A DNA stretch of 64,000 nt from Verrucomicrobiales bacterium (GTDB lineage: Bacteria; Verrucomicrobiota; Verrucomicrobiia; Verrucomicrobiales; DEV007). Positions 1 to 64,000 of this stretch are shown here, one piece after another. A program made the translations under genes and the position numbers. The first letter of the stretch is position 1, and every line of letters begins with the position of its first letter. A model generated the notes under the pieces. The model made no database searches. It worked only from the letters and a program-made list of their open reading frames with translations, and had not been told where the DNA came from. Location: positions 1 through 64,000 of the forward strand of contig JARGNI010000023.1 of assembly GCA_029213195.1 (NCBI GenBank), in the 5' to 3' direction.

Positions 1-80
1 CATGCACGAACTTTATCGATCTTTCAGGATTGTTCAAAGTCCGACAGTCTCCTAGTCTCCCGATTTTTTCTTAAACGTAA

Positions 81-114
81 AAACGACGTCGCCGCGAGGT
101 GCCGTCGTTTTTTT
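81..114 (+). terminator. Rho-independent terminator of an upstream gene
   Basis: Arms AAACGACG (81-88) and CGTCGTTT (103-110) pair perfectly over 8 bp around a 14-nt loop and run into a T tract ending at 114. The upstream A tract could also let it work on the minus strand. It probably closes transcription from a gene left of the window; the first 80 bases show no gene. Confidence 0.65.
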
Positions 115-150
115 GTGGAGTGGGCCGTCGATCGGATCTACTCTTGCGCC

Positions 151-525
151 ATGGCCTACCGTTCCCGTCCCAAGCGCTCGATGAGAGAGCGCGCCCTCGC
201 GCAACTGCGAGGCTATTGGGAGCCGCAGGATGTTTCCAAGTTCGAGCAGAATATGGGGTCGGCGGTGGAAAAGACGATGAAGGGACTCGGGCTCGAAAGT
301 CGTTTCAACGAGGACCAGGTCTTCGATGCCTGGAACGACCTGGTCGATAACTTCGTGGCCAACAATGCCCGCCCCATTGCCCTGCAACGCAAGGTGCTCA
401 TCATCCAGGTATTGCACTCGACGGTTTTCTATGAGCTGGAGAGAATGAAGGGGCAGATTCTCAAGCGGATGCAGGACCGATTTGGTGAAACTCATATCCG
501 CGATGTCCGATTTCGGCTCGGCTGA
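151..525 (+). CDS. DUF721 / DciA-like protein
   Basis: About 124 residues if started at the ATG at 151; a GTG at 115 would add 12 residues but lies just after the terminator hairpin. The protein is basic at the N-terminus (RPKRSMRERAL) and then matches the DUF721 pattern: a helical start, then a beta segment containing VLIIQVLHSTVFYELE and a final IRDVRFRLG. DUF721 proteins are related to DciA, which helps load the replicative helicase DnaB in bacteria lacking DnaC. The folB gene follows after 44 nt, so both are probably co-transcribed. The family is inferred from the C-terminal pattern; a role in helicase loading is inference. Confidence 0.65.
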   Translation: MAYRSRPKRSMRERALAQLRGYWEPQDVSKFEQNMGSAVEKTMKGLGLESRFNEDQVFDAWNDLVDNFVANNARPIALQRKVLIIQVLHSTVFYELERMKGQILKRMQDRFGETHIRDVRFRLG

Positions 526-569
526 TCCTGACCGAGACGATCTCCGTCGAACCCATTTCGAAATTTTCC

Positions 570-929
570 ATGAGCGATCACATCAACATCTCCGGCCTGC
601 GACTCGTCACCACGATTGGAGTGCCCGAGGAAGAACGGAGCCGACCCCAGACGGTTTCGGCGAATGTCTCGATCACCCTTTCGAAATCTTTCAAAGGGTT
701 CGATGACAGCATCGAGCACACCATCGACTATTACCGGGTCTCGGAGCGACTCCGCGAGGTCGCGTCGTCCGGAGAGCGGAAACTCATCGAGACCCTCGCC
801 GAGGACCTCGCTGCAGCCGTGATTGAGTTCGATGGGGTATGTGCGGTGACGCTCGAGGTGGAGAAGTTCATCCTTGCCGACTGCGATAGCGTCAGCGTGG
901 TCATCACCCGGGCGCGAGAGCACGTCTGA
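570..929 (+). CDS. folB: Dihydroneopterin aldolase
   Basis: 119 residues, the usual FolB length. FolB cleaves 7,8-dihydroneopterin to 6-hydroxymethyl-dihydropterin and glycolaldehyde in cytoplasmic folate synthesis and forms an octameric T-fold ring. Visible signatures are the opening ISGLRLVTTIGVPEEERSRPQ-type segment with its catalytic Glu, the central IDYYRVSERL, the KLIETLAEDLA helix and a late VEKF carrying the active-site Lys. No other fol gene is in the window. It starts 44 nt after the DUF721 gene. Confidence 0.9.
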   Translation: MSDHINISGLRLVTTIGVPEEERSRPQTVSANVSITLSKSFKGFDDSIEHTIDYYRVSERLREVASSGERKLIETLAEDLAAAVIEFDGVCAVTLEVEKFILADCDSVSVVITRAREHV

Positions 930-978
930 GGGAGTTTTCCACCTCGACCGATCGAACCCGGGCCACGTAACCCTGCTC

Positions 979-1569
979 ATGAAACGCAAAGGAATGTGGA
1001 TCTCCATCGTTCTCGTCAGCCTCCTCCTGCTGGTAGGGATTGCTTTTGTGGCGACCTCGCGAGCCGGTTATGAGACCGCGGCCTACGAAGTGAAGGAGAA
1101 AGACGGGGCCTTCGAGATCCGGGAATATGCTCCGCACGAAGTGGCGACGACCTCGATGAAGTCGGGTTCGCAGAACGGCAGTTTTGGCCGGCTCTTTCGG
1201 TACATTTCCGGAGGCAACCAGGCCGAGCAGAAGATCGCAATGACGACTCCGGTTTTCATGCCTGCGACTTCCGAGGGAGAGATGGAGGAAATGCAATTTG
1301 TCGTGCCTGCGGAGGTCGCCAAAGAAGGGGCTCCTACGCCGAGCCAGGATTCGGTTTCTTTGAAACGGAATCCCGGTGGGCCATACGCGGTACTACGGCA
1401 CCGCGGCTGGGGGCGTGGCGAAGAACGTCGCGAGAAACTCGAACAACTTCGAAAGGAGATCGAGAAACGGGGACTCAAGGGGAAGGGGGATCCGATGTTT
1501 GCCGGATACGACCCGCCGTGGACTCCGGGCTTCCTGCGGAGAAACGAGGTCCTCATCCCGATCGAGTAG
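979..1569 (+). CDS. SOUL family haem-binding protein, membrane-anchored
   Basis: 196 residues from the ATG at 979. The frame stays open upstream to 874, but that stretch overlaps folB, and the ATG at 979 gives a clean N-terminus: MKRKGMW then a strongly hydrophobic segment (about residues 7-25), an uncleaved anchor or signal peptide. After it comes a SOUL/HBP pattern: YEVKEKDGAFEIREYAP near residue 35, KIAMTTPVFMP near 85, and a C-terminal FAGYDPPWTPGFLRRNEV. SOUL proteins bind haem or porphyrin in eukaryotes; the bacterial role is unsettled. It probably sits on the periplasmic face. Confidence 0.8.
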   Translation: MKRKGMWISIVLVSLLLLVGIAFVATSRAGYETAAYEVKEKDGAFEIREYAPHEVATTSMKSGSQNGSFGRLFRYISGGNQAEQKIAMTTPVFMPATSEGEMEEMQFVVPAEVAKEGAPTPSQDSVSLKRNPGGPYAVLRHRGWGRGEERREKLEQLRKEIEKRGLKGKGDPMFAGYDPPWTPGFLRRNEVLIPIE

Positions 1570-1668
1570 AGGCGGGGAAGGGAGTCTCGGTCTTCCGGCC
1601 TTGGCCCGATCCAATTCGTCGCGAATGCGGGATTGGCAGCAGACCCGAGTTCGCTGAGACTTTCGGCC

Positions 1669-2910
1669 ATGATCCGTATTTTCGCCTGTTCTGTTCTCGC
1701 TTCGATTGGATTCTCGTTCTTTGCCGACGCGACAGAAAATTGGCCCGCATGGAGAGGACCTCGTGGTGATGGCTCCGTGCAGGAAGCCGAGCGTCTCGTC
1801 ACTCGTCTCGACCTCGAGAAGGGCTTGCTCTGGAAAACGGCGCTGCCAGGGGTGGGACATGCTTCTCCCGTCGTTTGGGAAGATCGAATCTTTACGGTGA
1901 CTGCGGATGAGGAATCGCAGGCGCGGTCGTTGGTCTGCTTGGATCGGAGCACCGGAAAGGTTCTCTGGGACAGGGTCGTCCTTACTTCTCCCTTCGAGGG
2001 CATTCACCGGCTCAACAGCCACGCTTCGAGCACTCCGGCGACCGATGGCGAGCGTGTCTTTGTCAGTTTCCTGGATCGCGACCGGATGTTCATCGCCGCC
2101 TACGACCTGGACGGGAAAGAACTTTGGAAAGCCCGCCCCGGGGTGTTCGCCAGCAAGCACGGGTATTGTTCCAATCCCGTGCTCTGGAATGGCAAGGTCA
2201 TCGTGAATGGCGATCACGACGGGGAGGCCTACCTCGTTGCGCTGGACCAAAAGACCGGTGATACGGTCTGGAAAACGGAACGCCCCAACAAGACCCGAAG
2301 CTACTGCACCCCCATCATTCGCGAGATCGATGGGCGCACCCAGATGATTCTCTCGGGCAGCCTCTCGGTCGCGAGTTACGATCCCGATACGGGAGAGCAG
2401 CATTGGGTCATCGATGGTCCGACCGAGCAGTTCGTCGCTTCCCTGGTTTACAACGAGGAACTCGAGCTCCTGTTCATGACCTGTGGGTTTCCGCAAAAAC
2501 ACATGCTCGCGATCCGCCCCCATGGGAGCGGGAACGTCACCAAGACGCACGTGGCCTGGCGGGATACGGCCGGCGCCTCCTATGTGCCCAGCCCGATTGC
2601 GATGGGGGACTACTTCCTGGTTGTGGCAGACAATGGGGTGGCCAGTTGCTTCGTTGCGGAAACGGGAGAGCGACACTGGCGGGAGAGACTTCCGGGAGGA
2701 CACAGTGCGTCGATCATTTCTGCGAATGGTCTCGCTTACTTTTTTTCCGATGAGGGAGTGCTTTCCGTTCTGAAGCCAGGGCCCGAGTTCACGGTCCTGG
2801 AGCAAAGCGAACTAGGGGAGAAGGTTTCTGCCTCGCCTGCGGTCTATGATCACCATCTCTACGTTCGCGGACACGAACATCTCTACGCCTTTTCCCCGGC
2901 AGGGGAGTGA
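1669..2910 (+). CDS. Secreted PQQ-like beta-propeller protein
   Basis: 413 residues from the ATG at 1669, which gives a signal peptide (IRIFACSVLASIGFSFF) cleaved near ADA-TEN; an earlier ATG at 1633 would put 12 poor residues in front. The mature protein opens with WPAWRGPRGDG, a signature of PQQ-like propeller proteins in PVC bacteria. Blade motifs of the type GKVLWDRV, GKELWKARP, GDTVWKTE, GEQHWVID and GERHWRERL follow at regular spacing. The fold resembles BamB and quinoprotein dehydrogenases; no dehydrogenase active-site motif was recognised, so it may be a binding or scaffold protein. Exact role unknown. Confidence 0.8.
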   Translation: MIRIFACSVLASIGFSFFADATENWPAWRGPRGDGSVQEAERLVTRLDLEKGLLWKTALPGVGHASPVVWEDRIFTVTADEESQARSLVCLDRSTGKVLWDRVVLTSPFEGIHRLNSHASSTPATDGERVFVSFLDRDRMFIAAYDLDGKELWKARPGVFASKHGYCSNPVLWNGKVIVNGDHDGEAYLVALDQKTGDTVWKTERPNKTRSYCTPIIREIDGRTQMILSGSLSVASYDPDTGEQHWVIDGPTEQFVASLVYNEELELLFMTCGFPQKHMLAIRPHGSGNVTKTHVAWRDTAGASYVPSPIAMGDYFLVVADNGVASCFVAETGERHWRERLPGGHSASIISANGLAYFFSDEGVLSVLKPGPEFTVLEQSELGEKVSASPAVYDHHLYVRGHEHLYAFSPAGE

Positions 2911-2988
2911 TGCGGTTTCTCGGGTATGTAACAGACTCGTCATGGTTTCGAGACTAGTCGTTTGTGCATTTGTGGTCTACGCTCACTC

Positions 2989-3687
2989 ATGTCCGAAGAA
3001 ATCCCGCATACCCTGTCCGAATTCGAGGATGGCCTGAAGAATGTAAAAGAGTCCGTACTCGTCATGGCGAGTATGGCTGCCGTGAATCTGGAGAGTGCTG
3101 TCAAGGGGGTGCTCGACAGGAACGAAGATCTCTGCAACAAGGCCATCGTGGATGACACGGCGGTGAATCACTACGAGCGAAAGATCGACGAAATGGGGCT
3201 GGAGATCATCTATCGCTTCAATCCCGTGGCGACCGACCTGCGGATCGTTGCTTCTTCGATGAAGATTGCGACCAACCTCGAGCGGATCGCCGATGAAGCC
3301 GAGAATATCGGTCGGCGTGGCAAGAAAATGGCCAAGAAGGAGGAAGTTCCCGAAGTGCTCCTGATCGAGCCTTTGGCGGACCAGGCCTTGAGTATGCTTA
3401 AAGAAGCTGCCCAGGCCTTTTCCGAAGGGAACGTCGAGTTGGCATTGGGACTTTATGAGCAAGACCAGGCCCTCGATGCCGCATACAAGAAGACGGTGAA
3501 GAAGCTGACGCGTCGAATGGAGGAGGATGTGGCCAATCTCAAGTCGTATCTCAATCTCATCTTTATCAGTCGCTGCATCGAGCGGGTCGGCGACCATGCC
3601 CAGAATATCGGTGAGGACGTCGTTTACATCAACAGCGGCGAAGATATCCGGCACGTGGGACCCACCGACGAGCTTCTCGAGAGCTAG
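2989..3687 (+). CDS. phoU: PhoU phosphate-signalling protein
   Basis: 232 residues from the ATG at 2989. It has the tandem three-helix PhoU repeats, with the two metal-binding E/DxxxD motifs visible as LERIADEAENIG (about residue 95) and IERVGDHAQNIGED (about residue 200). PhoU links the Pst phosphate transporter to the PhoR-PhoB two-component system and represses the Pho regulon when phosphate is plentiful. No pst or phoBR gene is in the window, so it stands alone here, which is common. A structured hairpin follows the stop. Confidence 0.92.
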   Translation: MSEEIPHTLSEFEDGLKNVKESVLVMASMAAVNLESAVKGVLDRNEDLCNKAIVDDTAVNHYERKIDEMGLEIIYRFNPVATDLRIVASSMKIATNLERIADEAENIGRRGKKMAKKEEVPEVLLIEPLADQALSMLKEAAQAFSEGNVELALGLYEQDQALDAAYKKTVKKLTRRMEEDVANLKSYLNLIFISRCIERVGDHAQNIGEDVVYINSGEDIRHVGPTDELLES

Positions 3688-3688
3688 C

Positions 3689-3718
3689 CGCGGAGGGACC
3701 ATGTCCCCGAGATCCGCG
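3689..3718 (+). other. Hairpin after phoU
   Basis: Arms CGCGGA (3689-3694) and TCCGCG (3713-3718) enclose an inner GGGAC-CAT-GTCCC hairpin. There is no T tract, so this is a 3'-end structure rather than a classical terminator. Confidence 0.35.
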
Positions 3719-3823
3719 ATCATCGAGCATCCGCAGAAAAGAACGTCCCTGCGGCGATCTCCTCCCTGAAAACGGGATGGAGGAAGGCTCGCGTTTCGAC
3801 GCTTGGTCCGTTACGCTACCGGA

Positions 3824-5188
3824 ATGAACAGCGAAAATTCCCCTTCACGTCGTCGTTTCCTCCATTCTGCCGCTGCCCTTGGCGGAGCCGTTCTCGCTTC
3901 CAACGCGGCCACCGTTCGTGCTGCCGCGAACAAGAACAGCAAGCTTCGCATTTTCCAGATCGGAACCGGTGGCATCGGAGGCATGCAGCGAAAAGGACTG
4001 AAGGGTCACCCCATGGTCGAGTTCGCCGGTTTCTGCGATACCGACGAGACCATGTTTTCCCGCATCGAGGACTACCATGGCAAGCCCTGGACAGTGACCG
4101 ACTATCGGGAGGCTTTTGCCAACAAGCTCGGCGACTTCGATGCGGTGATTGTCGATACCCCCGACTTTCACCATTGTCCGATGATGGTGACAGCCCTCAA
4201 GAACGGCAAGCATGTCTATGGCCAGAAGCCGCTGGTGCACCAGCTCGATGAACTTCGCGTGATCCAGGAAACCGTAGCCGCCCGCCCCGATCTCTACACC
4301 CAGATGGGGAATCAGCGGGCCTGCGTGAACAGCCGGATGCAGGCCACGGAACTACTGCGATCGAATCGTTTCGGACGTCCCGTCGAGGCTTACATCTGGG
4401 TGGGAGGAATGAGCCGAGGAACCTATTTTGTGGATCCCTGGAGCGAGTATGGTGCGGAGAAACCCGTTCCCGAAACGACCCATTGGGATCTCTGGAATGG
4501 GCCCCTCACGAAGTCTCTGCCCTACAGCGAAGACCTCCATCCCCGTCGTTGGCGCTCCTACTGGGAAACCGGCGGCGGAATGCTTGCGGACTGGGGTTGT
4601 CATGTCATCGACACACTCTACTTTGCCTATGATCTGCCTTCTCCCGAAGCGGTCGTGACCCACACGATCAAACCGGCGGGAGTTTGTCACTCGGGGCACA
4701 ACCAGTCCATCATCACCTATCCCGGAGGGGACAACTTTGCTCGCGAAAAATTCGTTCTGCACTTCAACGACAGTGGGATCAAGCCTTCCTTTGCCGCCCT
4801 GGGGCTTCCGGAGCCGGGCATCAAGGGGACGTGCACCATGGTGGTTTGTGAGGAAGGAACGATCCTCATCGAGCCGGGTGGCAAGTTCGAGATCTATCGC
4901 AAAGGGAAGTTGGTCGAGAATGAGCCGCTCCCCGAAGTGGCCCCTCGCAACCACTGGAAGGACTGGGCCGATTGTGCCCTCGGAACCGAGAAGCCGCTCT
5001 GGACGCCTTTCGATATCGGGGCACGCATCACCGAGCCGGCCCTCCTTGCGACCAAGGCGACTCGCTATCCCGGGCAGGAATTGCGCTGGGATGGGAAGAG
5101 CTACAAGTTCACCAACAGCGAAAAGGCGAACGAGACGATCCTTTCTCGGAAATATCGCGAAGGGTTCGCTCCGCCCAGTCTGGGGTGA
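3824..5188 (+). CDS. Tat-exported Gfo/Idh/MocA oxidoreductase
   Basis: 454 residues from the ATG at 3824. A twin-arginine signal is plain: SRRRFLHSAA (residues 8-17) then a hydrophobic stretch ending near VRAAA. The Rossmann fold begins with LRIFQIGTGGIGG (about 41-53). The usual EKP motif reads GQKPL (about 133-137), a variant common in exported PVC members. The C-terminal half carries the WDLWNGP and DWGCHVIDTLYFA segments of this secreted subfamily. It is expected to be an NAD(P)-binding sugar or polyol oxidoreductase in the periplasm; the substrate is unknown. The next gene is convergent and begins right at its stop. Confidence 0.85.
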   Translation: MNSENSPSRRRFLHSAAALGGAVLASNAATVRAAANKNSKLRIFQIGTGGIGGMQRKGLKGHPMVEFAGFCDTDETMFSRIEDYHGKPWTVTDYREAFANKLGDFDAVIVDTPDFHHCPMMVTALKNGKHVYGQKPLVHQLDELRVIQETVAARPDLYTQMGNQRACVNSRMQATELLRSNRFGRPVEAYIWVGGMSRGTYFVDPWSEYGAEKPVPETTHWDLWNGPLTKSLPYSEDLHPRRWRSYWETGGGMLADWGCHVIDTLYFAYDLPSPEAVVTHTIKPAGVCHSGHNQSIITYPGGDNFAREKFVLHFNDSGIKPSFAALGLPEPGIKGTCTMVVCEEGTILIEPGGKFEIYRKGKLVENEPLPEVAPRNHWKDWADCALGTEKPLWTPFDIGARITEPALLATKATRYPGQELRWDGKSYKFTNSEKANETILSRKYREGFAPPSLG

Positions 5189-7906
5189 TCAGTCGTCGCT
5201 CTGCCTCCCGCTTTCTCCGAGCGGGATGGTCCTGGCGCCGAGGCTGATGTAGTCCTCCGGGGTGCAGGTCAGGAGAATGATCTGCAGCCCCTTGCAGCTA
5301 GCAAGGTCGAGCATGCTCTGCAGACTCTGGATCCGGCTGGGGTCCGAATTGGTAAAGGCGTCGTCGAAGACGACTGGGAGCGTGCCTCCGTGGTCCGCGG
5401 CGAGAATCTCGGCGAGCGCGAGTCGGACTGCCGCAGCGACCTGTTCCCGCGTTCCTCCACTGAGATCGGCAAACTCGAAGGTCCCCTGGTCCCGTGTCAT
5501 TGTCCATCCTCCGATGACCCCGTCGTCGACGGATACGGTGGCTCGAGCCGAAGGTCCAAAAATCTGGGCAAGGTAGGAAGTGACTTTTTCGGCCAGGGGC
5601 TGAGAGAATTGGTCGGAAAGTTTCTGCTGTTCTTCGGCAAACCGGTCGCGGAGCAGACGAATCGCTTCCGCTCGTTTCCAAAGGCTGCGATGACGGGCCT
5701 GCGCGGACTCGGCACGGGCCTTGGCGCGGGCGAGGCTGGCGACGGGGTCCGAGGATCCATCCTGGGAGAGAACGCTCTGGGCCACGGCTCGCTTTTGTCC
5801 GGCCGCTTCCAGCTCTGCTTTTCGCATTTCGAGGGCCCGGCTGAATCGGCTGATCGAAGCCTCGATGGTATCGGGAGACAGGGCCGCCCATTCTTTCTCC
5901 GAGGCTTCCCGTTTCCGATTGGCTTCCTCGAAAGCGGAGGTCAGGGAAGCGCGTTTTTCCTCCCAGGTTTCCGGATCGCCGAGGGGCTCTGACTTGGCCT
6001 GAAGAAGCGCCGCGAGTTCCAGTTGTTCCCGTTCCGCCGTCGAGATCGCTTTCTGAAGGCGGTCGATTTCTTCGATCGTGGTTTCCAGTACGGTTCGAGC
6101 TGCAGTGGTCTCCTGTCGCGCCGTTTGCAGCCCTTCCTCGAGAGATTCCAGCTGGTCGCGACAGGATTCCCAGAGGGTGCGCGCATCGGAGCGAGAATGG
6201 GGAGCCCCGAAGTCGGGACTGCGCTCGCTTCTCCGTTTCACCTCCGCTTCGTAGCGGATGATCTCCTGCTGGGCCTTCTCTTTCGCCTGTCGTCGCTCTT
6301 CGGGGTTTTCCTTGGACAGCTCCGAGTCGAGGATGCGCTTTTCGTCTTCCAGTGCCTGTCTCTCCGACCTGACCTGGCGGGCGTGTTCCAGATCCGGAAT
6401 CCCATGCTTGCGCAGGGCCGCGTCTTTTTTCTCGCGACGCTGTTTGGCTTCCGATCGGGCTCGTTCGAGGTCAGTGCCGCCCCCGGGCGTGATCCGGAGT
6501 TCGGCATCGGATCCGACCGAGATGGTAGTCTCCTCGTGGATGACGTGTTCCTTGCCGGTGGCGAGAGACTTCTCGCCGATGTGGATGGCAGAATCTGCGC
6601 GAATCACCTCGATGCCGGTCGACATGGCTTCCAACACGGCAGAGGCTTCCGAGGCTGCCATATCGAGATCCTGGAGGTGCTGGTAGGTGGCCTCGTCGAT
6701 GGCAGGGAGCGCGGCCAGTTTTTCGAGGATCTTCTTTCGGGCGGTCTCCTTGGCTTCGACTGCGTGGAGGGTCTCGTCGAGCGCGGCAATTTCTTCCCGG
6801 TTCTTGAGAAGGTGTCCCCAGGCCTCGGCGAGCTCCTTCTTTTCCCGGGCTTCGTCGAGAGATCTTTCTGCTTTCTCCAGCTTCGTGGAAAGGGTGGTCA
6901 GTCGGGAGCTCTCTTCCTCCTTTTTCTTTCCCAATGCCTCGAGCCGCTTCTGCTCGGGTTCGATTCGACTGAGGATCTCGAACTTCCGTGCTTCGAGGTG
7001 GGAGATCTCTTTCACGGCTCCCTGGAAGCTCTCGAGGTTCTGTTCAGCGGTGTCCTGGTTTCTCTTCTCGAGATCCATTCGGTGTCGAAGTTCGATGGTG
7101 GCCTTCGACTTCTCGCGCGCTTCCTCGAGTTGTGACTTGAGATCTGCAATCTGCGCTTCCCCCGAGGCGAGAACTGCCTCGGCTTCTTCGAAATCCGTCA
7201 TCGCCGATCGAAGTTTCTGGAGGGCGGAGGAGGCCTGGTTCAGCGCTTCTTCCGCTTCCTCCTTTTCCTGGTTGGCGAGGTAGAGATCGGAACCTGCCTT
7301 GGGTTGTCCTCCCTTGGTGAAGATGGCATCGAATTCCTCCTGGAAATGACGGGCAACCCGGCCGTCGAGATCGGATTGCATGACGGCGCCGCCTCCCTGT
7401 TCTTTCAATCGAGATAGCAGGGCATCTTTCTGGTCGGCGGCGTGTTCGGACGGGTCGTCTCCCCCGGAGCCCTGCCAGACCCAGAGGTGAGCCCATTGCG
7501 CGAGCGATTTCTTCGCGGCGGCGACTCCGCTCCCACCTTCCTCGACCTGCATCAATTCGGCAATCCTCGCTTCAGCATCGGACTGATGAAGTGTCGCGCC
7601 TCCTTCCTCTGTGAGGATCGTTTTTCCACTGGTCTTGCTGAAGACTTTTTTCAGGTCCCATCGCTTTCCGGAGGCTTCGAAGGAAATCTCCACTTCAGGA
7701 TGCCCGTTGTGAATGCTGGACTGCATCGCCTCCTGGATTTTCCCGCCGGTGGTGGCTTTGAGAAAAAGTCCCCGATGAATCGCCTCCGCGAGAGTGCTCT
7801 TCCCTGTTTCGTTCTTTCCCCCGATGAGAGTGAGGGAGTCCGAGAAGTCGACACTCACCTCCCGGTGGATGCGGTAGTTTCGGATCGTGGCAGAAAGCAG
7901 TCGCAT
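5189..7906 (-). CDS. SbcC/Rad50/YhaN-like ATPase with long coiled coils
   Basis: 905 residues. The Walker A motif GGKNETGKST is at residues 29-38, and the C-terminal lobe carries the ABC signature FADLSGGTREQ and a Walker B segment VVFDDAF. Between them lie two long coiled-coil arms rich in Glu, Lys and Ala. At the hinge there is no CxxC zinc hook; instead about 60 residues (near 410-475) look beta-rich, with SAIHIGEKSLATG and TTISVGSDAEL. It starts 6 nt after the stop of the SbcD-like gene, so the pair forms a two-gene operon acting on DNA ends in the cytoplasm. It resembles YhaN-type proteins as much as SbcC, so no symbol is given. Confidence 0.85.
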   Translation of the reverse strand: MRLLSATIRNYRIHREVSVDFSDSLTLIGGKNETGKSTLAEAIHRGLFLKATTGGKIQEAMQSSIHNGHPEVEISFEASGKRWDLKKVFSKTSGKTILTEEGGATLHQSDAEARIAELMQVEEGGSGVAAAKKSLAQWAHLWVWQGSGGDDPSEHAADQKDALLSRLKEQGGGAVMQSDLDGRVARHFQEEFDAIFTKGGQPKAGSDLYLANQEKEEAEEALNQASSALQKLRSAMTDFEEAEAVLASGEAQIADLKSQLEEAREKSKATIELRHRMDLEKRNQDTAEQNLESFQGAVKEISHLEARKFEILSRIEPEQKRLEALGKKKEEESSRLTTLSTKLEKAERSLDEAREKKELAEAWGHLLKNREEIAALDETLHAVEAKETARKKILEKLAALPAIDEATYQHLQDLDMAASEASAVLEAMSTGIEVIRADSAIHIGEKSLATGKEHVIHEETTISVGSDAELRITPGGGTDLERARSEAKQRREKKDAALRKHGIPDLEHARQVRSERQALEDEKRILDSELSKENPEERRQAKEKAQQEIIRYEAEVKRRSERSPDFGAPHSRSDARTLWESCRDQLESLEEGLQTARQETTAARTVLETTIEEIDRLQKAISTAEREQLELAALLQAKSEPLGDPETWEEKRASLTSAFEEANRKREASEKEWAALSPDTIEASISRFSRALEMRKAELEAAGQKRAVAQSVLSQDGSSDPVASLARAKARAESAQARHRSLWKRAEAIRLLRDRFAEEQQKLSDQFSQPLAEKVTSYLAQIFGPSARATVSVDDGVIGGWTMTRDQGTFEFADLSGGTREQVAAAVRLALAEILAADHGGTLPVVFDDAFTNSDPSRIQSLQSMLDLASCKGLQIILLTCTPEDYISLGARTIPLGESGRQSDD

Positions 7907-7912
7907 GATCGT

Positions 7913-9079
7913 TCAGGGAGTGACGGCAGAGTAGAGTTCCCGCAAGGCAATCCTGGCGATTTCCGATTCTTCTCCAGAGCCCTGGGCCGATGCGAAGAGT
8001 CCTTGTGCGACCTGGGAGAGAAGCGGATCTTCGGCTCGCTCGGCCAGCGAGGTGATCTCTTCCTCGGAGGGATCGATGCGGAACTCGAACTTTCTCCGGA
8101 GTCGGAGGAGCCTGGCCTCGAGCGTCGTCATCTCCTCCTCGATACGGCTGGCTGCTTCGAGGCTGAGTGAGCCACCGAGCGAAAGTCGGAGAAGATCCTC
8201 TCCCGTGCGACTCTGGAATCTTTCTTTGAGAAGTTCCTTCAGTCTCTCGACATCCTCGTCAGAGGCGAAAGAGAAATTGATCACATGCCAGCCGAGGCGC
8301 CCGGTGCGGACAGGTTCGACCTTAGGCGTCGTCTTGCGCTTCGCTTCCACCAGGAGAGTGTGACCGGGCTGATTCTGTTCTCCCCGAGGGAATCGGTCGA
8401 TTTCGGGAGTGCCCGAATACCAGGCGTCATCGTCGACTTCCTTCATCCCATGCCAATCGCCAAGGGCGATGTAGTCGATCTCGTCTCGGGGCAGTCGGTC
8501 GAGGTTGAGAAGGTTGGCAGAGCCAGGTTCGTCGAGATCGTCGTCGACACCGGAGGACGCTTCGAAGCCGTGAACGCTTCCGTGAGCGAGAACGATACGT
8601 GGTTTGTCAGGATCGATGGATGAGAAATCGAAATCCCGGATCCATCGCGTTGGGTCCTCCGACTCGTGCTGTCGGAGGAGGGGGCAGGGCAGGAGTGTGA
8701 AGTGGTCTTCTGCGACCGGCGATTTCTCGAGAAGGATTCGGAAATTGGGGGCGAGATTCTCCTGTTCCTGTCGGAAAAAGGCCTGGTTCCAGAGGCCTCC
8801 CGGTCCTCCGAAGTCGTGGTTCCCCGGGATCGCGTAGACGGGGACCGTGAGCTTTCCAATCGCGCTGCAGGCAGCCGAAACGATACTCTTTTCGGGGGTG
8901 GGGCTGTCGAAGAGGTCGCCCGCCACGACAACGAAGTCGGCATCGTGCTGGTCGACCAGCTCCCCGATCCGATGAATCGCTTCGACCCGCTCGTTGCGCA
9001 CCTTGGCCGCCTTGTCAGGGTCGGAGATACGGGCGAATGGTTTTCCGAGCTGCCAATCTGCGGTGTGGAGGAACTTCAT
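7913..9079 (-). CDS. SbcD/Mre11-like metallophosphoesterase nuclease
   Basis: 388 residues from the ATG whose complement is at 9077-9079; the frame extends upstream to 9238 but that part is low-complexity (PPLSPSLFPSPP) and unlike the family. Metallophosphoesterase motifs in order: HTADWQLGK (residues 5-13), GDLFDS, GNHDFGG, LAHGSVHG and GDWHGM. The first motif has Gln where classical SbcD has His, a variant I know from YhaO-like exonucleases. It should nick or degrade DNA ends together with the ATPase encoded next. No Shine-Dalgarno is visible; a run of nine C's lies just upstream on the coding strand. Confidence 0.87.
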   Translation of the reverse strand: MKFLHTADWQLGKPFARISDPDKAAKVRNERVEAIHRIGELVDQHDADFVVVAGDLFDSPTPEKSIVSAACSAIGKLTVPVYAIPGNHDFGGPGGLWNQAFFRQEQENLAPNFRILLEKSPVAEDHFTLLPCPLLRQHESEDPTRWIRDFDFSSIDPDKPRIVLAHGSVHGFEASSGVDDDLDEPGSANLLNLDRLPRDEIDYIALGDWHGMKEVDDDAWYSGTPEIDRFPRGEQNQPGHTLLVEAKRKTTPKVEPVRTGRLGWHVINFSFASDEDVERLKELLKERFQSRTGEDLLRLSLGGSLSLEAASRIEEEMTTLEARLLRLRRKFEFRIDPSEEEITSLAERAEDPLLSQVAQGLFASAQGSGEESEIARIALRELYSAVTP

Positions 9080-9081
9080 GC

Positions 9082-9090
9082 GGGGGGGGG
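9082..9090. repeat. Nine-base G/C homopolymer at the sbcD-like start
   Basis: Nine G's on the plus strand (nine C's on the coding strand) start three bases upstream of the SbcD-like start codon. Such a tract can slip and change length. The spot where a ribosome-binding site would sit is all C. Confidence 0.8.
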
Positions 9091-9170
9091 ACGGAAAAAG
9101 GGAAGGCGAGAGGGGCGGGCTGTCTACTTCTTTTGGTGAGAAATCGAAATTCGCCGGTTTCTTCCTACGA

Positions 9171-9246
9171 AACCCGGTTGACTCTGCGTCTATACCCTGT
9201 TGGGTCTCGCAGATGACCCTGTCAGGTGGGTGAGTCAACCCGGTTG
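9171..9246. repeat. Intergenic element with paired GGTTGACTC / GAGTCAACC motifs
   Basis: AACCCGGTTGACTC (9171-9184) and GAGTCAACCCGGTT (9232-9245) form a 14-bp inverted repeat with one mismatch. Between them lie two related fragments, ACCCTGTTGGGTC (9194-9206) and a GACCCTGTCAGG-type sequence from 9215. The element sits between the divergent sbcD-like gene and the glycosidase-glycosyltransferase gene. Related motifs recur near 23.57, 24.98 and 44.65 kb. Confidence 0.55.
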
Positions 9247-9324
9247 GATTCTTGAATCGCAGCTCGATTCCATTCGTTTGATCTCCGTGTCTCCTGCTTG
9301 CCCTGTCATTGTCGAATCTGATTC

Positions 9325-11838
9325 ATGTTCCCCCTCGAATACCCCATCTCCAAGGTCGAAGAACCTCTCCGCGTCAGCGGAAAATATTTTCGAACCGGTG
9401 AGGACGTGTGTTTTCTCAAGTTGGTCACCTTCGGGCCATTTCCCGCGGGGGCCTTTCCCGACGAGGGCCGGGAGCAGTTGAAGCGTATTCGTGAGGAACT
9501 CGGAGCGAATGCGATCCGGCTCTACGAGATCCCGACGCTGGACTTCATGCATTTCTGCGCCGAATCGGGACTGCGTGTCTTTCTGACGCTGCCGTGGTCT
9601 CAGCACATCGATTTCTTTCGAAATTCCGAAGCGATTGCCGAGGCTGATCGCCTACTCCTCGAGACCATCGAGAAATTTCGGGGGCATCCGGCTCTGGGGG
9701 GATACTTCGTCGGTAACGAGATCGAGACGACGCTGGTTCGCTGGATGGGGAGAAAGCGGGTCCTCGAGCAGATCGAGAGGCTGATCGATCTCGGGCATGC
9801 CAATGATCCCCAGGCACTTTTTTCCTACGCCAACTATCCGAGCACGGAATACCTGCTGCCTCGCAACCAGGACTTCGTCGCTTTCAATCTCTATCTGGAA
9901 GAACGATCCTCGTTTTCTTCCTATCTCCTGCGACTGCAGAATCTGGCTGGCGATAAGCCTGTCCTGATCTCGGAGTTTGGAGCGGATTCTCGTCAGCACG
10001 GAGAACCACTTCAGGCGGAGATCCTCGAGTGGCATGTGCGCGAAGCCTGTCGCACCGGGATTGCGGGAACGACGGTATTCGCCTGGAGCGATCTCTGGCA
10101 ACGAGGCGGAAAGACGATCGAAGGATACGATTTCGGACTGACGCGACGGGATCACTCGGCCAAACCATCGCTGGAGGCCCTGCAATCGACCTGGGGCGAT
10201 CTTTGTCTCGGGTCGGATCTTCTCGAGATCGACCCGTTTCCGATGATCTCGGTGATCATCTGCACCTACAAGGGAAGCGAGACTTTGGTCGAGTGCCTGA
10301 ACTCGGTGACATCGATCGACTACCCCAACTACGAAGTGATCCTCGTCAACGATGGAAAGGACCTTCGCGTCGCGGAACTGGCCGAGGAGTATGAGAGCGT
10401 ACGTCACATTGCTTCCGAGCATGTCGGATTGAGCGTTGCGAGAAACCTGGGCGCACGGGCCGCAAAGGGCGAGATACTTTCCTACACCGACGACGACTGC
10501 ATCGTCGAAGCGGACTGGCTGCGCTGGATTGCGCATCAGTTTCAGCACGACGAGGCCATTGCCTGCGTCGGTGGGCCGAACATTCCCCCGGAGCCTGAAA
10601 ATCGACGCCACGCCTGCATCGCGGCTTCGCCGGGAGGGCCTGCTCACGTTCTGCTCTCGGATTCGACCGCGGAGCATCTCCCGGGATGCAACCTTTCGGT
10701 CCGGAAATCAGTCCTCGAGGAAATTGGAGGGTTCGATGCCGAGTTTTGGGCGGCGGGTGATGATGTCGATTTCTGCTGGCGGATTCTCGAGGCCGGATAC
10801 GAGCTCGCGTTTCAGCCATCCGCTTTTGTCTGGCATCACCGCCGATTTACGCTCGGGGCCTACCTCCGCCAGCAAATTGGTTATGGAAAGGCGGAGGCCT
10901 TGCTCATGCCCAAGCACCCGAAGCGATTTCGCGGGCTCGGAGGAGCTGTATGGGATGGGCACGTTTACACTTCGCAGTTGATCGGTGAAGGCGCCGTTTA
11001 TCACGGGCACTACGGCTACGAGCCCTACCAATTGATTTATCCCGAGAGTGGTATGGGGCTTGGTGGAGTCTCTCTCCATGTGCTCTGGTGGGGCATGGCG
11101 CTCCTGCTGGCGGGGCTTGCCTGGGTTTCTCCCTGGTTTCTGTTTCTACCCGGAGCGATGGTCCTGGCCTCGCTCGCCGTGGCAAGAAGGCGGGGCAAGC
11201 GAGCCCCCTTACCGGCAGGCTACCAGTCCGGGATTTGTCGTCTCACCGTTTCGGGACTTTCCATTCTCCAGGGATTCTTTCGCAGTGGTTCGCGGGTATT
11301 CTATGGGTGGAAGGATGCCAAATGGTCGCGGGGGCTCGAGGTTGTGACCACGGCGGCGTTTCGTCGCATTGCTTCCGGATGGTGGAAATTCGGAGCCGAG
11401 GAGAGTTACTGGAGCGAGGAGGGCATCGGGCGCGATGAGCTGCTCGAACGAGTCCGGGATCTCTATCCCAATTCTCGCGATGACGAAACCGGCAGGACAG
11501 ACATCATCCTGCGCGAGGACCTATTCTGGAACTGGGCAATGCTCACGGCGACCGAATACCACGAGGATCAGAATCGGCTCACCCGGGTTCGCATTCTTTC
11601 TCGCCCTCAACCTGTCATGAGGGGGCTTGTGCTGTTTTTCTTTCTCGCAGGGCTCGTGGGTTTTGGAATCGTTTTCCACGATGGCTTTGCGATGGAGCAG
11701 GGCGATGGCGTCCTCCTGGTGGCAATCGGCGTCCTCGCTGTGCTCGGCGCGATGTCTCGACTCTTCCTCCGGTTTTTCCGCCCCAGGGTAAAGTCAGCGG
11801 CCCGGGCCTGCGGCTTGAAGCGGTTTTCCGAATCCTGA
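9325..11838 (+). CDS. Glycoside hydrolase (clan GH-A type) fused to GT2 glycosyltransferase
   Basis: 837 residues, three parts. Residues 1-290 form a TIM-barrel domain like GH-A glycosidases: the acid/base Glu is likely E132 in VGNEIE and the nucleophile E217 in LISEFGAD, both kept. Residues about 307-540 form a GT2 domain: ISVIICTYKG start, VNDG, SYTDDDC (DXD-type site, 386-392), GDDVDFCWR acceptor motif and a RQQIGYG helix. The rest has a hydrophobic segment near 575-605 and another near 765-815, so the GT2 domain is probably at the inner membrane. Role could be building or trimming an exported polysaccharide. The product is unknown. Reading is continuous; no sign of two genes. Confidence 0.85.
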   Translation: MFPLEYPISKVEEPLRVSGKYFRTGEDVCFLKLVTFGPFPAGAFPDEGREQLKRIREELGANAIRLYEIPTLDFMHFCAESGLRVFLTLPWSQHIDFFRNSEAIAEADRLLLETIEKFRGHPALGGYFVGNEIETTLVRWMGRKRVLEQIERLIDLGHANDPQALFSYANYPSTEYLLPRNQDFVAFNLYLEERSSFSSYLLRLQNLAGDKPVLISEFGADSRQHGEPLQAEILEWHVREACRTGIAGTTVFAWSDLWQRGGKTIEGYDFGLTRRDHSAKPSLEALQSTWGDLCLGSDLLEIDPFPMISVIICTYKGSETLVECLNSVTSIDYPNYEVILVNDGKDLRVAELAEEYESVRHIASEHVGLSVARNLGARAAKGEILSYTDDDCIVEADWLRWIAHQFQHDEAIACVGGPNIPPEPENRRHACIAASPGGPAHVLLSDSTAEHLPGCNLSVRKSVLEEIGGFDAEFWAAGDDVDFCWRILEAGYELAFQPSAFVWHHRRFTLGAYLRQQIGYGKAEALLMPKHPKRFRGLGGAVWDGHVYTSQLIGEGAVYHGHYGYEPYQLIYPESGMGLGGVSLHVLWWGMALLLAGLAWVSPWFLFLPGAMVLASLAVARRRGKRAPLPAGYQSGICRLTVSGLSILQGFFRSGSRVFYGWKDAKWSRGLEVVTTAAFRRIASGWWKFGAEESYWSEEGIGRDELLERVRDLYPNSRDDETGRTDIILREDLFWNWAMLTATEYHEDQNRLTRVRILSRPQPVMRGLVLFFFLAGLVGFGIVFHDGFAMEQGDGVLLVAIGVLAVLGAMSRLFLRFFRPRVKSAARACGLKRFSES

Positions 11839-11843
11839 TGGCA

Positions 11844-12272
11844 TCAGTCGGTTTCGCCGAGGATGGAGAGGACGATCCTGCGCTGATGGGCAGCGCGTCG
11901 GTGCTCGAAAAGAAAGACTCCCTGCCAGGTGCCGAGGGCGAGGCGTCCTTCATGGATGGGGATCACTTCACTCGTGCGGGTCAGCGCCATACGTAGATGG
12001 CTGGGACTGTCGTCCGGCCCCTCGTAGGTATGGATGAGAAAGGGCAGGTCTTCCGGAACAAGGTGATCAAAAAAGGAGTGAAGGTCGGTGCGCGCCTCGG
12101 GATCTGCGTTCTCCATGATGACGAGGCTGGCACTGGTATGACGAACAAAAGCGGTCAGTTGACCCGTCACAATTTTCGTCTCGGAAAGCATTTCCCGGAG
12201 GGAGGAAGTGATCTCGTAAGTGCCTTTTCCGTGGGTAGAAACGAGAATTTCTCGGGAGTGAGTCTCAAACAT
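11844..12272 (-). CDS. YjbQ / UPF0047 family protein
   Basis: 142 residues, the usual length. Family hallmarks are VRHTSASLVIMENADPE (about residues 43-59, with conserved His and Asn), DLHSFFDHLVP and the C-terminal LGTWQGVFLFEHR. Members form trimers and have been linked to thiamine phosphate synthase side activity; the physiological role is not firm. It converges with the upstream glycosyltransferase gene, the two stops being only a few bases apart. Confidence 0.88.
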   Translation of the reverse strand: MFETHSREILVSTHGKGTYEITSSLREMLSETKIVTGQLTAFVRHTSASLVIMENADPEARTDLHSFFDHLVPEDLPFLIHTYEGPDDSPSHLRMALTRTSEVIPIHEGRLALGTWQGVFLFEHRRAAHQRRIVLSILGETD

Positions 12273-12440
12273 ATTTTAACGATCTGGTAAATCTAACTAT
12301 TTCACCGATTTTCGGAAGGACAAGATCATCAGCGAATAAGCTTGTTTTTATGGTTGCCCCGCGCACAAGATTGTGTCAGAAAGCAAGTTATCTTCGTTGT
12401 TTCGTAGCTTATTAGAACTTTTTTCGAAAGAGTTTGAGGA

Positions 12441-12471
12441 GCGCGTTTCCAACCTTGCGCGAATTTTTTTT
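12441..12471 (+). promoter_or_regulatory. Short hairpin and T8 tract directly before the tolC-like start
   Basis: The AT-rich 12273-12476 gap (a hand count at 12301-12420 gives 41% GC) is the leader of the tolC-like gene. It ends in GCGC (12441-12444), an 11-nt-scale loop and GCGC (12457-12460), then eight T's (12464-12471), six bases before the ATG. The stem is only 4 bp, so it is weak as a terminator, but hairpin plus T tract against the start codon could act as an attenuator or a translational control element. No clear -10/-35 pair was called. Confidence 0.3.
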
Positions 12472-12476
12472 CAAGA

Positions 12477-15110
12477 ATGAGAATCGTTAAAACCAGTTCC
12501 CTCGCCCTGATCTTGGCGCTCGGCTCCCTCACTACAGCCGGAATCTCCCAAGAATCTACTGACATGGAGAGACGATCCTTTTTCGATCGGATCTTCACCA
12601 CGAACGGGCAGCTCAACAAGCCTTCTCCGGGTACGACCAGTCGAGATCACGAGGTCTTCATGGATCGCGAGACTGATACGATCTCCAAGATGATCGACGC
12701 CGAGACCGCCAGTTTCGTGGATCGTCAGGACGATGCCGTCGAGCGGTATCCGGAGATCCCGGGGTATTTGACGTTCAAGAAAGCTTCCCAGAACGATATC
12801 GAACTGTTGATCGAGAAGATCTATGAGGGATACGAAGGGCGCATTCGCCGCATGGACCCACCTGATCTTCGCTCTTCTCGCATGATGGCGATGGGAAGCG
12901 TCCCGAACGGCTTTCCTACGATCTGGCGTGGAATCGTCGATCAGTCTGTCTGGCGGGATCAGCCTGCGGCTCCCTACACCCTGAACAAGATTTACCAGAG
13001 TGCCCTGGAGCACTCGAACCAGATCAAGGTCTTCAGCGATCTTCCTCTGATCCGGGAGACCGGGATGCAGGAAGCCGATGGGGAGTTCGATGTTGAGACT
13101 TTCATCGATGGACGGATCATTCGGAGAAACGAGCCGGTTGGCTCTGCCCTGGTAGGCGTTGCACCTGGAACGACCCGCTTTCGTGAGAACGAGGATTACC
13201 TCGAAGGTGGATTGCGGAAGAAGTTTTTCTCAGGTGGTGAGGTGACTCTTTCCAACCGTTGGGGAACCCTCTCCAATAATACCAACATCCTGGTTCCCCA
13301 GAATCAGGGGAGTTCCGAACTGGTTCTCTCTGTGGTTCAGCCTCTTTTGGATGGGGCTGGCTACCACTACAACCAGTCCAAGATCAAGCTGGCCAAGTTC
13401 GACGCCGGCATGGCATCGGCAGAGTTTGTTCGCCAGCTTCAGTCCCACCTCATCGAGGTGAACCGTGCTTACTGGGCTCTCTACTACGCTCGTTCCTACT
13501 ACATCCTGAGCCGCGACCTGGTCGCCGAGACTTCGAAGATCCTCATCCAGTTGGAAGAACGTTCCGACCTCGATGCTCTTCAGAGTGAAGTCCTTCGGGC
13601 ACGTGCTGCGCTGGCGATGCGCAAATCGATGCTCAACCGAGCCGAAATGGCGATTCGCAATAGTGAGGAGCGTCTCCGTGCCCTCGTCAACGATCCTCGT
13701 CAGGACATCGGCTCAAACTCGGAGATTATTCCCTGCACGCCTCCCGTTCTCAGTCGTGTGACCGACAATGTCCGTTCGGTCGCGATTGATGCTTTGCGGA
13801 ATCGTCCTGAAATCACTCAAGGCTTCGAAGAGCTTCGTGCTGCGATCGTTCGTCGCGACATGATGAAGAACGAGAAGCTTCCTACCATGAACCTGGTCGC
13901 CGAGATGATGCTGGGTGATATCAATCCAAACGACCGTGCGGGTGCTGCTTTTGGTGATCAGTTTGGCGACGGAACGGGTTATGTTTTCGGATTTGAGTTC
14001 GAAGCCCCAATCGACAACGACACCGCTCGTGCACGTCATCTTCGGAGTGAGCTTGAGCTCCGTCAGCAGGTCAACCAGTTGAGATCCACTATCGATCTCG
14101 TGCTTCTCGAGGCTGTAGTTTCCTATCGCGAGTTGATGACCGCTTTCCGCGATATGCAGGGCCGCTTTTCTGCTCTCCAGGCTTCCCGTGAGGAGCTTCG
14201 CCAGCTTCAAGAACGTCTCGAAGTGGATACCGAAGAGGCCGGGGAGGGCGGCAAGACCACCTCGGCGCAGCTTCAGTTGATTCTCGATTCGATGGATCGT
14301 AACCAGTCTGCCGAGGAGCTTTTCCTCGATTCCGTGGTCGCCTACAACGCGGCTTTTGCCAGCCTCGATCGTGCTCGTGGAACTTTCCTCAAGAAGGAGA
14401 AAGTGGAGATCGAGCGGGTTCGGGACACGGATCCTGCGCACCCAGGTTCCGACCTCGAAAGGTTGAAGATTACGAAGAACGGTACGACGCCTCGCGGAAG
14501 TTCCTACTTCGATGGAGTTGGAGATCTTGACTTCGACGTGGTTCCAGAGGTTCCGCCACTTGCAGATGGTGAGTTTTATCCGGATGCAGCACTTCCGGAG
14601 TGGTCCGAAGGAGACTTTGCGAGTTCCGAAGGACAGGAGCAGCCGTCTCAGACAGGTTCGGTTGCGGTTCGGTCTATCAAGCCTTCGGCCAAGGTGAAGC
14701 CAGTAGGCTCCAGCGGAAGCAGTGCAAGCAGTGCAAGCAGTGCTCCTCGTCCCTCCAGTTCGGTGGCACGGGCTTCGGCGAAGCCTTCCTCATCGGTAGG
14801 GGCTCCTGCTCCGGCACCGGTCGCTGCTCCGGCACCGGTCGCTGCATCGGCACCGGTCGCAGCATCGGCACCAGCACCGGCTCCTCCTCGCACGAACATC
14901 GTCACTCCAGAGCCTCTCGCAAATGTGCGGCCTGCTGCTCCCCGTCCATCGGTTCCTGCTCCGGCAGCTTCAAGTTCGGTAACGGCATCGGCTCCTGCAG
15001 CGCCCGCTCCGGCACCGCCTGTTCGTCGGGTCCGCATCGGGACTTCCTCGAATGGGGCGATCCAATCCCGGATCGAGACTGTTCCGAGCGCCACCCCTTC
15101 GCCGAACTAG
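12477..15110 (+). CDS. TolC-like outer membrane factor with long Pro/Ala/Ser tail
   Basis: 877 residues, far longer than typical TolC (about 450-500). A signal peptide (residues 1-25, ending TAGISQ) is followed by a roughly 150-residue N-terminal extension. The core (about 160-680) has repeated OEP features: helical arms such as HLIEVNRAYWALYYARSYY, LRARAALAMRKSMLNRAEMAIRNSEERLRALVND, and a second copy ending near VAYNAAFASLDRARGTFL. The last 180-200 residues are low complexity with PAPVAA/ASAPVA repeats. TolC proteins form trimeric outer-membrane ducts that accept substrate from an inner-membrane exporter. Next come a SecA-like ATPase and a HlyD-like adaptor on the same strand. Confidence 0.85.
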   Translation: MRIVKTSSLALILALGSLTTAGISQESTDMERRSFFDRIFTTNGQLNKPSPGTTSRDHEVFMDRETDTISKMIDAETASFVDRQDDAVERYPEIPGYLTFKKASQNDIELLIEKIYEGYEGRIRRMDPPDLRSSRMMAMGSVPNGFPTIWRGIVDQSVWRDQPAAPYTLNKIYQSALEHSNQIKVFSDLPLIRETGMQEADGEFDVETFIDGRIIRRNEPVGSALVGVAPGTTRFRENEDYLEGGLRKKFFSGGEVTLSNRWGTLSNNTNILVPQNQGSSELVLSVVQPLLDGAGYHYNQSKIKLAKFDAGMASAEFVRQLQSHLIEVNRAYWALYYARSYYILSRDLVAETSKILIQLEERSDLDALQSEVLRARAALAMRKSMLNRAEMAIRNSEERLRALVNDPRQDIGSNSEIIPCTPPVLSRVTDNVRSVAIDALRNRPEITQGFEELRAAIVRRDMMKNEKLPTMNLVAEMMLGDINPNDRAGAAFGDQFGDGTGYVFGFEFEAPIDNDTARARHLRSELELRQQVNQLRSTIDLVLLEAVVSYRELMTAFRDMQGRFSALQASREELRQLQERLEVDTEEAGEGGKTTSAQLQLILDSMDRNQSAEELFLDSVVAYNAAFASLDRARGTFLKKEKVEIERVRDTDPAHPGSDLERLKITKNGTTPRGSSYFDGVGDLDFDVVPEVPPLADGEFYPDAALPEWSEGDFASSEGQEQPSQTGSVAVRSIKPSAKVKPVGSSGSSASSASSAPRPSSSVARASAKPSSSVGAPAPAPVAAPAPVAASAPVAASAPAPAPPRTNIVTPEPLANVRPAAPRPSVPAPAASSSVTASAPAAPAPAPPVRRVRIGTSSNGAIQSRIETVPSATPSPN
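14717..14744 (+). repeat. 9-bp tandem repeat in the tolC-like tail
   Basis: Three in-frame copies of GCAAGCAGT-type units encode Ser-Ala-Ser runs. Repeat number could vary without shifting the frame. Confidence 0.7.
14803..14880 (+). repeat. 18-bp tandem repeats in the tolC-like tail
   Basis: In-frame units of about 18 bp (GCTGCTCCGGCACCGGTC and close variants) encode Ala-Ala-Pro-Ala-Pro-Val repeats. Together with the 9-bp repeats just upstream they make up much of the disordered tail. Confidence 0.75.
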
Positions 15111-15120
15111 CGTTTCTCGA

Positions 15121-15150
15121 CCCCCTCCGCAATATGCGAGCGGCAGGGGG
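15121..15150 (+). other. Strong hairpin between tolC-like and secA-like genes
   Basis: CCCCCT-CCGC (15121-15130) pairs with GCGG-(C)-AGGGGG (15140-15150) with one bulged C, giving a 10-bp GC-rich stem in the 69-nt gap. There is no T tract, so it is better explained as an mRNA processing, stability or stoichiometry element than a terminator. Confidence 0.5.
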
Positions 15151-15179
15151 CGCCTGATTCCATATTTTCCGTCGCTGGC

Positions 15180-17135
15180 ATGGTCTCTCTACGCGGTCAG
15201 TACGACCGATCCGCGTTCTTGCAGAGCCTGGTTCATGGACGCTGGAATCGTGCCTTCGGAGGCAAGAAGGGTAGGACGGACCTGGAGCGTCTTGAGATCA
15301 TCCGGGATTTGGGAAAAGACCTCGCCAATCGCAAGGATTCCGAGATTCAGTCGGAAGTCGAGGAATTGAAGCAATTGATCCAATCGGGCGAGCGAACTCT
15401 GGATGAAGTCATCGAGCCTGGCTTCGCACTCCTTCGTGAGACCTCCCGCAGGACAACCGGGCTTTTCCATTATGATGAGCAAATCCTCGGGGGATTGGCT
15501 CTCGTTCGTGGAGGGGTTTCGGAAATGGCAACAGGGGAGGGGAAGACGCTTGCAGTGAGTCTTCCCGCGTTTCTCTTTTCTCTCGCGGGCAAAGGCGTTC
15601 ATGTGGTTACAGTGAACAGCTACCTGGCGGGTCGAGACTACGAGTTCTCGAAACCGATTTTCGATTTTCTTTCGATTTCGATCGGGCTCCTCCCGGAAGG
15701 CAAGGAGGCCACCACGGCCAAGAAGAAGGTCGCCTACGATTGCGATATTACCTATGGGGTCGGATACGAGTTCGGATTCGACTACATGCGAGATCAGCTG
15801 GCATGGATGAGGCATCCGGGTGGCGGTCCCGGTGAAGATCTCCGCTACGCGATCCTCGATCGGGATAAGCCAGAGCCGGAAACCTGTCAGCGAGGGCTCG
15901 TCTATGCCATCATCGATGAAGTCGATAGTGTTCTCATCGATGAAGCGGGGAGTCCTTTGCTCATCAGTGAGGCCTCCGGGATGGGAGAAAGCTCGAGTGA
16001 ACCCTTTTTCGCTGCCCGAGATATGGCTCGATTCCTGGAGGAGGGAGATCATTTCTCCCTGGATCGGAACCGTCGAAAGATCGAACTCACCTCCGAGGGG
16101 AAGCGGGAAATTTTTCGCGACAAGGCATCCATACCGTATGAATTCCTCCGGCGACCGTGGGAAACGTATTTGCTGAATGCACTCAAAGCGGAGTATTTAT
16201 TCCACCGCGATGAGCATTATGTGGTCGAAGAGGACAAAGTCGTCATCGTCGATGAATTCACCGGAAGGCGATTTGAGGATCGCAGTTGGCGCGAGGGGCA
16301 GCACCAGGCGGTCGAAGCCAAGGAAGAGGTCGAGATTCGTCCCGAGGCCGACTCTGCGGCGAGCATCACTCGACAGCGGTTCTACGCGCTCTATGATGTC
16401 ATTTGTGGTCTGACAGGGACCGGTGCGGAAAGCGCGGGAGAGTTCTGGCGCTTTTTCAAAATGCCGGTGACCCAGATCCCTTTGCACAAACCCAGTCAGC
16501 GCACCATTTTTCCCGAGAGGATTTTTGTGAGCCATGAGTGGATGGATTATGCCATCGCCCAGGATGTGATCAGTCGCTACAACTCGGGACAGCCGGTTCT
16601 CGTGGGAACGCGCACGATCAAGGACAGCGAGAGGCTGTCGGAGCTTTTCGCTGCCTCCGGGCTTCCGCATAAGGTTCTTACGGCAAAGCAGGATTCGGAA
16701 GAGGAGGAGATCATCAGTGATGCAGGCCAAGTGGGAAGTGTCATCATCGCGACAAATATGGCCGGTCGAGGCACCCATATCGATTTGTCGGACCAGGCCG
16801 AGTCCAACGGAGGGCTTCATGTCATCGGGGTCGAGAGAAACGAGTCCGTTCGGATTGATCGGCAGTTGATCGGTCGAGGTGCCCGCCAAGGGCAGCCTGG
16901 CTCGGCGCAGTCGTTTGTCTCCGCGGAGGACTACTTGCTTCAGAATTATGCCCCGGAAGTCACAAAACAGCTGCAGGCGGCAAAGGCCAGTGAAAACGGT
17001 GAGCTTTCCCCGGAGATGAAAGGAATTTTTGATAAAGTTCAGTCCAACGTCGAAGTTAGCCGTTACCAAATGCGCCTCCGCATGGCGGAACGCGATGAAT
17101 GGTCTGAGGAAACAAAAGAAAGTCTCGCGCGATGA
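15180..17135 (+). CDS. Short SecA-like translocase ATPase (SecA2-type)
   Basis: 651 residues against about 900 for housekeeping SecA. Motor parts are present: HYDEQILGG and Walker A ATGEGKT (117-123), VVTVNSYLAGRD (142-153), Walker B IIDEVDSVLIDEA (244-256), a reduced preprotein cross-linking region (about 265-345), VIVDEFTGRRF (355-365), LTGTG (411-415), TNMAGRGTHID (525-535) and RGARQG (566-571). The chain ends about 60 residues after these, so most of the helical wing/scaffold and the zinc-binding C-terminus are missing. Its stop overlaps the start of the HlyD-like gene by 4 nt. It should be an ATP-driven cytoplasmic motor; an accessory rather than general Sec role is inferred from size and context. 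Confidence 0.88.
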   Translation: MVSLRGQYDRSAFLQSLVHGRWNRAFGGKKGRTDLERLEIIRDLGKDLANRKDSEIQSEVEELKQLIQSGERTLDEVIEPGFALLRETSRRTTGLFHYDEQILGGLALVRGGVSEMATGEGKTLAVSLPAFLFSLAGKGVHVVTVNSYLAGRDYEFSKPIFDFLSISIGLLPEGKEATTAKKKVAYDCDITYGVGYEFGFDYMRDQLAWMRHPGGGPGEDLRYAILDRDKPEPETCQRGLVYAIIDEVDSVLIDEAGSPLLISEASGMGESSSEPFFAARDMARFLEEGDHFSLDRNRRKIELTSEGKREIFRDKASIPYEFLRRPWETYLLNALKAEYLFHRDEHYVVEEDKVVIVDEFTGRRFEDRSWREGQHQAVEAKEEVEIRPEADSAASITRQRFYALYDVICGLTGTGAESAGEFWRFFKMPVTQIPLHKPSQRTIFPERIFVSHEWMDYAIAQDVISRYNSGQPVLVGTRTIKDSERLSELFAASGLPHKVLTAKQDSEEEEIISDAGQVGSVIIATNMAGRGTHIDLSDQAESNGGLHVIGVERNESVRIDRQLIGRGARQGQPGSAQSFVSAEDYLLQNYAPEVTKQLQAAKASENGELSPEMKGIFDKVQSNVEVSRYQMRLRMAERDEWSEETKESLAR

Positions 17136-17977
17136 AATACCTACCCATTAGTCTCCTGTTTTTCTGTCTCACCTTCGTGGCGAAGGGGGAAGATGAAAAA
17201 TCCGTCCTGGGCTATCTCGAACCCTATCGCAGCATCGAGATGAATGTGTCCGAATCGGGAATGATCGGGGAAATCCACGTGAAAGAAGGAGACGCAGTTC
17301 GCGAGGGCGATGCTCTCGTGAGTCTCAACAATTCGGTGCTTGAAGCCCAGTTGGAGATCGCGAAAATTCAGGCTCAGAGTGAAGCTGCGGTGATCGTGGC
17401 CAATGCTGACTTGAAGGTAGCTCAAGACCGGTTCGAAGCGCTTTCGCGTCTTCGCAGCAGCGGAACGGCACATACTTCGGAGGTGGCCAGAGCTGAAGCC
17501 GAAGTCAAGAAGGCTGAGGGACAGGTCAGCATTGCTGATGAAGAGAGACAGATCGCTTCGTTTCGCGTCGACGAGATTAAAGCCCAGATCGAACGCCGTA
17601 TCCTCCGCAGCCCGATCGATGGCGTCGTTCTCGATATCGCCCGGGATGTTTCGGAGTCTGCTGCCATGTCATCGCAGGGCGGGGAGCCAAAACCGCTGGT
17701 TCGTGTTGCCCAATTGGACCGATTGAAGTTGGTCGTACACGTTCCGGCTGCCTTGGCGGTTGGGATTACCGAAGGGGCAACTATGCCGATTCGGGTCCTG
17801 CAAAAGAACAGCTTGAGTAATGAGAGAGGAAATTCGGCGATTGACACCGTGGGCACGATCGAGTTTGTATCGCCCGCGATCCATCCGTCCAGCGAAACGC
17901 TGCGAACACGATTGGTCGTCGAAAACCCCGACGGAAAACTTGTGAGTGGCTCTCACGCACTGATGCTCTTTCAGTAA
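17132..17977 (+). CDS. HlyD/MFP-type periplasmic adaptor
   Basis: 281 residues. Signal peptide to about residue 20 (LLFFCLTFVAKGE). Then a lipoyl-like half (GMIGEIHVKEGDAVREGDALVSLNN, about 43-67), an alpha-helical hairpin rich in Ala, Glu and Lys (70-150), the second lipoyl half (ILRSPIDGVVLDI, about 157-169) and a beta-barrel. These are the parts of membrane fusion proteins that join inner-membrane exporters to TolC ducts. There is no N-terminal transmembrane anchor beyond the signal peptide and no lipobox. It overlaps the SecA-like gene (ATGA), which argues for translational coupling and joint action with the TolC-like protein. Confidence 0.87.
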   Translation: MKYLPISLLFFCLTFVAKGEDEKSVLGYLEPYRSIEMNVSESGMIGEIHVKEGDAVREGDALVSLNNSVLEAQLEIAKIQAQSEAAVIVANADLKVAQDRFEALSRLRSSGTAHTSEVARAEAEVKKAEGQVSIADEERQIASFRVDEIKAQIERRILRSPIDGVVLDIARDVSESAAMSSQGGEPKPLVRVAQLDRLKLVVHVPAALAVGITEGATMPIRVLQKNSLSNERGNSAIDTVGTIEFVSPAIHPSSETLRTRLVVENPDGKLVSGSHALMLFQ

Positions 17978-18033
17978 TCGATTGAGCCGTCTCTCAAGAA
18001 CCCCGTTCTCATTTCCTAAAGATCGAAAATAAT

Positions 18034-18297
18034 ATGGCAGATTTCATTTCAACTTCCGGTGGCAAGATCGTCAACGTTGACTCGATCGCGTTCCTCACCT
18101 CCCGGACTCCTGCTTCCCGCGAAGGCGAAGAAGTTTCTTCTCAACTCATTATTGGTTTTTCGGCCGCCACTTCGGTAGGTAGCGGCAATATGATGCCGCT
18201 CTCACTGGTGATGGAAGGGGCAGAAGCCTCCGAGTTTCTCGACCAGCTCGCCGAGAGAGGAGTCGCCGTGGATTCCCTCAAGGCCAAGCTGGGATAA
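18034..18297 (+). CDS. 87-residue cytoplasmic protein of unknown function
   Basis: Not recognised. It lies 56 nt after the adaptor gene on the same strand and is probably the last gene of the unit. No signal peptide or membrane segment. Pattern: GGKIVNVDSIAFL (10-22), a central SQLIIGFSAATSVGSGNMMPLSL-like beta stretch, and a C-terminal helix EASEFLDQLAERG. That suggests a small alpha/beta protein. A chaperone, pilot or regulator of the export genes is a guess from position only. Confidence 0.6.
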   Translation: MADFISTSGGKIVNVDSIAFLTSRTPASREGEEVSSQLIIGFSAATSVGSGNMMPLSLVMEGAEASEFLDQLAERGVAVDSLKAKLG

Positions 18298-18340
18298 AAG
18301 GTCGTCTCTCCCAGTCTCCAGAGAAGAAGGGGACTCCTGC

Positions 18341-19924
18341 TTACGGGGCCGCAAGGAGGTAGCAGATTGCTTCCTGATCGTTTCGCACCAGCAGGATCCT
18401 CCCGGCGAGCGTGGGAGCGTTCCAGGTCATGCTGCTGAGCGCTTCGACTCGCCCCGTTTCGGTAAATCCATTCTCGTCGATTGGCCCCGTCAGGACGGGA
18501 CCCTTCTCCGTTTGAATGAGAAGGTGATCTCCGAAGAGGAGTTGCTGTCCAAAACCGACCTTCTGGTTTTTCCAGACCTTGTCTCCCGTGGTTAGATCGA
18601 TGGAAGCGAGACGTCCTTCGTCGATCCCATAGGCAATGCCCTCGCGGATGACTGGCGAACTGAACTTGGTTTTCATTCGGTTGCTCTTCCAGCGTCTCTC
18701 GACACTCCATTCCGAGCCGGTTCGGGATAGCTCGAGGAGGATACTTCCCACGCCATAGCTGGCCGTCGCGAGGATTTGATTGTCTCCGACGAGGATGGGT
18801 TGCGCGACCTTGGGGAAGCTCCCGGGCCATTTCTCTATCCAGAGTCTTTCCCCCGTCGCCGGATCGTGCCCGGTCACGGTCTTCTGGTTGATGCTGACGA
18901 TCTGGCGCTGGCCAAGAATGGTGAGCAGGCGGGGAGAGCTGTAGCTGGCTCCCTGACCCTGGTAGCTCCAGGCGAGCGAGCCGTCCTGCTGAGAATACGC
19001 AGCCAGGGTGACTCCTGATTTGTCGGAGCCAGGGACGACGAGGGTGCCTTCTGCCGGGACGAGCAGGGGAGCGTTGGCCATTCCCCATTTTTGGATCTCG
19101 GCATTGTGAAGGGCCAAGGTATCAACTTCCCAGATCTCCTCTCCTGTTTCGAGATCAAGACAATTGAGGATGCCGGTGGAACCAAGAGCGAAAACGCGAT
19201 CATTGCTGATGACGGGAGTCGATCGCGGTCCATCTCCGCCCATCCTGGCACCAGAGTTTTCTTCTTTCACATCCAGCAAACGGATTCCCGGGTCGTCGTG
19301 GTTCCAGATCTCTTCGCCGGTAAAGAGATCGAGGCAGAGAACTCTCTCGGAGCCTTCCATCTGCTCCTGGGTGATCGCTTTCCCGTCGCTGACCGCAAAA
19401 CTGGACCACGCTTTGCCGATCGGGCGTCGCCAGAGGAGTTCCGGAGGATGGCTGGTCCAATCGGGATGATAGGGGATCTCCTCTTCCATGCCATCCCGAT
19501 CCGGTCCGAGAAAGTCCACGCTCTCTCCGGCTGCATCTACCAGTTCGGGGTTCGCGGTGGATAGCTCTCCTCGAACAAGACGATCGACTCCGGCCCTTTT
19601 CGTTTCCCCTTCTGCATCCCAGATCCATCGAAATTTTGGGAATGATGAGCCTGAAGCCGAACCATCGTAACGCAGGAGTGTTCCACCGAGAAACCCGAGG
19701 GCGAGGAAGCCGGCGACTCCAAAGGCGAACCGACGAAGGCGCGTCTTTCCGGGGGCCTTTCCAAAGATCAGATACCAGATTCCCATAAGGAAAAGCCAGA
19801 ACAGCCCGGCAACGGGAAGTGCCCAATTGAGGTAAGTCATCTCTTGCGAGAGGATGAGAAAAACGACCCCGAAGAGGAGCAGGAGCAGGAGCACAAGAAA
19901 GAAGATTCCGACGACACGTTTCAT
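18341..19924 (-). CDS. Membrane-anchored PQQ-like beta-propeller protein
   Basis: 527 residues. Three hydrophobic segments at the N-terminus (about residues 5-25, 33-55 and 66-85) are followed by a PQQ-like propeller with blade motifs GEEIWNHDD, GEEIWEVD, GSLAWSYQ, GERLWIEKW and GDKVWKNQK. The propeller should face the periplasm. Related secreted propellers are common in Verrucomicrobiota and Planctomycetota; function unknown. The gene converges with the 87-residue gene and is divergent from the AI-2E family permease gene. No metal or PQQ ligands were identified. Confidence 0.8.
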   Translation of the reverse strand: MKRVVGIFFLVLLLLLLFGVVFLILSQEMTYLNWALPVAGLFWLFLMGIWYLIFGKAPGKTRLRRFAFGVAGFLALGFLGGTLLRYDGSASGSSFPKFRWIWDAEGETKRAGVDRLVRGELSTANPELVDAAGESVDFLGPDRDGMEEEIPYHPDWTSHPPELLWRRPIGKAWSSFAVSDGKAITQEQMEGSERVLCLDLFTGEEIWNHDDPGIRLLDVKEENSGARMGGDGPRSTPVISNDRVFALGSTGILNCLDLETGEEIWEVDTLALHNAEIQKWGMANAPLLVPAEGTLVVPGSDKSGVTLAAYSQQDGSLAWSYQGQGASYSSPRLLTILGQRQIVSINQKTVTGHDPATGERLWIEKWPGSFPKVAQPILVGDNQILATASYGVGSILLELSRTGSEWSVERRWKSNRMKTKFSSPVIREGIAYGIDEGRLASIDLTTGDKVWKNQKVGFGQQLLFGDHLLIQTEKGPVLTGPIDENGFTETGRVEALSSMTWNAPTLAGRILLVRNDQEAICYLLAAP

Positions 19925-19948
19925 GAGGGGAGGAAGAACGGAGACCGA

Positions 19949-19976
19949 TTTACCGAGAAGAATACGATTCTAGTAT
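19949..19976 (+). promoter_or_regulatory. Possible sigma70 promoter for the AI-2E family gene
   Basis: TTTACC (19949-19954), a 16-nt spacer and TAGTAT (19971-19976) lie 54 nt before the ATG at 20030, in the divergent gap. Matches are only fair. Confidence 0.3.
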
Positions 19977-20029
19977 AGCGTGGTTCGGCACTTCGCGAAA
20001 AATGTCTTGTTTCCCGGATTCGATACCGG

Positions 20030-21337
20030 ATGTTTCCCGAGTTCATGGAGAAGACTCGGTCGACAAGAAAAGCATATGGAAGCGGAATCCAGGTTCTGCT
20101 TTCGATGGCTTGTGTTGTCCTCCTCGTTGCGGGTTTGAAAGCCGCTTCAAGCCTCTTTATCCCCATCATGCTGGGATTGTTTCTCGCCATGTTGTCGATG
20201 CCGATCCTGAATTGGCTGGATCGTCGGGGGCTTCCTCGTCCTTTGGCGGTTCTCATGACGATTCTCGTCGACCTGCTCATCCTCGGAGGAATCGTCTTTC
20301 TTACTTCTGGAGTGATCGGCAATTTCACGGAGAACAGCGTAGAGTATACCGAGAAATTGAGAAACCAGGCGGCTGAGTTTTCACGGACGATGGACCAGAA
20401 AATCGCTCAGTTGGAGCAACTCTGGTCCGAATCCGGGGAGAATGGACAGAAACCGGAATCAGCGCCGGTGGACAATTCTTCCCCTGCACCGGAGACCATC
20501 GTCGTCCCCGAGGTCTCTCCTCCTGCGGAAGGGGAAGTTTTGGAGGAGGATGGTCCGCCCCAGCTCGTTCCATCGATCACTTTCAGTAAGCTCTTTGATC
20601 TCTATTGGGATTCCAGCCGCATTCTTGAGTTTGTCGGTCAGATCGATGTGGTGAACCGTTTCACCTCATTGGCTTCGACGATCTTCTTCGCATTGATCGT
20701 AATGATCTTCGTTCTCGCCGAATCAGGCGGTTACGCCGAGAAAGTCAGAGCGGTGCTCCAGGTCCGGGGGCCAGATCTGCGCCGCTTCCAGAGTATCTCG
20801 AACGACATCCAGAAATACCTGGGCATCAAGACCGCCGTCAGCCTTCTCACCGGGGTGTTGGCGATGCTCGCCTGCCTCGCTTTTCGCGTCGATTTCCCGC
20901 TGCTCTGGGGCCTGGTTGCCTTTCTCTTCAACTTCGTCCCTGCGATCGGATCGATCCTCGCAGGGATCCCGCCCGTTCTGTTGGCCCTCATCCTTCACGG
21001 ATTCTGGCCCGCCACGGGGGTGCTGGCCTGCTATCTCGTCATCAATGTCGCGATCGGAAACTTCCTGGAGCCCATGTTGCTGGGAGATCGGTTCGGGATT
21101 TCCACTGTCATCGTGATTCTCTCCGTGCTTGTCTGGGGTTTCATTTGGGGCCCTGTCGGAATGCTGCTCGCTGTTCCCCTGACTATGCTGGTCAAGGTCA
21201 TGCTCGACAACAGTTCGGATCTTCGCTGGATCTCTGCCCTCATGGGGAAACGGAAAACTGATCTTGTTCCGGAAACGGATGATGAAGACCACGATGACGA
21301 GGAAGCCGAACTCGCCGTGGAAACTTCGGTGTCCTGA
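20030..21337 (+). CDS. AI-2E family transporter
   Basis: 435 residues (a second ATG at 20045 is possible). Hydrophobic segments lie near 20-75, 80-105 and 205-400. The family's C-terminal block is clear: FLFNFVPAIGSILAGIPPVLLALI and ACYLVINVAIGNFLEPMLLGDRFG. Between the membrane blocks is a periplasmic or cytoplasmic insert of about 90 residues rich in Pro and Glu (near 135-185). Members include TqsA and PerM; substrates range from autoinducer-2 to ions and are unknown here. The C-terminus is acidic (DDEDHDDEEAE). Confidence 0.87.
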   Translation: MFPEFMEKTRSTRKAYGSGIQVLLSMACVVLLVAGLKAASSLFIPIMLGLFLAMLSMPILNWLDRRGLPRPLAVLMTILVDLLILGGIVFLTSGVIGNFTENSVEYTEKLRNQAAEFSRTMDQKIAQLEQLWSESGENGQKPESAPVDNSSPAPETIVVPEVSPPAEGEVLEEDGPPQLVPSITFSKLFDLYWDSSRILEFVGQIDVVNRFTSLASTIFFALIVMIFVLAESGGYAEKVRAVLQVRGPDLRRFQSISNDIQKYLGIKTAVSLLTGVLAMLACLAFRVDFPLLWGLVAFLFNFVPAIGSILAGIPPVLLALILHGFWPATGVLACYLVINVAIGNFLEPMLLGDRFGISTVIVILSVLVWGFIWGPVGMLLAVPLTMLVKVMLDNSSDLRWISALMGKRKTDLVPETDDEDHDDEEAELAVETSVS

Positions 21338-21371
21338 GAAACCCTTTCCTCTGGAAGGAGTTTCATCCGTC

Positions 21372-22655
21372 ATGAAATCAGTCAGGATGAGGCGAATGAC
21401 TTGGCTCGGTGCGCTCGTGGTGGCGTGGTTCCACTTTCCGATCACGGGGCAGGACAGGACGGGCGAAGCGAGATGGCGTGAGATCTTTGAGAAAGCCGAT
21501 CAGAATTCTGACGGAAAGGTTTCCAGTAAGGAACTGGAAAACCAGGGGCGTCGAGGAAATTGGATCGCTCGTGCCGATGAGGACGGAGATGGGCTTGCCA
21601 CCTGGGAGGAGACCCAGAGGTTTCTTCAAATGTCCCTCGGGATTTCAAAGAATGGAGAGCAGGGGGAGAAACCGCAGGTCCTTCATGGGGATTGGAAGCC
21701 GGATGCACGGGTCTCTCTCTCCTCGGTCAAGGCCGCGGCCGAGTACTCCGCAGATCAGGGAGGCCACAGCTTTCTGCTGATGATCGATGGGGAAATCGTG
21801 TTCGAACGCTACGAGCCGGGGCGGACTCCGGAGGATCCCCATCGGCTTGCCAGCGGAACGAAGAGTTTCTCGGGGGTGATCCTTGCGGCAGCCGTTCAGG
21901 ACGGTCTCCTCACGCTTGATGAAAAAATCTCAAAGACGCTGCCCGAATGGAAAGACGATGAGCTCTTGTCTCGCATCACTTTTCGACAACTTCTCAGCCT
22001 GACGAGCGGGATCGATCCTGGAAGGGGCGGCAAAGTTCCGTCCTATCGCGAATCGGTGGAGACCGCGGCCGTTTCCGGGCCAGGGGAGAGATTTCGGTAT
22101 GGCCCCCAGGCCTTCCAGGTGTTTGGGGAAGTGATGCGACGGAAACTGGAAGCGAGCCCGGAGATTGAGGCGACCGATCCGCTGCGTTATCTCGAGAGTC
22201 GCGTCCTGGAGCCGGTCGGGATGAAAGTCAGTTCGTGGCGTCGGGACTCCGATGGGATGCCTCAACTTCCTTCGGGAGCTTTTCTCACGGCACGGGAATG
22301 GGCAAAGTTTGGGGAATTCCTGAGGAACGAAGGAAAGTGGGAGGGCACCCAGTTGATCGATCGAGAGACCCTTCGGGAATGCCTGAAGGGGACAAAGGCC
22401 AAATCCACCTACGGTCTGACTTTCTGGCTTCTTGAGCAGCCGAGAAAGGCAGGGGTTCCCGTCTGGGGACGTGGTGGCTACATGGCGGCCGGCGCCGGAA
22501 AGCAGCGACTTTATGTCCTGCCGGAGAAAGGGATCGTCGTCGCGAGGCAGGGGGAGAGTGTCCGTTTCGAAAATGAAAAGTTTCTCGGGCTTTTGTTGGG
22601 AACCAGCCAAGAGATACGGAAGGAAAAATCGCTTCGCGGATCGGATGGATTTTGA
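21372..22655 (+). CDS. Secreted serine hydrolase (class C beta-lactamase fold) with EF-hands
   Basis: 427 residues from the ATG at 21372; the open frame begins at 21264 inside the permease gene. Signal peptide near 9-26. Two EF-hand loops precede the enzyme: DQNSDGKVSSKE (43-54) and DEDGDGLATWEE (69-80). The catalytic SxxK is S161-K164 in ASGTKSFSG, and YGPQAFQVF near residue 238 holds the likely Tyr. This fold covers esterases, DD-peptidases and beta-lactamases; substrate unknown. Start lies 34 nt after the permease stop, so co-transcription is likely. Confidence 0.82.
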   Translation: MKSVRMRRMTWLGALVVAWFHFPITGQDRTGEARWREIFEKADQNSDGKVSSKELENQGRRGNWIARADEDGDGLATWEETQRFLQMSLGISKNGEQGEKPQVLHGDWKPDARVSLSSVKAAAEYSADQGGHSFLLMIDGEIVFERYEPGRTPEDPHRLASGTKSFSGVILAAAVQDGLLTLDEKISKTLPEWKDDELLSRITFRQLLSLTSGIDPGRGGKVPSYRESVETAAVSGPGERFRYGPQAFQVFGEVMRRKLEASPEIEATDPLRYLESRVLEPVGMKVSSWRRDSDGMPQLPSGAFLTAREWAKFGEFLRNEGKWEGTQLIDRETLRECLKGTKAKSTYGLTFWLLEQPRKAGVPVWGRGGYMAAGAGKQRLYVLPEKGIVVARQGESVRFENEKFLGLLLGTSQEIRKEKSLRGSDGF

Positions 22656-22667
22656 TACGAATGAAGG

Positions 22668-22994
22668 ATGAAGAAGTCCATTTTCTTTCTCTTTGTCTCA
22701 CTCTTTTTTCTCAGTGCCTGCACGGTAGAAGAGGAGCCGCCGGCATCGCCAGATCCAGGGGAAGAGACTACGGAAGTGCCTGCTGAGACGGAGACTCCAG
22801 TTTCCGAATCAAAGGACAACGATTTTCTCGGGCTGAGCCTTGAAGAAGCTGAGGCACTTGCCGAGAAACGGGGGATGCCTCATCGCGTGATTTCGGTCGA
22901 TGGTGAAGCGCGGCCGGCCTCAGCCGACTACCGTCCCGACCGAGTCAGTTTTGAGATCGAGGATGGGAAAGTGACCAAGGTAGACCGGGGCTGA
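22668..22994 (+). CDS. Lipoprotein with I78-like peptidase-inhibitor domain
   Basis: 108 residues. Lipobox LSAC with the lipidated Cys at 18, then an acidic Pro/Glu-rich linker (to about 48). The C-terminal 55 residues match the I78 pattern: LGLSLEEAEALAEKRG, HRVISVDGEARPASADYRPDR, then FEIEDGKVTKV. The classical W and Cys positions of some I78 members are absent. It begins 12 nt after the serine hydrolase gene and is followed by ecotin, a second protease inhibitor. The inhibitory role is inferred from sequence pattern. Confidence 0.75.
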   Translation: MKKSIFFLFVSLFFLSACTVEEEPPASPDPGEETTEVPAETETPVSESKDNDFLGLSLEEAEALAEKRGMPHRVISVDGEARPASADYRPDRVSFEIEDGKVTKVDRG

Positions 22995-23046
22995 TTTGCT
23001 CAGGGGCTTTTTTGCAAGACTACGGCAACTCATTCGTATTTTTCTT

Positions 23047-23532
23047 ATGAAACTCATCACACCCATTCCGCTCTTGATTCTCACGTTTGCCTTGTTCGGT
23101 GGAACTGGAATCTCCCAGGACGATCTGAAGCCCTATGCCTCCCCGAAGGAGAGCCAGGTGCGTCACGTGGTCCGATTGCCTGTTCTCGAAAAGGGAGAAG
23201 AGGAGAATCGAAAAATCGAGATTGTCGTCAGCAAGACCGAGATGCTGGACAGTGTGAATCGTTATTTTTACGGCGGAAAGATCGAGCAGAAAACGGTCCA
23301 GGGCTGGGGCTACTCCTATTACGAACTGGAGAAGGTGGGCCCTCTTGCTGGCACTAGGATGGCAGCGCCTCCGGGATCCCCGAAAGTAGAACGAAAAGTA
23401 CGGGTCAACGGAGGGCTCGATCTGCTGCGCTACAACAGCAAGCTCCCTGTAGTCGTCTACACTCCCGAGGGATTCGATGTGGAGGTCCGGATCTGGTCGG
23501 CAGGGGACGCTTTGCAGGCCAAGCCGGAATAA
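23047..23532 (+). CDS. eco: Ecotin, serine-protease inhibitor
   Basis: 161 residues from the ATG at 23047; the frame opens at 22996, but the later start gives a clean signal peptide (residues 1-23). Ecotin signatures are GGKIEQKTVQGWGYSYYELEKV (about 76-97, shortened here) and LLRYNSKLPVVVYTP (126-140). Ecotin is a periplasmic dimer that blocks trypsin-fold proteases. By alignment from memory with E. coli ecotin, the P1 residue is R104 (E. coli Met84), and the two Cys of the E. coli disulfide are S69 and A107, so the bond is absent. It follows the I78-like lipoprotein gene on the same strand. Confidence 0.9.
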   Translation: MKLITPIPLLILTFALFGGTGISQDDLKPYASPKESQVRHVVRLPVLEKGEEENRKIEIVVSKTEMLDSVNRYFYGGKIEQKTVQGWGYSYYELEKVGPLAGTRMAAPPGSPKVERKVRVNGGLDLLRYNSKLPVVVYTPEGFDVEVRIWSAGDALQAKPE

Positions 23533-23557
23533 GTCCGAATTTTGGTGCCTATCGCCC

Positions 23558-23598
23558 GACTCAACAGGGTTCGGGCTCTGAAGCAACAGGGTTGAGTC
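23558..23598. repeat. Intergenic element GACTCAAC...GTTGAGTC
   Basis: GACTCAACAGGGTT (23558-23571) and CAACAGGGTTGAGTC (23584-23598): the AACAGGGTT core is repeated directly, and the outer GACTCAAC/GTTGAGTC form an 8-bp inverted repeat. It sits between ecotin and purC and matches the elements near 9.2 and 44.65 kb. Confidence 0.55.
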
Positions 23599-23680
23599 GT
23601 CGCTCCGGTGCTCAGCAAGATCGGTTTTCGCGATATTTCTGCGTGACAATCCTGTCGCGAACGCTTTGGTCGAAGGAGTC

Positions 23681-24970
23681 ATGATCATTCCTCCGTCCGC
23701 ACTTTCGGAGCCGTTCTACGAAGGATCGGTCCAGCGTCTCTTCGCGGTCCCCGCCGACGACTCGGTCATGGTGACGGAGACGACCTCGCGGGGATCGGTT
23801 TTCGATGTCGGCGCTCTCTTTGAAATCGGAGGGAATGATGTCAATCGAGCTCTCTTCCGCCACGTGCTCTACACTCGCATGGGGGATCCCGCATTGTGGC
23901 AACGAGTCCGCAAGGCGATCGAGTCCGAACCGGATCTTTCGGACTTCGTTCGGGATGAACTGCTCTCGGGAGCCCTCGAGTCCTGTTGCGAAAGAGGCGC
24001 TCGCACTCATCACGAAGGAATGCTCGATGCGGTGACGGGAGAGGTCGTGCGGGATGGGGTGCCGGAGAATCCCAGCGCTTGTAACGTCGTTCGGAAATAC
24101 CAGATTTTGAAACCGAGCCGGGTCGAGTTCCTCGGAGCGCATCTTTTCGACTACAGCCAGTTTCCCCAGGAGGACCGATTCGTCGTTCCTCTCGAGTATA
24201 TTGTTCGATTTGGGATCACGAGTGCGAGTTCGGTCTATCGGAAGTATCAGGCGATGGACGGCGCGGCACGCAAGGCGTTCGAACAGGAGCTGGGAGTGTC
24301 CAAGGCGTTGGAAGCCTGGCAATACCTGGAGCGTCCGATTGGAGATTTTACCAGCAAGTTCGAACCCGAGGACCGAATGGTCAGCAAGCAGGAGGCGCTT
24401 GCGATGTGCGGACTGACCGGGGCTCAGTTTGCGGACAGCGGAAAACTGGCGATTCTCGGGGCCTGGGCGGTTCGTCTCCTCGTTGAGGAAATCGGGCTGC
24501 GGATGTGGGACATCAAGTGGGAGTTCGCCAAGGACGGCGACGATCTCGTCTTTGTCGACACGATCGATACCGACAGCTTCCGCGCGACGATGTTTCTCGA
24601 ACACGAGGGTGAACGGTTCGTGAATCACTACAACAAGCAGGCGATGCGGGACTATTTCACCTTGCTCCATGGCGACTGGATCGAGGACATCAAGACTGCC
24701 AAGGCACTTGGGCAACAGGAAGGGGTCGCCTTCACAGAGATTCTCGCGGCGGGTCAGGCCGAAGGGCGCTACGCGAAGACTCCCCAAGTGGACCTCGGCT
24801 TCCTTGCTCTCCAGGAGTCGAAGATGACGGCCATCCGCGAGTACATGCTCGGCGAAACCGACGCTGAACCGGTTCGGGAGCGGTTGGAAACCACGGGGAT
24901 CGAAGAGATTCGATTCTACCAGGAAAAAGGAGTCCTCGATGGATTTCGCAAAATAAACGGCATCTCTTAA
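23681..24970 (+). CDS. purC: SAICAR synthase (PurC), long divergent form
   Basis: 429 residues from the ATG at 23681, chosen because GAAGGAG lies 5 nt upstream; a TTG at 23666 is less likely. Typical PurC is 235-300 residues. Shared features are YEGSVQRLFAVP near residue 13 (ATP-binding start), VVPLEYIVRFGI near 170 and GLRMWDIKWEFAKDG with FVDTIDTDSFRAT near 270-300. The enzyme joins CAIR and aspartate to give SAICAR. It heads a purine operon: purS, purL, purQ, purM and purF follow. The extra length is spread through the middle and a C-terminal extension. Identity rests on motifs plus context. Confidence 0.78.
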   Translation: MIIPPSALSEPFYEGSVQRLFAVPADDSVMVTETTSRGSVFDVGALFEIGGNDVNRALFRHVLYTRMGDPALWQRVRKAIESEPDLSDFVRDELLSGALESCCERGARTHHEGMLDAVTGEVVRDGVPENPSACNVVRKYQILKPSRVEFLGAHLFDYSQFPQEDRFVVPLEYIVRFGITSASSVYRKYQAMDGAARKAFEQELGVSKALEAWQYLERPIGDFTSKFEPEDRMVSKQEALAMCGLTGAQFADSGKLAILGAWAVRLLVEEIGLRMWDIKWEFAKDGDDLVFVDTIDTDSFRATMFLEHEGERFVNHYNKQAMRDYFTLLHGDWIEDIKTAKALGQQEGVAFTEILAAGQAEGRYAKTPQVDLGFLALQESKMTAIREYMLGETDAEPVRERLETTGIEEIRFYQEKGVLDGFRKINGIS

Positions 24971-24987
24971 CCATGTGCGGTTGACTC
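24969..24987. repeat. Partial copy of the AACC...GGTTGACTC motif
   Basis: AACC (24969-24972) and GGTTGACTC (24979-24987) resemble one arm of the 9171 element, in the 73-nt purC-purS gap. Weaker than the other copies. Confidence 0.3.
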
Positions 24988-25043
24988 GCCCCGATTCCGG
25001 CCTACGGAGAGGAAACCCTTCACTGAAAATCCCATCTGCCATC

Positions 25044-25493
25044 ATGCGGGAATTATTCGAAATCAGCGACCGGTATATCGAACCGGGCGATGCCAATGGG
25101 CTCCTTTACGAGCCACTCGAAAATGGAATGACCTATCGCGCGACAACGCGCTACGAGGTCGAATTCGAGGGGGAAAAGGAAGCTCTTGAGGCGTTTATTG
25201 AAAAGACGCTCCTCGATCCCATCAGCCAGGAGCTGCACGAGGGGGACGATCCCGCGCTCACAGATTTCACCTTCGTTCTCGAGTATGGGATGAAGCCCGG
25301 GGCACTCGACCTCGAGAAGGAGGCCATCATGACCTACTACCGGGGAATCGAAGAACCCGGTTTCGAGCTGAAAAGCCTAACGATTCGTCAGCGACTCTAC
25401 CTCTTCGGTGGCAGTGCAGATGAGTCCGATCGATTCATTCGTGACATTTGCAATGCGGCCATTCACAACTGGAACGTGATCTCAGCAGGATGA
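25044..25493 (+). CDS. purS: PurS-like FGAM synthase subunit with N-terminal extension
   Basis: 149 residues, about twice usual PurS. The second half (about 78-149) follows the PurS pattern: EYGMKPGALDLEKEAIM, then LKSLTIRQRLYL, then FIRDICNAAIHNWNVI. The first half may be a degenerate second copy (ATTRYEVEFEGEKEALEAF). PurS is the small structural subunit that links PurL and PurQ in the three-part FGAM synthase. Its stop overlaps the purL start by 4 nt, and purQ follows purL, which supports the call. Confidence 0.75.
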   Translation: MRELFEISDRYIEPGDANGLLYEPLENGMTYRATTRYEVEFEGEKEALEAFIEKTLLDPISQELHEGDDPALTDFTFVLEYGMKPGALDLEKEAIMTYYRGIEEPGFELKSLTIRQRLYLFGGSADESDRFIRDICNAAIHNWNVISAG

Positions 25494-27943
25494 CTACGGA
25501 AACTGAAAGCACTCCCCCCGCCGAGACAATTCTCGATTCCATCGCCGAAGCACCGGCCGATCACTACCGCGTGCTCAAGATCTCGGATCTCGATGGCGAG
25601 AAACTTTATGAGCTGAGCCAGTTCATGAAGCTGTCCCTCTCCCAGGAGGACATGCTCGCGATCCAGGAAATCTACCAGGAGTGGGATCGCGAACCCACCG
25701 ACGTCGAGCTCGAGGTCATTGCCCAGACCTGGAGCGAGCACTGCAAGCACCGGATTTTTGGGGCCAACATCGAGCACGAGATCGATGGTGAGAAAGAGAC
25801 GATTCAGTCTCTCTTCAAGACCTACATCTATGATGTCTCTCATCGCATCTTCGATCGGAAGCCGGGCTTCGTTCTTTCTGCATTCCATGACAATGCCGGG
25901 TTCATCACTTTGGATGAAAACCAGGCGGTTTGCCTGAAGGCGGAAACGCACAACCATCCCAGTGCGATCGAGCCTTATGCGGGAGCGAATACTGGTCTCG
26001 GTGGAGTGATCCGTGACATCCTCGGCGCAGGCAAAGGGGCCAAACCGATCGGATCGCTCGATGTCTTCTGTTTCGGAGCACCGGATACCGAGATGGACAA
26101 CATCAAGGCCGACGATGTCCTCCACCCGCTGGGAATTATGCGAGGCGTCGTTCGCGGTGTCCGCGACTACGGGAATCGCATGGGGATTCCCACGATTTCC
26201 GGAGCGATCCAGTTCGATGATTCCTACATCTACAATCCGCTGGTCTACTGTGGAACCGCCGGGGTGATCCCGATCAAGGACATCGACAAGGAAGTCGGGG
26301 CCGGCATGAAAGTGATCGCGGTCGGTGGTCGTACGGGTCGCGATGGATTGCATGGCGCCACCTTCTCCTCGGCTGCTCTCGACACCGAGAGTCACGAAGA
26401 GGACCAGCAGGCCGTCCAGATCGGAAACCCCATCGAGGAGAAGAAAGCGGCCGACTTCGTGCTCGCGGCTCGTGACGAGGGGTTGATCGAGTTCATCACC
26501 GACTGCGGAGCGGGCGGCTATTCCAGCGCGGCAGGAGAGATGCTCGAGGAGTGTGGCGGCACGATCGATCTCGACAGCGTCATTCTCAAGGAACCGGGGA
26601 TGGTGAGCTGGGAAATCTTTATCAGCGAAAGCCAGGAGCGCATGGTCCTCGCGGTGAAGCCGGAGTCGCTTCCCGCGCTGCGAAAACTGGCCGATCTCTA
26701 CGAGACGGAACTGATCGAGCTGGGCGATGCCGACGGGTCTGGGATTCTCAAGGTGACGCATCACGGCGAGACGGTTTGTCAGCTTGATTGCTCGAAGCTG
26801 CACAACGCGCCCATTCGCGAGATGAAGTCGCAGTGGACGAAGAAGACGGAGGCAGTCGAGCCTCCTCTTGTAGAAAATGCCGGGGAAGACCTTCGTTCTC
26901 TTCTCTCCGATTTTGCCATCGTCTCCCGCGAACCCATCATTCGCGAATACGATCACGAGGTGCAGGGCAACACGGTCCTGAAGCCGCTGGCCGGTGCGAG
27001 TGGCGATGCGCCGCAGGATGCCACCGTCCTTCGGATCAGCGGAAGCGATCGACTCATGTCGATGGGGCTTTCCGTCCTCCCCGAGTGGGGCAAGACCGAT
27101 CCCTACGCCATGGGAACGGCCTGTGTCGATGAGTGTTTCCGCCAGCTCGTCGCTTCCGGTGCCGATCCCGACCGGATCGCGATTCTCGACAACTTCTGCA
27201 TGGGCAATCCCGATGACCAGGAAGAGCTCGGGGCTCTCGTCGAAACGGTAAAGGGAATCGCAGTGGCCGCAGAAGCCTACGGCGCTCCCTTCGTCTCCGG
27301 AAAGGATTCGTTCTACAACTACTTCGAGACCGAGGAAGGTCCTGTCTCAATTCCGGTCACGATTCTCGTGAGTGGAATGGGAATCGTCGAGGAGGCTTCC
27401 CACGTCACCGGGAGTTCGCTTCGTCACGATGACAGTGTCTTTGCCCTGATCGGCCACACCCAGGGCCATCTCGGAGGTTCGGTTTTTGCGCGTCAGAAAG
27501 GGTTGGAGAAAGCGGAGGTGCCTTCCACAGATCTCGAGACGGCCATGGAGAGTTATCGGAAATACTACGAAGCGATCCAGCAGGGGCTGATTCTCTCTGC
27601 TCACGACGTCAGCGAAGGCGGGCTGGCCGTCACCCTCGCCGAGATGGCGTTCTCCGGAAAAGCGGGGCTGGAGATCGATCTTTGCTCCGTGCCTGCCGAT
27701 GACGAGATGTCCAAGGCCGCGCTCCTTTTTGGAGAGTCACCGTCCCGCCTCGTCGTCGAAGTGGCACCCGAAAATCTGGAGAAACTGGCAGATCTCTTCG
27801 AGGGACTGCCTTTCGCTGCCCTCGGAAGAGCGGCAGGAGAACACAGGAATTTGCGAATCGACTGGGGCAAAGAAACCCTCATCAACGAACCGATCGACGA
27901 GCTCAAATCGCTATGGAAGAACGGCCTTGCGCAGTACTACTAA
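25490..27943 (+). CDS. purL: Phosphoribosylformylglycinamidine synthase, large subunit PurL
   Basis: 817 residues, somewhat longer than the 720-750 of small-type PurL. Start at 25490 overlaps the purS-like stop (ATGA). Key segments: TWSEHCKHRIF near 78-88, LKAETHNHPSAIEPYAGA near 145-162, GTGGVIRD-type loop (GLGGVIRDILG), TDCGAGGYSSAAGEM and the second-half GKDSFYNYF and SAHDVSEGGLAVTLAEM. It converts FGAR to FGAM using ATP and ammonia from PurQ. Its end overlaps purQ by 31 nt. Confidence 0.95.
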   Translation: MTTETESTPPAETILDSIAEAPADHYRVLKISDLDGEKLYELSQFMKLSLSQEDMLAIQEIYQEWDREPTDVELEVIAQTWSEHCKHRIFGANIEHEIDGEKETIQSLFKTYIYDVSHRIFDRKPGFVLSAFHDNAGFITLDENQAVCLKAETHNHPSAIEPYAGANTGLGGVIRDILGAGKGAKPIGSLDVFCFGAPDTEMDNIKADDVLHPLGIMRGVVRGVRDYGNRMGIPTISGAIQFDDSYIYNPLVYCGTAGVIPIKDIDKEVGAGMKVIAVGGRTGRDGLHGATFSSAALDTESHEEDQQAVQIGNPIEEKKAADFVLAARDEGLIEFITDCGAGGYSSAAGEMLEECGGTIDLDSVILKEPGMVSWEIFISESQERMVLAVKPESLPALRKLADLYETELIELGDADGSGILKVTHHGETVCQLDCSKLHNAPIREMKSQWTKKTEAVEPPLVENAGEDLRSLLSDFAIVSREPIIREYDHEVQGNTVLKPLAGASGDAPQDATVLRISGSDRLMSMGLSVLPEWGKTDPYAMGTACVDECFRQLVASGADPDRIAILDNFCMGNPDDQEELGALVETVKGIAVAAEAYGAPFVSGKDSFYNYFETEEGPVSIPVTILVSGMGIVEEASHVTGSSLRHDDSVFALIGHTQGHLGGSVFARQKGLEKAEVPSTDLETAMESYRKYYEAIQQGLILSAHDVSEGGLAVTLAEMAFSGKAGLEIDLCSVPADDEMSKAALLFGESPSRLVVEVAPENLEKLADLFEGLPFAALGRAAGEHRNLRIDWGKETLINEPIDELKSLWKNGLAQYY

Positions 27944-28671
27944 AATTTCCCGGCACCAACTGTGACGAGGAAACCGCCCGTGCTCTCGAGACGGTCGGAT
28001 TCGTCACCGAGGTGATTCCGATTTCGGCTCTCAAGCCGGAGTCTCTTGTCGGGGTCAGTCTTGTCGTCCTCTCAGGAGGCTTCAGCTATGGCGACTACGT
28101 CATGGCCGGTCGCCTCGCCAAGCTGGTTACTGAGCAAAAAATCGGTGACACGTTGAAGGAATTTCGGGACAACGGGGGATACCTCCTCGGGATCTGCAAC
28201 GGGTTCCAGATCCTCACGCAGCTCGATCTGCTGCCTGCGGGTAGTCTTGTCGAGAACACCAGTGCGCGCTTTCAGTGCCAGTGGGTCACTTTGAAGAACC
28301 GAGCGCCCGAAAGCCCCTTCCTTTCTCATCTTCCGGATACGTTTGAATTCCCGATCGCTCACGCCGAAGGCCGTCTCGTCACCCAGGAGGAAAGCGAGGC
28401 CAAAGGCTATCTCGAAAGTGGCGCAGCCGCGCTGACTTATACCGAGGATGTGAACGGAAGCTTCGAGCAAATCGCCGGGCTCCAGGATGAATCGGGTCGA
28501 GTCTTTGGTCTCATGCCGCACCCCGAGAGATTTCTCCATCGCCAGGATCACTACGATCCAGATTGGAGCCACCCGAGCGACGGAGACTCCGCGGAAGGAG
28601 AAGAAAACCGCGGAAGCGGGTATTATCTCTTTCGCTCTCTCTTTGAATCTGTTACATCCGCATCATCATGA
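27913..28671 (+). CDS. purQ: FGAM synthase glutaminase subunit PurQ
   Basis: 252 residues. Class I glutamine amidotransferase: opening KFPGTNCDEETARAL, FSYGDYVMAG, nucleophile Cys in LGICNGFQIL (about residue 93), catalytic His-Glu in LMPHPERFLH (about 199). It supplies ammonia to PurL. Starts within the last 31 nt of purL and overlaps purM by 4 nt, so the three are translationally coupled. Confidence 0.95.
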   Translation: MEERPCAVLLKFPGTNCDEETARALETVGFVTEVIPISALKPESLVGVSLVVLSGGFSYGDYVMAGRLAKLVTEQKIGDTLKEFRDNGGYLLGICNGFQILTQLDLLPAGSLVENTSARFQCQWVTLKNRAPESPFLSHLPDTFEFPIAHAEGRLVTQEESEAKGYLESGAAALTYTEDVNGSFEQIAGLQDESGRVFGLMPHPERFLHRQDHYDPDWSHPSDGDSAEGEENRGSGYYLFRSLFESVTSASS

Positions 28672-29663
28672 GCTCCGAAGAATTCACCTACAAGGGAGCC
28701 GGCGTTGACATCGAAGAAGCCGCCGCGCTCGTCGGAGACATCGGGGAACTGCGACGCAAGACGGAAGCGAACCGGTCGCTGATGCAGTCCTTCGGATTGT
28801 TTGCCGCCAGCTACGATCTCAGCGATTACAAGGAACCTGTCATCGTTACGGGTTGCGATGGGGTCGGCACCAAGTTGGAGCTTCTTCTCGAACACGACCA
28901 GTTGGAGATCGCAGGAAAAGATCTCGTCGCGATGAGCGTGAATGACATTCTCACCACGGGTGGGGATGCGTTGCTCTTTCTCGACTACGTCGGTGTCGGA
29001 CGAATCGACAAGACCAAGATCAAGCGACTCATTGCGGGAATGGCGGAATACCTCGCCGATTGCGACTGCATTCTCGCCGGGGGTGAAACGGCCGAGATGC
29101 CGGGGATCGTTCCTGACGGAGTGATCGAACTCAGTGGGTTCTGTGTGGGAGCGGCCGAGAAACCCGATCTCATCGATCCTTCTCAGATTCAAGTCGGTGA
29201 CAAGTTGGTCGGCTATCCTTCCGATGGATTTCACGCGAACGGGTGGAGCTTGATCCGGAAAATTCTCGCCGCGAATCCCGGTCTGATCGAAGATCACGAG
29301 TGGCCCGAATTTCTCGCTCCGACCCGCCTCTATCACGATGTCGTTGCCGGATTGCGTGAGCGCTCTCTCAATGTTCGTGCCATGGCCCACAACACCGGTG
29401 GCGGTCTTCCCGAGAACCTCGAACGACTGCTTGGAGACAAAGGAGCGACGCTGGAGATTCCACGATGGGAACTCGGTGCCGTTGGAAAAGTGCTGCAGTT
29501 TGTCGAGGATGCCGAGGCCGTGAAGACCTTCAACATGGGGTGGGGCTGGATCGTCGTCGTCCCCGCCAACGAGGCAGGGGAGGCCGCTTCCTTTCATGAA
29601 GGAGCTCGCATCCTGGGAGAAGTCGACACCACCGGTACGGTGAACGTTTCGATTGCATCATGA
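28668..29663 (+). CDS. purM: AIR synthase PurM
   Basis: 331 residues. Opens YKGAGVDIEEA, then VTGCDGVGTKLELL, AMSVNDILTTGGDALLFLDY, AGGETAEMPG, PSDGFHANGWSLIR and AHNTGGGLPENLER, all PurM signatures. ATP-dependent ring closure of FGAM to AIR in the cytoplasm. Overlaps purQ and purF by 4 nt each (ATGA). Confidence 0.95.
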   Translation: MSSEEFTYKGAGVDIEEAAALVGDIGELRRKTEANRSLMQSFGLFAASYDLSDYKEPVIVTGCDGVGTKLELLLEHDQLEIAGKDLVAMSVNDILTTGGDALLFLDYVGVGRIDKTKIKRLIAGMAEYLADCDCILAGGETAEMPGIVPDGVIELSGFCVGAAEKPDLIDPSQIQVGDKLVGYPSDGFHANGWSLIRKILAANPGLIEDHEWPEFLAPTRLYHDVVAGLRERSLNVRAMAHNTGGGLPENLERLLGDKGATLEIPRWELGAVGKVLQFVEDAEAVKTFNMGWGWIVVVPANEAGEAASFHEGARILGEVDTTGTVNVSIAS

Positions 29664-31585
29664 GTGATCCGATCCATCACGAGTGTGGTCTCGCTATGGT
29701 GAGGCTGAAAAAGGATCTCGCGTGGTACAAGGACAAATACGGAACCTGTCTCTGGGGATTTCAGCGTCTCTATCTCCTCATGGAGAAGCAGCACAACCGA
29801 GGCCAGGATGGTGTCGGGATCGGATGCTGCAAACTCGACATGCCCCTGGGGCGCCCCTATCTGTTTCGCGCCCGCAACGCGCGCCGGGATTCTCTCATCA
29901 AGTTGATGGAGGAGCAACTCAAGCGCATCAGCAAGCTGGAGCGAAGAGGGGTTCTTGATTCCAAGGATCCAGAGTCCTTCAAGAACAATTTCGATTTTGG
30001 CGGAGAGGTTCTCCTCGGGCATCTTCGGTATGGCACCTCGGGAACTTTTGGTGAGGGGGGATGTCATCCCTATGTTCGACGGACGAACTACACCACGAAG
30101 ACCATGATGGTCCTCGGGAATTTCAACATGACGAATGCCCGGGATCTGAACCACCATCTCATCGATCGTGGACAGCACCCGGTTTTCGATACCGACACCC
30201 AGACAGTTCTCGAGGAGATCGGCTATCATCTCGACGAAGCCCACGATGCCATCTATCGACGAGAGCGGGACAAGGGGACGGATGGACGGCTCATCCCAGG
30301 GATCATCTCCGAGGAGATCGATATTTCCCGCATTCTCCGTAAGTGCGGCGAGATCTGGGACGGGGGCTACTCCATCGCCGGCGTTGTCGGGAATGGAGAC
30401 GGATTTGTTCTCCGGGATCCTACCGGGATTCGCCCTTGTTTCTACTACGAGGACGAAGAGGTGATCGCTTTCGCGAGTGAGCGAGTGCCGCTGATGACGG
30501 TTTTCAATGCCGACATCGACCAGGTCCAGGAGCTTCCACCTGGACATGTCGGAATGATGGATCATCGCGGTGGGTTCGAATTGCGTCGTTTCGCAGAGTC
30601 TCGGGAGATCCGCCCCTGCTCCTTCGAGAGAATCTACTTTTCCCGGGGAAATGATCCCGCCATCTACCAGGAGCGGATGAAGTTGGGGGAAAATCTTGTC
30701 CCGCGAATTTTCGAGCGGATCGAAGACGACTTCGACAAGACGGTATTCAGCTTTGTCCCCAACACGGCGGAGATCGCCTACCACGGGATGATGCATGGCC
30801 TGCGGAAGTTGCGACGGGATCAGGTCAAAGCCGAGATCCTGGGTGCGGCGGAACGAGGTGAGTTGAACGAAGAAACAATCGACAAGCTCATCCTCAAGAG
30901 CTGGCCTCGGGGAGAAAAAATCGCGCACAAAGACATCAAGCTCAGAACCTTCATTGCCCAAGAGAAAGGGCGCGACCAGATGGTGTCCCATGTCTACGAC
31001 GTGACCTATGGCCAGATCGCTCCCGACGAGACCCTGGTCGTCCTCGATGACTCCATCGTTCGAGGCACCACCCTGAAGGATTCCATCATCAAGATTCTTT
31101 CCCGGCTGAATCCCAAGAAGATCATGGTCGTTTCGACGGCACCTCAGATTCGCTATCCGGATTGCTACGGGATCGACATGTCCCATCTCGGGAAGTTCAT
31201 CGTCTTCCAGGCTGCTGTGAATCTTCTCGAGCGCGCCGGGCAGCACAACCTTCTCACCGATGTCTACTACCGGTGCCGGGAGGAATTGAAGAAGCCCGTA
31301 GAAGAGATGCGCAATCCCGTCAAGGCGGTCTACGAGCAGTTTACCCAGGAAGAGCTTTCGGCCGAGATCAGTCGCATGGTTACTCCCGAGGATATTCCCT
31401 GGAAAGGCGAAGTCGAAGTGATTTATCAAACCGTCGAAGACATGCGGGATGCGATCCCCTATCACAATGGCGATTGGTATTTCACCGGGGATTACCCGAC
31501 TCCGGGTGGCTACAAGGTCGTGAACCAGGCCTTTGTCGGCTACATGGACAAGACGGGCGAACGCCCCTACGACATCCTGCTCTGA
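29660..31585 (+). CDS. purF: Amidophosphoribosyltransferase PurF, long form
   Basis: 641 residues, longer than the usual 470-510. The Ntn glutaminase Cys is C9 after an 8-residue propeptide (MSDPIHHE), which would be removed to free it. Glutaminase features HLRYGTSG and NFNMTNARDL, then DPTGIRPCFYY and the PRPP-site motif VLDDSIVRGTT near residue 458. It catalyses the first committed step of purine synthesis. Extra length lies in the region after GVGIGCC (about 55-110) and the C-terminal 130 residues. Last gene of the purine operon. Confidence 0.93.
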   Translation: MSDPIHHECGLAMVRLKKDLAWYKDKYGTCLWGFQRLYLLMEKQHNRGQDGVGIGCCKLDMPLGRPYLFRARNARRDSLIKLMEEQLKRISKLERRGVLDSKDPESFKNNFDFGGEVLLGHLRYGTSGTFGEGGCHPYVRRTNYTTKTMMVLGNFNMTNARDLNHHLIDRGQHPVFDTDTQTVLEEIGYHLDEAHDAIYRRERDKGTDGRLIPGIISEEIDISRILRKCGEIWDGGYSIAGVVGNGDGFVLRDPTGIRPCFYYEDEEVIAFASERVPLMTVFNADIDQVQELPPGHVGMMDHRGGFELRRFAESREIRPCSFERIYFSRGNDPAIYQERMKLGENLVPRIFERIEDDFDKTVFSFVPNTAEIAYHGMMHGLRKLRRDQVKAEILGAAERGELNEETIDKLILKSWPRGEKIAHKDIKLRTFIAQEKGRDQMVSHVYDVTYGQIAPDETLVVLDDSIVRGTTLKDSIIKILSRLNPKKIMVVSTAPQIRYPDCYGIDMSHLGKFIVFQAAVNLLERAGQHNLLTDVYYRCREELKKPVEEMRNPVKAVYEQFTQEELSAEISRMVTPEDIPWKGEVEVIYQTVEDMRDAIPYHNGDWYFTGDYPTPGGYKVVNQAFVGYMDKTGERPYDILL

Positions 31586-31676
31586 TTCCTCTTGGGTGGA
31601 GATGCTGAAATCAAGGAGAGGGCGAGTTGTATTTCTTGAGAAATGGTGGTTAATTAAGAAAGGTTAACTATTTGCC

Positions 31677-31814
31677 ATGAAGACGCTTGCCCTCCTTTCC
31701 ATCGTTCTTTTCTTTCTCGCCACCGCAATGTTCACCAGCTCCTGCAGCACGGCGGAAGGATTCGGTCGGGACATGCAGTATCTCGGTCGTGCGATCGAGA
31801 ATGCAGCAGACTGA
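31677..31814 (+). CDS. Entericidin-like small lipoprotein
   Basis: 45 residues. MKTLALLSIVLFFLATAMF is a lipoprotein signal with TSSC as lipobox (lipidated Cys near residue 23). The short mature part STAEGFGRDMQYLGRAIENAAD matches the entericidin pattern: C-x-T-x-x-G-x-G-x-D-x-x-x-x-G-x-A-I. Entericidins are tiny cell-envelope lipoproteins, EcnA/EcnB being the known antidote/toxin pair. Only one copy is seen. It sits alone in a 91-nt AT-rich leader after purF. Function here is inferred from pattern. Confidence 0.65.
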   Translation: MKTLALLSIVLFFLATAMFTSSCSTAEGFGRDMQYLGRAIENAAD

Positions 31815-31947
31815 TCTCCGCTGTTTCTCGGAGAGCTCTTCTTCGGTTTTGGAGGGCGATTTCCGTCGGGACTCTTTCAGTTCCTTGATCAGGGAAACGG
31901 ATTGTCGTTGAATCGCTCGTGACCTACCGGCTACATTCCGGTCTGTC

Positions 31948-34900
31948 ATGAAATTGTTCTCGCTCTCCGGTTTTCGGATTTCCCTTTTCCACGCTGGTCT
32001 TTTTGCGGCGACTTTCGCTTCAGCGGCGTTCGGCTCCGGATTTCCCGAGGTCTACAACAGCGAGAAAGACTCCACCCTCGATCCTCCATCCGCGGAGGAG
32101 GCGTTGGCGATGTGGGATCTGCCCGAGGGATTTTCGGTCGATCTTTTTGCGGCAGAACCCGAGGTGAGAAACCCGATCGCGATGGCGTGGGACCGCAAAG
32201 GTCGCATGTGGATTGCGGAGAACTACACCTACGCGGAGCGTGCACAGCGTTTCGATCTCTCCCTGCGGGATCGAGTCCTCATTTTTCACGATGAGGATGG
32301 AGACGGGAAAGCCGATTCGAGAAAGGTCTTTACCGACGAGGTCCAGATGTTGACCAGTGTCGAGGTAGGGCGGGGTGGTGTCTGGCTGATGTGTCCTCCC
32401 CAGTTGCTGTTCGTTCCCGATGCGGACGGAGATGATGTTCCCGACAGTGAGCCCGAGGTCGTTCTCGATGGGTTCACGGTGGCGCAGAGCAACTATCACA
32501 ACTTTGCCAATGGGCTGCGTTGGGGGCCCGATGGCTGGCTCTACGGTCGATGTGGTCATTCCTGCCCGGGGAATGTGGGGATTCCAGGAACTCCGGAGGC
32601 GGAGAGGATCCCGATCGACGGAGGGATCTGGAGGTTTCATCCGGAGCGAAAAGTGTTCGAGGTGCTCACGCATGGCACGACCAATCCTTGGGGACATGAT
32701 TGGGATCGCCACGGCGAGCTCTTTTTCATCAATACCGTGAACGGTCACCTTTGGCATGGGATTCACGGAGCTCACTTCACGGAGAGCTTCGGTGCCGATC
32801 CCAATCCCCACGTCTACGAGCGCATTGATACCCACGCGGATCACTATCACTACGATCGAAATGGCAGTTGGACTGATTCGCGGGGGGGCGCTGCCAACGA
32901 GTTCGGTGGGGGACACGCCCACATCGGCATGATGATCTACCAGGGCACTTCCTGGCCGGAGGCCTATCACGATCGGCTTTTCACGATCAATATGCATGGT
33001 CGTCGAACCAACGTGGAGCGTCTCGATCGAGAAGGGAGTGGATTTGTCGGCCGACACGAACCCGATATTTTCCTGATGGGGGACGAGTGGTATCGCGGGA
33101 TCGACATTCAGCCGGGGCCCGACGGAGCCGTCTATATCATCGATTGGAGCGACACGGGCGAGTGTCACGAGCACACCGGGGTGCATCGAACCAGTGGGCG
33201 AATCTATCGGATTCAGTATCAGGGTGAGAAGCCTGCGACCGACCTGGCTCTTCTCGAGAAAGTGACACCTGCAACCCTTAAGGCGATGCGGGGAGATCAA
33301 CCCTGGCTGGACCGCCAGATCTGGGCCGGTGGGGGAGGCGAGGAGGACTGGGAGGCGCTACGCCCAAGTCTTCACTCGGTGGCGCTCTCCGTGGAAGAGG
33401 GGGCTCCTGCGCGTTTGCGAGCGCTCTGGGCTTCTGCGATGACTGGAGGAGAGATTCCGGAATGGGAGACTCTGTTGCAAGACAGAGAAGAAAGCATCCG
33501 GGCCTTGACGATCCGGCTCCTCGTCGACGAACAGCCTCTCGACACCATTCTCGGACCGATGAAGGCACGCATGCCGGATCCCTTGCCGGCTGAAGTTTTC
33601 GAAGCCTTCCTCGCAAGAGCCGAGAAGGATGAATCGGGACTGGTTCGTCTCGCCCTTGCGTCGGCTCTTCAGAGGCTCCCCCTCGAACAACGTGCTACGC
33701 TGGGGCTTGCTCTCGCAGCTCGCAGCGAAGATGCCGGCGATCACAATCTCCCCGAGATGGTCTGGTACGGGGTGAGTCCTCTCGCCGAGTCGGATTCTCC
33801 CGCGCTGGTCGAGATCGCGAAAGCCACCGAGTGGCCCGATCTGCTCCGATGGGTTGCGCGCAGCATCTCCAGTCGGATCGATACGAAGCCCGGTCCGCTG
33901 GAAGGATTGTTGAGCATTGTCGCGAAGAGTGAGGAAAATAAACAGGCCGCTCTCCTGGAAGGCATGGACGACGGACTCCAGGGATGGCGAAAAGCTCCGA
34001 AGCCGGATGGGTGGGATGCCCTTTCCGCGACACTTGAGAAGGCGTCGAGTGATTCGGTCAGGGAACAGGCGAGAACTCTCAGTGTCCTCTTTGGCGATGG
34101 TCGTGCCCTCGATGAAATCAAGGCTGTCGCGATGAACCGTGAGATCGATCACGCGATGCGGAAGGCCGCTCTCGAGACCCTGATCGAAAACCGTCCCGAA
34201 GACCTTCGAGAAATTTGTGAGTCACTTCTCGATGACCGACTTCTCAACACCACCGCAGTCAAGGGGCTGGCACTCTTCGATGATCCGGAGTTGGGAGCGG
34301 CACTGGCCAAACGCTATCGGAGGTTTTATCCAGGGGAGCGTCCTTCCGTGATCGAGACCCTGACATCCCGTCCCGCGTGGGCCGCTGCCCTTCTCGAAGA
34401 GATGGAGAAAGACAGGATTCCAAAGACTGATCTTACTGCTTTCCAGGCCCGGCAGGTCCGGGCCTTCGAGGACGAGAAGCTTTCTGCGAGACTGGCCCAA
34501 GTCTGGGGGGAAGTGAGAGAGTCCGACGAGGCCAAGCGAGCCCTCATCGAGGAGTGGACGAAAAAGCTGACGCCGGATGCGATCGACATGGCCGACCTGA
34601 AAAAAGGTCGGCAGCTCTATGCGGGGATCTGTGGGTCTTGTCATCTCCTCTATGGAGAAGGGGGCAAGATCGGCCCCGACCTGACCGGTTCGGGCAGGTC
34701 GGAGTTGGAGTATCTTCTTGAGAATATCTTCGATCCGAATGCTGTCGTCAGTGCCGATTACCAGATGAGCATTCTCACGCTCAAGGATGGGCGAGTGCTG
34801 ACTGGAGTCGTTGCCGGTGAGACCGACAAGGCGGTCGAGCTACGACAGACCGAGGGGTCGGTCGCGATCGGAAAGGACGAGATCGAAAAACGTGAAGTCT

Positions 34901-35013
34901 CTCCCGTATCGATGATGCCCGAAGGCCTGCTGTTGGCGTTCGAGGAGGAACAGGTCCGCGATCTCATCGCTTACCTGATGCATCCCGTGCAGGTGACTTT
35001 GGGAGCCGAGTAA
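31948..35013 (+). CDS. PVC-type membrane-bound dehydrogenase with HEAT repeats and cytochrome c
   Basis: 1021 residues. Signal peptide to about residue 30. The N-terminal half is a propeller-like sorbosone/glucose-dehydrogenase domain: PEGFSVDLFAAEPEVRNPIAMAWD, RMWIAENYTY, DEDGDGKAD and IDWSDTGECHEH. About 420-870 is helical HEAT-like. The C-terminus is a c-type cytochrome with CGSCH (about residue 896) and a distal Met in VSMMPEG. Secreted multidomain proteins of this build are abundant in Planctomycetota and Verrucomicrobiota; substrates unknown, electron transfer to the haem is likely. It starts 133 nt after the entericidin-like gene. Confidence 0.88.
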   Translation: MKLFSLSGFRISLFHAGLFAATFASAAFGSGFPEVYNSEKDSTLDPPSAEEALAMWDLPEGFSVDLFAAEPEVRNPIAMAWDRKGRMWIAENYTYAERAQRFDLSLRDRVLIFHDEDGDGKADSRKVFTDEVQMLTSVEVGRGGVWLMCPPQLLFVPDADGDDVPDSEPEVVLDGFTVAQSNYHNFANGLRWGPDGWLYGRCGHSCPGNVGIPGTPEAERIPIDGGIWRFHPERKVFEVLTHGTTNPWGHDWDRHGELFFINTVNGHLWHGIHGAHFTESFGADPNPHVYERIDTHADHYHYDRNGSWTDSRGGAANEFGGGHAHIGMMIYQGTSWPEAYHDRLFTINMHGRRTNVERLDREGSGFVGRHEPDIFLMGDEWYRGIDIQPGPDGAVYIIDWSDTGECHEHTGVHRTSGRIYRIQYQGEKPATDLALLEKVTPATLKAMRGDQPWLDRQIWAGGGGEEDWEALRPSLHSVALSVEEGAPARLRALWASAMTGGEIPEWETLLQDREESIRALTIRLLVDEQPLDTILGPMKARMPDPLPAEVFEAFLARAEKDESGLVRLALASALQRLPLEQRATLGLALAARSEDAGDHNLPEMVWYGVSPLAESDSPALVEIAKATEWPDLLRWVARSISSRIDTKPGPLEGLLSIVAKSEENKQAALLEGMDDGLQGWRKAPKPDGWDALSATLEKASSDSVREQARTLSVLFGDGRALDEIKAVAMNREIDHAMRKAALETLIENRPEDLREICESLLDDRLLNTTAVKGLALFDDPELGAALAKRYRRFYPGERPSVIETLTSRPAWAAALLEEMEKDRIPKTDLTAFQARQVRAFEDEKLSARLAQVWGEVRESDEAKRALIEEWTKKLTPDAIDMADLKKGRQLYAGICGSCHLLYGEGGKIGPDLTGSGRSELEYLLENIFDPNAVVSADYQMSILTLKDGRVLTGVVAGETDKAVELRQTEGSVAIGKDEIEKREVSPVSMMPEGLLLAFEEEQVRDLIAYLMHPVQVTLGAE

Positions 35014-35087
35014 CGAGTTGGATATCGTCCTTTGGCTTGCGAAGGTAGGGATTTCTGATCCGTTCACTGCCGTTCGACCAATCTTTC

Positions 35088-35288
35088 TCAGTCGCCCGTC
35101 GCAGCACCGAAAATTTTCTGGAAAACCGATTGGGAGCGCTCAGGAGAAGTGTTTTCCTGATCTGTTTCGCGGTCCACGATGGATTCGAGTCTGGTTGGAA
35201 GACTGGGCCGAATTGGACCATCATCCGAAATGATTACCTCAGTTAAGTCCATGTCTTCGCTTGTGACACGATTAGGGTTTGATTTCAT
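35088..35288 (-). CDS. Possible small acidic protein nested after the M23 gene
   Basis: 66 residues, starting at an ATG within the last codons of the M23 peptidase gene in another frame (17-nt overlap). Composition is plausible (SEDMDLTEVIISDDG) but no family is recognised and no ribosome-binding site is clear. It fills most of the 258-nt gap up to the dehydrogenase gene. Could be a chance frame. Confidence 0.3.
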   Translation of the reverse strand: MKSNPNRVTSEDMDLTEVIISDDGPIRPSLPTRLESIVDRETDQENTSPERSQSVFQKIFGAATGD

Positions 35289-35916
35289 GAAAGTGTGGAT
35301 CGGAACTCGGACGTATCGGTTTTCGAGTCGGAGGCTTCGATTGACCTTCCGGCTGATGATAGGTCTTGAGCGTCAGGGGGAACATTCTGCTACGCATCCC
35401 TACGCGAAGGTCTTTGCGGATCTCAAAGTGGAGGTGGGCATCATACATATTGCCCGGCCCTTTGCCAATTGTGCCCACTTGCTGACCGCGCGTAACCTGT
35501 TCGCCTTCTTTAATGAGTCTTGTTTTGAGGTGGGTGTAGAGTGAGTCGACAAACGCAATTTGACCATTCTTTTCCCGGTAGGCATGACGGACAATTACTG
35601 AATGGCCAAAGCCTCCCCCGTAATATTCTGAATAAACGACCACTCCGTGGCCGATGACATAAACGGGGTCTCCTAGATCCGTGTCACCACCTCCATTCCC
35701 ATTCCAATCGTCTCCCGCATGAGCGTAAGGGATCAAGCCGCGTGCCTTGTAGTATCCTTTTCCATCTGGTTTACCCACCGGGTAGTCAAAGCCGTCCGCG
35801 AGTCGAGCTTTGGCATACGGCTGAGCGTCGGTGACTCCTGCAATTCCTAAGCCGAAAAGGCATAGGGCGAAGGTCCGCAAAGTGCGGATTGCTGGTTGGT
35901 TGTTCTGACTTGCCAT
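35272..35916 (-). CDS. Secreted M23 (LytM) family metallopeptidase
   Basis: 214 residues from the ATG at 35914-35916 (minus). A signal peptide (LRTFALCLFGLGIAGVTDA) precedes the enzyme. Zinc site: HAGDDW near residue 66 (H and D) and HLHFEIR near 166. GDPVYVIGHGVVVYSEY and YTHLKTRLIKEGEQVTRGQQVG are typical of the fold. M23 enzymes cut peptidoglycan cross-bridges or act as non-catalytic activators; here the metal ligands look complete. Local GC seems lower than in neighbouring genes. Confidence 0.85.
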   Translation of the reverse strand: MASQNNQPAIRTLRTFALCLFGLGIAGVTDAQPYAKARLADGFDYPVGKPDGKGYYKARGLIPYAHAGDDWNGNGGGDTDLGDPVYVIGHGVVVYSEYYGGGFGHSVIVRHAYREKNGQIAFVDSLYTHLKTRLIKEGEQVTRGQQVGTIGKGPGNMYDAHLHFEIRKDLRVGMRSRMFPLTLKTYHQPEGQSKPPTRKPIRPSSDPHFHEIKP

Positions 35917-36035
35917 CTGCCCGCGGTCCGAGTAGGAGATGAATTTCTCGTTACCTCCAGAACGGGGGCAAGTTCGATTCATTAGGAGCTTTTTTCAGCA
36001 GAGAAACAGACTTGGTTGATCCTGATGTAGCGTTC

Positions 36036-36350
36036 CTATTTCTTCGGGCGCTTGAACCATGAACTCATTTTTTTCACAGCCGCCGGTCCAATGCAGGCTG
36101 CTCCCACCCACCACGTGATTTGCATTCCTACGAAGAGGCTTCCACCGAGGATCGCTTTTTGACCATCGGCGATGGGAAAGAATGGGATCGACAGCATCGT
36201 GAAGAAACAGACTCCTGAAAGGAGAATAAGGAGGACGCCCAAGCGAAAAATCCATCTCTTTGGTTCCTTGGTGTTTTTGTCAGAATCTGGAGGAGGGGAC
36301 TTCAAAACCGGGATCGAACTATACACTTGGAAGGCGAAAAGAGGAGTCAA
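36036..36350 (-). CDS. Small membrane protein, 'transporter suffix' type
   Basis: Up to 104 residues. The start is uncertain: the frame begins with a TTG at 36348-36350, and a GTG eight codons later (36324-36326) is also possible. Two hydrophobic segments (about 35-55 and 66-87) with SIPFFPIADGQKAILGGSLFVGMQITWWVGA match what I know as the transporter suffix domain, a short region found alone or at the end of transporters. 119 nt separate it from the M23 gene. A hand count of 120 bases at 36241-36360 gives 45% GC, low for this window. Confidence 0.6.
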   Translation of the reverse strand: MTPLFAFQVYSSIPVLKSPPPDSDKNTKEPKRWIFRLGVLLILLSGVCFFTMLSIPFFPIADGQKAILGGSLFVGMQITWWVGAACIGPAAVKKMSSWFKRPKK

Positions 36351-36456
36351 ACGGTTGAAGGAGGGCGGAAGCTCCGATTCAGGAATTCGTTTGAATTTGC
36401 GCCGACCCTTCTAGGAAGAGCCGCCGTGGGGCATCGCCTCGGACGGGTTGGAGAGC

Positions 36457-38217
36457 TTAGGGTCTGTCTCGAAACACGATTGCTCCAAAAGGTGCGAGGG
36501 TTGGTCCTGCTTCTTCGGACCGCCAGATCAGGGTCTTCTCTGCGGGCAGGCAAGCCGGGTGCTCGCTCATGTTGAACCAACGACAAAGGTCTCCGGTTTC
36601 CAATGAGAGAATGACCGCCTGTCCGGACTCGATTCGTGTCAGGGATCGGGAAGAGATCTCTCGCAATCCGGGTTCCTCCTTGCGCAACGCGATCAGATCA
36701 CGAACGAGTTGGCGGATGGCTTTGCGCTCGGGGGCTTTCCATGCCCACGACAACTTGCTTTGTTCGAAGGAGGACTCGGCCTGGGGGTCGGGAACTTCTC
36801 CCTGCAAAGCATAGTCCCGCTTTCGGCCTCGCCGGACATTTCGAATCAGTTGGGGATCCGAGAAGGAGCAGAAAAAGAGAAAGGGATTCGTTTCTCCGTA
36901 CTCCTCGCCCATGAAAAGCATGGGCAGGAAAGGGGAGAGAAATTGAAGGCAAATTGCCAGCCTTAGTTTTTGAGAATCGACGAGCGTGGCTATTCGTTCT
37001 CCACAGGCGCGGTTGCCGATGTGATCATGATTCTGGAGGGAGATCACATAGCGGTTCGGCGCCACCGAGTCTGCCTCTCGTCCCCATGGTTCTCCGTAGA
37101 AGTGCGAGTGCTGGCCAGTGAGGTGGAGATTGGAACGCAGGACATTTTCGATCGCATCGAGATCTCCGTAGTCGACATATTTTCCGTGAGCTTCCTCCGT
37201 CATCCAGGCGCTCACGGCATGGTGGAAGTCTTCGTTCCACTCGGCATCGAGTCCGAGTCCGCCATCCGCAAGCGGTGTCACCATGGAGGGATCATTGACG
37301 AGGCTTTCCGCGATGACGAATGCATCACCGCCCCGGGCCTTTGCGGCCTGGTCTGCGACAAGCTTGATCTCCGAGAGGAGATGTCTCTCACTCGAGTCGA
37401 AGATCGCATGGACGGCGTCGAGACGGAGCCCGTCGATGCGGAAATCGTGGATCCACATCGAGACACAATCGAGAATCCAGTCGCGAACTTGAGGAGCAGC
37501 GGGATCGTCAAAACGAAAGGCCTGACCCCACGGGGTAGAGTGACGATTTGTGAAATAAGGGCCGAATTGAGAGAGGTAGTTCCCCTCGGGGCCGAGATGA
37601 TTGAAGACGACATCGAGGATGACCTGGAGACCCTTGTCGTGTGCCGCGTCGACGAATCGCTGGAAAGCCTCCGGGCCTCCATAGGTGTTCTGGGTGGCGT
37701 AGGGATGAACCCCATCGTAACCCCAGTTTCTCTCTCCGGGGAACTGGGACACGGGGAGGACTTCCAAGGTGTTCACCCCGAGTTCGACGAGATCGTCGAG
37801 GCGGGCGATCGCAGCATCGAAGGTTCCTTTCGTGGTGAAGGTTCCGATGTGGAGTTCGTAGAGAATTCGATCCTTCTGCTCGATCGAGGGCGCCGAGCTT
37901 CTCCAGTCGAAACGTTCCGGGAAGTAGACCTCGGAGGGGTCATGAACTCCAGTGGGTTGGTGGAGGGAGCAAGGGTCTGGGAGCGGCGGTCCGCCATCGA
38001 GAGAATACCCGTAGCGGAGACCGTGGCTACCCTCTCCTTCGTGGGTGTGTACTCCTGCATCGTCGCGAAGCATGGTCGATCGTGTCGCTTCTTGATCGTT
38101 CTCAAAAAAGACGATCTCAACCCGATCGGCAAGGGGTGCCCATACTCTCCATTGCATGGATTGTTCCGTGATCGGGCGAGGGCGATAGGACTGGAAGAGA
38201 GGAGGGGCTTCGGACAT
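36457..38217 (-). CDS. treZ: Malto-oligosyltrehalose trehalohydrolase
   Basis: 586 residues from the ATG at 38215-38217 (minus); an upstream frame extension to 38277 adds 20 poor residues. Carbohydrate-binding N-terminus (WRVWAPLADRVEIVFF), then GH13 regions: ILYELHIGTFT, EVLPVSQFPGERNWGYDG, VILDVVFNHLG, catalytic Asp in DGLRLDAVHAI, Glu in FVIAESL and Asp in LQNHDHIGNR. TreZ releases trehalose from maltooligosyl-trehalose made by TreY. No treY or glycogen gene is in the window, so the partner must lie elsewhere. Confidence 0.92.
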   Translation of the reverse strand: MSEAPPLFQSYRPRPITEQSMQWRVWAPLADRVEIVFFENDQEATRSTMLRDDAGVHTHEGEGSHGLRYGYSLDGGPPLPDPCSLHQPTGVHDPSEVYFPERFDWRSSAPSIEQKDRILYELHIGTFTTKGTFDAAIARLDDLVELGVNTLEVLPVSQFPGERNWGYDGVHPYATQNTYGGPEAFQRFVDAAHDKGLQVILDVVFNHLGPEGNYLSQFGPYFTNRHSTPWGQAFRFDDPAAPQVRDWILDCVSMWIHDFRIDGLRLDAVHAIFDSSERHLLSEIKLVADQAAKARGGDAFVIAESLVNDPSMVTPLADGGLGLDAEWNEDFHHAVSAWMTEEAHGKYVDYGDLDAIENVLRSNLHLTGQHSHFYGEPWGREADSVAPNRYVISLQNHDHIGNRACGERIATLVDSQKLRLAICLQFLSPFLPMLFMGEEYGETNPFLFFCSFSDPQLIRNVRRGRKRDYALQGEVPDPQAESSFEQSKLSWAWKAPERKAIRQLVRDLIALRKEEPGLREISSRSLTRIESGQAVILSLETGDLCRWFNMSEHPACLPAEKTLIWRSEEAGPTLAPFGAIVFRDRP

Positions 38218-38266
38218 AATACCGGGTCTGGCTCTTGCGAGAGACAAAGCCTGAATCACGCCAATC

Positions 38267-38530
38267 TCAAACTGCATTCGATCGGAAACTTTCCTGTAGG
38301 AAATCCTTCGCCCATTCGATGTGGCGGAGCTTTATGCCGACCGAATCGTCGAGATGCACCTGAGACAGTCGACCGGCGGAACCTGGAACGAGGTTTTCCG
38401 ATTGGAAGGCGATATCGACTACGGCGGTCTCCTCGAGGGACTTCGTGCAGAAGGAGTCGACCCTCACCTGGTTCTGTAGCAGGCGATCGAGGCCAGCTCT
38501 CCTGCCGATTTGGATGTCGTGGAGGCGCAT
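38267..38530 (-). CDS. Small protein of unknown function upstream of treZ
   Basis: 87 residues. Not recognised. Reads MRLHDIQIGRRAGLDRLL ... ETAVVDIAFQSENLVPG ... IKLRHIEWAKDFLQESF, which looks like real protein, with no signal peptide or membrane segment. It precedes treZ by 49 nt on the same strand. The frame stays open upstream to 38794, antisense to trxA. No clear ribosome-binding site. Confidence 0.45.
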   Translation of the reverse strand: MRLHDIQIGRRAGLDRLLQNQVRVDSFCTKSLEETAVVDIAFQSENLVPGSAGRLSQVHLDDSVGIKLRHIEWAKDFLQESFRSNAV

Positions 38531-38618
38531 CGCAACGGGAGGAAGGAACTTCTTTCCCTTTTTCTGTAAGGAATAACAGACAAATCTGTCTGATAGGGCG
38601 TAACCACTGATACATCCT

Positions 38619-38957
38619 ATGAAACCCATTGAACTAAACTCCGAGAATTTTGACTCCACGATCTCCGGTGCGGAGGTTCCCGTCCTCGTCGATTTCCATG
38701 CTTCCTGGTGCGGTCCCTGCAAGATGCTCAGCCCTGTTATCGAGCAGGTTGCCGAAACACAGGACGGCGAGGCGATCGTCGCGAAAGTCGACATCGACGA
38801 CGCTCGCGATATTGCCCAGCGCTATCGGATTACTTCCGTTCCCAGCCTTGTCGTGTTTCGCAATGGAGAGCCCGTTGCAGGAGCCCGTGGCGTGCAGACC
38901 AAGGCGGCCATCGAGGCGCTGATCGTGCAGGCCAGGCAGCCAGAGGCAGCTGGCTGA
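38619..38957 (+). CDS. trxA: Thioredoxin
   Basis: 112 residues. WCGPC redox site at C31-C34 in DFHASWCGPCKM; cis-Pro in ITSVPSLVVF; ending typical of TrxA. Cytoplasmic disulfide reductase for ribonucleotide reductase and other partners. CAGACA-AATC-TGTCTG (38577-38592) lies just upstream as a small inverted repeat. A strong terminator follows the stop, so it may be monocistronic. Confidence 0.93.
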   Translation: MKPIELNSENFDSTISGAEVPVLVDFHASWCGPCKMLSPVIEQVAETQDGEAIVAKVDIDDARDIAQRYRITSVPSLVVFRNGEPVAGARGVQTKAAIEALIVQARQPEAAG

Positions 38958-38978
38958 TTCGAACTTTTCTCTTGGAGG

Positions 38979-39014
38979 CGACCTCCTGGCTTTCGATGCC
39001 GGGAGGTCGTTTTT
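38979..39014 (+). terminator. Rho-independent terminator after trxA
   Basis: CGACCTCC (38979-38986) and GGAGGTCG (39002-39009) pair perfectly, the stem extends by TGGC/GCCG to about 12 bp, and TTTTT follows (39010-39014). Confidence 0.85.
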
Positions 39015-39071
39015 CTTTGCCCGCGAGGCTGGTTCGAGATAGCACTGAAGAAACGCAATCCTCGTTCATTC

Positions 39072-40553
39072 ATGATGCGAATCTGCTTGGCCGGCCTTCT
39101 TTCCCTGTTCCTCGCCCCGCTTCTTTCCGGTGGTGAGAAGCCGAACATTCTCTTTATCCTGACCGATGATCAGGGGTGGCCGACGCTTGGTTGCTATGGA
39201 AACGAGCGTGTTGAAACTCCTCATCTCGACCGGCTCGCAGCCGAGGGAGTTCGATTTACGGACGCCTACGTGCTCTCGCAGTGCACGCCGACCCGGGCTT
39301 CTCTCCTGACTGGACAACATTCCGCCCGAAATGGGATGTGGCATGTCATTCCCTGGTATGGGACTCCATGGGCTCCGGTGACCGAGGCTCCCTATGTCGA
39401 ATCTCTTCCCTGCGGAAGTTTCACCCTTGCCAAGGGGCTTCAGGATGTCGGCTACGCCACGACCTGTATCGGGAAGTGGCATCTCACTGACAAGGAGAGT
39501 GGGAATTACGTGGCCCTCGATCCTGAAGCGGCGCCTGCATTCGGATTTGACGAAGCTCCGATTCCAGAAAGTTGGCGATATCACCAGGAGGGGGACAAAG
39601 GCGTGGATTGGCTCACCGACAAGGCGCTGGATTTCATTGCCCGGAAAAAGGAGCAGCCCTGGTTTGTCTATCTCTCCCATCACACCATTCACGGTCCCAT
39701 CGTTGCCCCGGAAGAACTGGTTCAGAAATATCGAAATCGTGGTGCCCCGGAAGAAGGTCTTTTCAACGCGCCCTACCTCGCGGCGATCGAAACGCTCGAT
39801 CGAGGCGTTGGTCGTCTCCTCGAAGGTCTCGCCGAACTGGGCGAGGAGGAGGAAACTCTCGTCGTCTTCCTTTCGGACAATGGAGGGGTGGACATTCAGT
39901 ATGATCCTGCCGACTTCAAGGATGGCTCTGGAAAGATCGAGCAGCTTCGGGTCAAGGAACGCCATTTCAGCAACGCCCCGCTGAGGGCAGGCAAGGGGAG
40001 TCCCTACGAAGGAGGGATTCGAGTGCCGGCTCTCGTGAAGTGGACGGGTGTGATACCGCCGGGTCAGGTGGAAGGGACGCCGATTCATGTGACCGATTGG
40101 TTGCCCACTTTGCTGTCAGCGGCGGGAACCCAAGCGCCGGAGAGTTGGCCGGTCGATGGAATCGACCTTGCGCCCCTTCTCCAGGGCGAAGAAATCGAGG
40201 ATCGCCCTTTGTATTTCTATCTCCCCTTGTATGACTTGCGCTGGGGACTTACTCCCTGTGCTGTCGTGAGAGAGGGGCCATGGAAACTCATCGAGTATTT
40301 CGGCGATTGGGTCGACTCGGATGGCGTCTATCATCGAGGCGAGAAACTGGAGTTGTTCCATCTAGTAGGGGACATCGGGGAAAGTGAAAACCTCGCGGAA
40401 ACGCAATCTGAGCGTGCTGCAAAAATGCAAGGTCGACTCCATGCCTGGATGCAATCGTTCCCTGTTCCCATCCCCGGTCACAATCCGCATTTCGACCCGG
40501 CGCGACCGCTCAAGGAGACGAGGGAGAAGCCCGTGTGGTATCCTGCGGAGTAG
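39072..40553 (+). CDS. Secreted sulfatase (FGly type)
   Basis: 493 residues; a second in-frame ATG follows at 39075. Signal peptide to about residue 20. Metal site TDDQG (31-35) and the formylglycine motif CTPTRASLLTG with C71 to be oxidised by a maturase. GKWHL, HGPI and FLSDNGG follow in order. Type I sulfatases strip sulfate esters, in this phylum often from algal polysaccharides. The substrate cannot be told. Between the trxA terminator and a lipoprotein gene. Confidence 0.92.
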   Translation: MMRICLAGLLSLFLAPLLSGGEKPNILFILTDDQGWPTLGCYGNERVETPHLDRLAAEGVRFTDAYVLSQCTPTRASLLTGQHSARNGMWHVIPWYGTPWAPVTEAPYVESLPCGSFTLAKGLQDVGYATTCIGKWHLTDKESGNYVALDPEAAPAFGFDEAPIPESWRYHQEGDKGVDWLTDKALDFIARKKEQPWFVYLSHHTIHGPIVAPEELVQKYRNRGAPEEGLFNAPYLAAIETLDRGVGRLLEGLAELGEEEETLVVFLSDNGGVDIQYDPADFKDGSGKIEQLRVKERHFSNAPLRAGKGSPYEGGIRVPALVKWTGVIPPGQVEGTPIHVTDWLPTLLSAAGTQAPESWPVDGIDLAPLLQGEEIEDRPLYFYLPLYDLRWGLTPCAVVREGPWKLIEYFGDWVDSDGVYHRGEKLELFHLVGDIGESENLAETQSERAAKMQGRLHAWMQSFPVPIPGHNPHFDPARPLKETREKPVWYPAE

Positions 40554-40656
40554 AGGTGGGCAGAAGCCGTGTTGTTCAAGATGAGCGTTGTCGGGTCAAA
40601 GAGGAAGAGGAGGATTGAAATTTGACCTGGCACTGAAGGGTCCGTAAGTTCGGCTC

Positions 40657-41214
40657 ATGAATTCACGCCGTTTCTTCCTGAGCCTTCTCCCTGTCATCCT
40701 GCTGAGCCTGACAGGCTGTGTCGAAATGGAAGATGGTGGACCGGTCGAGTCGCAGGGGTATCAGCTCGGATTCGAGAAAGGTCGTGAAGATGGGCAGGGT
40801 GGAAAGTCTCGCACCCCGGATCGGCATTCGTCGCTCTACTCCGAAGCGGACCGCAGTGAATTCTTTCGGGGATACGAAGATGGCTACACTCTCGGAATCA
40901 AGCCGGGAGCGGATCTGGGGGGAGTGAATGCTCCGGTTGCTTTTGGCCAGCCTCTCGTCGCGATGCCAGGAAAGGGCGAGGTGACGATCAAGGAAGGCAA
41001 CCAGACGATCTCCGTGCTCAAGACGGCTCTGCCGAACATCGAGGAGACAAAGTTCATCGTCGAGCAGGAGCAGATCGTGGTGAAGTCACGGGGCAATCAT
41101 GGCCCCGCTATGGTTGAACTCTTCCAAACTTCGAATGGGGCGGCCCTGGGAGCGGTCAAGGCTTTCGAGATCAAGAACGGTCAGCCTGCGTGGGCGGCTG
41201 GAATGGGAGACTGA
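40657..41214 (+). CDS. Lipoprotein of unknown function
   Basis: 185 residues. Lipobox LTGC with lipidated Cys near residue 21. Contains repeated short G-Y/F-x-x-G-x-E-x-G segments (YQLGFEKGREDG, YEDGYTLG), then a beta-rich C-terminal half. No family recognised. It is separated from the sulfatase gene by 103 nt in which nothing else was seen. Confidence 0.75.
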   Translation: MNSRRFFLSLLPVILLSLTGCVEMEDGGPVESQGYQLGFEKGREDGQGGKSRTPDRHSSLYSEADRSEFFRGYEDGYTLGIKPGADLGGVNAPVAFGQPLVAMPGKGEVTIKEGNQTISVLKTALPNIEETKFIVEQEQIVVKSRGNHGPAMVELFQTSNGAALGAVKAFEIKNGQPAWAAGMGD

Positions 41215-41270
41215 TCGTCTCGACAGTTCGCACCGCGACTATTTTCAGTTGATACCTGGCTGATCTTCGT

Positions 41271-41298
41271 TTAGGTGGCTAGTCCACCTGCCACCTAA
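41271..41298. promoter_or_regulatory. Candidate operator of the GntR regulator
   Basis: TTAGGTGGC (41271-41279) and GCCACCTAA (41290-41298) are a perfect 9-bp inverted repeat. The 10-nt spacer holds a third half-site, CCACCT (41284-41289). It ends eight bases before the GntR ATG, a typical place for autoregulation. The 92-nt gap before the gene should hold the operon promoter. Confidence 0.6.
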
Positions 41299-41306
41299 GT
41301 TGTCGT

Positions 41307-42128
41307 ATGGCTTCTCCTCGTTCCAATCCCTGCCCGCTTCCCCATCGCTCGTTTGCGACGGAGCCGGTGCATCTGCAGTTGGCGGATTTGTGTCGGGAAG
41401 CGATCTTGAAAGGTGGGTTTTCCGCAGGGGATCGGTTTCCGTCGGAACGGGAGCTGGCAGAACGGCACGATGTCAGTCGGGCAACGGCGAACAAGGTGAT
41501 CTCGATTCTGATCGCTGAAGGATTGCTCGAATTGCAGAAAGGAATCGGGACGCGCGTCAGGAAAGGGCGAACGCTTTTCGCTTCTCTCGGCGGTATGGAG
41601 AGTTTCACTGGTCATGCGAGGGAGCAGGGATTGATTCCCGCCACGCGAGTAGAGGTCTTCGAGCGGATTCTGAGCCGGACGGTTCCCCCGGAGGTACAGC
41701 GTGGGTTGGGCTTGCCAAACGAGGTCGAATCCCTGGTTTATCTCGAGCGGATTCGACTCGCGAACGATGTTCCCATGATCCTCGAGCAACGGTGGGTGCG
41801 GGAGGAGTTGGCGCCGGGACTCGAAAGGAATAACGTCGAAGAGTCTTTTTACCGAGTGCTTGAAGAAAAGTTTTCCCTCCCGATGACCGGAGAGAATCAT
41901 TCCATCTCCGCGGTCCTCGTGCAAAAGGACGAGGCGCGCCAGTTTCAAACGAGGATGCCGTTTCCCGCTCTCCTCGTCGAAGGAACTGGCTATGTCCGTG
42001 GCGAGGAACCTCTCTGGTATCAGCGGTTGCTCTATCGAGGAGACCGCTACCAATTGCACAACCGGACTCGTGGTCCCGCCACTTCCGGGATCGAGCTGCG
42101 TCTACAGGAAGACCGAAGATCTGCCTGA
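41307..42128 (+). CDS. GntR/HutC family regulator
   Basis: 273 residues. Winged helix near 20-88: GDRFPSERELAERHDVSRATANK, then LLELQKGIGTRV. Effector-binding UTRA domain from about 105 to 265, with VYLERIRLANDVPMILEQRWV. HutC-type proteins release DNA when a sugar or pathway intermediate binds. It heads a same-strand run of sugar-catabolic genes, the next starting 20 nt later, so it is likely the local repressor, acting at the inverted repeat just upstream. Confidence 0.9.
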   Translation: MASPRSNPCPLPHRSFATEPVHLQLADLCREAILKGGFSAGDRFPSERELAERHDVSRATANKVISILIAEGLLELQKGIGTRVRKGRTLFASLGGMESFTGHAREQGLIPATRVEVFERILSRTVPPEVQRGLGLPNEVESLVYLERIRLANDVPMILEQRWVREELAPGLERNNVEESFYRVLEEKFSLPMTGENHSISAVLVQKDEARQFQTRMPFPALLVEGTGYVRGEEPLWYQRLLYRGDRYQLHNRTRGPATSGIELRLQEDRRSA

Positions 42129-42148
42129 AACCTTTCTCCCCTTTTTTT

Positions 42149-43549
42149 ATGAGAACCATCCCTGTCTATTCTCCCCTCGACGGTCAGCCACTGGAATCGA
42201 TCGAAGTAGCCGATGCTTCTGCCGTCGATATCGCAGTGACTCGCTCCAGGAGCGCCTTTGAGAACTGGTCGCAGACTCCGGTGAAAGAGCGGGTGCAGCC
42301 TCTCTTCCGATTCAAGCAACGGGTCGAAACGGAAATGGATTCCCTTGCTCAACTGGTCAGCGCCGAGAACGGAAAAACCGTCGGGGAAGCGGCCGCAGGC
42401 ATTGCGAAAGGACTGGAAGTGGTGGAGTTCGCGACCGCTCTTCCCGTGATGGGGCAGGGAGGAAAACTCGAGGTCAGCCGTGGGGTCGATTGCTTCACTC
42501 GCTCCTACCCTCTCGGGGTGGTCGGTGGGATCACGCCATTCAACTTTCCGGCGATGGTTCCACTCTGGATGTTTCCAATTGCCCTGGCGACCGGGAACAC
42601 CTTTCTTCTCAAGCCTTCGGAACAGGTTCCCTTGACCTCGGTTCGGATGGCGGAGTTGCTGCTCGAATCCGGATTGCCCGAGGATGTCTTCCAGGTCGTG
42701 CAGGGGGACCGGGAAACCGTCGAAGCATTGATCGATCACCCAGGAATCGCCGCGCTCGGTTTTGTCGGTTCGACTCGGGTGGCCCGACTCGTCTATGAGC
42801 GAGGAATCGGCACCGGGAAGCGAATGCTCTGCCTCGGCGGAGCGAAGAATCATCTCGTTGTTGTACCCGATGCGGATCCGGAGATCACGGCGAAGAATGT
42901 GGTCTCCTCGGCGGTAGGATGTGCCGGGCAGCGTTGCATGGCAGCGAGTGTTCTTATCACGGTTGGAGATTGCTCCGCGGTGATGGAGGCGATCGAGTCC
43001 GAGATGAAGGCGGTGATTCCCGGGGAGAATCTTGGAGCCGTGATCAGTGCGGAAGCGAAGGAGCGAATCGAGGGCTACATTGAACGGGCTGAATCAGCAG
43101 GAGCCAGCATCCTAGTGGATGGCCGTGGCGCTTCAGTGGAAGGAAAGGAGGAGGGCTTTTACGTCGGGCCGACCTTGATCGATGGGGTGGATGTTAGCAG
43201 CGAGTGTGCTTGCGACGAAATTTTCGGACCCGTACTGACCGTGTTGCATGTCGACTCGCTTGACGAAGCACTCGCGATCGAAAACGAGAATCCCTATGGG
43301 AACGCTGCCTCGATCTACACAACCAGTGGAGCAACGGCGCGCTACTTCGAAGATCGGGCCAGCGCAGGAATGATCGGGATCAATATCGGAGTCCCGGTTC
43401 CGAGGGAGCCATTCTCATTCGGAGGATGGAATGAGTCCCGGTTTGGCATCGGGGACATCACGGGAGAAGACGGGATTCGTTTTTGGACTCAGCAAAAGAA
43501 GATCACCCAGAAATGGAGCGCAAGTGCCGCCCAAAACTGGATGAGTTAG
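42149..43549 (+). CDS. CoA-acylating aldehyde dehydrogenase (MmsA/IolA-like)
   Basis: 466 residues. FNFP (131-134), LKPSEQVP, GFVGSTRVA, LGGAKNHLVV (229-238) and the catalytic Cys in GQRCMA (C263). The general-base Glu of ordinary aldehyde dehydrogenases is replaced within GGAKNH, as in methylmalonate-semialdehyde dehydrogenases that make acyl-CoA. Expected reaction: a semialdehyde plus CoA and NAD to acyl-CoA, in the cytoplasm. Probably handles the short-chain product of the aldolase two genes downstream. The actual substrate is unknown. Confidence 0.88.
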   Translation: MRTIPVYSPLDGQPLESIEVADASAVDIAVTRSRSAFENWSQTPVKERVQPLFRFKQRVETEMDSLAQLVSAENGKTVGEAAAGIAKGLEVVEFATALPVMGQGGKLEVSRGVDCFTRSYPLGVVGGITPFNFPAMVPLWMFPIALATGNTFLLKPSEQVPLTSVRMAELLLESGLPEDVFQVVQGDRETVEALIDHPGIAALGFVGSTRVARLVYERGIGTGKRMLCLGGAKNHLVVVPDADPEITAKNVVSSAVGCAGQRCMAASVLITVGDCSAVMEAIESEMKAVIPGENLGAVISAEAKERIEGYIERAESAGASILVDGRGASVEGKEEGFYVGPTLIDGVDVSSECACDEIFGPVLTVLHVDSLDEALAIENENPYGNAASIYTTSGATARYFEDRASAGMIGINIGVPVPREPFSFGGWNESRFGIGDITGEDGIRFWTQQKKITQKWSASAAQNWMS

Positions 43550-43568
43550 AGCAAATCGACACTCGAAT

Positions 43569-44615
43569 ATGCAAGCCGCAGTTTACCAGGGAAAAGAGCG
43601 AATCGTCGTCGAGGACGTCGGTGAACCCGCGCTCAGTGCGGGCGAAGTCCTCTTGAAGATCCACGCCTGCTCGGTGTGCGGGACGGATCTCCGGACCTAC
43701 CGTCACGGGGACAAAAAGATCGAGCCCCCTCGCATTCTAGGTCACGAGTTCTGTGCGACGGTCGTCGAATCCGCGGCGCCCGATGCCAATGTTTCGGTCG
43801 GTGATCGAGTCGTGATGTATATCGTGATCGTGAGCGCGCGCGATCGCTACGTGGAGATGGGAAGAGAGAATCTCTCGAATCACCGAACGACGATGAGTTA
43901 TCATCATGATGGAGCCTTTGCCCCGCTCATGAAGGTTCCTGCCCTTGCCGTAAAGCAAGGAAACCTCTTCCAGGTGACCTCGGACATTCCCAACGATCAG
44001 ATGTCCCTGGCCGAGCCTCTCGGGTGTTGCATGAACGCTCACTCGCGTCTCGGAATCGGATTGAAGGATACCGTCGCCGTCATCGGGGCCGGTCCCATCG
44101 GGATGATGCATGCTTCTCTTGCGCGACTGCAGGGAGCGCAGAAGGTCTTCGTTCTCGATACCAATCCGGCTCGCCTCGAAATGGCGGCAGCCTTCGACAT
44201 TGATGGTACGGTCCTCGTGGAGGCGGATGGATCACACCGCGAATGGGTTCGGGAGCAGACGGATGGATTCGGTGCCGATGTCGTGATCGCCGCCGTCAGT
44301 GCCGCTGCCGCGCAGAACGATGCGCTCGAGATCGCGGCGAAGGCGGGACGAGTCAATTTCTTCGCCGGGCTTCCCAAGTCGAATCCAATCGCCCCTCTCG
44401 ATGTGAACCAGATTCACTATAAGGAGTTGGAGGTGAGCGGAAGCTATTCGGAAAAGAAGAGTGATTTCCAGGCCGCCTTTGCCTTGCTCCACAGTGGTCG
44501 CTTCCCGGCGGATCAGATCATCACACACCACCTCCCGCTCGATCGGGTTACCGAGGCGTTTCCCCTGATGGAATCCGGAGAAGCTCTCAAGGTCTGCATT
44601 CTTCCGGAAGGGTAG
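43569..44615 (+). CDS. Zinc-dependent sugar/polyol dehydrogenase (MDR family)
   Basis: 348 residues. Catalytic zinc ligands are present: C37 in CSVCGTD, H59-E60 in LGHEF and E149 in EPLGCC. NAD-binding VIGAGPIGMM at 171-180. The loop that normally carries four structural-zinc Cys (about 84-100) reads YIVIVSARDRYVEMGRE and has none. The family oxidises sugar alcohols, threonine or sugars. It sits between the aldehyde dehydrogenase (19 nt) and the aldolase (56 nt, including a repeat element). Confidence 0.88.
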   Translation: MQAAVYQGKERIVVEDVGEPALSAGEVLLKIHACSVCGTDLRTYRHGDKKIEPPRILGHEFCATVVESAAPDANVSVGDRVVMYIVIVSARDRYVEMGRENLSNHRTTMSYHHDGAFAPLMKVPALAVKQGNLFQVTSDIPNDQMSLAEPLGCCMNAHSRLGIGLKDTVAVIGAGPIGMMHASLARLQGAQKVFVLDTNPARLEMAAAFDIDGTVLVEADGSHREWVREQTDGFGADVVIAAVSAAAAQNDALEIAAKAGRVNFFAGLPKSNPIAPLDVNQIHYKELEVSGSYSEKKSDFQAAFALLHSGRFPADQIITHHLPLDRVTEAFPLMESGEALKVCILPEG

Positions 44616-44633
44616 GCCGACCTTTGCGCGCTA

Positions 44634-44665
44634 AACCCTGTTTGACCGCAGACTCAACCCTGTTG
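44634..44665. repeat. Two AACCCTGTT(G) motifs in front of the aldolase gene
   Basis: AACCCTGTTTGAC (44634-44646) and GACTCAACCCTGTTG (44651-44665) lie in the 56-nt gap before the aldolase ATG. They match the elements near 9.2 and 23.57 kb. Confidence 0.5.
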
Positions 44666-44671
44666 TTTTTC

Positions 44672-45637
44672 ATGCTGCTGACCCCCGAACAAACCCGAGC
44701 TCTCTACGGACACGCGGTAAAAAACCGCTACGCGATTCTCGCGGTGAACGCCGACAGCCCAGCGGCGATTACGGATTGCCTTCTCGCCGCGCGCGAGTGC
44801 GATGCGCCGATCATTATCGAAACGAGTCTCTGGCAGCTGACGGGCCACAGCTTCGGGGCGGGGAATCCCATTCTCGGAATGGACAGGTATCTCAGTGACC
44901 TCCGAACCATCGCTGACTCGAAACGCTTTGCCGAGGTTCCGGTAGTCTATCATACCGACCACATCAAGGGGCCTGACACACAGAGAATTCTCGAGCACGC
45001 AATCGCCTCGGGGGCATCGAGTGTGTCGCTCGATTCCTCGGATCTGAGCCGCGAGGAGAACATCGAGCTGATGTCCTCGCTCTGCCAGTTTGCTGCCGAT
45101 CACTCCTTCCCGGCCACCTTGGAAATGGAAGCAGGGGTCGACGACGGGGTGACTCCCCTCGAGGAAACGGATGAGTTGTTTGGAGCAGTGGAAAAGGTCC
45201 ATCCGGAATACCTCTCGCTTTGGGCTCCAGGCGTTGGGACGCAGCACGGTCTTGGGTCGGATCCCAATGCCTTTTCCGCTGAAGCGGTTCAGGAGCATCG
45301 GAGTCGTGCCTCCGAGATCGCGGGTCGCGAGATCGGGATTGCACTGCACGGATCTTCCGGGCTCGGAGAGGAGCAGCTCTCCTCCGCTGTCGCTGCCGGG
45401 GTTGCCAAGGTGAACTGGTCTTCCGAATCCCTCCTCATTCGTTCGCAGGCGGCGCGGTCATACTACGCTGAGAATGCGGGGAAGCTTGAGAACGGCCACT
45501 CAGATTTCAAGAATACGGCGATGGATCACGGGGTTCAGTCATTTGTTTCGAGCGCCTACGTTTCGCGGGTCGAAGCCCGGGTTCGATCGCTGGGAGGTAT
45601 GGGGCGAGGAACTTCTTTCTGGGAGGGGAATCGATGA
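44672..45637 (+). CDS. Class II (zinc) aldolase, FbaA/GatY/IolJ-like
   Basis: 321 residues from the ATG at 44672. Zinc and catalytic residues fit the family: HTDH (H94, D96, H97), GTQHG (H192) and LHGSSGL (H226). EMEAG near 151-155 is also kept. The reaction would be retro-aldol cleavage of a keto-sugar phosphate (fructose-, tagatose- or deoxygluconate-type). Its stop overlaps the start of the uronate-dehydrogenase-like gene by 4 nt. Confidence 0.87.
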   Translation: MLLTPEQTRALYGHAVKNRYAILAVNADSPAAITDCLLAARECDAPIIIETSLWQLTGHSFGAGNPILGMDRYLSDLRTIADSKRFAEVPVVYHTDHIKGPDTQRILEHAIASGASSVSLDSSDLSREENIELMSSLCQFAADHSFPATLEMEAGVDDGVTPLEETDELFGAVEKVHPEYLSLWAPGVGTQHGLGSDPNAFSAEAVQEHRSRASEIAGREIGIALHGSSGLGEEQLSSAVAAGVAKVNWSSESLLIRSQAARSYYAENAGKLENGHSDFKNTAMDHGVQSFVSSAYVSRVEARVRSLGGMGRGTSFWEGNR

Positions 45638-46464
45638 ACGATCCTCGACGCATTCTCGTGACCGGTGCTGCCGGTTTGGTTGCGACGGCGCTTCGCCCGT
45701 TCCTGAGGGAGCGATATGAGGAAGTGGTGCTGACCGATCTTCGACCCGTGATCGACTTGGAAGCCGGAGAGGAATTCTTCGAAGGAAATTTGGAAGACCT
45801 CGGTTTTGTGAAGGGGGTGTGTCAGGGCGTGGACGCGATTCTGCATCTTGGGGGGCTTGTGGGGGCGCACTACACCTTCGAGGAGGTGCTGGGGCCGAAC
45901 ATCGTGGGGACTCATCATGTCTTTGAAGCAGCGGTAGAGAATGGGATTCGTCGCGTCGTGTTTGCGAGTAGCCATCACGCAGTCGGCTTCACTCCGAGAG
46001 GAGAATTCATCGATCACCGAACTCGCCCGCGACCCAATGGGGAGTATGGCGTGAGCAAGGCCTACGGAGAGGCGGCGGCTTCCTACTTTGTCGACAATTT
46101 CGATCTTGAGATTCTCTCGATTCGTATTGGCTACGTGGGTAGGGAAGTGAGCACCGAGCGCAGGCTGCATACCTGGATCAGTCCCCGCGATCTTGCCGAG
46201 TTGATCCACATCGGATTTACCGTCCCGAACCTGGGTCATGAAATTGTCTATGGTGTCTCGGAGGTTCCCGATCCTTTCTTCGGGAACTCGAATGCGACAC
46301 GATTGGGATATCGACCGAGAGATCGAGCCGTAGATCATGTCACGGATCCCGCGTTACTTGCCGAACATCCCGATGCGACGACGATCGAGGGAGGGGTCAT
46401 CGGGGGTGGGTTTGCCAGTGCCGGGTTTGCCGGAGATCCACACAAAGTCTTGAAATCATCATGA
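45634..46464 (+). CDS. Uronate dehydrogenase-like SDR enzyme
   Basis: 276 residues. Extended SDR: LVTGAAGLVATAL (NAD site from residue 8), FASSHHAVGF (110-119), catalytic YGVSK (Y138, K142), LHTWISPRDL near 178 and end KVLKSS. These positions fit bacterial uronate dehydrogenases, which oxidise galacturonate or glucuronate to the aldaro-lactone. Generic NAD-dependent epimerase is the alternative. Overlaps both neighbours by 4 nt. Confidence 0.78.
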   Translation: MNDPRRILVTGAAGLVATALRPFLRERYEEVVLTDLRPVIDLEAGEEFFEGNLEDLGFVKGVCQGVDAILHLGGLVGAHYTFEEVLGPNIVGTHHVFEAAVENGIRRVVFASSHHAVGFTPRGEFIDHRTRPRPNGEYGVSKAYGEAAASYFVDNFDLEILSIRIGYVGREVSTERRLHTWISPRDLAELIHIGFTVPNLGHEIVYGVSEVPDPFFGNSNATRLGYRPRDRAVDHVTDPALLAEHPDATTIEGGVIGGGFASAGFAGDPHKVLKSS

Positions 46465-47609
46465 AAGCAGCGATCACAAGTACAGGATTCATGGGAGGGG
46501 TTCACGCCGAGGCGTTGAAGCGTCTGCAGGGAGTTACATTGGTTGGGATTCAGGGATCTTCGCCAGAGAAGTCCGAGTCCGCCGCGACTCGGCTCGAGCT
46601 GGAGAAAGCCTACGACGACTGGAATGCACTGGTCTCGGACCCTGACATTGATGCCGTGCATATCACGACACCCAACCGACTCCATTTCTCCCAGGCGGTG
46701 GATGCGATGAAGGCGGGCAAGCATGTTCTTTGTGAGAAGCCCCTCGCGATGACTTCGAAGGAATCGGCGGAGTTGGTGCGATTGGCGGAGGAAACGGGTT
46801 TGGTCGCCGGGGTGAATTATAACCTGCGCTTCTACCCCTTGAGTCTCGAGGCGAAAGCGCGCGTCCATCGAGGAGATCTCGGGTCGGTTCATTCCGTCTT
46901 TGGGAGTTACCAGCAGGACTGGCTCCTTCACGAAACGGATTACAACTGGCGCGTGCTCGCCGAAGAGCAGGGGGCTTTGCGTGCGGTCGCCGACATTGGC
47001 ACTCACTGGGTCGACCTGGTGCAGAATATCACGGGGCAGAAAGTGACTGAGGTGCTTGCGGACCTGCACACCCTGCACCCGGTCCGGAGACGACCCAAGG
47101 GAGAGGTCGAAACGTTCTCGGGAAAAGTCGATTCGGCGGATGCGACGGAACCGGTCGACGTGACGACGGATGACATCGGATGTCTCATCTTTCGCCTCGA
47201 TGGTGGAGCACGTGGGATGGTCTTTGTATCCCAGGTGACTCCCGGGAAAAAGAATTGCCTCCGCTACGAAATTGCAGGCTCGAAGGGCACGATCGAATTC
47301 AACAGCGAGGAGCCGAACACCGCCTGGATCGGTTCGCGAGATGAAGCGAATCAAATCCTGCTCAAGGATCCAGGGCTCAATGCCGAATCGACCCGACACT
47401 TTACCGATTATCCAGGTGGTCATGCCGAAGGATTCCCGGATACGTTCAAGATGTGCTTTCGCTCCTTCTATGATGCCATCGCTTCGGGAGAGAAGGGCGC
47501 AGGTGGCGAGTTTGCTTCGTTCGAGGAGGGGCACCGTGAAATTGTTCTCTGTGATGCCGTGATCGAAAGCGCGGAGAAACAGGGGTGGGTCAAACTGGAA
47601 ACTGCGTAA
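46461..47609 (+). CDS. Cytoplasmic Gfo/Idh/MocA oxidoreductase
   Basis: 382 residues, no signal peptide. Rossmann start with ITSTGFMGG (5-13), CEKPLAM (91-97) and DIGTHWVDL (178-186), the catalytic Asp-His region. Likely a sugar or inositol-type 2-dehydrogenase in the operon. Adjacent to two TIM-barrel epimerase genes, an arrangement also seen in inositol and other polyol pathways. Confidence 0.88.
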   Translation: MKAAITSTGFMGGVHAEALKRLQGVTLVGIQGSSPEKSESAATRLELEKAYDDWNALVSDPDIDAVHITTPNRLHFSQAVDAMKAGKHVLCEKPLAMTSKESAELVRLAEETGLVAGVNYNLRFYPLSLEAKARVHRGDLGSVHSVFGSYQQDWLLHETDYNWRVLAEEQGALRAVADIGTHWVDLVQNITGQKVTEVLADLHTLHPVRRRPKGEVETFSGKVDSADATEPVDVTTDDIGCLIFRLDGGARGMVFVSQVTPGKKNCLRYEIAGSKGTIEFNSEEPNTAWIGSRDEANQILLKDPGLNAESTRHFTDYPGGHAEGFPDTFKMCFRSFYDAIASGEKGAGGEFASFEEGHREIVLCDAVIESAEKQGWVKLETA

Positions 47610-47618
47610 GAGAGAACG

Positions 47619-48551
47619 ATGAAACTGGGATTTGTTAGTGCGATTCTCGCCGATCAAAATTTTGAAGAGGTGATCCATTTTGCTTCGGAGGAGAATTTCT
47701 CCTGTGTGGAAGTGATGTGTTGGCCTCCGGGCAAAGCGGAACGTCGCTATGCGGGCGTGACTCATGTCGATGTGAGCGAGTTGGACCAGGGGCGGGCCGA
47801 TGAGATCCGGGGGCAGCTTTCCGAGAAGGGAGTGGAGATCAGTTCGTTGGGATACTATCCCAATCCGCTCACTGCGGATCCCGAGGAGGCCCAGGTCTAC
47901 ATCGATCACCTGCGAGCTTTGATCACCGCAGCTCCCAAGCTGGGGGTGGATAGGGTGACTTCCTTCATCGGACGCGATCCGGCGAAGTCGGTCGATGAGA
48001 ACTGGCCGCGATTTCTCGAGGTATGGAAACCACTCATTGAGCACGCCGAGGACGAGGGCGTGCGAATCGCGATCGAGAACTGCCCGATGTATTTTTCCGC
48101 CGATGAGTGGCCCAGTGGGAAGAATCTCGCGATCAGCCCGGCGATCTGGCGTCGCATGTTCGAGGATATCCCAAGCGACTCTTTCGGATTAAATTACGAC
48201 CCTTCCCATCTCGTCTGGATGCAGATGGATTACCTCAAGCCCCTGCGGGAATTCACCGACAAGCTTTTTCACATCCACGCCAAGGACGCGATCATCGATC
48301 GGGCGGCACTGGATGATGTCGGGATCCTCGCCACCCCGCTCGAGTATCACACCCCGAAGTTGCCGGGGCTCGGTGATGTCGACTGGGGAAAGTTTTTCTC
48401 GGTCCTCGGTCAGGTCGGATACACCGGTCCGGTTTGCATCGAGGTAGAGGACAGGCCCTATGAGAAGACTCTAGCGGGTCGACAGGGTGCGCTTCGGCAA
48501 AGCTCTCGCTTTTTGCGAAATTTTATGAGTGAAGAAATTGCTGAAAACTGA
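47619..48551 (+). CDS. Sugar phosphate isomerase/epimerase (TIM barrel)
   Basis: 310 residues, start 9 nt after the previous stop with AGAGA upstream. Xylose-isomerase-like barrel: [19 protein letters not shown] near 150 with the metal Glu, NYDPSHLVW with Asp and His, KLFHIHAKD, and IEVEDRPY with a final Glu. Cytoplasmic; epimerisation or dehydration of a sugar is expected. Similar to IolE/IolI/IolH-type proteins. Confidence 0.87.
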
Positions 48552-48582
48552 TCGAATCACCCCAACTCACCCCATTTTCCCC

Positions 48583-49449
48583 ATGAAAAGAAGACACTTC
48601 CTCCAAGCCTCTCTTGCCTCGGCAATTTCCATTCCCGCTTTCGCGCTCGATGCGAACAACCCGTATCGAAAGAATATCGGGATCCAACTGTATACCCTGC
48701 GAAACGAGATCAAGAACGATGTCGCGGGGACGATCAAGGCGGTGGCCGAGGCCGGGTATCAGCAGGTCGAACCCTACGGATTCCCCAATGCCGACGAGAT
48801 GATCGCAGCGGCAAAGGAAAATGGGCTTGCCGTGAACTCTTCCCACTTCGCCTGGGAGTCGGTGACGGATCCGGACAAGGAGGGCGTCCCTCCCTTCGCA
48901 AAGATTCTCGATGACGCTGGCGAAGCGGGTCTCACCCATCTCGTCGTTCCCTACGTGCATGGTCACAACCGGAAGGATCTCGATGGATACCGACTTCTCG
49001 CCGAGCGAATGAACAAGGCGGCTGGAGAAGCCAAGAAGGCCGGGATCCAACTGTCTTATCACAACCACGCATTCGAGTTCGAACCGATGGACGGTGGAAC
49101 CTGTGGATACGATATTTTCATCGAAGAGTTCGTCCCCGAAATGCAGTTCGAAGTGGATGTCTTCTGGGTTCAGTTGGGAGGAAAGAATCCTTCCGAACTG
49201 ATTCGCAGTCTCAAGGGGAGAGTTTCGCAGTTGCATCTCAAGGATCTTCAAAAGGGAACCAAGGTGCCGAATTTCGGCGGTCTGCCCAAGGAGGCGTTCA
49301 AGGAACTCGGGAATGGAATGATTCCGATGGAGCCGATTATTGAAGCGGCAGCCGATGCCGGGGTTGCTCATTGTCATGTCGAGCAGGATCAGTCTCCCGA
49401 CCCTCTGGCGAGCATCCAGCAAAGCATGACCTACCTGGAGTCACTCTAG
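48583..49449 (+). CDS. Exported TIM-barrel isomerase/epimerase
   Basis: 288 residues from the ATG at 48583. N-terminus MKRRHFLQASLASAISIPAFA resembles a twin-arginine signal (K-R-R-x-F-L). The mature part has the same barrel type: SHFAWESV, YHNHAFEF with metal residues, EVDVFWVQ, LHLKDLQKG and CHVEQDQS. So a second copy of the family but exported, unlike its neighbour 31 nt upstream. Confidence 0.83.
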   Translation: MKRRHFLQASLASAISIPAFALDANNPYRKNIGIQLYTLRNEIKNDVAGTIKAVAEAGYQQVEPYGFPNADEMIAAAKENGLAVNSSHFAWESVTDPDKEGVPPFAKILDDAGEAGLTHLVVPYVHGHNRKDLDGYRLLAERMNKAAGEAKKAGIQLSYHNHAFEFEPMDGGTCGYDIFIEEFVPEMQFEVDVFWVQLGGKNPSELIRSLKGRVSQLHLKDLQKGTKVPNFGGLPKEAFKELGNGMIPMEPIIEAAADAGVAHCHVEQDQSPDPLASIQQSMTYLESL

Positions 49450-49507
49450 GCCGGGGATTCCGGAGAAAGAGGATGCGAGGACTCGGGAAATCGAAAGCGA
49501 ATCAGAT

Positions 49508-50482
49508 GTGATCCGGGGATACGTCAGTGTCGATCTTGGCGGGACAAACATCGCCTGTGCCGTGGCTGACGAGGCGATGAATCTCCTCGGCGAGTCGAAG
49601 ACCCCGACCGAGTCTCATCTCGGACCGGAAGGGGTCTTGGAACGAATCGTGACCGCCGTCGAAGAGCTCTGTCGAGAAAACGAGATCGAACCTTGCGGGA
49701 TCGGTTTAGGCGTCCCCGGGCTCGCGGATCTTTCTTCCGGCAAAACTCTTTTTCTTCCGAACCTTCCGACCCAATGGCGTCAAGTTCCGGTGACAGCTCC
49801 CCTGGGGGAGCGCTTGGGGTGCCCGGTTTCACTGCTCAATGATGCGAGAATGGCTGCGCTTGGGGAACTCGTCTTCGGGGCCGGAAAAGGGGACGAGAAT
49901 CTGACGTTTGCCTTCTTTACCATTGGGACCGGAATCGGAGGAGGGATTGCCATCGATGGGAAGCTCCGACTGGGCCCTCTCGGGGCGGCGGCCGAACTGG
50001 GCCACCAGACGATTGACCCGGACGGTCCTCTCTGCGGATGCGGAAACCGGGGCTGTCTCGAGGCGGTGGCGAGTGGAACGGCGCTGGTGGGCAAGGGTGC
50101 CTGGTTGGTGCGAAGTGGGCGGGCGTCGCGACTCCGGGAACTTTGCGAGGGAGATTTGAATCGGATCACTCCTTTCCTCATGGTCGACGCGGCCGCGGAA
50201 GGGGATGACGCCGTCGGAGATGTGATTCGCGAGGCGGGAGAGGCGATTGGTATCGGAGTTGCCAATGTGGCCACCGTGCTCCACCCGGAACTCGTTGTTC
50301 TCGGTGGAGGCGTGGCAAAAATGGGCGACCTTCTCCTCCGGCATGTTCGGGAGACTGTGGACCGCCGAGTGGGCATGTTTCCTCCCGAGACGGTGCGAAT
50401 TGAAACTTCTGTCCTGGGAGAGATGGCCGGCACCTGGGGTGGTCTCGCTCTCGCTCGGAATCCTGAACTGGCAAAACCATGA
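49508..50482 (+). CDS. ROK family sugar kinase
   Basis: 324 residues from a GTG at 49508; the nearby ATG at 49506 is followed at once by a stop. ATP site DLGGTN (11-16), GVPGLAD, LNDARMAALGE, GTGIGGGIAIDG, and the zinc motif CGCGNRGCLE with GH (ELGHQ) before it. No DNA-binding domain, so a kinase rather than a repressor. Glucose or a similar hexose is the default substrate. Overlaps the next gene by 4 nt. Confidence 0.88.
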   Translation: MIRGYVSVDLGGTNIACAVADEAMNLLGESKTPTESHLGPEGVLERIVTAVEELCRENEIEPCGIGLGVPGLADLSSGKTLFLPNLPTQWRQVPVTAPLGERLGCPVSLLNDARMAALGELVFGAGKGDENLTFAFFTIGTGIGGGIAIDGKLRLGPLGAAAELGHQTIDPDGPLCGCGNRGCLEAVASGTALVGKGAWLVRSGRASRLRELCEGDLNRITPFLMVDAAAEGDDAVGDVIREAGEAIGIGVANVATVLHPELVVLGGGVAKMGDLLLRHVRETVDRRVGMFPPETVRIETSVLGEMAGTWGGLALARNPELAKP

Positions 50483-51318
50483 AACGAATTCTCTTCTTCA
50501 GCTTGATCCTTCCGACTTTGTTACACGCCCAAGTCAGTCCGCAGGAAGCGGATGTGATTTCCTTTTTCGAGACGGCGGGGGCGCGGGTTTCGAAAGATGA
50601 CGAGGGCCATGCCGTGAAGCTTTTTTCTGGTGGAAAGCCGCCTCACAGTGTTGAGCAGTTGCAGCAGATTGAGGACCTGACTCGCCTCGAGCAGATCGCT
50701 CTCAACAGTCCTCAGGCGGGAAACGATGAATGGGGGTTCCTCAAGAAACTTCCCGAGCTTGATGTCCTCACGATCTGGCATTGCAAGACGATTCAATCTC
50801 TCAAGCCGTTCAGCGATCTCGCGATTGAGAGTCTCACGGTCGGGGGGTGCATGGGGTTGCGTGACCTCAACAAGGAGGCGCCCGAGCAGCAGCGCGATGC
50901 CGTGTTGACCTTGCATTCCCTACCCAACCTCAAGTCGGTAAATCTCTATCATTCGCCCACGGTATCGACGGATGCACACCTGCAGCATCTTGCGAAGGAG
51001 TTTCCCCAGCTTATCGATGTGAAGATCGACGTGGCCGCTCCCCGGGGGTTCGAGACGGAGATTTCTCCGGAAGGCTTGGCGGTCTTTCAGAAACTGCCCA
51101 TCGAGGTCCTCTCGATCGAGAATGCGGTGACTTTTGCGAAGGAGCACATCGCAGCTCTTGCCGGAATCGAAACCCTCGAAGCCGTGCTCTTCGATTTTCG
51201 TCGCCGAGATTTCGATGCGACTCCGCTCGTGGAGGAAATGAAGCGCCTGCGGCCTGAAGTCGAAGTGGTGGTCGCGGAGGAAGGGGCTTCCGGTCCTCCT
51301 CGACGAGCGCAAAAGTAG
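50479..51318 (+). CDS. Secreted LRR-like protein of unknown function
   Basis: 279 residues. Signal peptide to about HAQ-18. Leucine-rich-repeat-like periodicity: RLEQIALNSPQAG, ELDVLTIWHCKTI, IESLTVGGCMGL, NLKSVNLYHSP and IEVLSIENAVT. No catalytic motif seen. Translationally coupled to the ROK kinase gene. Confidence 0.72.
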   Translation: MKRILFFSLILPTLLHAQVSPQEADVISFFETAGARVSKDDEGHAVKLFSGGKPPHSVEQLQQIEDLTRLEQIALNSPQAGNDEWGFLKKLPELDVLTIWHCKTIQSLKPFSDLAIESLTVGGCMGLRDLNKEAPEQQRDAVLTLHSLPNLKSVNLYHSPTVSTDAHLQHLAKEFPQLIDVKIDVAAPRGFETEISPEGLAVFQKLPIEVLSIENAVTFAKEHIAALAGIETLEAVLFDFRRRDFDATPLVEEMKRLRPEVEVVVAEEGASGPPRRAQK

Positions 51319-51331
51319 TCGGAGAGAAGCC

Positions 51332-52471
51332 TTGTCGGAATGGCGAATCGCGAACGCGGTGGTAGAGTTCGGTATCAGATTTTCATTTTCCAGATTTCTC
51401 GCAGGAGGTTCTCTTGCTCTTTTCTCTCTTTTGCTGGTTCTCGGTGAGGACGAAAAGGAGATCATTACTCTCCCGGCGGGAGAGACGCGAGAGCAGGTAT
51501 TTCTCGATGGCGAACCCGAGCGGGTTCACATCGATGCTGGAGGCGTAGTCGTCCTTTCCGGCGAGAGTGAGCACTTTGCGATTTCGCCGCGCTTCCTCCT
51601 CTACAGCGCAGCCCTGCATGACTCGGAAAATGGAGTCGGCTATCCGTCGACGGAGATCCTCGAGTCGATGGAGTTGCCGAACGAGGAGATCTATCCCGTT
51701 CAAATTCGGCAGAAGACAGACCCCGCGATCACTGGCTTGACTGTCATCGGCCAGCAGTCGCGTGAGCTTCCCTGGCGGGTGATGAAATCCATGTGGGACG
51801 GTGATGCCCTTCATGTAAAGCATTGTCAGGGGCACCTGGAGGTGAGTCGAGTCTTCTGGGATAATGTCGAGGATGGGCTGGGACCGCTCGAAGGTCTCGA
51901 GTCGTGGTCGATTCGGGATTCCGCGATGCGATACATTCGTGATGATGCGATCGAGAATGACGATCTCATTCCCGGAGAAATCGTGAACTGCCTGATCGAT
52001 GGCTGTTTCACCTTTCTCTCGCAACGAGCCGAACCCCCTCGTCGGGTTGGAATCGTGACCTCGATCCGGGATTCGCTGATCCATGTGCAAGCCCAGCCGC
52101 ATGATGGGATACCTGGAAAACAATGGAGAGATCGCCAGATCCGAATGGGTGAGGATGGTATTGGCAGGGCCCCGGGGATGCTTTTCAAGTGGGAGCGTGG
52201 AGCCGGGGAAGTGAACATGCGTGACTGCGTTGTCCTTGTCGATGAGGTGTCGGTCAATGGCGAGGGGGATATGGAGTTTCCTCAGGGAAATTATGCGAAT
52301 GTCGTTCTTGTCTGGAAAGGTCGAGGCCGGTATCCGCGTCCGCTTCCCGAAGGGGTTCGGCTTGCGACGGATCGGCAAGTCTGGGAGGAGGCAAGAGCGG
52401 CTTGGATCGATCGTCTCGACCCCGGGCACCCTGCGGCGAAGTATTTGAAGAGAACGGCAGACTCCGAATGA
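51332..52471 (+). CDS. Exported protein with right-handed beta-helix look
   Basis: Up to 379 residues. No ATG fits; the frame begins with TTG at 51332, or a GTG a few codons later. A hydrophobic signal (LAGGSLALFSLLLVLG) follows. The middle alternates short beta strands (LHVKHCQGHLEVSRVFWDNV, WSIRDSAMRYIRDDAIEND), as in pectate-lyase-like helices. Not recognised further. Overlaps the next gene by 4 nt. Confidence 0.65.
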   Translation: MSEWRIANAVVEFGIRFSFSRFLAGGSLALFSLLLVLGEDEKEIITLPAGETREQVFLDGEPERVHIDAGGVVVLSGESEHFAISPRFLLYSAALHDSENGVGYPSTEILESMELPNEEIYPVQIRQKTDPAITGLTVIGQQSRELPWRVMKSMWDGDALHVKHCQGHLEVSRVFWDNVEDGLGPLEGLESWSIRDSAMRYIRDDAIENDDLIPGEIVNCLIDGCFTFLSQRAEPPRRVGIVTSIRDSLIHVQAQPHDGIPGKQWRDRQIRMGEDGIGRAPGMLFKWERGAGEVNMRDCVVLVDEVSVNGEGDMEFPQGNYANVVLVWKGRGRYPRPLPEGVRLATDRQVWEEARAAWIDRLDPGHPAAKYLKRTADSE

Positions 52472-53316
52472 ATCGAGAAGTTCGACAGACCATCGATGGG
52501 GTGCGCCGCTGGTTTCGCTGTGACGGACCAGGGCTTTCGGCGGCAGTTTCCTTCTATGCGGTATTCGCGATGGCGCCTGTGCTCGTTTTCGCGGTGGTTG
52601 TTGCCTCGCGAGCGCTCGGGCCCGACCGGGCGAAACAGTCCGCCATCGACTGGCTCTCGGATATGCTGCCGGAGGAGACGGCACTAACGCTTGTCGATCT
52701 CGTCCATGTCCAGTTTCTTGCCGGTGGAGCGTGGTGGGCGGACTTGATTTCCGTGTTGGTCCTGTTGTGGGCCTCTTCGCTGACCTTCATGCGATTGGCC
52801 AAGGGAACTCGTGTTCTTTTTGGGGAAGCAGGCCTTCCCAGGCAGGTTCTGTTTCGCAGAAGCCTGATCGGTCGTGGAATTGCGATCCTCTTCGCGATCG
52901 GGGTCGGTATCCTTATCTGCCTGATTTTTATCCTCTCCTCTTTCGCGGCCCCGTTTGTCCGCGAGTGGCCGTTCGGAGCGAAGTCGCTGATCAGTGTCGG
53001 GAATGCCTTCATTCTCATGATGGGGGCCGTGGTCCTCCTCCAGAGTGTGACGAGTCACAAAGTCAAGAAACGGGCTCTCTTTGCGACAGGTGGGTTTCTC
53101 TTTCTCGCGTTCATTCTCGGACGTTCCCTCTTTCAATCCTACATCACCCACAGCGCGATCTTCTCGGCCTACGGGGTGGCGAGCTCGGTCGTCGTGATCC
53201 TGATCTGGATCTACTACATGGCCGCTGGATATTTCATCGGTGTCGCGGTTTGCGCGGAGTTTCACGAGAATCGGGATCGAGCAGAAACGTGTGACGAGCC
53301 GAGTTCCGAAGCGTAA
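52468..53316 (+). CDS. YihY/BrkB family inner-membrane protein
   Basis: 282 residues from the ATG at 52468. Six hydrophobic helices; family marks LSAAVSFYAVFAMAPVLVF, LWASSLTFMRLAKGTRVLF, and the C-terminal YGVASSVVVILIWIYYMAAGYFIG. Function of the family is unsettled (once called RNase BN by mistake). Acidic C-terminus. Confidence 0.88.
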   Translation: MNREVRQTIDGVRRWFRCDGPGLSAAVSFYAVFAMAPVLVFAVVVASRALGPDRAKQSAIDWLSDMLPEETALTLVDLVHVQFLAGGAWWADLISVLVLLWASSLTFMRLAKGTRVLFGEAGLPRQVLFRRSLIGRGIAILFAIGVGILICLIFILSSFAAPFVREWPFGAKSLISVGNAFILMMGAVVLLQSVTSHKVKKRALFATGGFLFLAFILGRSLFQSYITHSAIFSAYGVASSVVVILIWIYYMAAGYFIGVAVCAEFHENRDRAETCDEPSSEA

Positions 53317-53324
53317 TTCTATTT

Positions 53325-53777
53325 ATGATTGTCGACCTTCTCGTCCGTTATCTTCATTTTGTTTCCCTGATCGTGCTGATGGCCGCCGTAATTGGACAGC
53401 ACGTGGTCCTCGCGAAAGTGGTGACCCGAGACCAGATCGTGCGGGCGCAGCGATTCGACATCGTGTATGCAGTGATGGTCGTCCTCGTCCTGGCGACGGG
53501 ATTCGCCCAGTGGTTCTGGGTGGGAAAGCCCGCCGATTTCTACTCCGCGAATCCTGTCATGCACACCAAGGTGACCCTCTTTCTTCTTGTGGGAATCATC
53601 TCGATCTATCCCAGTGTTTTCCTCGGCAAGAATCGTAAGGGGGATCCGGGTGACCAGGTTTCCGTGCCGAAGGGAGTGATCTGGAGCATCCGTATCGAGT
53701 TGCTGCTGCTCTTCCTGATGCCGCTCCTCGCCAGCATGATGGCGCGTGGTATCGGGATCCCGGTGGTTTCCGAATAG
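53325..53777 (+). CDS. DUF2214-like membrane protein
   Basis: 150 residues with four hydrophobic helices. LLVRYLHFVSLIVLMAA opening, VYAVMVVLVLATGFAQWFW and NPVMHTKVTLFLLVGIIS match the DUF2214 pattern. Starts 8 nt after the YihY gene. Function unknown. Confidence 0.75.
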   Translation: MIVDLLVRYLHFVSLIVLMAAVIGQHVVLAKVVTRDQIVRAQRFDIVYAVMVVLVLATGFAQWFWVGKPADFYSANPVMHTKVTLFLLVGIISIYPSVFLGKNRKGDPGDQVSVPKGVIWSIRIELLLLFLMPLLASMMARGIGIPVVSE

Positions 53778-53787
53778 GATTCGCCGC

Positions 53788-54669
53788 ATGGGATTCCCAG
53801 GCATTGCTCGATTGGTCGACTACGAGGAACACTCTTCCGCGTTGCCGGGAGAGGAGTTGCGCTTTCTTCATGGGAGGCGAGTCCATTTTCGGTCTCGTGG
53901 TGAAGGCCGAGTCGTTGTTTTTCTCCACGGGATGGCGGCTTCGAGTTTTTCGTTTCGTGACCTGATGGCCAGGGTGCCTTCCGGCTTTCGCTTCCTCACC
54001 ATCGATCTGAATGGATTCGGATTTTCGGAGCGGGGGAGTGAGGTGGAATCGTATCGACTCACCCGCCAGGCGGAGGTAATCAAGGCACTCCTCGAAGATC
54101 TCGCGATCGATCGGGTTTCCCTGTTCGGGCATTCCCTCGGCGGTGCGGTCGCCGCGAGCTTCGCGAACCGGTTTCCCGAAAATGTCGAGCGAGTCTTTCT
54201 GGTGAGTCCGGTTTCAAAGTTCGATCGTCCTCCCTGGTATCTACGAAATGGAATCAGCGCACGGGCTCTCTACGCAGGGATTCGAGTTCTCCTCTCACGT
54301 CCCGAGCGGTTTCGGGAGTTGATGGGGAGGGCGTTCTTCCAAGAGAACATCCTGACCGAATTGGTCGCGGAGGAATATCGACGGCAACTGCTCGTGGAAG
54401 GGCTCCGTGATGCATTCGTCGGATACGGAGTGGCGCTTTCCCAGGAGCAGAACCTGTCGGAGACCTATTCGCAACTGATCCCTCCGGCCCATCTCCTCGG
54501 TGGAGAAGAGGACGCGATCGTCTCTCCGGATTCTCTTCGGGAACTCGTCCAGTCGATCCCCCGGGCAGACCTTTCGCTCTTACCAGATTGTGGACACTCG
54601 GCTCCGGAAGAATTTCCTGATTCCGTTTTGAAATGGATCCTCGCTTCCTCTTCATCGGAGGAGGTGTGA
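53788..54669 (+). CDS. Alpha/beta hydrolase
   Basis: 293 residues from the ATG at 53788. FLHGMAASSFSFRDL oxyanion loop, nucleophile Ser in FGHSLGGAV (about residue 113), Asp in GEEDAIVS and His in CGHSAPEEFP. No signal peptide. Likely an esterase or C-C hydrolase, substrate unknown. Last gene of the 13-kb same-strand block; a perfect hairpin follows. Confidence 0.85.
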   Translation: MGFPGIARLVDYEEHSSALPGEELRFLHGRRVHFRSRGEGRVVVFLHGMAASSFSFRDLMARVPSGFRFLTIDLNGFGFSERGSEVESYRLTRQAEVIKALLEDLAIDRVSLFGHSLGGAVAASFANRFPENVERVFLVSPVSKFDRPPWYLRNGISARALYAGIRVLLSRPERFRELMGRAFFQENILTELVAEEYRRQLLVEGLRDAFVGYGVALSQEQNLSETYSQLIPPAHLLGGEEDAIVSPDSLRELVQSIPRADLSLLPDCGHSAPEEFPDSVLKWILASSSSEEV

Positions 54670-54700
54670 TAGGCGCGGTTCCATATTTCTGAGATCTTTC

Positions 54701-54726
54701 GAATCCCCTGAATGTTCAGGGGATTC
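54701..54726. terminator. Perfect hairpin closing the 41-55 kb gene block
   Basis: GAATCCCCTGAA and TTCAGGGGATTC are exact complements around TG (54701-54726). No T tract follows, so termination efficiency is uncertain, but its place right after the last gene of the block fits. Confidence 0.5.
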
Positions 54727-54758
54727 ATCAGCCAACAAAAACGAAGGAGTTACGAAAG

Positions 54759-54770
54759 TAATTGCAATTA
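54759..54770. promoter_or_regulatory. 12-bp AT-rich palindrome
   Basis: TAATTGCAATTA is a perfect palindrome 30 bases before the ATG at 54801, in an AT-rich leader. Possible operator or part of a promoter. Confidence 0.3.
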
Positions 54771-54800
54771 TGATAATTGAGTCTCAGGATAGAGAGGATC

Positions 54801-55535
54801 ATGAAACGTACTGCCCTCTTCCGTTTTCTTCTCGTTCTTCCTGTCTTGTTTGGATGGGCGCACCCCTTGCAGGCTGATTCCTTTCTCGAGATTGCCCGAA
54901 CGGACCGCAACACGCTCAACGATCTCCTCGAGGAGGTGCCTCTCTACTCACGGAACCGGGAGCTGCAGATTCGAAGGCTGAGTGCAGTGCAGGAGCAGTT
55001 GGTGGTCTTCGAGGAAGAGATGCGAGGAGAGGGACTTCCTGAGCCTCTCCGCTCGGCCTTCTCGATTCACTACTCGGCGATCATGAGTGCACTTGTCGAT
55101 GACCAGATCTGTGAGGAAGAGGGGCGCGATGCTCTTTCGATTCATCGGCAGTTGCTGTATCGGACCCATCTTTGGATGGAAAAACGGATCCGCGATGAGA
55201 AATTTCCGGAGGAAGTGATCCAGAACCTTCATTATTTCCTCACGGAGCTGGAGAAGAAATCCACCCCGAGACATCTCGTTTCCGCCGAGATTCGAACTCC
55301 CGTGATCAATGGATACCAATTCTGGGTCGGAGAACTTCTCGCCTGGGGGGAAACCTGTGGGCATCTCAATCCCGGCCAGCTCTCGCGTCTCGCCGTTTCC
55401 CTTGGAAATCTTGAGCGGATCGAATGTCTCTACAAGAGAGATGGTATTCTCTATCGCAATGAGCGGGATGATCTGCATCGACGCTTCATCGACTTGACAC
55501 GCTATACGATCGACCTCGTGGGGCGACGTCACTAG
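54801..55535 (+). CDS. Secreted helical protein of unknown function
   Basis: 244 residues from the ATG at 54801 with a signal peptide (FRFLLVLPVLFGWAHPLQA). Mature part all helical (LNDLLEEVPLYSRN, ALSIHRQLLYRTHLWMEKR, NLHYFLTELEKK), no family recognised. It has its own AT-rich leader. Probably periplasmic. Confidence 0.7.
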   Translation: MKRTALFRFLLVLPVLFGWAHPLQADSFLEIARTDRNTLNDLLEEVPLYSRNRELQIRRLSAVQEQLVVFEEEMRGEGLPEPLRSAFSIHYSAIMSALVDDQICEEEGRDALSIHRQLLYRTHLWMEKRIRDEKFPEEVIQNLHYFLTELEKKSTPRHLVSAEIRTPVINGYQFWVGELLAWGETCGHLNPGQLSRLAVSLGNLERIECLYKRDGILYRNERDDLHRRFIDLTRYTIDLVGRRH

Positions 55536-55617
55536 CTCGTGCGCCTGACTGGGTCGCGGAGGAGGGTTGGGAGAACGGTCGATTCTCCTTGCCAAGTTCT
55601 TCGGAACGGGAGAAAAC

Positions 55618-55839
55618 GTGCGCACGCTCATGTCTCGTTCTTTTTTTATCTGGCTAGGATATTTCGTGCTCTTTGCCGTGGCGATTCCCTGGTATTGGCC
55701 GGCGGATGATGAGCGGGTCTGGTTGGGATTTCCCCTATGGGTTGTGGTGACCCTGATCGCTTCCCTGGCGATATCGATCTACACCTCCTGGCTGTTTTTG
55801 ACGAAGTGGCCCGCTGCAGGAGAGGAGGATCATGAGTGA
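55618..55839 (+). CDS. DUF3311-like small membrane protein
   Basis: About 73 residues from a GTG at 55618, preferred because CGGGAG lies 5 nt before it; an ATG at 55630 is possible. Two hydrophobic helices (WLGYFVLFAVAIPWYW; FPLWVVVTLIASLAISIYTSWLF). The layout fits DUF3311 partners of sodium symporters. Its end overlaps the next gene by 8 nt. Confidence 0.7.
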   Translation: MRTLMSRSFFIWLGYFVLFAVAIPWYWPADDERVWLGFPLWVVVTLIASLAISIYTSWLFLTKWPAAGEEDHE

Positions 55840-57343
55840 TACCGGTCTCGAAGATCCCATTCCCTTTGGTCCGGGCGCCTTTGTTTTCATTGGGCTCTAT
55901 CTCCTTTCCCTAATCGGAATCGGCATTCTCGGCAAAAAGGCTCAGAAGGAGTCGAGTCTCCGCGATTTCTATCTCGGCGGGCAGGGAGTGGGTTTTGTCG
56001 TGCTCTGGCTGACCTTGTTCGCAACGCAATACAGTGGGAATACCATCATCGGGTTTACCGGCAAATCTGCGCAGATCGGTTTTGCGTGGATCACTGCGGT
56101 GCAGTTCATGATCGCGATCGTGGCGAGTTATCTGCTTTTCGCACCCAAGCTGCATCGCCTCGCGAAGAGGGAGGGATTCATTACCCCGACCGACTACCTT
56201 CAACATCGGTTCGGAAATCGGGGGTTGAATGCCCTCGGCACGCTCATCATGGTCGCGGCCCTGGGGAATTTCTTTCTCGCACAGCTCACCGCGATGGGAC
56301 GGGCGGTGGAAGGGCTGACAACTTTCGAGCCGCAGCTCGCCTTCGCCTACGGGGTCATCGGATTGGCGGCGATCATGCTGCTCTACGAGACTCTCGGGGG
56401 ATTCCGAGCCGTGGCATGGACGGATGTGATCCAGGGAGGAATTCTCGCGGTCGGCTTTGCCGTTCTCCTTGTCTTGATCTTTCGGGAGTTCGGAAGCCCC
56501 GCCGAAACCACCGCTCTTCTACTTCAGCATTCGCCGGAAAAGGCGCACCCTCCCGAGGGGCACCAGTTGCGACAATGGATCAATTTCATTCTCCTCTTCG
56601 GTTTTGCCGGCGCGCTCTATCCCCAGGCGATCCAGCGGGTCTATGCGGCCAAGTCGAGTCTCGCCCTCCGAAAAGGTCTCGCCGCGATGGCTTACATGCC
56701 CCTCTGTGCGACCCTGGTGGCTATTCTTGTCGGAGTCGCGGTGGCCGCTCACCTTCCCGAGCAATTGGAAGGAGCGAAGACGGATACGGCGCTGACCTTG
56801 ATGCTTCGCCAGATTCACGGGGAGAGCTGGATCGGGAGCGCGGTCGTGGTCGTGATTTTTTCGGCCGTGCTCGGAGCGATCATGTCGACGGGCGATTCCG
56901 CGTTGCTCTCGATCTCCAGTATGTTGACCCGAGATGTCTACCAGGGTTTCTTCCGTCCGCAGGCTTCTCAACAGGCCCTGACTCGGATCGGGAAACTGGT
57001 TTCAGCCGGGTTGGTGATCGTCCTGACGTGGTTGACGATTTACCTCAACCGACTCGATGAGGAGATTACGCTCGTCCAGTTGCTCGGAATGAAATTCGAC
57101 ATGCTGATCCAGCTGGCCCCTGCATTTATGATTGGGATCCACTGGAAGGGGATGAGAGCCGTGCCGACTCTGATCGGGATGGCGGTAGGCCTCGTTTTCT
57201 CGCTCTCCTTTTTCTGGGTTTCGCCAGAGGGGGAGGGGGTGATGTCTGCGATCAAGAACTCGGGCTTCAATCCCGGGCTCTACGGACTGATCATCAATGT
57301 CTCCCTCTGCGTGGGAGGGAGTTGGCTCCTGCGACGAAAGTAG
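55832..57343 (+). CDS. Sodium:solute symporter (SSS family)
   Basis: 503 residues, about 13 hydrophobic helices. FYLGGQGVGFVVLWLTLFATQYSGNT-like start, GFTGKSAQIGFAWI, LGGFRAVAWTDVIQGGI (the SSS signature region), VLGAIMSTGDSALLSISSMLTRD near 345-370. Imports a sugar, acid or amino acid with Na+. Coupled to the small protein before it. It could serve the catabolic operon 5 kb upstream, but that is inference. Confidence 0.9.
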   Translation: MSDTGLEDPIPFGPGAFVFIGLYLLSLIGIGILGKKAQKESSLRDFYLGGQGVGFVVLWLTLFATQYSGNTIIGFTGKSAQIGFAWITAVQFMIAIVASYLLFAPKLHRLAKREGFITPTDYLQHRFGNRGLNALGTLIMVAALGNFFLAQLTAMGRAVEGLTTFEPQLAFAYGVIGLAAIMLLYETLGGFRAVAWTDVIQGGILAVGFAVLLVLIFREFGSPAETTALLLQHSPEKAHPPEGHQLRQWINFILLFGFAGALYPQAIQRVYAAKSSLALRKGLAAMAYMPLCATLVAILVGVAVAAHLPEQLEGAKTDTALTLMLRQIHGESWIGSAVVVVIFSAVLGAIMSTGDSALLSISSMLTRDVYQGFFRPQASQQALTRIGKLVSAGLVIVLTWLTIYLNRLDEEITLVQLLGMKFDMLIQLAPAFMIGIHWKGMRAVPTLIGMAVGLVFSLSFFWVSPEGEGVMSAIKNSGFNPGLYGLIINVSLCVGGSWLLRRK

Positions 57344-57352
57344 CCAGTCGTT

Positions 57353-57649
57353 TTATCGCACGAGTCGGGTGTATTTCCCATCCATGGTCACCCTGGCGCC
57401 GAACTCGTTGCGTCCCTCCGTCTGTGCGGGGAAGGATTCCGACCAGTAGATCTCCCAGGATTTCTTGGATCCGAAGCCACCTTTCTTGTAGATCACCTGG
57501 GCAATGAAAACCTTATCTTGCAGCCCTCGGGCTTCGAGATCCTCTTGCGCAATGGTGGCAGCCTGGGCGGCATTCAGCGCAGGGGGATTGGCGAGCACGC
57601 TGCCGAGGAAAAAGGTGCTGAGAAGGATGGCAAAGGCGAATGATTTCAT
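57353..57649 (-). CDS. Small secreted protein
   Basis: 98 residues from the ATG at 57647-57649 (minus), signal peptide to LAN. Mature part LNAAQAATIAQEDLEARGLQDKVFIAQVIYKKG ... KSWEIYWSESF ... VTMDGKYTRLV resembles short PepSY-like domains. Converges with the symporter gene, nearly touching stops. Confidence 0.7.
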   Translation of the reverse strand: MKSFAFAILLSTFFLGSVLANPPALNAAQAATIAQEDLEARGLQDKVFIAQVIYKKGGFGSKKSWEIYWSESFPAQTEGRNEFGARVTMDGKYTRLVR

Positions 57650-57788
57650 AGTCGGATCCGTGTTTTGAGTGGTAGAAGAGAATAGGTCAGGTTTCGTCCT
57701 ATCGTCAAATGGATCTGGGCGGGGAAATTCCGTGAAAAACAAGGCTCCGAACTTGCACTGCGACGGAAGGCTCGGGTATGGATGTTCC

Positions 57789-58778
57789 ATGAGCGACTCT
57801 CTTTCTTCCCTGCCTGTCTCCGATGGGGGACAGTTTCCTTCGATCGGCCTGGGAACCTGGAAAATTCCCGATGATGTTCTCCCTACCTTGATTCCGGAAG
57901 CGGTTTCTCTGGGGTATCGCCATTTTGACTGCGCCTGTGACTACGGGAATGAACCTGCTGTCGGGAAGGGGATTGCGAATGCGCTCGAGGCGGGCACGGT
58001 CTCGCGGGAAGATCTCTGGATCACTTCGAAACTTTGGAATACCTACCACCATCCCGATCATGTCCGCGCGGCCTGTGAACGATCCCTGCAGGATCTCGGA
58101 CTCGACGAACTCGATTTGTACCTGATCCATTTCCCGGTGACCCTTGCCTATGTCCCGTTCGAGGAACGTTACCCCCCGGGATGGTTCTTCGACCCAGAGG
58201 CCGAGAATCCTTCGATGAAACACGTCGATGTTCCCTATGCAGATACCTGGGGCGCGATGGAAGAACTGGTCGATGGCGGGTTGGTGAAACGGATCGGGGT
58301 CTGCAATCTCGGGACGGCCATGCTACGTGATCTGAAATCCTACGCGAGGATTCAGCCTTCGGTTCTCCAGGTCGAGATGCATCCGTACCTCACCCAGCAG
58401 AATCTCTTGAGATTCTGCCAGGAGCAGGACATCGCAGTGACCGCTTTCTCCCCCTTCGGCGCCAGCTCCTATGTTCCGCTTTCGATGGCGGATGCCAACG
58501 AGTCGCTCTTCGACGATGCGGACATCCAATCGATCGCGGCGAAGTACGGAAAGACCGTCGGGCAGATCGCGCTTCGCTGGGCGGTGCAGAGGGGCACGGT
58601 AGCGATCCCGAAGACGCAGACTGTGAGTCATCTCCAGGAGAATATCGAGATCTACGATTTCGGGCTGAGCGAAGAGGATATGCTCACGATCGACCAAATG
58701 AACCGAGATCGTCGTTTCAACGATCCCGCCGAGTTCGGAGAGGCGGCTTTCAATACATTCTATCCGATCTTTGACTGA
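57789..58778 (+). CDS. Aldo/keto reductase
   Basis: 329 residues from the ATG at 57789. IGLGTWKIP start, catalytic FDCACDYGNE (Asp, Tyr), TSKLWNTYHH (Lys, His), LDLYLIHFP, AFSPFG and AIPKTQTVSHLQENI. Close to xylose/aldose reductases; NAD(P)H-dependent reduction of sugars or aldehydes in the cytoplasm. Its stop is 78 nt before the sulfatase start. Confidence 0.9.
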   Translation: MSDSLSSLPVSDGGQFPSIGLGTWKIPDDVLPTLIPEAVSLGYRHFDCACDYGNEPAVGKGIANALEAGTVSREDLWITSKLWNTYHHPDHVRAACERSLQDLGLDELDLYLIHFPVTLAYVPFEERYPPGWFFDPEAENPSMKHVDVPYADTWGAMEELVDGGLVKRIGVCNLGTAMLRDLKSYARIQPSVLQVEMHPYLTQQNLLRFCQEQDIAVTAFSPFGASSYVPLSMADANESLFDDADIQSIAAKYGKTVGQIALRWAVQRGTVAIPKTQTVSHLQENIEIYDFGLSEEDMLTIDQMNRDRRFNDPAEFGEAAFNTFYPIFD

Positions 58779-58855
58779 TGGCCCTTTTCCCTGGCTGGTC
58801 TTCCTCTTGCGGGAGATTCGGTGGGCAATTTTTGAGAAATCGGGAGTATAGGGGT

Positions 58856-60262
58856 ATGCGCACCGTTCTTTGTTCTCTACTCTTGATGGGATGTCTGCTG
58901 ACGATGGGTCAGGCAGAGGAGAAACCCAATGTCATCATCATCTTCATCGACGACCAGGGATACTATGATCTCGGGTGCTACGGTGCCACGGAAGTCAAGA
59001 CTCCCAGGATCGATCGACTCGCGGTAGAAGGAATTCGGTTCACCGACTACTACGCGGCAGCTCCCATCTGCAGCCCATCCCGTGCCGGACTTCTCACTGG
59101 CGCTTACCCGCGTCGGATCGGGATGGAGACCTGGGTGCAGCGTGCGGATTCCGATCGCGGGATTCATCCCGATGAGGTGACGCTCGCCGAGTTGTTTCGA
59201 GAAAACGGATATCGTACCGGTTGCATCGGGAAATGGCATATCGGGGATCTCGATCCCTTCGTTCCCACCGCCCAGGGGTTTGATGAGCATTTCGGGATGT
59301 ATTCGAATCTCGATCCGGTCGAAACCGTTTACTTCGGTGAGGAAGGAGTGCCTCTGCTGCGGAATGGAGAGGTAGTGAAACGTCCTGCTGATCCGGCAGA
59401 ACTGACCCGGGTCTACACCGACGAGGCGATTGCGTTCGTGGAGCGAAACCAGGAGAATCCTTTCTTTCTCTATCTGCCGCATACGATGCTTCACAACCCT
59501 CTCGGGGTCAGCCCGGAATTTGTGGGCACTTCGGCTTGGGGCGAATACGGAGATGCGATCCAGGAACTGGATCATCACGTGGGCCGCCTCCTCGACCGAT
59601 TGGAAGAATTGGAGATCTCCGACAACACGGTCGTGGTCTATGCCTCGGATAATGGTCGGGGACAAGGGCGGAACCCGGAGCAACCCATGAAAGGAACGAA
59701 GCTGACGACATGGGAATGCGGGATTCGTGTCCCCGCCATCGTCTGGGGACCGGGGGTTGGGATCGAAGCGGGAGAAACCTGTTCCGAGATCGTGAGCGCG
59801 TTGGATTGGTTTCCCTCACTTGCGACCGCAGCCGGGATCGAGATCGGGGAGGAACACCCCATCATCGATGGGCGGGATCTCTGGCCCATGTTGACCGGAG
59901 AAGTGGATGGCATCCCGTCCCCCGAAGCAGATTTGTCACTCAATGCGGGGATGCCTCTTCGCAGGCGATGGGAGCCAAGATTGGAGTGGGAGGAATACTT
60001 CACGCAGGAAGATTACCAGAACGCCTTTTTCTACCACGGGAGTCATGGAGCGCTCGCCGCCGTCCGTTCCGGCCCCTACAAGTTGTTCCTGAATCCCCAG
60101 CTGGTGATCTATGATCTCGAGAAGGATCCGGGGGAGCGGAAACCGATTCGGGAAAAGGGGCTCGTGAAGCGGCTCAGAGGGATGGCCGTGATGTTCCAGG
60201 AAGAAATGAGCCGCGATGCTCGGCAGGCAGGTCGGGCGCAGCGCCCCGATGCCGGAGAGTGA
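58856..60262 (+). CDS. Secreted sulfatase (FGly type)
   Basis: 468 residues from the ATG at 58856, giving a signal peptide (LLLMGCLLTMGQA); an upstream start at 58778 adds 26 poor residues. IDDQG (31-35), ICSPSRAGLLTG with C72 as the formylglycine precursor, GKWHIGD, YASDNGRGQG. Sulfate ester removal outside the cytoplasm; substrate unknown. Second of three sulfatase genes in the window. Confidence 0.91.
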   Translation: MRTVLCSLLLMGCLLTMGQAEEKPNVIIIFIDDQGYYDLGCYGATEVKTPRIDRLAVEGIRFTDYYAAAPICSPSRAGLLTGAYPRRIGMETWVQRADSDRGIHPDEVTLAELFRENGYRTGCIGKWHIGDLDPFVPTAQGFDEHFGMYSNLDPVETVYFGEEGVPLLRNGEVVKRPADPAELTRVYTDEAIAFVERNQENPFFLYLPHTMLHNPLGVSPEFVGTSAWGEYGDAIQELDHHVGRLLDRLEELEISDNTVVVYASDNGRGQGRNPEQPMKGTKLTTWECGIRVPAIVWGPGVGIEAGETCSEIVSALDWFPSLATAAGIEIGEEHPIIDGRDLWPMLTGEVDGIPSPEADLSLNAGMPLRRRWEPRLEWEEYFTQEDYQNAFFYHGSHGALAAVRSGPYKLFLNPQLVIYDLEKDPGERKPIREKGLVKRLRGMAVMFQEEMSRDARQAGRAQRPDAGE

Positions 60263-60382
60263 GGACCGGCGAGGAATCTCCACGGCGACTTGAATCCGGG
60301 AGGCTTCGGGATACAGTCCGGATCCCGAGGCGTAACTGCAGAACCAAAGTGTACTTTGCCTGCCTCCCACCTGATTGTCACC

Positions 60383-60832
60383 ATGAGTGCTTCTCCTTCT
60401 CCCTTGCCTGCTTTCGAAGAAATTGCAGAGACGATGTCCTACTTGCCGGATCTGGATGCGAAATATCAGTTTCTCATCGATCTGAGCAAACGGCTTCCTC
60501 TGATCGAGGAGGAAGAGGAAACCGATGACTACCGGGTGTTTGGCTGTCAGTCATCGGTCTGGATCGTGCCTTTTCACAAAGACGGTGAATCGGAAGTTCT
60601 CAGCTTTCGCGGAAAGAGCGATTCGGTTCTTGTCAGTGGGATCATTGCCACGGTGTTGAGCTTGTTTGCCGAGAAGACTCCAGCTGAGATTCTCGACCTC
60701 GACGCACCCGCCGAACTGAAGCGTCTCGACCTGGAGTCTCATCTCAGCCCGAGTCGACGAAATGGTCTCGTTGGGATGATCGAACGCATCCGGGAATATG
60801 CCGCAGAAGAGCGGGTGAAAGCCGATGGGTGA
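60383..60832 (+). CDS. sufE: SufE family sulfur acceptor
   Basis: 149 residues from the ATG at 60383. Persulfide Cys C55 in RVFGCQSSVWIVP, FRGKSDSVLVSGIIATVLSLF, and LSPSRRNGLVGMIERIREYA. Accepts sulfur from a SufS-type cysteine desulfurase for Fe-S assembly. No suf partner in the window. Confidence 0.92.
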   Translation: MSASPSPLPAFEEIAETMSYLPDLDAKYQFLIDLSKRLPLIEEEEETDDYRVFGCQSSVWIVPFHKDGESEVLSFRGKSDSVLVSGIIATVLSLFAEKTPAEILDLDAPAELKRLDLESHLSPSRRNGLVGMIERIREYAAEERVKADG

Positions 60833-60931
60833 CCGAAATCGGCCTGTCTGATTTTTCCAAGAAAGCGCCCGATCCTGTAGCATCGGTTGCTTGAGAGTGA
60901 TGGGGGTGAGGAGAAGGTTCTTCGTCAGTCC

Positions 60932-63900
60932 ATGAAATCCCTGTTCCTTCTCGTTCTCACTCTCGTCGGCTTCTTTATCTGCCCCAGCAAAGCAGCAGAG
61001 CGGCCTCACATCATTCTCATCATGGTCGATGATATGGGGTTCTCGGACCTCGGGTATCATGGAGGAGAGATCGATACCCCTCATCTCGATTCGCTGGCCC
61101 ATGGCGGAGTGAGGTTTTCTCAATTCTACAATTCAGGACGTTGTTGTCCGACTCGGGCGAGCTTGATGACGGGGCTTCACCCTCACCAGACCGGGATCGG
61201 TTGGATGACGGTTCCTCCCAAGGCAAAGCCGCGCGACTCGGAGCCTCCCGCCTACCAGGGCTTCTTGAATCGCGAATGCGCGACGATTGCAGAGGTCCTG
61301 AAGGAAAGCGGCTACGCGACCCTGATGACCGGCAAGTGGCACCTCGGATACAATGACAAAGACTGCTGGCCGTTGCAGCGTGGCTTCGACAAATATTTTG
61401 GCTGCATCGCCGGTGCGACTCGATTCTTTCATCCCGAGGGGAACCGCGGGATGACGTTTGGGAATGATCCGGTCGCCGCCGTCAAGAGCACGACGGATGA
61501 GGATTTTTACACGACCGATGCGTTTACGGATTACGCGATCCAGTTCATGGGGGAACACCTCGGAGAGAAATCCAAAGAGGATCCCTTTTTCCTCTACCTC
61601 GCCTACACGGCACCCCACTGGCCTCTGCAGGCATTCGAGGACGACATCGCGAAATACCGGGGACGCTACAAGGAAGGCTGGGACAAGCTTCGAGAAGAAA
61701 GATTCCAGCGGCAATTGGAGAGTGGATTGATCCGCGGAGAGACGAAACCTTCTCCGAGAACGCCCGGGATCCCGGACTGGGAATCTCTCGATGAGAAAAA
61801 GCGCGACGAGATGGACCTGAAAATGGCGGTCTACGCAGCGATGGTGGATCGGGTCGATCAGAACATCGGTAAACTGACTGATTTCCTGCACGATGAAGGG
61901 ATCTTCGACGATACCCTGATCCTCTTCCTCTCCGACAATGGCGCCTGCCAGGAGGGTGGTATGCTAGGGCGAGGGGAGTTTTACGATCGGGAGAAGCGAA
62001 ACCTGCAAGGCGCCAACAGTTACGGCGAAGCCTGGGCCAATGCGGGGAGTACTCCCTTCCGCTACTACAAGCACTTCGTCCACGAGGGGGGAGCGGCCAC
62101 GCCATTCTTCATGCATTGGCCGTCCAAGATCGGTTTGCGGGATTCCTGGTATCGAGAGCCTGGAACCCTCATCGACATCCTGCCGACGCTGATCGATGTT
62201 GCGGGAGCGGAGTATCCGAAAGAAGCTCACGGGAATCCACTGCCGGAGCTCGAAGGCGTATCGCTTCGACCTGCTTTCGACTCGAAACCCCTCGAACGAG
62301 AGGAGCCGATTTTTCTCGAGCATGAAACCAATGCTTCGATTCGGGACGGGAAGTGGAAACTGGTGGGCAAGTCGGTTTCCATGTTGGGCGGAACTGACGA
62401 AGAGCAGTGGGAACTTTACGATATGGACTCGGATCGGACCGAGACTCGGAACCTCGTCGAGGAGCATCCTGATAAGGTCGCGGAACTGTCGAAGAAATGG
62501 GAAGAGTGGGCACAACGGGTCGATGTTTATCCTCGTGGGCAGATCAGCCCCCGCTCCGCGGTGCAGGGAAAGGCGAAACAACAGCCTGCCCCCACGGAGG
62601 AAATGAAGCCCGAGCGCGATGCTCCCTCCATCGGGGGAAGGGGATTCACGGTGTCCGCGACAGTCGAGAACGAAAGCCCCAAGGGAGTCGTCCTCGCCCA
62701 GGGAGGGAATGCCTTCGGGTATTCTCTCTTCTTCGAGGAAGGGAAGCCGGCCTTTGCCTGGAGAAATGAGCAGAATCTGGAAGTGATTCGTTCCAGCATG
62801 GCCTTCACCGGCAAGGTGGAACTCACGGTCCAGGTTGAGGAAGAAAAGATCACCCTGAGAGCCAAGAGTGCGAAGCAGGATTCGATCACGATCGGAAAGA
62901 TCGAGGGCCTGATGAAAGAGCAGCCCGGCCTGGGGCTTTTTGTGGGAGGCGATGGAGTCCACGCCGTCGCGGAGTATGAAGTTCCGAATCGGTTCAATGG
63001 GGTCATCCATTCTCATCGGGTTCTGGTCGATTTTCCCAAGGTGACGATGCGTACTCCGTGGGGAGAATCGCTCGATGAGTCCCAGGTCTGGCAGGAGTAT
63101 CCGCGACCTCAACTACGACGGGATCAGTGGGTCAACCTCAACGGCCCTTGGAAGTTCGCCGTGACCGGGAAGGACCAGGAGCAAGCACCGAGCGATTGGG
63201 AAGGCGACATCCTCGTTCCCTTTGCCATCGAGGCACCGCTTTCTGGAGTCGAGCGCCGATTCTATCCCGAGGATGTGTTGTGGTATCAGCGCGGCTTCGA
63301 GATCGAGAAGAAGGAAGGAAAACGCTATCGCTTGAACTTTGAAGCCGTCGACTACGAATCGACCGTATGGGTGAACGGGGTTGAAGTCGGTACCAATCGA
63401 GGGGGGAACTTACCCTTCTCCTTCGATATCACCGAAGCGGCTCGTGATGGAGACAATGAGGTGATGCTGCGGGTGACGGACGCCACGGACAGCGCTTATC
63501 AATTGCATGGGAAGCAACGGCTCAACCCGAAAGGGATCTGGTATACCCCGGTATCGGGAATCTGGCAGACAGTCTGGATGGAAGAAGTTCCCGAGGCGAG
63601 CATCCGCAACCTCAAGATCACTCCCAAGCTCAGCGGACGCATCTATGTCGAGATCGACGCGGACGGTGAAGAGAAAGGAACCGAAGCGACGGTTTCGGTT
63701 TTCCTCGGTGAACAACTCGTGGCGCGCAAATCAAGCGATACCGGGACCGTCATGGTATCGATTCCGAATCCGCGCTACTGGTCACCCGACTTTCCGAATC
63801 TCTACGACCTCAAGGTCGAGATGGGAGACGATGTCGTGCATTCCTATGTGGGGATCCGCGAGACTTCGGTAAAGAAGGATGAGAATGGGCACTTGCGTTT

Positions 63901-64000
63901 CTATCTCAATGACCGTCCTCTCTTTCACTGGGGCACCCTCGACCAGGGGTGGTGGCCCGATGGTCTCCTCACCCCTCCTTCCGATGAAGCGATGGTTTCC
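60932..64000 (+). CDS. Sulfatase - lectin-like - GH2 glycosidase fusion, runs off the end
   Basis: One open frame for at least 1023 codons. Signal peptide to about residue 22. Sulfatase domain to about 530: MVDDMG (31-36), formylglycine Cys C71 in RCCPTRASLMTG, GKWHLGY, FLSDNGA. A beta-rich, LamG-like module follows (about 567-695, FTVSATVENESPKGVVLAQGG-like start). From about 717 GH2 features appear: QLRRDQWVNLNGPWKF, WYQRGFEI, FEAVDYESTVWVNG and LNPKGIWYTPVSGIWQTVWME. It then enters the TIM barrel with YLNDRPLFHWG. The catalytic Glu residues lie beyond the window. It should both remove sulfate and hydrolyse a beta-glycoside of a sulfated glycan. Confidence 0.9.
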   Translation, partial: MKSLFLLVLTLVGFFICPSKAAERPHIILIMVDDMGFSDLGYHGGEIDTPHLDSLAHGGVRFSQFYNSGRCCPTRASLMTGLHPHQTGIGWMTVPPKAKPRDSEPPAYQGFLNRECATIAEVLKESGYATLMTGKWHLGYNDKDCWPLQRGFDKYFGCIAGATRFFHPEGNRGMTFGNDPVAAVKSTTDEDFYTTDAFTDYAIQFMGEHLGEKSKEDPFFLYLAYTAPHWPLQAFEDDIAKYRGRYKEGWDKLREERFQRQLESGLIRGETKPSPRTPGIPDWESLDEKKRDEMDLKMAVYAAMVDRVDQNIGKLTDFLHDEGIFDDTLILFLSDNGACQEGGMLGRGEFYDREKRNLQGANSYGEAWANAGSTPFRYYKHFVHEGGAATPFFMHWPSKIGLRDSWYREPGTLIDILPTLIDVAGAEYPKEAHGNPLPELEGVSLRPAFDSKPLEREEPIFLEHETNASIRDGKWKLVGKSVSMLGGTDEEQWELYDMDSDRTETRNLVEEHPDKVAELSKKWEEWAQRVDVYPRGQISPRSAVQGKAKQQPAPTEEMKPERDAPSIGGRGFTVSATVENESPKGVVLAQGGNAFGYSLFFEEGKPAFAWRNEQNLEVIRSSMAFTGKVELTVQVEEEKITLRAKSAKQDSITIGKIEGLMKEQPGLGLFVGGDGVHAVAEYEVPNRFNGVIHSHRVLVDFPKVTMRTPWGESLDESQVWQEYPRPQLRRDQWVNLNGPWKFAVTGKDQEQAPSDWEGDILVPFAIEAPLSGVERRFYPEDVLWYQRGFEIEKKEGKRYRLNFEAVDYESTVWVNGVEVGTNRGGNLPFSFDITEAARDGDNEVMLRVTDATDSAYQLHGKQRLNPKGIWYTPVSGIWQTVWMEEVPEASIRNLKITPKLSGRIYVEIDADGEEKGTEATVSVFLGEQLVARKSSDTGTVMVSIPNPRYWSPDFPNLYDLKVEMGDDVVHSYVGIRETSVKKDENGHLRFYLNDRPLFHWGTLDQGWWPDGLLTPPSDEAMVS

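Follow-up and report, generated by a model that had tools for sequence, protein, structure and literature searches.

Ecotins are homodimeric inhibitors of trypsin-fold proteases. Ecotin is reported to protect Pseudomonas biofilms (PMC5893882) and Salmonella (PMC11977995) from proteases. In CI-2-like inhibitors, a second and unrelated group, the binding loop is held by residues P2, P6′, and P8′ (PMC3115953); conservation of P6′ and P8′ is a hallmark of the family, and the loop nomenclature used below is taken from the same study.

We analyzed a stretch of 64,000 nucleotides (the window) from a Verrucomicrobiales genome assembled in 115 contigs. In a preliminary description, two unrelated protease inhibitors coded side by side, an I78-like lipoprotein and an ecotin, had been proposed to form an envelope defense together with the serine hydrolase just upstream. 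The features of this locus are as follows.

20030 to 21337, + strand: AI-2E family transporter, the conserved left flank of the locus
21372 to 22655, + strand: exported serine hydrolase with an EF-hand and a Beta-lactamase-fold domain (SxxK motif SGTK)
22668 to 22994, + strand: lipoprotein with signal peptide, lipobox, linker, and C-terminal CI-2/I78-like domain
22725 to 22814, + strand: acidic, Pro-rich linker of ~30 aa (residues ~20 to 49, approximate) between the lipid anchor and the putative inhibitor domain
22917 to 22949, + strand: predicted reactive-site loop A-S-A/D-Y-R-P-D-R-V-S (the slash separates P1 from P1′), deduced from alignment with CI-2/LUTI
23047 to 23532, + strand: ecotin with a Sec-type signal peptide, PF03974 domain, and Arg at P1; disulfide cysteines absent
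23666 to 24970, + strand: SAICAR-synthetase-like gene, the conserved right flank, followed by purL/purQ

A lipid-anchored domain with a CI-2-like predicted fold

The lipoprotein gene is present as first described: its open reading frame encodes 108 aa, and the lipobox (LSAC) contains Cys19 followed by Thr at position +2. The C-terminal domain, residues ~50 to 108, comprises 59 residues and is cysteine-free. Relatives drawn from the genus, order, and class gave a family alignment of 28 to 31 members, in which the linker varies in both length and composition; those with names are metagenome-assembled genomes (MAGs) labeled Verrucomicrobiales, Verrucomicrobiia, or Akkermansiaceae.

Searched alone, the lipoprotein matched neither I78 (PF11720) nor PF00280 at an E value of <1; Pfam and NCBIfam were uninformative, and phmmer against the Protein Data Bank (PDB) returned zero matches. 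Since the single protein had no useful Pfam E value, the term "I78-like" could not be accepted from one search. A PF11720 search of the same genome and of the phylum found nothing above the cutoff, but control genomes were likewise negative, so absence is not implied. Among 28 relatives, 7 matched PF11720 weakly (best E value, 0.0099), 9 matched PASTA weakly, and the best PF00280 match (E value, 0.057) fell below the Pfam cutoff. The family profile produced 37 PDB hits, mostly CI-2/LUTI/BGIT/AFUEI (AFUEI being an elastase inhibitor of the I78 family) and including Cucurbita trypsin inhibitor V, each of them marginal (E values of 0.18 to 1).

An AlphaFold model of the domain, built from a 15-sequence alignment, reached a pLDDT of 85.8. 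The best 50 Foldseek matches listed were all CI-2, eglin c, LUTI, BGIT, or other potato-inhibitor-I structures (probabilities of 0.93 to 1.00, and 1.00 for CI-2). Structural realignment with VIA gave a Z score of 7.7 against CI-2 (root mean square deviation [rmsd], 2.9; 61 residues) and 5.1 against the I78 structure AFUEI; the sole unrelated entry among the 50 rows shown scored 4.0. We also compared the family profile with annotated bacterial I78 proteins, which were fetched with an I78 bait consensus that served no other purpose; five of them were checked against Pfam, and the set itself found AFUEI at 1.3e-8. The hhalign comparison aligned 35 columns, covering the loop and C-terminal half, at 97% and an E value of 1.1e-10. 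Bacterial I78 proteins carry a Cys at each end of the domain, whereas neither the window domain nor its family alignments have one there. By predicted fold and loop, the domain belongs with the I13/I78 group, but it lacks two features of I78 proteins. The earlier label thus survives in part: the family profile and predicted fold fall in the potato-inhibitor-I/I78 group, but a single-sequence Pfam match and the end cysteines are missing. We would describe the modeled domain as a CI-2/I78-like inhibitor domain that is lipid-anchored and free of cysteines.

A conserved loop with a variable P1

In the window protein, the predicted loop has Ser85 at P2, Ala86 at P1, Asp87 at P1′, Arg92 at P6′, and Ser94 at P8′. 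Across 31 family members, P2 is Thr in 28, P1′ is Asp in 29, P8′ is Asn in 29, and P6′ is Arg in every one. P1 itself may be Met, Arg, Lys, Thr, Ala, Leu, Ser, Gln, or Gly; its entropy is 2.77 bits, against 0.46 and 0.41 bits for the flanking columns, and four alignment columns besides P1 vary even more. A hypervariable P1 amid a conserved loop would fit a canonical inhibitor with changing targets, and surface exposure could contribute. The window copy may have a weaker or dead loop, because it has Ser at P8′ (Asn in the family, Arg/Trp in plants) and Ser in place of Thr at P2.

These patterns bear on the possibility that the domain is an inhibitor look-alike, a non-inhibitory structural or ligand-binding module of PASTA-like or generic CI-2-like scaffold. 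The weak PASTA matches noted above and the use of the domain at the C terminus of EF-hand and other proteins are consistent with such a role, as is the degenerate loop of L067/L098. We nevertheless consider it unlikely, since the fold matches are protease inhibitors and not PASTA domains, the residues supporting the loop are strongly conserved, and variability within the loop is concentrated at P1. Some members may also be non-inhibitory, because the loop is degenerate in L067/L098 and P1 is acidic in L117/L118.

The domain occurs in several other settings. In L098/L067 (G301:C47), it is fused to a 300-aa protein that has no Pfam match; the inhibitor loop is degenerate (ALKSLSWQADRV), and a CDCSG motif in the fusion partner is suggestive of an NlpC/P60-like peptidase. 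L117 and L118 (Acidimicrobiales MAGs; ~5989 to 6171) have the domain at the C terminus of a longer actinobacterial lipoprotein, far from Verrucomicrobiia, with Glu and Asp at P1. It is fused to a three-EF-hand protein in L097/L072 (G312:C86) and present as two tandem copies within one exported protein, without a lipobox, in L106/L013 (G241:C11). Tandem lipoprotein copies that differ at P1 were found in L110 (5926 to 6536; Thr and Arg), L113 (5941 to 6538), L079, and L163.

The neighboring ecotin

The ecotin reported at this locus was borne out by a match to PF03974 over profile positions 2 to 122 of 122 (E value, 1.1e-33; 116 bits versus a cutoff of 22.2). It matched solved ecotins at 1e-27 and NCBIfam PRK03719 at 6e-38, a value below that model's cutoff. 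The TTG listed at 22996 shares the reading frame of the ATG at 23047, and an ATG start yields an ordinary Sec signal peptide; both inhibitor proteins are predicted to be exported. When the protein is aligned with solved ecotins, GTRMAA falls on their reactive-site segment, which assigns Arg to P1; the position is occupied by Leu in most of the verrucomicrobial ecotins compared and by Met84 in E. coli ecotin. Because its base composition (GC, 0.549) is the same as that of its neighbors (0.550 to 0.582), the gene shows no compositional sign of recent foreign origin.

Two unrelated serine protease inhibitor folds, with inhibition predicted, therefore do lie side by side, as had been noticed. The lipoprotein stop codon and the ecotin ATG are separated by 52 bases on the same strand; a promoter and terminator scan found no more than expected by chance, and no terminator-like site lies between the two genes. 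Proximity, one strand, the lack of an intervening terminator-like site, and the complementary predicted P1 residues (Ala versus Arg) could all be expected of a functional pair jointly defending the envelope against host, predator, or competitor proteases, and the protection afforded by ecotin in Pseudomonas and Salmonella would be compatible with that role. Moreover, all six ecotin-bearing genomes of the genus have the hydrolase-lipoprotein locus, compared with 13 of 34 that have a close hydrolase (hypergeometric probability, 0.0013, for genomes that are related). This co-occurrence is no test of function, the genomes being related.

The distribution of the genes argues against such a pair. 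Six of the 34 genus genomes carry an ecotin gene, and so do 19 of the 286 genomes sampled from the class, but the gene adjoins the lipoprotein only in the window genome; across the 34 same-genus genomes and the family and class samples, no second case of ecotin at the lipoprotein locus was found. The five ecotins of genus-mates form their own clade (support, 100/99), apart from that of the window, and lie on other contigs at another site. The window ecotin thus represents a separate arrival, at a spot that accepts varied genes. Adjacency of the inhibitors is no evidence of a joint system, and we regard a functional pair as quite improbable. The preliminary description had itself named uniqueness to this strain as a result that would count against the pair, and this is what the comparison found, which lends no support to a single defense unit. 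A role in envelope defense is plausible for each inhibitor separately, given their folds and predicted export.

The upstream hydrolase as recurrent partner

The gene just upstream was correctly described as a serine hydrolase: it encodes an EF-hand protein that matches Beta-lactamase PF00144 at 8e-24 and ends 12 bases before the lipoprotein. In four genomes (G336, G339, G332, and G516) the hydrolase and inhibitor domain form a single open reading frame, one of which was run against Pfam. The fusion may have been a single event, because these genomes are close in the ecotin tree. A structural model of the fused protein was unusable for domain arrangement (pLDDT, 43.7) and only repeated the small domain. 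Adjacency and fusion mark the upstream S12-type hydrolase as the recurrent partner, and its association with the lipoprotein is better supported than that of ecotin.

Several genomes of the genus share a BamB-like gene (opposite strand), the AI-2E transporter, the serine hydrolase, the lipoprotein, the SAICAR-synthetase-like gene, a small DUF, purL, and purQ; others retain only part of this neighborhood. The interval between the transporter and SAICAR-synthetase-like genes is variable. G340 has an alpha/beta-hydrolase esterase there and G543 a 335-aa protein of unknown family; G341 and G520 encode the lipoprotein twice, and other genomes have nothing extra. Two copies are also present in G342 and L113, but with a left flank that was different or not seen.

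Two further observations concern gene context. Between the SAICAR-synthetase-like gene and purL, a conserved 172-aa protein (24975 to 25493) had no convincing Pfam match; judging by its position, its role may be PurS-like or purine-related. A different but likewise recurrent neighborhood was seen in another family of the order: in L099, L101, L102, and L107, the lipoprotein gene has an mnmG-like gene nearby and, in some of them, a dehydrogenase-complex component as well.

Instead of being directed at foreign proteases, the CI-2-like domain might regulate or target the hydrolase itself, as a pro-domain-like intramolecular inhibitor or a substrate mimic. Adjacency of the genes in several genomes and their fusion in four speak for this reading, but we hold it to be very doubtful: many relatives (G286, G312, G324, G330, G334, and G342, along with genomes from a second family of the order) keep the lipoprotein without an adjoining hydrolase, hydrolase homologues in other genera (L168 to L170) have no neighboring inhibitor domain, and S12-type enzymes are not known to be targets of CI-2-like inhibitors.

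Proposed function

In the reading that we favor, and consider likely, the lipoprotein is a cysteine-free serine protease inhibitor with the CI-2/eglin c/I78 fold and a lipid anchor, the hydrolase is its evolutionary partner, and the ecotin was acquired independently. Each of the two proteins is probably an exported serine protease inhibitor. We infer activity, location, targets, and a protective role as follows. At the envelope, a flexible linker would hold out the canonical binding loop of the lipoprotein. Which serine protease is blocked, extracellular or periplasmic, would depend on P1, which is Ala in the window copy and Met, Arg, Lys, or Thr in relatives; Ala would suggest an elastase- or subtilisin-like target. 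Ecotin would be a second inhibitor, with a trypsin-like preference expected from Arg at P1; its gene occupies the variable spot that separates the inhibitor gene from the purine genes, and it may broaden the range of proteases blocked. In a subclade, the CI-2-like domain is attached covalently to the exported S12-type hydrolase; the domain would most likely shield the hydrolase, or the surface where the hydrolase works, from proteolysis. A broader proposal, that a cysteine-free, lipid-anchored CI-2-like family with a fast-evolving P1 has become a covalent or neighboring partner of a secreted S12-type hydrolase in Verrucomicrobiia and acts as its built-in shield or regulator, is put forward tentatively, as a possibility we hold to be less than likely.

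With this analysis, the CI-2/I78 inhibitor fold would come to include a family of lipoproteins missed by the profile libraries searched; the family offers a testable natural loop series (P1 Met, Arg, Lys, Thr, and Ala) on one scaffold. It also illustrates that an eye-catching gene pair can arise from a variable insertion spot instead of a functional unit.

Comparison with known inhibitors

With potato inhibitor I (MEROPS I13, PF00280; CI-2, eglin c, LUTI, and BGIT), the lipoprotein family shares a predicted fold of a helix, strands, and an exposed loop, as well as the loop pattern T-P1-D-[YF]-R-x-D-R with an invariant P6′ Arg. It differs in being bacterial, lipid-anchored, and below the Pfam cutoff, and in having Asn at P8′ (Ser in the window copy), where the plant proteins have Arg/Trp. 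With I78 (PF11720; AFUEI and the bacterial "I78 family peptidase inhibitor"), the C-terminal half containing the loop can be aligned, and P8′ is Asn in some I78 proteins as well (L122, L126, and L127); the lipoprotein domain, however, lacks the N- and C-terminal cysteine pair, has a different N-terminal half, and has no Pfam match above the cutoff. The second gene product agrees with ecotin (MEROPS I11, PF03974) over its whole length, including the GWGY motif and the RYNSKLPVVVY segment. It differs from the E. coli protein in having Arg for Met at P1 and, like most of the other verrucomicrobial ecotins compared, in lacking that protein's cysteines.
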